Source: Priapulus caudatus | Lineage: Eukaryota > Priapulida > Priapulimorpha > Priapulimorphida > Priapulidae | Direction of reading: 5' to 3' | NCBI RefSeq assembly: GCF_000485595.1 | Contig: NW_014579185.1 | Span: forward strand, 1 to 23,848 | Length of the DNA: 23,848 nucleotides | In this document: piece by piece, positions 1 through 23,848 of the stretch | How positions within the stretch are numbered: the stretch's first letter is position 1 | How the letters are laid out: each line of letters begins with the position of its first letter | Translations under genes and position numbers: made by a program | The notes under the pieces: model-generated | Told to the model about the DNA's origin: nothing | Database searches by the model: none | The model's input: only the letters and a program-made list of their open reading frames with translations

Positions 1-155
1 ATGTAAATTGCCTGCTTACAATATATATATATATATATGTATATGCTATCAACTATTCCTTTACACAGATAGTTGTGTACATATAGATATCCCAGTGTAA
101 TGTTTCAAAATTTCATGAATGAAGTCTAAATTATAATATTATTTTACCTCTACAG

Positions 156-236
156 CCTTCAGAAACAGATGAAAGTGATGAAGATCTTGATAACACATCT
201 GCAGCGAATCAACATTCATCACCTATGCATGAGCAG
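156..236 (+). CDS. possible upstream exon, acidic serine-rich linker
   Basis: An 81-base stretch lies between a pyrimidine-rich acceptor ending in tacag and a caggta donor. It reads 27 open codons in phase 0, rich in Ser, Asp and Glu (PSETDESDEDLD at its start). One of the other two frames is closed. It could be the low-complexity linker before the kinase domain. It ends in phase 0, while the next recognised exon at 1974 needs one extra base, so at least one exon in between is missing or this exon belongs elsewhere. No homology is recognised. Confidence 0.5.
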
Positions 237-254
237 GTACCAGAATTTATGCTC

Positions 255-564
255 ATTATAGCATATNTTGCCCTAAAATGAATATTGTTCGGTTAAATAG
301 CATTTAGGTATAAATATATCAGCACATTTGTAATTAGCCCTCGGTCTGTAACGTGCAAAATAAATTGTCAAATAAGCAACTATTTTGGGGTGGCAGCACG
401 GTCGCGGGTGTCATGGCGCCGTTCAAATTTCGTTGCGTTGATGTGTAAATAATTATAACAATTAAATTAGGTATCTGGTAACAAATACGTGTGGGTATAG
501 ACGATTTGTTTTACAGTAAGTACAGTTGTATACAGTAAAATCCTAGAGGCTACTGTCCCTTTAA
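255..564 (+). repeat. dispersed repeat R1, copy a
   Basis: This sequence, from about ttgccctaaaatgaa to ctctaggattttactg-type ends, recurs inverted at 11948-12287 and, with many indels, at 4402-4759. Shared blocks include agcatttaggta, ggtatctggtaac, gtacagttgtat and cagtaaaatcctagag. It is a non-coding MITE-like family. One undetermined base (N, 267) lies at its left edge. Confidence 0.75.
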
Positions 565-943
565 ACAATGGCTCTAGCACCCATCATCACCCATCCATCC
601 ATCAACAATGGTGAAAGAACCTTGAAATTTTGTGCAGTAGGTATCTATAGCTACCTACGGTGTAAGGTTATGTGTTCTTTATACTATATATGTACATACA
701 TAACATAATGTGCAGCTGTTTTCTGATTCAACAAATTTCTTTAAATTAACCAGAGAATTAAATGATGACACAAATCTCAATTGCTTCATGTAGGTACAGA
801 AAACGTATTTTGTGGATTCATTAGATGACAGGCAGGCTTTGCACATGCAAATATTTAAGGACATATTCTACTAAATTATACATATTATAAGATTTTTCAC
901 ATAATTATAAAATTTGCAGCAATCTTTTATACTGTACCTGCCA

Positions 944-1799
944 TACAGTAAAAACCTGCATATAAGAACCTAGATTTTAAGAACCTGTTAGGCAAAAATT
1001 TCCCATTTAGACCTCTTTACATAAGAACCTGTTTTAGGCTAAGTGTTTAAAGTAGGTTCTTAATTTTCCATGCAGATGAAGACTGCATGGTAAAGAAACA
1101 GGTAAAATAAATGAAAGTGTCAATGACACTGTAGCTCACCACAATGAAAGTTTCAATGACACTGTAGCTCACCACAAAAAAGGACACAAATGAGTGAGTA
1201 AGAAGAAGTCATACCCGCTTTGTAGCGATGGCGTTCGAAATAAATAGGTTATGCTGCGTTCCGACATGTTTTGTAAATCTTTACTCTAATATAGACGTTT
1301 TATCGGTAGAGTGGAGAGGAAATACCAATTTTGCATTAAAGATATTGTCAATGAAATCTCGTAAAACGAACCAGACGAGTGTGACACCACAGACTGTTTG
1401 TGTCTATATAATTTGCTATATAATTGCCAAACCCTACCTAATTTGCATAATCTTTTTAAAAATATCAAAACCCCTAGCCCTTATTCATTCCCATACCAAA
1501 AATGAGCAAAATCCGTTGAACCTGAACTGACTAATGGCAATTCCCGTTTTTGTCAAAAAATCGCCGTGGCTCGAAAGTACGCCGACTGGCGTGCTCCAAA
1601 ATAGGACGTTTAATATGGGAGCATAGCAGTAACAACTACACCCAATTTCAAACATGTGGGTCAAACGGTTCTTGAGTTATCGTTGACCGACGGACAGACG
1701 GACGGACGTACGACGGACGACAACCCATGGCAATAGCTCAGCTTGACGATGTCAAGGTGAGCTAAAAATCTAGGTTCTTATACGTGGGTTTTTACTGTA
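944..1799. mobile_element. Tc1/mariner-like MITE, TA target duplication
   Basis: Terminal inverted repeats starting CAGTAAAAACC and continuing TATAAGAACCTAGATTTT lie at 946-980 and 1763-1797. They are flanked by TA on both sides, the target site of Tc1/mariner elements. The element is 852 bp with no transposase frame; the 100-codon frame at 1228 is unlike any protein I know. Inside are a 33-bp tandem duplication (1110-1175) and a GACGGACA-type short repeat (1686-1720). Confidence 0.8.
1110..1175. repeat. 33-bp tandem duplication inside MITE
   Basis: Two near-identical 33-base units, beginning AATGAAAGTGTCAATGACAC, stand head to tail, with one clear substitution between them. Confidence 0.85.
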
Positions 1800-1973
1800 T
1801 TGGATGTTCATTACTTTTTTGCCAGCATTCTCCATTTGTTATAGCAACCCTTAATGTGCCTTACCTATCAGTCCAAGGTGTGACATTATAGTTTACAATA
1901 TTATTGCTTCTCAAATATTATAGTTGCCCTTAAAATCTTTATAATTTATCATTTCGGAACTATACTGTTCTAG

Positions 1974-2161
1974 TGCTGGAGGGACATGTTACGTCTTTTG
2001 TTAATGTGGATAACAAATGGTCGTGGTTGCCACCACAACCTACAAGCAAAAGGCACATGGCTGTGGCTGATCCTGGTGGACACAGGACTGCCTACAAAGC
2101 AGAATGCCTGTGGGCCGACCAAGGAGCAGGTGTTTCCCCTGGCCACCCGTATGTGTTCAAG
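1974..2161 (+). CDS. alpha-kinase exon: N-lobe with ATP-contact lysine
   Basis: The exon runs from a ttctag acceptor to a gtatat donor. It encodes LEGHVTSFVNVDNKW, then ADPGGHRTAYKAE and HPYVFK. The GGHRTAY segment corresponds to the family's glycine/arginine N-lobe strand, and the final lysine of YVFK aligns with the ATP-contacting lysine. It starts with two bases of a split codon and ends in phase 0. A second, frameshifted copy lies at 6438-6636. Confidence 0.85.
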
Positions 2162-5100
2162 GTATATTGAGCTTTTAAATTTTAACTCTTTATCTTTTTC
2201 AAAAGTAGTCATTATATTTTTGCTGCTCTAGCTGGCCACTGCTTCATGGTTTTAGCATTTGCTAACATGAGCTATATATAGCTGTACCGATTGTCTTACA
2301 TATGCTTCCACTGTTGTCAGGTTTAATTGTACCATAAAGCGCATCTTCCTTGCAGATTCTCCTAACAGAGGTAGTAAAAGAATACACATCAATGCAAGAA
2401 GCAATTCTTGGAGTAGTTAACAACCCAGATGTAAGCTATTACATTTTGACCACCAATAAAAACAAAGTTATCTTACATTAATTGCTGTTATTAGTGAGTA
2501 ATTGCTTTACATTAACTCCACCATAACGGGTGATTCTCCATTAGGAGTGTTCCCAACTTTAATGTCATTAATGGTTAGGGTTAGGATTATCTATCATTAA
2601 TCATTAATCATTAAAGGCTCACAATGCGCATCCAAACACTAATTTCTCCAGTACTAGACTAGCAAATACTTCGTGTCATGCATAATCACACTACCAATTA
2701 TGACAAAATAAACTCTAGTTGCTCCCATTTCACTGCGCGTTTGCTTAAAACCCACAAGAAAGATACTGTTTGCAACTCGCTGTTCAAACATGGCATCACA
2801 GACAGGCATTATGCATATCTAATCTCATGTGGTACAAAAAATACGCAACTTCCATTTTTAACAACTTTTTTACAATCGTGGAACATGTTGTTACAGATTC
2901 AATAATTTGCAAATATTTTTTTTAATAGAATTAGATCTTATAAATTGAAAACAATAAAATAAATCTAATTGTGCACTTGTGTTATTACTTATATCCTTAG
3001 TTGTGTCTGGTGGCTCACCAGCAAAAATTATAAATGCAAACGTTTAGTAACTGATGCTAATGTGCTGCTTAATCTTCAGCGTTTCCCCTGCATTGACACG
3101 GGCGAGGCGGGCCGCCACGCGGAAATTTGTCCAAAAAGCCTCCTCGCTGACGAAATTAGTGTTACTACAATCAAGACGCACATACAGTGTTATAAATATC
3201 CGTTCAGAATAGCTCAGAATGCACCGAATTGCATTTTTTTCAAAAATTGGACCACCTAGCTGGGCGAGTGCCTTTGGCGTTCGCTTTGCTGGGACACTGA
3301 ACAAGAAATCAATAAAAATACAATTTACCGCCTCGCAGACCTTTTTGGCCAGGGGAAACACTGATCCATATTACATATTAACGAAGAGTCCATTTTTAGC
3401 TGTTTTAATGATTATCATCACAAGTGTGGATTTGGTTACAATATTAGTTGTGAAGCTACTGTCAGGAAATGGCAATCAATTTCACCATCGCCTTAAGGTA
3501 GGGGCACACGAGCGATTTTTATCGCCCGATCGCCGCGAATTTTAAAATCGCTAGAAAAATTCGCCTGTGTGCCCGTTCACGTCGACGCCGATTTTAATCG
3601 CCCGTACGAATCGCCCGTATCCAAAATGTTAGATATTTTCGGGCGATTATTTACGCCCGCGATTATTTACTGGCAAATTCGCTCGTGTGCCCGTGTTCGG
3701 CGTATTTTGTCGCCCGATCGATTTTTCTAAACCAATCGGACGTGTTGTTGATATCATGTGATGCATCATGTGATCATGTGATTCCGTCGAGTGGCGTACG
3801 CCTACGCTCTCAAATTCGCTACGTGTGCCCCTTCGTGATCGGGCGATTAAATTCGCTACGTGTGCCCCTTCGTGATCGGGCGATTAAATTCGCTAGCGAT
3901 TTTAATCGCTAGCACCAAACTTACGCATTACCAAACTTCAACTGTGTTTCATGGAATTATTAATTTAGGGATTTTGATTTTCAGTGGGTCTGAGTGTGTT
4001 ACTGAAAATGGGGTGTGTTCACCAGTTGCCACCTGTTCAATATGATGGTAAGTATAAAAATAAGGTATAAAAGAACCTGCACTTTTAAGCACTAGACACT
4101 AAATAGTTGGCCAAGCTTAAAGGGAGAGTTTACTCTAGGTTCTAAAATTATTTTCAGCCAATTTAGGTTATAATTACACTACATAAAAAGTTTCATGGTT
4201 CAATCACCATTAGAAATATTATTAAAAAATGTTTAAAAACTAACGACTACCATTTGATTACAACGACGGTGGCGCCACTCAAAGCGCACGATCTGATAAG
4301 TTGCGCAAAACCACTTTCCAGCCAAGGGCTACAGACCGAGGGTGTTTCTTATTTATTCATTTAAAAGCAAAAGGATTGTAATATCTTGGTAATATCTTAT
4401 AAACGACATATAGTTTCAGTTATAATATGGATACATTGCCACAAACATGAATATTCGGTTCCCGACCTCTTAAAATAGCATTTAGGTCGAAATATACAGC
4501 ACATTTGTCATCATAGTCACCTCGTCTTAACGTGCAAACTAAATTGTCAAATAAGCAACTTATTTTGGGGCGCACGGCACGGCGCCGGGTGTCATGGCCG
4601 CCGCCTGCAAAATTCCGTTGCGCTTGATCGGAAATTCAATCAAACAATAAATTAGCGGATCTGGTAACAAACTACGTGTGGCGTATAGACCGATTTGTTT
4701 TACAGTAAGTACACGTTGTATTACAGTAAAACTCCTAGAGGCAACTGGTCCCTCTTAAACAATGGCTCCTAGCACCCCTCAGTCACCTCCATCCCCTCCC
4801 CATCCACAATAGGTGACACACGAACCTTGAGAAACTTTTAGTGGACGGCAGTAGGTCTCTATACTAGCACCCTACGTGTAAGGTTATCTGTGTACCTTTT
4901 ATACTATATTTACTAGATACTATCTACATAACATAACAATGTGCAGGACCCCACATGTTGTTCGATTCAACCAACTTTCTTTTAAATAACCAGAGAAATT
5001 AAATCGAGGACACAAATCTCCACTTATTTGCCTATCAGCTGGTAACCCGACACAACGTATTTTGTGCGCGCCATACTACAGTTAGATGCACAGGCAGCTT

Positions 5101-8100
5101 GGCAACCCACTGCAAATCTTTAAGGACATATTCTACTAATTCAATACCTTATTACTTAGTAACAGATTCTTTCACATAATTAATACAACCTAGCGCAGCC
5201 ACATCTATTTGATACTGTACGCTGCATACAGTTTCAACACACCTGCCACTAAAGAACGCTAAGATCTTTAAAGAAGCCCATGTATTCGCCCAAAAAAATC
5301 GGACCACACCATTTAGCACGCTCTTTACATAAGAACCTGTTTGTAGGCCGCTAAGGTGTTTTAAAGTACCCGCGTTCTTAATTTTCCCATTGGCACGATG
5401 AAGACTGGCATGGGTCCCACAGAACACAGAACGTAAAACCAATGCAAAGCGGCATCATGGCACTGCGATAAGCTCCACAAACAAATGAAAGTATCCACAT
5501 TAGAAAACATGTAGGCTACAACCCCCACAAAAAAGGAACAGCCAAACGAGTGAGACAGTAAGAAGTACAGTCATACCACGCCATAATCATCCGACTAGCG
5601 TAGGCGTTCGCGAGAAATAAAACTGGTCTAATCCCTGCCGTTCGCGACACATTTGCATAAATCTTTACTCTAATATAGACGTTTATCGGTTAGACGCGCG
5701 AAGAGGAAATCACCACCTCTTAGCATTGAAGAATCATTAGCTCAATAAGATCTCGATAAACCCGAACCCAGACGAGTCGTGCCCAACGCAACAGACTGTG
5801 TAGTGATCAACACTAACCATTTGCCTACTATAATTTGGACCAAACCTACATAATTAGACAATACACCTTATTAAAATAATCAAAACCCCACCTAGCGCCC
5901 TTATTCACTGACGTCGCAATACCAAAAAAATACGAGAAACCCACACACATCCGCTTGACACTCGGAACTAGAATTACAATGGACAAGTCCCAAAACACTT
6001 TTTCGAACACAAAATCGACCGTGGCTCAGAAAGTAAGACGCGACTGCGCAGACGTGCTCCAAAAGAGCACGTCATTTAATATGGGCACCTAGCAGTAACA
6101 ACTACACCCAATTTCAAAACATGTGGGTCAAACGGTCCTTGAGTATCGTTGACCGACGGACAGACGGACGGCCTACGACCGGACGACAACCCATGGCAAT
6201 AGCCAGACTTGACGATGTCAAGGTGAGCTAAAATCTAGTTCTACTGGGTTTTTACTGTATGGGAATGTTACATTACTTTTTTTGCGTCGCATTCTCCATT
6301 TGTTATAGCAACCGCTTAATGCTGCCTACCTATCAGTGCAAGTGTGACATTATAGTTTACCATATTATTGCTTCTCAAATATTAAGTTGCCCTTAAAATC
6401 TTATAATTATCATTTCGGAAGCTAATACTGTTCTTAGTGGCTGGAGGGACATGTTACGTCTTTTGTTAATGTGGATAAAAATGGTCGTGGTTTGCCACCA
6501 ACAACCTACAAGGAGAGGGGTGCACAACACTTGCTGTGGCTGCTCTGGTGGACACAGGACGGCCTACAAAGCAGAATGCCGGTGGGCCGACCAAGGAGGC
6601 CGGTTGTGTTCCCCTGGCCACCCGTATGTGTTCAAGGTAATTGAGCTTTAATTTTTAACGCTACTTTTTCAAAGTAGCATTAATATTTTGCTGCCTAGCT
6701 GGCCACGCTTCATGGTTTTAGCATTTGCTAACAGAGCTATATATCCTGTAACCGATTGCTTCATAGCTTCCCACTTTTGTCAGGTTTACATTGTCACCAT
6801 AACGCCGCAATCTTCCTTGCAGATTCTCCTACAGAGGTAGTAAAAGAATACACCAGTCCATGCGACGAAGCAATTCCTTGGAGTAAGTTACAACCCAGAT
6901 GTACAGCGATTACATTTGACGCACCATAAAACCCAAAGTATCTTTACATCATTGCTGTTATAGTGAGTGAATTGCCTTACATTAACCTCCACCATAACGG
7001 TGATTCTCCATTCAGGAGTGTTCCCAACGTAATGTCATTAATGGTTAGGTGTTAAGGAGTTATCTATCATTAAGCATTTAATCATTCAAGCCACAATGCG
7101 CAATCAAAGCACTAATTTCTCCAGTACTAGACTAGCAAATACTCGTGTCATGCATAATCCACACTAACAATTAGGACAAAAAAACTCTAGTTTGCTCCCC
7201 ATTCACTCGCGCGTTGGCTTTAAAACCCACAAAGAAACGAGGTGCGCAAACTGCTTCTGGCGCAAACGCCGACTGTTTTGCCAAACAAATACCCGGACAG
7301 TGGTGACGTGACGTCACATGGTTTTATCCTTGGGCTGCGCCCCGTACCGCTTGTACCGGCCGCACCGCGGCACGGTTGCTTGCGGATTGGGGAAACTGTC
7401 AACAACATTGGAGGTATTTTCAATAATACTTTTATAAGACAACACGCAGTGAAATGGGAGGAACTAGTTTATTTTGCCATAAGGTAGTGTGATTATGCAT
7501 GACACAAAGTATTTGCTAGTCTAGTACTGGAGAAATTAGCGTTTGGATGCGCATTGTGAGCCTTTAATCATTAATGATATCAAAGTTGGGAACACTCCTA
7601 ATGGAGCGTATATATAGCCACCATAACTGTAATCATAACCATCGAGTAGCACGCTGCGTAGCTAGGCTTATGCAGAAAAGCATTTATTGTATTACATTTC
7701 CGCATATCATAGTAATTATTCATATGCTACATTAGTCATTATTTACAAAACTGATACATGTAAATTAATTAATTAATTTTTACAGGTTGATAGGATGGCG
7801 CAGGAAATGAATCGAAAGGTAAATATGCTGTATGCATCTTCTATAGACTATGCCATTCTAGTTTCCATGGGTGTACCTTTGTGTGGCACTAGTCAACATA
7901 AGAATAGTTTATTTCTGGAGAATAGGTTTAGAGTTCAACAACAAAACTGTCTTCAACTGATAAACATAACATTTTTACTCTTAACATTAATATTTCTAAG
8001 ACAAGCATCTGCAGAAACATGAAGAAATATGAATCTGCTATAAAATAAGTCTGCACACACTTGAATAATGCATCTTAAATGCATGCCTATAACAACATGC

Positions 8101-9827
8101 CTGTTATTCATTTTTATTTACCAGGCTGTACAAGGGCAAGTAGTGTCACAGCAATTGTGTTCTTTGTTTTCCAACAAACTGCCAGCTGCTTTTGAGGAGA
8201 AACCAGTGTAAGTCCCTTTGAAAACATTGAAGCCTGTCATTTACACACATATGACATAACCTACATTTAATTTAGTTTACTTTGTTAAATGCCACAAGAC
8301 ACATCTATTATAACAATGCAATTGTCACATCTTTAGTTGAAATTTCTTTCTGTTCATATAGGGTATCACGCCTCATCTGTTTGTTGGTAGCAGTGGAAAG
8401 TCGGCGATAGTCGAGCCATTCTTGGAGGGAAAGTTTGTTAAATATATAGGGAATGAGATGCTTCAGGTAGAGGACGATGATGACGAAAACAGTATGCTAC
8501 ATGCTGTTTTAGCGCTAGCCCATTACGCGCATGATTTGACAAAGGGCAAATTAATATTGACAGATCTCCAAGGTACAGTACAGAAGTCGATCATCGTTAT
8601 GCAACCCTAAAACCTCAAGATTATTAGATGCCAATATACGCACTGCCAAATCTGTATTACGTTTTTAAAAATCACTAAAATCAATTGCTACTCAATTTAA
8701 CCATATTTTCACCTCAACTTTAATTACAACACTGCAACACATGCTTTTTATGTATTAAAAACATCACAAAATGCTGACATTGTATTGTACATTAATTAGC
8801 AGTAATGGTAAGTTTAGAAGAAATAATCATGCCAGACAGTATTTATAACATCCAATGCTTAGTAATATAATTTAATGAATGTAATCCCTTTTGGTATAGG
8901 AGTTGGCAAATTGCTGACGGACATTGAAATTGCAACGGATGAGATGGTTGGTGAAGATGGAAGCCTGTAAGTACAAACCGAGTACAATCACAAGCTGGAT
9001 ATTGATTATGTATCTTATTCCCTGCAAGAAAAAATTCGAAATGATTCTGGAAGACAATGACCTCTAATCTCCCTCAAACAGGGAATACATGAGTGCCATA
9101 CATCCCCTTGAAAAACCATATTCATGCCGTTTGTTTCTATTATAAGAAAGCAACCATGATTCGATATGTCTATACTATTTTTTATCAGTAAATATTATAC
9201 ATGCCAAAAACACATGGAATTTCATCTATGTGCGACTTATTCCCCCAACAGGCTCTTTGCTGCAGGAAACTGCTCAAAGGTTGCAATTGCAAACTTCGAA
9301 ATGACGCACAAGTGCAATGAAATTTGTACTGAAATTGGTTTAAAAGGTAAAGTCACAAAATAAAACTAGCTTGTGTAATTCTAATGTGCTGCCAAGTATA
9401 CATACTTGGAGAGCAATTAACTGTGCATATATAGTATATAAGTATTAGTGTGGATAAAACCTATAGCTAATAACTTTTGAAGAAACTTTATGAGATTATG
9501 TGAGAATATATGTGACAAGTCAGCAAAATTTATTAAACAAGAATTGAATTCATATAAAGGGTTTTTCATTTGAATTTTAAAAAAAACATTTTTTTCCTCA
9601 TACTCGTTACAGTGGTTAATATTAGCTAATTAAGAAACGGATTTTATTTCTTTCAAAACGTTGGTCATGACATCACATAATAGGTTTCTTATTTGGCAAC
9701 CTAGATCATTATGTAATAACGTTGATGCTAGTATGCCATTATTCATGTATTCATACAAAGTACTTCCTCGGCAGGGATGATGTGCAAGCCCCAGAGTGAA
9801 ACAGATGTTGGAAATGTTGACAGTCAG
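1974..9827 (+). CDS. alpha-kinase family protein, split gene (overall model)
   Basis: This is an atypical Ser/Thr protein kinase of the alpha-kinase superfamily (eEF2K, TRPM6/7, Dictyostelium MHCK). Exons used: 1974-2161, 2356-2430, 7786-7818, 8125-8205 (or -8207), 8362-8572 (or from 8391), 8900-8966, 9252-9346 and 9775-9827, probably continuing into 10261-10560. Family landmarks appear in order: a GGHRTAYKAE N-lobe strand, lysine in YVFK (ATP contact), VEPFLEGKFVKY (hinge), histidine in LALAHYAHDLTKG, LTDLQG (catalytic Asp), LTDIEI (metal Asp), a glycine-containing AAGNCSKVAIANF loop and HKCNEIC. The two histidines and two cysteines match the family zinc site, so an active kinase is plausible. 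Nearly all junctions keep phase. Exon 1974 needs one carried base from an exon not found. The 4400-7240 stretch between the second and third exons repeats the first two and should be ignored in a gene model. Substrate unknown. Confidence 0.88.
2356..2430 (+). CDS. alpha-kinase exon: N-lobe helix
   Basis: This 75-base exon (25 codons, phase 0 at both ends) has a ccttgcag acceptor and a gtaagc donor. It begins ILLTEVVKEYTSMQEAI, which fits the helix after the ATP-contact lysine. A degraded duplicate is at 6823-6900. Confidence 0.82.
2536..2750. repeat. left arm of long-TIR MITE (copy 1)
   Basis: The arm starts CTCCATTAGGAGTGTTCCCA and is matched in inverted orientation by 7450-7606. Beyond about 2765 the sequence no longer follows the other copy of the element, so this arm is followed either by a different family member or by a misjoin. 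Confidence 0.75.
2766..3076. other. intron or misjoined sequence, no gene seen
   Basis: AT-rich DNA. The 75-codon and 96-codon frames here lack splice context and family resemblance. Whether this stretch belongs in the kinase intron is doubtful, because the noisy copy skips it. Confidence 0.4.
3077..3363. mobile_element. hAT-like MITE
   Basis: Ends are CAGCGTTTCCCCTG and, inverted, CAGTGTTTCCCCTGG, the CAGNGTTTCCC pattern typical of many hAT elements. Subterminal GC-rich blocks (gcgaggcggg and cctcgcag) also pair. Length is 287 bp. I do not see a clear 8-bp target duplication, and the open frames on both strands are shadows of the element. Confidence 0.6.
3493..3912. mobile_element. GGGGCACACG-ended MITE next to a TTAA
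   Basis: It begins TTAAGGTAGGGGCACACGAG and carries inverted partners of the form cgtgtgcccctt near its other end. Runs of CGATTTTTATCGCCCGATCG-like self-complementary sequence fill it. A TTAA at the left edge hints at a piggyBac-type target, but the right edge is rearranged by tandem duplication. Confidence 0.5.
3814..3887. repeat. 37-bp tandem duplication at a MITE end
   Basis: Two identical 37-base units beginning ATTCGCTACGTGTGCCCCTT, followed by the start of a third at 3888. This duplicates the element's terminal sequence. Confidence 0.85.
3985..4047 (+). other. weak exon candidate
   Basis: A 63-base stretch sits between a good acceptor (gattttgattttcag) and a good donor (gtaagt). One frame with two carried-in bases is open (GLSVLLKMGCVHQLPPVQYD). 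No family is recognised and no neighbouring exon fits with confidence. Confidence 0.25.
4112..4345 (-). repeat. possible divergent R1-related copy
   Basis: TTAAAGGGAGAGTTTACTCT near 4118 and ctacagaccgaggg near 4327 resemble the two ends of R1 in reverse order, with a ggcgccact and aagttgcgcaaa segment in between. Divergence is high, so the family link is tentative. Confidence 0.4.
4402..4759 (+). repeat. dispersed repeat R1, copy b (noisy)
   Basis: Same family as copies a and c, with extra single bases throughout. It marks the left end of the noisy duplicate; the join to the upstream contig probably happened inside this repeat. Confidence 0.7.
5229..6257. mobile_element. noisy copy of the Tc1/mariner-like MITE
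   Basis: Same element as 946-1797, between TA dinucleotides, 1029 bp against 852 bp. It belongs to the noisy duplicate and does not show a second insertion event. Confidence 0.75.
6438..6636 (+). pseudogene. frameshifted duplicate of the N-lobe kinase exon
   Basis: This corresponds to 1974-2161 but is 199 instead of 188 bases, with several indels that break the reading frame, for example in the stretch equivalent to ADPGGHRTAYK. The flanking splice sites are preserved (ttag acceptor, gtaatt donor). It is best read as a sequencing-error copy, not a true pseudo-exon. Confidence 0.75.
6823..6900 (+). pseudogene. frameshifted duplicate of the second kinase exon
   Basis: This corresponds to 2356-2430; 78 bases against 75, with internal single-base changes that break the frame. 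The ccttgcag acceptor is intact and the donor is altered to gtacag. Confidence 0.75.
7006..7606. mobile_element. long-TIR MITE, about 600 bp
   Basis: The left arm (7006 to about 7215, noisy) and right arm (about 7450-7606, clean) are inverted repeats of 150 bp or more ending in CTCCATTAGGAGTGTTCCCA. The unique centre is GC-rich and holds a perfect TGACGTCA palindrome near 7310. No transposase frame and no clear target-site duplication are seen; the superfamily is not assigned. Confidence 0.7.
7786..7818 (+). CDS. alpha-kinase microexon
   Basis: A 33-base exon, VDRMAQEMNRK, sits after a strong polypyrimidine tract (aattttta cag) and before a gtaaat donor. It is phase 0 at both ends. It continues the N-lobe helix that in this family carries the exchange of aliphatic and charged residues before the beta-strand leading to the hinge. 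It would be missed by gene finders with a minimum exon length. Confidence 0.75.
8125..8205 (+). CDS. alpha-kinase exon: N-lobe to hinge linker
   Basis: After ttattta ccag the exon reads AVQGQVVSQQLCSLFSNKLP and then AAFEEKP. Two donors overlap at cca-gt-gtaagt. Ending at 8205 (weak gtgtaa donor) keeps phase 0 with the acceptor at 8361. Ending at 8207 (strong gtaagt donor) leaves two bases, which fit only an acceptor at 8390. The first option restores a strand expected in the family; the second uses better splice sites. Confidence 0.72.
8362..8572 (+). CDS. alpha-kinase exon: hinge and catalytic core
   Basis: This is the most diagnostic exon. GITPHLFVGSSGKSAIVEP is followed by FLEGKFVKYIGN, which matches the family hinge signature. 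Then comes an acidic insert (QVEDDDDENS), a helix with LALAHYAHDLTKG, whose histidine corresponds to the first zinc ligand, and KLILTDLQG with the catalytic aspartate and following Gln. The donor is gtacag, leaving one base (phase 1). An alternative start at 8391 is possible. Confidence 0.88.
8900..8966 (+). CDS. alpha-kinase exon: metal-binding Asp
   Basis: The split glycine codon of the LQG-VG junction is completed here, then KLLTDIEIATDEMVGEDGSL. The aspartate in LTDIEI corresponds to the magnesium-binding Asp of the family TDPEI motif. The acceptor is tatag, the donor gtaagt, and it ends with two bases of a Leu codon that the next exon completes. Confidence 0.85.
9252..9346 (+). CDS. alpha-kinase exon: glycine loop and zinc site
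   Basis: LFAAGNCSKVAIANFEMT leads into HKCNEICTEIGLK. The H-x-C-x3-C pattern is the hallmark C-terminal zinc motif of alpha-kinases, and the preceding AAGN..KVAIANF corresponds to the family's glycine-rich loop (GNLG..AI..F). The acceptor is cccccaacag and the donor gtaaag. It enters with one base of a Leu codon and leaves one base. Confidence 0.88.
9360..9770 (+). other. kinase intron, nothing else seen
   Basis: AT-rich intron sequence without repeats or convincing frames. Confidence 0.6.
9775..9827 (+). CDS. post-kinase linker exon
   Basis: A 53-base exon after tcggcag, ending in cag|gtattt. With the carried G it reads GMMCKPQSETDVGNVDSQ and ends in phase 0. Polar and unstructured, it follows the zinc motif by a few residues, so it lies just outside the kinase fold. 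Without splicing the frame reads on for about 17 codons to a stop near 9882, giving a possible alternative end. Confidence 0.65.
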
Positions 9828-9999
9828 GTATTTCACTATTACTGTAGGCATTTATGCTTTTTTAATGAAAATATGATGTGACAGGCTATATATTTTAAAC
9901 TGTCTAGTGTCCAAGATGTATATAGTGACGAAATAACTACAGTTTATAACAACGAGATAAACATGCAAAATAGAAAATTATTGTTTTTAATGCATATAG

Positions 10000-10045
10000 G
10001 ATCATTAGAAGATGAATTGACATGGTTGCTATTATTCTTGTTCTG
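10000..10045 (+). other. cryptic exon candidate in the last kinase intron
   Basis: The 46-base segment has a gcatatag acceptor and a gtgagt donor. Spliced to the exon ending at 9827 it adds two codons and a stop, ending the protein directly after the kinase domain. Skipping it joins the SMC5-like exon in frame. It could be a poison or alternative terminal exon. Confidence 0.3.
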
Positions 10046-10260
10046 GTGAGTTATCCAAAATACTTTCGACCCTTTTGATATGCAGCAGTTACAAGCTCAC
10101 CAAAAACAGCATGAATTTGTAATCACAATATACTATTTGTAGCAATATGTTGCATATTTAGTGCAAATGTTCAAGTCGGTTCAAGTGAATTTTCAAGCTG
10201 TAAACTAACAGCAGCAACGGACGTGAAGTATTTACATTATTATCAAACTGTTTGTTTCAG

Positions 10261-10560
10261 ATGAACAATATGAAGATTGCAATATTTCAAACCATTCAGC
10301 AAGGATTACTTTGGATTCGGAAACACAAAAATGAACTAAAAGGAACAGTTTCAGTGCCACGACCACGCCACTCACAAATATTGGCGCTCTGTGCTCATAA
10401 TATAAATTCTGAAGTTGATATAGATCGTGAACTAGCTGACATCACAGCTTTTTCATTTAACAACAGGTGTGATATGGAAAGATTTTTGAAGGAGATGCAT
10501 GATGATGCCATGTTTGCATTAAATGTAATATTGAAACCAGATGAGCCTGTCAAAAATTGA
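10261..10560 (+). CDS. terminal exon resembling the SMC5 hinge N-terminal half
   Basis: After tttgtttcag the frame is open for 99 codons and then stops. Landmarks are GLLWIRKHKNELKGTV, then ADITAFSFNN, CDMERFLKEMHDD and ALNVILKP. From memory of the family, these match in order the start of the SMC5 hinge: a WLR-N-K-FK segment, a D-x-x-AF-F strand, a DME-FLKE helix and a VN-V-x-P strand. SMC5 is a core ATPase of the SMC5/6 DNA-repair complex. The rest of the hinge, the coiled coils and the ATPase heads are absent, and the stop falls just after the strand. It is phase 0 at its start, so it joins the preceding kinase exon in frame. It could be a chimera, a captured SMC5 exon, or a separate SMC5 fragment using its own first Met. 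Confidence 0.6.
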   Translation: MNNMKIAIFQTIQQGLLWIRKHKNELKGTVSVPRPRHSQILALCAHNINSEVDIDRELADITAFSFNNRCDMERFLKEMHDDAMFALNVILKPDEPVKN

Positions 10561-10579
10561 ATGGCCTCTTATAGGTATC

Positions 10580-10745
10580 AATCTAATCAATGGGCAGCCC
10601 ACGTGACCGGTCATGTGATTCATTAGATTACATCATTTCCCCTTTCTCGAACCTTCTACTGCCCATATCATTTCCGGTCGCCACCTTGATTTCTATAATT
10701 AGCTGGGTCGTGTGCAGACACGAACCCATGTCTGATGAGTCATCA
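10580..10745. promoter_or_regulatory. palindromic site cluster (E-box, AP-1-like)
   Basis: An 18-bp near-palindrome, CACGTGACCGGTCATGTG (10600-10617), is nested between inverted AATCTAATCA and TCATTAGATT blocks. A perfect 13-bp palindrome, TGATGAGTCATCA (10733-10745), holds an AP-1 core. Between them an ETS-like CCGGAAAT is on the minus strand (near 10671-10678). The cluster lies between convergent gene ends, so whose promoter or enhancer it is remains unclear. Confidence 0.35.
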
Positions 10746-10783
10746 TCTGTGGCGCAGTATAATTCTCGTTGCCACATAATAAT
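10685..10783 (-). CDS. low-confidence minus-strand exon
   Basis: On the minus strand, aactaacag is followed by 33 open codons (beginning IIMWQRELYCATDDDSSDMG) to a gtggcg donor; phase 0 at both ends, so it would join the exon ending at 10896 in frame. It does not look like the catalytic core expected next in the integrase family, so the link is doubtful. Confidence 0.22.
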
Positions 10784-10895
10784 CTGTTAGTTAAGAAATT
10801 ATAAAGACAGAAAAAAACACGTTTCATTTCTGCGCCTATGATATGCCCGTCTTTTAGCTCGTCCACAATTTAAGTTAGATCCAGAAGCTATATAC

Positions 10896-11001
10896 CTTAC
10901 TGTAGAATACACGTCTACGACCAATTCCTTTCTTCCCGTGTGTGGCCCTAGATGTCAACCCTTCGGGATCCCCCTTCATCATGGCAGCATATACCAAGGC
11001 C
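10896..11001 (-). CDS. integrase-like gene, third recognised exon
   Basis: On the minus strand, after ttctttaacag, the frame reads ALVYAAMMKGDPEGLTSRA and then HGKKGIGRRRVFYSK before a gtatat donor. The DPEGL-x-x-R segment, following a VPR motif in the previous exon, is a marker of eukaryotic proteins with an integrase (rve) core domain, just before the catalytic part. The leading G completes a Val codon with the two bases left by exon 11806-11899. The catalytic DDE region is not found downstream, so the gene is partial here. Confidence 0.65.
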
Positions 11002-11805
11002 CTGTTAAAGAAGTCATTAACGAGCCTGGTGTTATATAGCTATTTCCTTAAACCGGAATCTTAAAATAATATATCAGCATTAACACAACTAACTATACAT
11101 GTATGCTCATTATGTGAAGTTGTCATACATATCAAACATGAATACATTGAGTCAATAAACGTTATATTAATCAGTTCAACATATATTTACCTGCCACCTT
11201 TATAGAATTTATGAAATGCAAGTACAATGTGCTTAATCCATCGTTAATTACTGTGCACATTAATACAAAGTAAATTGATACTACATGTAGCATTTTGTAG
11301 GTTTTCTTTGCACCTGTTCTGGATAGGTTTTTTAGCACATTTTAACGGTTATAAGTGTTCTCAAATTGTTATCTAATGTGTATTATGTGCATCATTCATA
11401 GATAAGTATAATTCTATATAACATGTTTGTGCTAGTTAGTAGTGGGAGTTAGTATAGTTTTTTGTTAATCATAGATAGTGCAGATGTGCTGGGGGAACGG
11501 AGTTTATAGATAATAATTAATAAATATGCGAGCGGAAGTGTTTGATGCTGGAGTAAAATCGACCGAGTCCACGAATGTGGGTATACATTCTTTGTCTAGA
11601 GTGGGGTCGTGGCTTTTGGGGTAGCTGTTGGTTCCGGGTCGGATCGGTGCGAGGTTATTGTGGGGAGTCGTGGATAGCCGTGGTGAGGATGCATGCATTG
11701 CATGCATCATGTGTAAATATATCTTTGGCTGAAAAAAATTTCTGATCTTTGGATTTTATTCGACTCTAACTTACTACGAACCCTCTGATGAAAAAAACAC
11801 CTTAC
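11002..11805 (-). other. intron of the integrase-like gene
   Basis: AT-rich sequence with no convincing frame. A G/T-rich stretch at 11480-11700 ends in a gcatgcattgcatgcat palindrome (11690-11706). Confidence 0.45.
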
Positions 11806-11899
11806 ACTTGCCTTGGTACGAACAGCTTGTTCTCTTCGCGTACTGCCTTTGTCATCTGTCGGTAGCCTGCATATGTTTCCTTGGACCACTCATTTCTTT
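11806..11899 (-). CDS. integrase-like gene, second recognised exon
   Basis: Minus-strand exon after ctattacag: RNEWSKETYAGYRQMTKAVR and EENKLFVPRQ, ending before gtaagg with two bases carried over. The pattern GYR-x-M followed by VPR about 15 residues later is characteristic of the N-terminal region of integrase-core proteins related to transposon or retroviral-type integrases. It needs one carried base from the exon before; exon 12387-12477 ends with none, so a small exon may be missing between them. Confidence 0.65.
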
Positions 11900-11947
11900 C
11901 TGTAATAGACACAAAGTTAAGATTTCTTTCAATATCGGATTTTTATT

Positions 11948-12287
11948 AAAGGGATACGTGACTCTAGGATTTTACTGCATACAACTGTACTTGCTGTATA
12001 ACCAGATATTGTGTATAACCAGGTATTGTGTTACCAGATACCTAATTTCATTGTTATAATTAATTATACATCAACGCTACAAAATTTGAACGGCGCCATT
12101 GACACCCGCGACCGTGCTGCCACCCTGAAAAAGTTGCGCATTTCCCAATATATTTTGCACTTTACAGACCAAGGGCTAATCACAATTAAATAAAGTTGCA
12201 ATTATATTTATACCTAAATGCTATTTAACCAAACGATGTTCATTTTAGGGCAAATTTATCCATAATATAACTGAAATTATATGTCAT
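11948..12287 (-). repeat. dispersed repeat R1, copy c (inverted)
   Basis: This is the reverse complement of copy a, and is accurate enough to align by eye across its length. It lies in the intron between two minus-strand exons. It keeps the left flank (tttcagttatattatgg on the minus strand) that is also seen at 4410-4430, which helps define the element's end. Confidence 0.75.
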
Positions 12288-12386
12288 TTAACATGCAATT
12301 TAACTTTGGCTTTTTAGCTTTGGTATAGTTAAAAAGACTGAGTTATTTATATATTTTAAATTCCAAAATACAGAATGTAGAAATAC

Positions 12387-12477
12387 CATAACAACATCTT
12401 CTACTTGGCCTACAGTCACAGTGCCATCAATCCTTCTGATGCCAAAGTGAGCCAGCATCATCTGTATTGTTCGATGG
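12387..12477 (-). CDS. integrase-like gene, first recognised exon
   Basis: Minus-strand exon after a strong tttttacag acceptor: HRTIQMMLAHFGIRRIDGT and VTVGQVEDVVM, then a gtattt donor. The S/H-RTIQ-x-x-L-x-x-x-GIRR pattern is a helix-turn-helix-like segment found upstream of the GYR motif in the same integrase-core family. An R1 repeat copy sits in the intron that follows. No start exon was found upstream. Confidence 0.6.
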
Positions 12478-12499
12478 CTGTAAAAAAGACAGTTACGTA

Positions 12500-13200
12500 T
12501 TTTTAAGGCTACTATTCAAGGTATATATTAACTGCTGTTTTCAAATTCCTTACTCAAAATTACATTTGTCAGTGTATTTCTAGTGGGTCACGTATAGAGA
12601 TCATTTTATACACATCCATGTTCATGAACACAGCTCTTCTGATCTTTAATTATAGTTAAACAACATTAAACAATTGTTATGTGTCTATTTTTACAGTGGG
12701 TCACGGCTATACAGCAGTTGCTGCATTACATTCATAGCCCTTTTGTTTTTCCATATTTCTAATGAATATTGAACCACTAATTTTTTATGCAACATAATTT
12801 AAGCCAATTTCAACGGAAAATGAAATAATTCAATTTCATTTTCAATTCATTTTGAAATAATAACCCAAATTTCCATCAAGCATCATGACTGCACATTAAT
12901 TTACTTGTCCAGCGACTGCACAATGAAAACTATAAACTATACAGACTATATTACTACGACTTTGTTACCAATACTATATATTATTATAGTTACTATATTA
13001 TAGTATATACTATATACTATAATATATACTATAGACTATATTACTGCAACTTTGTTTGCACATTGCTTATACGACAATGCCCCAGAGTGAGCCCTAGCTG
13101 TACAGTAATTGAAGAAGAAGAAAAAGAAGAAAAAGACTATCATCATGAGTGCGATATGGTTACGAATTAGCTCCAAGAAACGGCCATATAGTATATATAT
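12500..13200. repeat. AT-rich low-complexity stretch with direct repeats
   Basis: It contains a palindromic TATAGTATATACTATA tract (about 12968-13035), the direct repeat agactatattact followed by aactttgtt-like sequence at 12942 and 13030 (88 bp apart), and a purine run of gaagaagaaaaagaag at 13110-13137. No gene is seen. Confidence 0.55.
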
Positions 13201-13210
13201 ACAAAAAGAC

Positions 13211-14317
13211 CTTTGGACCCAGGGCGGATTCAGACCGTATTTGCCGTATTGGGAAATACGATCTAGATTTCAAAGTGCCCTTCGAAATTTTGCGCAGAAA
13301 ACAATTTGCTGGAATTTGGCTATATTCTTTATTTGTTTTCTTTTTCTTCTGATTCATTGACAGGACTTGAAAGAAATCAAAATTTCACATGGTAACAAAA
13401 CTAGCTTTGATATCTGAAAAAGAAGGGAAGTGCTTAATTTTGAATCATTCTGCATTAATTGCTGGTATGCAAAGCGCAGGCAAAATGAAGCAGAAATAAA
13501 ATTCCATATAGTTTTTAGCTATTGCTGCTTGACTAAATGTGTGTGTGTGTGCTCAAATGGTGCTCATTTTTGTGCCCAGTGACCCAGGGTTCTCCCTACG
13601 TTGCGCAAACGGGGCGCGCGCGCCCCGTTTGGGAAAACTCCCCCCTGTTTTGAATCGTTGCGCCCCGTTTAATTCGCGCCACATAAAGTTTGCGCAGGCT
13701 AGCGGCGTAATTCGATCTGTCAAGAATTGCCGTATCGACCAAGGCACATCGACGCGTGTATTTTTTACCGTACACGCGATGCCACTGCAGGACAGTACAC
13801 AAGTTAACCTTCGACAATGCAACAGTTAACCTGTCACTAACTGGACATACACGGACTCGGCTATCTATATTATATTTACCAGAAACCCCAGGATAACGTC
13901 TATGGGTGAGATGGTGGCGATTTTTACGCATTAATTAGTCGTAAAAGGTAACAAATAGCACGGCCCCCCCCGGACCCCCTAGCTCGCCCCTCACCCTCAC
14001 CCTTACCCCCCTCCTCAACGTTCCTCACGACACGCCCCTGTTTGACATTTTTCATCCTCGAGCGAGAACCGCCGGCCGCTGTGACCGCTTCCAAATTCTT
14101 ATAATGCCTCTGGGCCGTGATCGAGCATGTACGCAGCCTGGCGAGGCCATTGCATCTAGGCGAATGGCCTTGCCGTTTCTACCTTAACCCAGACCCCCCG
14201 GCCGATGTGCTTCGCGCGCCTAACGCGGCGCTTACTGCCTTTTTGAGGGATGTGCCCTTAAAATCTAGAAAAATACTGTCTAGCTTCAGCCCTGGATCCG
14301 CCCCTGGGACCCAAGGA
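13211..14317. mobile_element. TIR element with CAGGGGCGGATCCAG ends
   Basis: The left end CCTTTGGACCCAGGGCGGAT and right end (inverted) CCTTGGGTCCCAGGGGCGGA pair. Similarity continues inward through a TCTAGATTT..AA..GCCC block for roughly 80 bp. No transposase frame is seen between them. The interior is GC-rich and has a perfect palindrome at 13606-13631. The right half recurs in the duplicate at 14858-15370. Confidence 0.5.
13606..13631. repeat. perfect 26-bp GC palindrome
   Basis: CAAACGGGGCGCG is immediately followed by its exact reverse complement, with no spacer. A half-site relative (gcgccccgttt) follows at about 13660. Confidence 0.95.
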
Positions 14318-14595
14318 TAGAACAGCTGTCCACATTTCCACATTTGCACATGTCGCACAATATTGCGAAAATGCATTGGGGCCACCTAATCCATCCTTGA
14401 ACCAGACCTTGTGTGTGTTAGTCACATGCACGTACAGAATGGTGGGGCTATATGAGCCTAGGTCCGCCCCCGTACGCACACGACTCACGACTACGTATTT
14501 AGTACTTAGCTTCAGTAGTGTTAGCTACTTAGTACTTACTAACTTAATACTAGGCCCTATACTTAGTACTATACTTACCAAAATAAGACAGGTCC

Positions 14596-14650
<55 letters not shown>

Positions 14651-14837
14651 AGGAGTCAGATTAGTAGTCGCTGAGTAGTAGTAGGTATAGCTCTAGTTGA
14701 CTATAGCCGGTACCCATTCGACTACCGCAGGCTATTACCATTTTGACTACATTGCACTACATAGTAGAGTATGTAGTAGTACTATAGTCTCGCCTAAAAC
14801 CGACCAGGCTTCTCGACTGATTACACGTAGTGTGAGC
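13754..14837 (+). repeat. about 1-kb repeat unit, copy 1
   Basis: It starts gcgtgtattttttaccgt, contains the gaccccctag, ctcaccctcaccctta, ttgcatctagg and cttagtactatacttacc blocks and a TAG run, and ends at gtgagc next to the N at 14838. The same order of blocks recurs directly after it. Confidence 0.8.
14596..14649 (+). repeat. TAG triplet run
   Basis: About 18 uninterrupted TAG units. Confidence 0.95.
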
Positions 14838-14857
14838 NCGTTCGACCTGGAATCCGA

Positions 14858-15660
14858 GCGTGTATTTTTTACCGTCCACGTCATGCACTGCCAGACAGCT
14901 AACAGTTAACCTGACAATGCACAGTTAAACTGATTCATACAAAAAATGTACACGATTCGCGCCTATATTATATATACAAGAACCCAAATACCCGTCTCAT
15001 GGTGTGGTGGCTGATTTTACGCCATTCATTAGTCGTACGGTAAAAATTACCGCCCCGGACCCCCTAGTTTCCCCCTCACCCTCACCCTTACCCCTCCCTC
15101 CCCTGTTTGATTTATCCTGGGGAGAACCCTTGGACCTCAAATTTTATATTGCTCTGCGCCGTGACAGCATTTCAGCCCTGCGCGAAGGCCATTGCATCTA
15201 GGCCGAATGCTCTCGTTCTACCCTAACGCCAGACCCCGCCATGTGCCGCGCTGCGGGCTGCCATGCGGGCGCACCTAACGGCGCTTATATGCCCTTTTTG
15301 AGGCGATGTGCCCTTAAAATCTATAGAAAAATTACTGTCTAGGCTTTCAGCCCTTGGATTCGCGCCTGGGACCAAGCGACTAGAACAGCTGTCCACACTT
15401 CCCATTTCGCACATGTTTCGACAAGTATTGCCAGAAAATGCATATTTGGGGCCACCTATCTAATCCTTGAACAGCACTCTGTAAGCTCGTCGCTCTCGCT
15501 CATGCAAGTAACAGATATGTAGGAGTGGGGCTATAGCTAGGTCCGTACCACACGACTCACAGACTAGTATAGTACTAGCTAGTAGTGCTACTTAGTACTT
15601 ACTAACTTAATACTATAGGCCCTATACTTAGTACTATACTTACCAAAATAAGACAGGTCC

Positions 15661-15700
<40 letters not shown>

Positions 15701-15863
15701 AGTATAGCTAGTGTATAGTGTAGTAGTAGTAGGTAGTAGTAGAATATAGCTTGTACTTATTAGCCCGCGTACATTGACTACCGCAGGCTATACATTGATA
15801 CATTGACTACTAGTACTATAGTCTTAAACCGACCAGGCTCTCCGACTGTTACACGTAGTGAGC
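14858..15863 (+). repeat. about 1-kb repeat unit, copy 2
   Basis: Head-to-tail duplicate of 13754-14837, 1006 bp against 1084 bp, with frequent indels. The undetermined base at 14838 sits at the joint, so this may be a true tandem duplication or a gap-fill error. Confidence 0.75.
15661..15700 (+). repeat. TAG triplet run, second copy
   Basis: About 13 TAG units at the equivalent place in the second 1-kb unit, followed by interrupted GTAGTA sequence. Confidence 0.95.
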
Positions 15864-15990
15864 TTTACGTCGTAGGTCGTACGTGTAGCGAGATGGGAAC
15901 TTGTGGCTATTATATAGTATATACTAATACTATAGTAGTACTAGTACTAGTAGTACTATAATATAGTAGCAGTAGCAGTAGCCCGACCAG

Positions 15991-16100
15991 GCTGTGCGAC
16001 GGATTGTCTATACATTCTAAGGTCTTCTTCTTCAGGTATTCTAACCCTAGCAATAGGCCTACCGTTTCTTGGAGCTACAGTAGACAATCCGTCGCACAAC
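15991..16100. repeat. inverted repeat, 18-bp perfect arms
   Basis: TGTGCGACGGATTGTCTA at 15993-16010 is the reverse complement of 16081-16098, separated by 70 bases. The left arm continues a gaccaggct motif also found at 14804 and 15831. Confidence 0.85.
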
Positions 16101-16109
16101 CTTGACAGT

Positions 16110-16585
16110 CGGTGCCTACAGACTCAGCAGTCGCCATGTGGTCCATAGTATACTACTAACTCACTCTACTAGCTACTACTACTAGCTACTAAGCTATAGC
16201 TCTAACTCTCTCCTACTACTACTGTCTTATTTTAGTTGTAACTTGTAAGTGAGACTAAATTGTATAATTGCAATAATATTTGCATGCTCAACTTACTTCA
16301 TCGTGTACGCCACTCGATCGGTTGTCGACGGCGCTAAACCTCCGACAGATAGGGTCTTGTTTCCGGTGTTTACGCAGCCTGCCATATGGCACTATGAAAG
16401 CTGGGCGCCGTCTAGCTTCTCAGTATCTATAGTTCGGGTACAGTCTGCCAGCAGCACCTGTACGCGGGTATAGTTACTAGAGCTAGTGCGCCGTCTAGGA
16501 TGGCCCGGCCTGCGTCCGATCTGTCTTCGAATATCGATTTTGGCTTTTAGTTTGAAATCGATGTTTTGAATTAAGAACTTGATCC
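16110..16585. other. no gene recognised
   Basis: It begins with CTA/CTACT-rich sequence (complement of the TAG runs) and then mixed sequence. The 74-codon frame at 16249 has no family resemblance. Confidence 0.4.
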
Positions 16586-16643
16586 TGGTGGGGCGGGGGC
16601 GCGTGGGGGGGGGGGGGGGGGGGGCTGGGTGGGGGGGGGGGCG
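16586..16643 (+). repeat. poly-G tract
   Basis: Nearly continuous G with two long uninterrupted runs (about 19 and 11). It could form G-quadruplexes and is a typical sequencing and assembly trouble spot. Confidence 0.9.
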
Positions 16644-17110
16644 TTGGAATTAGAAATTGAATTTGAAATTAAAATTGATTTTGATTTTGAAATTGCGTTT
16701 TGATTTTGAAATTGCATTTTGATTCTTGAATTGCGTTTTGATTTGAATTGCGTTTTTTTGGAATTGAATTTTTATTTTTGAAATTGGTTTTTTATTTTGA
16801 AATGAGTTTGCGAATTAGAAATTGAATTTGAAATTAATATGTTGATTTTTGATTTTGAAGATGCGTTTTTGATTTTGAAATGGATTTCGGATTTTGTGAA
16901 TTGCGTTTCTTGATTTGAAATTGCGTTTTGATTTTGCGAATGCCATTTGTGATTTTGAAATTTGCGTTCTTCTTATATTTTGAATATGATTTTGATTTTG
17001 AATTGCGTTTTTGATTTTGAAATGCGTTTTGATTTTTGAAATTGCGTTTGATTTGGAATTGCTTTGATTTGCAAATTTGCCGCTTTTCGATTTTGATAAT
17101 TGCCGAACGC
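16644..17110 (+). repeat. 19-bp minisatellite, GATTTTGAAATTGCGTTTT
   Basis: About two dozen head-to-tail units of roughly 19 bases, with single-base gains, losses and exchanges. The frames across it are by-products. Confidence 0.85.
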
Positions 17111-17394
17111 TTTCGATTTGAATATGAAATTCATGCCGAAATAAAATGAAATTTCGAAATGCCCGGTGTGGCCTCCTGATGCCACCATCTACTGCCAGCT
17201 ATCGGATCGTTTTTATGCGAAATGATATCAGTCTGAGTGCATGGGCGAACTTGTATCCGGACGAAGCTCGCGATCTGCGCGCTACAGGCCCGCATGATGG
17301 AGCATTTTTATTTGTGTGTCTGATCGGCGTACATCCGCCCAAGTGAAAAGGGTTCAATATTAGTATAAGCTAGATAAATATACGCTGCGACGTT

Positions 17395-17620
17395 ATTCCC
17401 CATAGCGGGGAAATATGGGTATGGGGTATAGGCAGGATGGGTATTAGGGGAAGTATATATAAGGGTATATCATGTATATATATTATATATACCCTACTAT
17501 ACTATTTAGATATAGGGTTATATATATTATATATATATACATATATATAATATATATATGTTAGGGGATGGGTAATAGGAGGGATGGGGTATAGAAAACC
17601 AAAATAAATGGGAATCCCGG
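17395..17620. repeat. GGGGTAT/TATA-rich low-complexity region
   Basis: Alternating ggggatgggtat-like units surround a largely self-complementary TATATA core (17455-17560). Confidence 0.75.
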
Positions 17621-17830
17621 CCATCCTATACCAGCAAATCTTACTTATTAAATGACGCAAGCATCGGACGCACAGCGTTCACGACAAATGTTTGTTGTGT
17701 CGTCTTCATGTGCCACAAGCAGAAGTCGTGATCTTGAAGCAGAGCATGGTGCCAGACAGACAATTGAGCAGAAATGAGGGCTGACCGAATGCGGTAAAGT
17801 ATACTAAAAGACGGGTGTGAATATTATTGT

Positions 17831-18038
17831 AAGGCGTTGCATCCTTACGGTGGCTCTGGCTGTCCTTGCGTCGTCTGGTATAATGAAGCACAATAAGCTT
17901 GAGATCACAGGTTGTTCCTCTATATATCACGGCAGCGTGGCCTTGCTGGCTTGCCGCTTGGTTCTGGGTCGAAGCCATGTATGTCGAATCCAGTAGAATG
18001 GTTCGACTCGATATAGCTTGCTGCGTAGACACCGTTAC
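17831..18038. repeat. 0.2-kb dispersed repeat, copy 1
   Basis: It starts aaggcgttgcatccttacg and ends gtagacaccgttac; shared blocks with 20689-20918 include atcacggcagc, gtcgaatcc and gtagaatgg. Possibly an LTR or short interspersed element. The 120-codon minus-strand frame crossing it shows no known domain. Confidence 0.7.
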
Positions 18039-18504
18039 ACTTCTCCCCTCTTTTGAAGTCAGAGTCACCGGGAGCGTCTGGTAGCTGCATCAATATCCAT
18101 TGGTACATGCAATCGTACACTTTTCATTAGCATTGGTTATTGTGCTGCTTGAACGTACGTCTGCTCATAGCCGCACAACAATCGTTCGTGTATACTGGCA
18201 GGATATTTTTTGCTCCTTCGCCCTAGCCCGGTTATGTATTCACTCGCCCGACGTATTGTCTATTGCCCCCGATCCGATGCGATCGTGTTTGCGCCTTTTT
18301 CGCCTTGTACCGCCGGGGTTCGAAAACGCGTGCGTACTCTCTCTCCCCCCTAACGGAGCGTCAAAATACGAACACTAATACGCCGCTTAGAAAAATTTCA
18401 GCAACGTACGAGGATAAATTATACCCTTTCTACCCAATGCCTTGCCGGCGTGCTGGGGAGCGCCCGCCAGCTGTCCATGACAGTACTCAACCCAAACGGG
18501 GGAT
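18039..18504. other. no gene recognised
   Basis: Mixed sequence, GC-richer towards 18250-18480. The 92- and 147-codon frames have no family features, and the longer one runs into the minisatellite. Confidence 0.4.
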
Positions 18505-19325
18505 ACCCGAACTAGCCCACTGGCGAAAAGATCCCATCAAGCTCCCGGTGGGAAGTCTCCAACCAACTTCCCGCGGGGATAGTCCCAACCACTCCGCCAG
18601 CTGGGGAGTTCGACGCACTCCGCGGGGGAAGTTACCAGCATCTCCGCGGTGGAAGGTTAACAAACTCGGGGGGAAGTTAACCACAAACTCCGCCAGGGGA
18701 GTCTAGCCACAAAACTCGCGGGGGGCGTTCAACCTACATCCAGGGGGGAGTCTCAACACAGCTCACGGGGGGGCAGTCTCAAACACATCCACGGGCGGGA
18801 CGTTCCGAACTATAGCTCCACGGGCGGGCGTTCCTCAGCGCCTACTCCGACGGTGGCCAGTCTCAACACACTCCACCGGGGGGAGTCTCCATCACTCCAA
18901 CGCGGCTGGGAGTCTCAAACACCTCCACGGGGTGGCAGTCTCAACACATCCAGGAGTGCGAGCTCTACAATACACTCCACGGAGGGGCGGCAGTACCTCA
19001 ACCACTTCCACGAGTGGGGAGCTCTCTTCACACTCCACAGGGCGGAGTCTCAATTCACTCCACGGGGGGTTCCTCAGCGTACTCACGGGGGAGTTCTCAA
19101 CAACTCCACGGGGGAGCTCTCGCATACACTCCACGCGGGGGAGTCTCAACACACTCACACGGGGGGAGTTCAACACGACTCCTACGAGGTGGGAGTCTAA
19201 TAACTCCACGAGGGGAGTTCTCAACACACTCCACGGTGGGGAGTCTCAACACACTCCACGGAGGGACCAGTGGTCAATACACTCCACCCGGCGGGGAGTA
19301 TCTCCAACAGCAGCTCACGGGGGAT
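18505..19325 (+). repeat. 24-25-bp minisatellite, CACTCCACGGGGGGAGTCTC
   Basis: Roughly 33 tandem units of the form ACTCCACGGGGGGAGTCTCA plus a short CAAC tail. Each holds a small internal palindrome (CTCC..GGAG). Unit length varies by one or two bases, mostly in the G run. Long frames on both strands come from the repeat. There are no unique spacers, so it is not a CRISPR array. Confidence 0.9.
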
Positions 19326-19329
19326 GTCG

Positions 19330-19840
19330 TTTATGCGTTCATTGGTTATATATTCAAAAAATTTCTATAAGCTGTGGCCAGAGACCCCCAAAATGCCCGC
19401 ACCATGCAAGCAATCAATACGCCTGATGCAATGGTCTGGTACCTGGCCTAGAGCGAACATAAATGCGCAACAATACGGCAATCATACGAAAATACTCCGA
19501 CTCATAAATACTACCTGTAACCTGCACCTCACTGACGCCACTAGCTGAACAACTATCGTCCTATGCTCTATCTACCGTTACAGTACAGTTACGAAGGCTA
19601 ATATCGCAACCCCATGCCGACGTGACCCTGTGCCCAAAACTCAACAAACGCGTCAAAGACGACGGACGGTGCTGAGTAAGGTGAGCGATACTATGTTTCC
19701 ATGCCCCGATGGATTTTCGTGATGTCAGTGCTACGTCAGTGTGACTCAGTGAGTTAGCACACCATGACCATTACGCACAGCCACCTCCATGCTATGCTTA
19801 TTAGAGGAGTCACTACCAGTAATTATCATTCATCTCGAGC
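19330..19840. other. no gene recognised
   Basis: Unique-looking sequence without convincing exons or repeats. Confidence 0.4.
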
Positions 19841-19841
19841 A

Positions 19842-19930
19842 AACCAGAATAGCGCAGTCGCGTCAGGTTATAGGCGCCCGAAGTTGTCTTCTTTGAGGTG
19901 GTGGTTCGAATCCATCTGTTTATTATTTTT
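19842..19930 (+). tRNA. tRNA-like sequence (SINE head or damaged tRNA)
   Basis: A tagcgcagtcg A-box-like segment and a perfect B-box core, GGTTCGAATCC, are present. GGTGG and CCATC form a T-stem around TTCGAAT. AACCAGA near the start pairs with tctgtt at the end if one base is lost. The D-arm is short and the anticodon arm unclear, so no amino acid is assigned. T-rich sequence follows, suiting a Pol III terminator. Either a tRNA-derived SINE or a tRNA hurt by sequence errors. Confidence 0.4.
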
Positions 19931-20023
19931 ATTTTTCTAATTTGTTTCTATTCTTGTATCAATTTTAACTATTTTTGTGTATTAGTGTTAGCTGTTAGTA
20001 TTAGTGGTTAATTTAAATTTAAT

Positions 20024-20190
20024 TAGGGTTTAGGTCGTGTAGGGTTAGGCGTTACTGGTTAGGGTTAGGTTAGATTAGCGTTAGGGTTAAGGGTTAATGC
20101 GGCTTAGCCGCGCTTTAGGGGTTAGGGTTAGGATGTTAGAGCGTTAGGTTAGGGTTAAGCCGGTTAGGCGTTTGAAGGTTAGGGTTAAGC
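20024..20190 (+). repeat. degenerate TTAGGG-type array
   Basis: Many gttaggg units with extra or missing bases. It resembles an interstitial telomere-like tract read with low accuracy. Confidence 0.7.
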
Positions 20191-20688
20191 ACCAGCAGCT
20201 GATGGCTGTATGCATGTCACTTTACTTCGCCGAGATAGCGAAGTTTCAGTGCCGTGATTGTACCTACTGACGTTCCGCGACATTTCGATTGGCGATGGAC
20301 AAACATATATCACCGTTGTGAGTAATAAGGCGAATACTCGAGTTGACGCCGACAAACACGCTGGGGCCTTGAACCACTCCTGATTTACTTCAGTCTGACA
20401 GTGGACCTACTGTTAGTCACAGCAGCTCTCCGCACTAACGACCTATGCGCGATGCAAGCCGACAAAGAAACTATGCAGTCTCTATTGTACGCTACGGCCT
20501 GCGCCATTAATACGTTTATCCTAGCTTATCAACGAAACCGCTGGTGACCTCAGACGAAACACGATACGATATTCATACTGGCAAAAGCGTATTAGCTTAG
20601 GGATGCCTACAGCTTGTTGCTCCAGGCGCCTCCTTACGTACTCTACGAACAGATTCACAACACTAATCTGATCGATCTGCCGCCAATG
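20191..20688. other. no gene recognised
   Basis: Mixed sequence. The 80-codon minus-strand frame at 20521 has no recognised features. Confidence 0.4.
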
Positions 20689-20918
20689 TAAGGCCGTTGC
20701 ATCCTTACGTCGGTCTGCGTGTACCTGGTCGTTTTTTTCTGCGTAGCAATGAAGCCCACCCAATCAGGTTTGTCCCAGGCTGGTCGGCTTATAGTATCAC
20801 GGCAGCCGTGTGCCTTTTGACGTGGCTATGCCGTGGTAATTCTGATGCGCTCGCAAGCTGTAGGTCGAATCCGAGTAGAATGGCTTCGACTGCTACTAGT
20901 TAGCGGTAGACACCGTTA
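20689..20918. repeat. 0.2-kb dispersed repeat, copy 2 (longer, noisy)
   Basis: Same blocks in the same order as 17831-18038 but 230 instead of 208 bases, an inflation like that of the 4400-7240 duplicate. Confidence 0.7.
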
Positions 20919-21059
20919 CTTATAGCCCTACATACAAGACTATGTTGCATATGCTTCGATTCGGCCATGTATATGTTTCTATAACAGTCCGTGGGTGTTC
21001 GCTGACATGTCGGGTATGGCTAGCTGTGACTTCCGCTAATTATCTTGTACATAGTGCTA

Positions 21060-21195
21060 GTGCGCGCGCTGTGGCTAGTGTTGTGTGTGTGTGGTGCCAG
21101 TCAGGTGCTGTGCGCGTATGCATTGCGTGCTCTGAGCTGTAGGTGCGTGTGTGGTGTACGTGTGTGTGCGCGCCTTCATGTGTGTTTCGTGTTAG
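21060..21195 (+). repeat. GT-rich low-complexity stretch
   Basis: Interrupted TGTGTG and TGCGCG runs. Confidence 0.7.
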
Positions 21196-21591
21196 CATAG
21201 TCATGAGTAAGAATGATCTGAAAATGGCAAAATCTAATGCTTATCAAAATACAGCCTAAGACATGTAGGGTGTAGTCAGGGGGTGTTCGGTAGGGTCTCG
21301 GACGACGGGCGGGGCCCCCTCCCCCCGCTGGGCACCTAGCGAGTCAGGAGTTCCGCTCAAATGTATACAATTTCGAATTCCAAAATTAGCAACAATGAAA
21401 AGTTCTGTCGATCTTCATTATTATCCAGTATACATATATAGGTCTATGTATCATTCCCGCAGTATTGTGAGAATAAAGTGAGAAATAATTAATTTAGCAT
21501 TGTGTATTTTTAGTTTTTTAGTTTATTAGTTTTTATTTATTTTCATAAAAGTAACCGTTTCAAACCGGGTCCAAGTGACAGTCACTAAATT

Positions 21592-21659
21592 AGTTTAAAT
21601 CCTTAATTTAAACTTTTACAAATCAATGAAACCTAAATTGAGATTTAAGGATTTAAACT
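21592..21659. repeat. inverted repeat AGTTTAAATCCTTAA
   Basis: 15-bp perfect arms at 21592-21606 and 21645-21659 lie between two direct cgggtcca blocks (21566 and 21676). It is probably a small foldback element. The surrounding 21350-22040 is otherwise without a gene. Confidence 0.8.
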
Positions 21660-22044
21660 GATTTTCTCGTAAAATCGGGTCCAGAAATCAGTTATGTGGC
21701 AAAAAGTTACTCAAAAACCATTATTTCATGTCTATAAAAAATACTATTTAAAAGTGCTGGGAAATCGCACCTAGAGCCATTAAATTTTCGAAAATTTTTT
21801 GGGAGAGGACCAGACCCCTCCTTATGTGCTTCACGCTTAACGGCGCTCGCGCTGGCGGCTTTGCCGCCATTTCCTATGTTTCGATAGTATAAAGTTCCAC
21901 TGCTATTGTAATAAGAACCCCCCTCTACACACACACAACTTGTGTAGGTATGGTTGGTACGTAACAATGCGGGTGGTGTTGTAAAGTTATACACAGCATG
22001 AGGACTGGATTATACAGCAATGTAATGTCTACAATTTATGACAG

Positions 22045-22266
22045 GTTTCCATTGGAGGACGTCTTGCATATAACTACTATAGAGGTTTTCTAAACCTGGG
22101 AAAGAAAAAGAAGCAACTTCTTTCTAACCAACCGCCGACCGTACCTACCGAAATGCCGTCGAAACTGCAGGAGGTGCTAGCTAGCTTCAGCTATGTTGGC
22201 GCACTTACATCAGTTCTCGTGGAAAGGGCTGTCTTTCAGAGAAAGTACATAAAACACAACGAAAAA
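22045..22266 (+). CDS. unidentified internal exon, 74 codons
   Basis: It runs from an acaatttatgacag acceptor to a gtaggt donor, open and phase 0 at both ends. It reads VSIGGRLAYNYYRGFLNLG, a basic KKKK patch, a proline-containing stretch (SNQPPTVPTEMP), then SKLQEVLASFSYVGALTSVL and VERAVFQRKYIKHNEK. Coding quality and splice sites look good. I do not recognise the family. The AYNYYRGFL motif faintly recalls the first helix of STING's ligand-binding domain, but what follows does not match. No partner exon is certain; 23111 is a weak candidate for a following one. Confidence 0.55.
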
Positions 22267-22302
22267 GTAGGTATAACTTGTATTTTTACGCATGGCCATA
22301 TA

Positions 22303-22347
22303 ATCAAGAGCGTATTAAAAAGCTTTTCTTCTTAATACGCTCTTGAT
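22303..22347. repeat. hairpin with 16-bp perfect stem
   Basis: ATCAAGAGCGTATTAA and its exact reverse complement flank a 13-base loop. It lies just after the donor of the exon ending at 22266, so it would fold at the start of the intron. Confidence 0.9.
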
Positions 22348-22698
22348 ATAATATATAACGTACATCCATGCACTGCTAAAATGTAATACTGATAAAATAT
22401 GCTAAAGTAGTTTATCGTCCCTCCTGAACACATGCCTTTCTTATTTTTCCAAGCAATGAAACAGAACGTCAAAAGAGAATATTTTCTTACCTGGTTGGTA
22501 ATGTTATATTTGAACGTATAATGAGATAAACGTTGTTTTTCAATGTGCCGGTTTCACTGAAGCTGAATATTTGTAACCTATTTTTGCCTGTGGTTGTTGA
22601 AAGTAATTTCTCAGTAATTGCAAAATCTTCAATGCAATGTTCAATGCAAAGAACATGGCGTGATGCTCATAGGGTCTATGACATAGACTCTATGTCCT

Positions 22699-22841
22699 CC
22701 AGGGTACTGCCGAAACTAGCTGTAGTACTAGAGCCCGCGTACAGTTGCCGCTGTCCAGCGGAAACTGTACGCGGACTATAGTACTAGAGCTATGCCGGAA
22801 CGTACCCTGGATACGGTCCGGTATACCGGAACGTACCCTGG
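22699..22841. mobile_element. foldback element with CCAGGGTAC ends
   Basis: Outer CCAGGGTAC pairs with two direct copies of CCGGAACGTACCCTGG (ending 22810 and 22841). Inside, 19-base arms at 22735-22753 and 22756-22774 pair with one mismatch around a 2-base loop, extended by AGTACTA blocks. It could form a long hairpin or cruciform. Confidence 0.6.
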
Positions 22842-22855
22842 TAACTATTTGATAT

Positions 22856-22892
22856 GGTTAGGGTTAGGGTTAGGGTTAGGGTTAGGGTTAGG
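22856..22892 (+). repeat. interstitial telomeric repeat (TTAGGG)6
   Basis: About six perfect units. The metazoan telomere hexamer fits an animal genome. Confidence 0.95.
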
Positions 22893-23110
22893 AGTAGGCG
22901 TAGGCGACTCCCTAGACTCGTTAGTGGAGTAGGCGAGGTCGAGTACCGTGTCCGCAATCTAGTAGTACCGAAAAACAGGGTACTTCCGCGCAGTAAACCG
23001 CTGGACTATACCGGACGGCTCCTCCGGCTGAGCAGTGATGGCGACCAACAGCGAGCGTAGATCGTATCGGTATCGTAATCGTATATTGCGCCCACTCTTG
23101 TAATTTTCAG

Positions 23111-23218
23111 AAAGCATCACTTTCCTGTGAAGGTGCGCGAATATTCTGATGGAAATGTAAACTCTTTCATCTCAAATGCAATTTCAATAGATCATTGTAC
23201 TTCCAACATTTAAAGTCC
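23111..23218 (+). other. weak exon candidate and gene-free end
   Basis: The acceptor taattttcag at 23110 is good. One frame (KHHFPVKVREYSDGNVNSFI at its start) is open for 33 codons to a stop, but its phase does not fit the exon ending at 22266; the fitting phase stops after 12 codons. Nothing else is seen from 23220 to 23848 beyond a C-rich run at 23432-23445. Confidence 0.2.
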
Positions 23219-23848
23219 TGCTAGATGCTTCTACTTGAAAATTCCATATAGTTTTAAAAGTACAATTTCCTCCACGGTAGCTCCGAAAGCCAATTCTAAA
23301 AGGTAACCTTGGGATTGTCACCCAATGTTCCCAAGTCTTCAAAATGGAACTCCCCCGCTTTAATTTTCATATCCCCATGATCAAGGCCCAAAAAAATTCC
23401 ATAGAGTGTAAACCCAAAGTCTCTTTTTCTCTCCCCCCCCCACCCTAAAACACAATTACACGAACCGTCCCATAGTGTAACTTATTTTAAACGTTCGCTC
23501 TTTAAGATCTATCATGCATCGTCTGCATTTAACGACAAGAACAAAGAATCGCTCCCAATATAGACTGATTGAGCGTCACTAGTAAATTGCTTTAATGCCA
23601 ATAAATTATTAAAATATTAAAAATGCATTTCAATTTTAGTTTTTGCTTAGCCGCTTTCTTCCGCCCTTCGCCGCTTTCCTATCGAACACCGAGAAACTCT
23701 TTTTAGACTGCCCCCTCCCTGTTTACGCATCTTTTCCATCTTCCATTTTGAATTAAGGCGCGGTCAAAAGATAAGAATGACATACTTAATTTATATTCCT
23801 TTAAGTTTTGTCTTATGATTTTTTTTTTCAATTTTCCCAAATCTTCCC

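Follow-up and report, generated by a model that had tools for sequence, protein, structure and literature searches.

The window, a 23,848-nucleotide stretch of Priapulus caudatus contig NW_014579185.1 (assembly GCF_000485595.1), carries an alpha-kinase gene in which one segment with N-lobe exons appears twice. All features described here are on the forward strand. The scaffold starts with a short piece (Piece A, 1–266) holding a candidate exon at 156–236, flanked by acag and gt and open in two frames; the phase of this exon was dropped as an argument about exon order, because it does not directly fit either of the exons that might come next. One N, the mark of a scaffolder join, lies at 267 and separates Piece A from the accurate copy of the kinase segment, X (268–2763), which contains exons 1974–2161 and 2356–2430. 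Both ends of X lie inside repeats, TE1 on the left and MITE2 on the right, and its present position is probably wrong. At 2763/2764 X is joined, with no N, to Piece Y (2764–4435), which consists of intron sequence, an exon at 3985–4047 (GLSVLLKMGCVHQLPPVQYD) and the clean left part of a TE1 copy. The raw-read-quality copy, X' (4436–7240), follows at what would be the correct position of the segment. Piece Z (7431–10560) is clean from about 7352–7499 on and holds putative alpha-kinase exons, with ends set by eye, at 7786–7818, 8125–8205, 8362–8572, 8900–8966, 9252–9346, 9775–9827 and 10261–10560. A search of Rfam gave no match.

The strongest repeat detected by BLAST in the window pairs 295–2761 of X with 4473–7237 of X' (78.2% over 2,814 columns, 1,709 bits). 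The landmarks of the clean copy recur in the same order, and the length ratio of 2765/2467, or 1.12, agrees with the gain of about 12% given in the original prediction. The extents given there need correction. The noisy block had been placed at 4400–7240, but noise sets in at 4435 (4420–4435) and gives way to clean sequence at about 7352–7499. Its clean counterpart, given as 255–2765, stands as 268–2763, whereas 255–266 lies to the left of the N; moreover, noisy 4400–4435 resembles a TE1 copy, not 230–266. Extending the X/X' alignment beyond 2762/7238 recovered no further similarity (score 18.0; mean of shuffled sequences, 18.5).

When joined for the analysis in the order Y-X-Z, the exons give a single near-full-length match to the alpha-kinase family PF02816 (positions 3–185 of 185; 98.7 bits, cut-off 21.3). 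Judged by its sequence, the gene is an alpha-kinase gene, with a near-complete catalytic domain predicted from the Y-X-Z order. In contrast, the deposited isoform X2 of LOC106818266 (P0001) starts at methionine 8494, matches only positions 121–185 (55.3 bits) and is without the N-lobe. A gene model with a false duplicated and frameshifted N-lobe had been expected here; the one deposited isoform found, X2, has none. In a predicted P. caudatus paralogue (P0002), the exon equivalent to 3985–4047 immediately precedes the duplicated LEGHV exon, an order that fits the noisy position only.

Error spectrum of the noisy copy

A pair-HMM fit of X' against X yielded 393 inserted, 95 deleted and 95 substituted bases, with fitted rates per base of.159,.039 and.038, respectively, so that insertions dominate as had been proposed. 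Along the alignment path chosen for listing individual changes, insertions in X' reach 5 bases at most and deletions 2. A clean transposon pair in the same window shows substitutions, insertions and deletions at.123,.045 and.008, and simulations distinguish the raw-read-like pattern from the transposon-divergence pattern. The insertion-dominated spectrum of X' resembles that published for raw PacBio sequence, unlike the transposon divergence in the same window. The reference values come from two experimental papers, one reporting.14/.033/.0068 (insertions, deletions, substitutions) for PacBio RS and the other 12%, 2% and 1% for insertions, deletions and mismatches (PMC3443046); the proportions are opposite in the available part of the NPBSS paper, where deletions (8.8%) exceed insertions (2.9%) in raw N. 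crassa data (PMC5964698). The fitted substitution rate of X',.038, is higher than the published 0.7–1%.

Exons and transposons are affected alike, and both exons of X carry indels in X'. The frameshifted noisy counterpart of N-lobe exon 1974–2161 (6438–6636) has 13 insertions, 2 deletions and 8 substitutions, and that of exon 2356–2430 (6823–6900) has 5 insertions, 2 deletions and 2 substitutions. The frameshift in the former and the 5 insertions and 2 deletions in the latter are what an old, decaying duplicate, that is, a pseudogene segment, could have accumulated. Decay of this kind is at odds with insertions about four times as frequent as substitutions, with deletions of no more than 2 bases and insertions of no more than 5, with the near absence of C>T and G>A changes, and with noise that begins within one repeat copy and ends within another. 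It is largely contradicted, and we give it almost no credence.

C>T and G>A together account for 1 of 92 in X', compared with 8/32 and 2/9 in the controls. Since the share of T>C plus A>G (20/92) is like that of the controls (7/32 and 2/9), the argument from the substitution spectrum rests on the missing C>T/G>A class.

The noise had also been described as hitting everything equally, which is true of exons and transposons but not of the block along its length. A model with three noise regimes is favoured (BIC 1598; two regimes, 1607; one regime, 1687). Its breaks fall near reference positions 587 and 1591 (noisy 4783 and 6054), and the regimes have insertion rates of about 0.10, 0.28 and 0.05–0.06. 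At about.28, the middle rate clearly exceeds the averages in the literature, and the three regimes depart from the random distribution of errors across a PacBio read (PMC3443046). Such unevenness could reflect several reads, or one read of changing quality. Scoring noise without a reference, by base models of 2- and 3-letter words, failed to tell held-out clean pieces from noisy ones, so none of the boundaries given here depends on it. A search for a PacBio adapter, both across the window and at the centre of the palindrome, found nothing convincing. Indel-rich repeats are also present elsewhere on the same scaffold.

Repeats at the junctions

Transposon copies from the rest of the genome provide an outgroup for both copies of the segment. 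A TE1 copy at 4204–4758 begins in clean Y and continues into the noisy block, and the left junction point between clean and noisy sequence is spanned by 39/39 other scored genomic TE1 copies, these being the best-scoring of 1,269 candidates, a choice that favours full-length copies. Measured against 13 genomic TE1 copies, noise starts at 4435 (4420–4435). This lies no more than about 15 bases from 4436, to which the left end of X corresponds, and this end, 268, falls inside TE1. Against the same 13 copies clean X has 0 private indels, so the errors lie on the noisy copy, where 42 inserted positions (including one 11-base block, 4378–4388) and 9 deleted positions were found in 4264–4743. At the 11 private TE1 substitutions of X, the noisy copy has the base of X at 9 and the family base at 0.

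On the right, X' and Z are bridged by a copy of MITE2 (7092–7567), the left part of which is noisy and the right part clean. Its inverted ends lie at 7092–7225 and 7432–7567, and at least 39 other genomic copies have nearly equal length. MITE2 shares these properties, inverted ends and many copies of near-equal length, with MITE-type elements, and we take it to be a short inverted-repeat DNA element of this type. The right junction is spanned by 39/39 other MITE2 copies, likewise the best-scoring of 1,156 candidates and hence biased toward full length. The right end of X, 2763, lies inside MITE2, and the match to clean X ends at 2760–2763 in 11/11 copies. Measured against the same 11 copies, the change from noisy to clean falls at 7466 (7352–7499), inside a repeat. 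The contig ends on both sides of the block are putative. The polarity is as for TE1, with private indels on the noisy side. The raw-read quality first proposed for the block finds support in its error spectrum, in its polarity against outgroup copies, in the near absence of C>T and G>A, and in similar indel-rich sequence elsewhere on the scaffold.

The idea that the noisy block is the second copy finds no support in these comparisons. The block is continuous with both neighbours through transposons and sits in the exon order of the paralogue P0002; thus, it is most likely the real locus, and X is the misplaced copy. A correctly placed X with an extra copy pasted in, for example by contig-end extension with an unrecognised overlap, would be the converse and is what the original prediction implied. 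An adjacent indel-rich duplication around a single N further along the scaffold (13754–14832 and 14858–15860) looks like such a failed overlap. At the kinase locus, however, exon 3985–4047, which should precede the noisy copy, separates the two copies, TE1 is unbroken from Y into X', and clean X breaks off within MITE2, at 2763, all of which make a pasted copy very improbable.

A real and very recent partial duplication, with X as the extra copy upstream of Y, X' as the resident and only the base quality of X' artefactual, is an unlikely alternative that draws on the X-Y join, which has no N, and on the two repeats at the ends of X, which are able to mediate duplications. Furthermore, the scarcity of C>T/G>A (1/92) still permits an estimated divergence of about 0.8%. 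We think it very unlikely that the genome holds very young (less than about 0.8% divergence) extra alpha-kinase N-lobe exons upstream of 3985–4047, bounded by two repeats, with the base quality of the downstream copy alone artefactual. Against a duplication, the start of X (268, equivalent to 4436) coincides with the clean-to-noisy change at 4435 (4420–4435), as expected for abutting contig ends, X is truncated inside both TE1 and MITE2, and the single N lies at its left edge.

Discussion

The locus is very probably a compound assembly artefact rather than biology, in which clean X was misplaced and the true locus was filled with uncorrected PacBio sequence. This reading builds on direct observations, namely the error spectrum, the polarity, the continuity through TE1 and MITE2, the truncation of X in both and the exon order, and the two copies would then be one locus. 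The true order would be Y (to 4435), X, the interior of MITE2 and Z. Contigs may have broken inside the TE1 and MITE2 copies, which would have left X floating with one end in each repeat. X would then have been set one step early, ahead of Y, and the gap that this opened between Y and Z may have been closed, in a gap-filling or extension step, by a single uncorrected PacBio read, or a few of them, crossing the real X. The assembly would thus present the locus twice, accurate but misplaced at 268–2763 and raw but in place from 4436 to about 7352–7499. The join of X and Y at 2763/2764 without an N counts against misplacement, as a wrong merge is needed.

Tools such as PBJelly and LR_Gapcloser, when they close gaps in short-read scaffolds with uncorrected PacBio reads, offer a parallel. 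Like X', fills can keep raw-read identity: according to the available part of PMC8848313, the mean identity of filled sequence with simulated reads of three species was 88.61–95.17% for PBJelly and about 87.7% for LR_gapcloser. Such closure also adds misassemblies; with PBJelly and uncorrected reads they rose from 29 to 102 in S. cerevisiae (PMC6324547, in the part available). Uncorrected reads do not always fare worse: for PBJelly on human chromosome X, the same table of PMC6324547 lists 470 misassemblies when the reads were uncorrected and 608 when they were corrected. The present case differs in that the fill would repeat a contig that the same scaffold already carries at another place, and in the middle regime of X', whose noise exceeds the PBJelly and LR_gapcloser averages. 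The literature searched, including the available part of PMC6947571, gave no assembly method for P. caudatus, so we only infer the sequencing platform and the gap-fill software.

A misplaced copy of this kind can be identified without reads, from other genomic copies of the junction repeats, which show where the noise sets in and which of the two copies is truncated. Users of the assembly meet a deposited isoform without the kinase N-lobe though its exons exist, and counts of exon duplications or pseudogenes at this locus would be misled. For P. caudatus itself, the duplicated kinase segment is most likely not a real feature and of low biological interest.

Sequencing error in the second copy of the kinase exons

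The accurate kinase segment at 268–2763 (X) recurs at 4436–7240 as a noisy copy (X′). The duplicate in the original prediction is real, since the two align at 78.2% identity over 2,814 columns (295–2761 and 4473–7237), and its claimed insertion dominance is borne out by a pair-HMM fitted by expectation maximisation, by which X′ gains 393 bases, loses 95 and has 95 substituted relative to 2,467 reference bases of X. The listing path of this alignment holds 376 inserted, 78 deleted and 92 substituted bases; along it, insertion runs are short (single base in 195 of 264, maximum 5) and inserted letters are led by C (166) and A (112), followed by G (56) and T (42). BIC favours three noise regimes along X′.

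Three tests, of rates, polarity and substitution spectrum, agree that sequencing error, not decay, lies behind this noise, supporting the raw-read quality ascribed to 4400–7240. In a control transposon pair in the window (268–564 and the reverse complement of 11946–12253), the rates per base are.123 for substitutions,.045 for insertions and.008 for deletions; the arms of a control element (2600–2750 and 7432–7578) show.060 substitutions per base with 4 bases deleted. The same rate method separates a simulated raw read from a simulated decaying copy. Published figures for raw PacBio error include 12% insertions, 2% deletions and 1% mismatches (PMC3443046) and, for P. falciparum, 14%, 3.3% and 0.7%, respectively (PMC4053816).

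Polarity was read from two elements: TE1, a transposon copy at 4204–4758 running into X′ from the preceding piece (Y, 2764–4435), and MITE2, an inverted-repeat element at 7092–7567 running from X′ into a piece with alpha-kinase exons (Z, 7431–10560). Changes were scored as private against at least 11 of the best-scoring 13 of 39 genomic TE1 copies, and at least 9 of the best-scoring 11 of 39 MITE2 copies. In TE1, clean X has 11 private substitutions and no private insertions or deletions; 4264–4743 has 42 insertions (including an 11-base tandem block at 4378–4388, upstream of the noise start), 9 deletions and 19 substitutions. In MITE2, private insertions, deletions and substitutions number 15, 4 and 16 in 7092–7371; 1, 2 and 3 in 7372–7567; and 2, 0 and 1 in the clean part within X (2611–2763).

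The 92 substitutions between X and X′ include 71 transversions, no C>T and one G>A; in two clean controls, 8 of 32 and 2 of 9 substitutions belong to these two classes. T>C and A>G are not depleted (20 of 92, compared with 7 of 32 and 2 of 9). If roughly one natural change in four is C>T or G>A, their near-absence here limits the estimated natural divergence of the two copies to no more than ~0.8%.

Continuity and truncation at the junctions

At the left junction, 4264–4743 passes from clean Y into noise at a point that is unbroken in all 39 other scored TE1 copies, 36 of which extend to at least position 475 of 480. These are the best 40 of 1,269 candidates, window copy included; best-scoring copies favour full length, and the test is the existence of many such continuous copies. 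Measured against 13 copies, the change falls at 4435 (4420–4435), with no private indels in 4204–4377 or 4389–4434. X starts with TTGCC at 268, immediately after a single N, and the same TTGCC stands at 4436 in X′. The clean end of Y and the clean start of X therefore fall at one base, as would neighbouring contigs. Where X has its 11 private TE1 substitutions, X′ agrees with X at 9, never shows the family base and carries a third base at 1; the last site lies outside the alignment. The duplication at 4378–4388, which 11 or more of the 13 other TE1 copies lack, sits in otherwise clean sequence ~47 bases upstream of the noise and may be either a real microduplication or a contig-end trace.

At the right junction, the inverted-repeat element lies within 7078–7606, and its interior is spanned by all 39 other scored copies (best 40 of 1,156 candidates, window copy included). 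The window's MITE2 has a noisy left part and a clean right arm, changing between 7352 and 7499. All 11 copies examined cease to match clean X at 2760–2763, and X is therefore cut mid-element; from 2764 on, the sequence is other than MITE2. A near-palindrome, GTGACGTGACGTCAC, occurs at 7303–7317 in the noisy interior.

Exon order of the alpha-kinase gene

Translated together, the kinase exons of the window match the uncharacterized protein LOC106818266 isoform X2 at 100% over the covered third of the query. A second P. caudatus protein, the prediction LOC106815822 isoform X2 (91,682-base contig), reads ...GLSVLRRMGCLHQLPPVQYDG followed directly by LEGHVTSF.... Its GLSVLRRMGCLHQLPPVQYDG part matches the window at 3978–4049, and its LEGHVTSF part at 1976–2164 (clean) and 6441–6639 (noisy, two frames), so that the sole LEGHVTSF position downstream is the noisy one. 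By sequence, the exon at 3985–4047 stops after the first base of a codon, and the LEGHV exon opens with two bases that complete one. Exons joined in the order Y, X, Z cover positions 3–185 of the 185-position alpha-kinase profile (98.7 bits); LOC106818266 isoform X2 by itself covers 121–185 (55.3 bits). This deposited isoform starts with the methionine at 8494 and therefore lacks the N-lobe; the false duplicated N-lobe anticipated for a gene model is absent from it.

Counted exon by exon and with the window included, the genome holds thirteen alpha-kinase matches across nine contigs, so P. caudatus probably has several family members; none of 14 control genomes gave an alpha-kinase match. Separately, an open frame (...YNYYRGFLNLGKKKKQLL...) at 22042–22266 ends at a possible splice donor, and the frame at 22042–22335 has no Pfam match.

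Further indel-rich repeats along the scaffold

The scaffold measures 40,579 bases, of which the window covers the first 23,848, and belongs to an assembly of 385,217,808 bases and 2,952 contigs; a public draft for the species is cited as Priapulus_caudatus-5.0.1, GCA_000485595.2 (PMC6947571). Further repeats on this scaffold are taken as more raw sequence on comparison within the scaffold. An adjacent, indel-rich direct repeat of ~1.05-kb unit occupies 13754–15860: 13754–14832 recurs at 14858–15860 (.098 insertions,.169 deletions,.025 substitutions). The two copies flank one N, at 14838, and the repeat looks like two overlapping contig ends left unmerged. Indel-rich tandem arrays (16647–17103, 18746–19302) and a dispersed pair (17828–18038 and 20687–20919) within 16590–20920 are perhaps further unpolished long-read sequence. 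In addition, past a run of 2,563 N and reaching nearly to the scaffold end, scaffold 26420–33740 recurs inverted at 40569–34154 (75.6% identity, 1,305 gap positions; beside the centre,.078 insertions,.198 deletions,.032 substitutions). This ~7-kb inverted repeat is perhaps one long read through both strands of one molecule; an adapter sought at its centre was not found.

A probable double assembly fault

The appearance of X and X′ as a pair reflects a known type of assembly artefact, here with two faults: the clean copy is doubtful in position and the noisy copy in its letters. The earlier description of a raw-read-quality second copy thus holds for quality but not for position, because junction continuity, truncation of X and exon order mark clean X as the copy probably misplaced. 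Contigs would have broken inside TE1 and MITE2, leaving X as a floating contig that would have been put ahead of Y, and the gap between Y and Z would then have been closed with long-read sequence. Continuity, truncation, noise and exon order are seen in the sequence itself; we infer this misordering step, the platform and software involved, and the identity of X and X′ as a single locus. Against the mechanism stands the join of X to Y at 2763/2764, which carries no N and would have to be a wrong merge. As an artefact, the duplication is of low biological interest.
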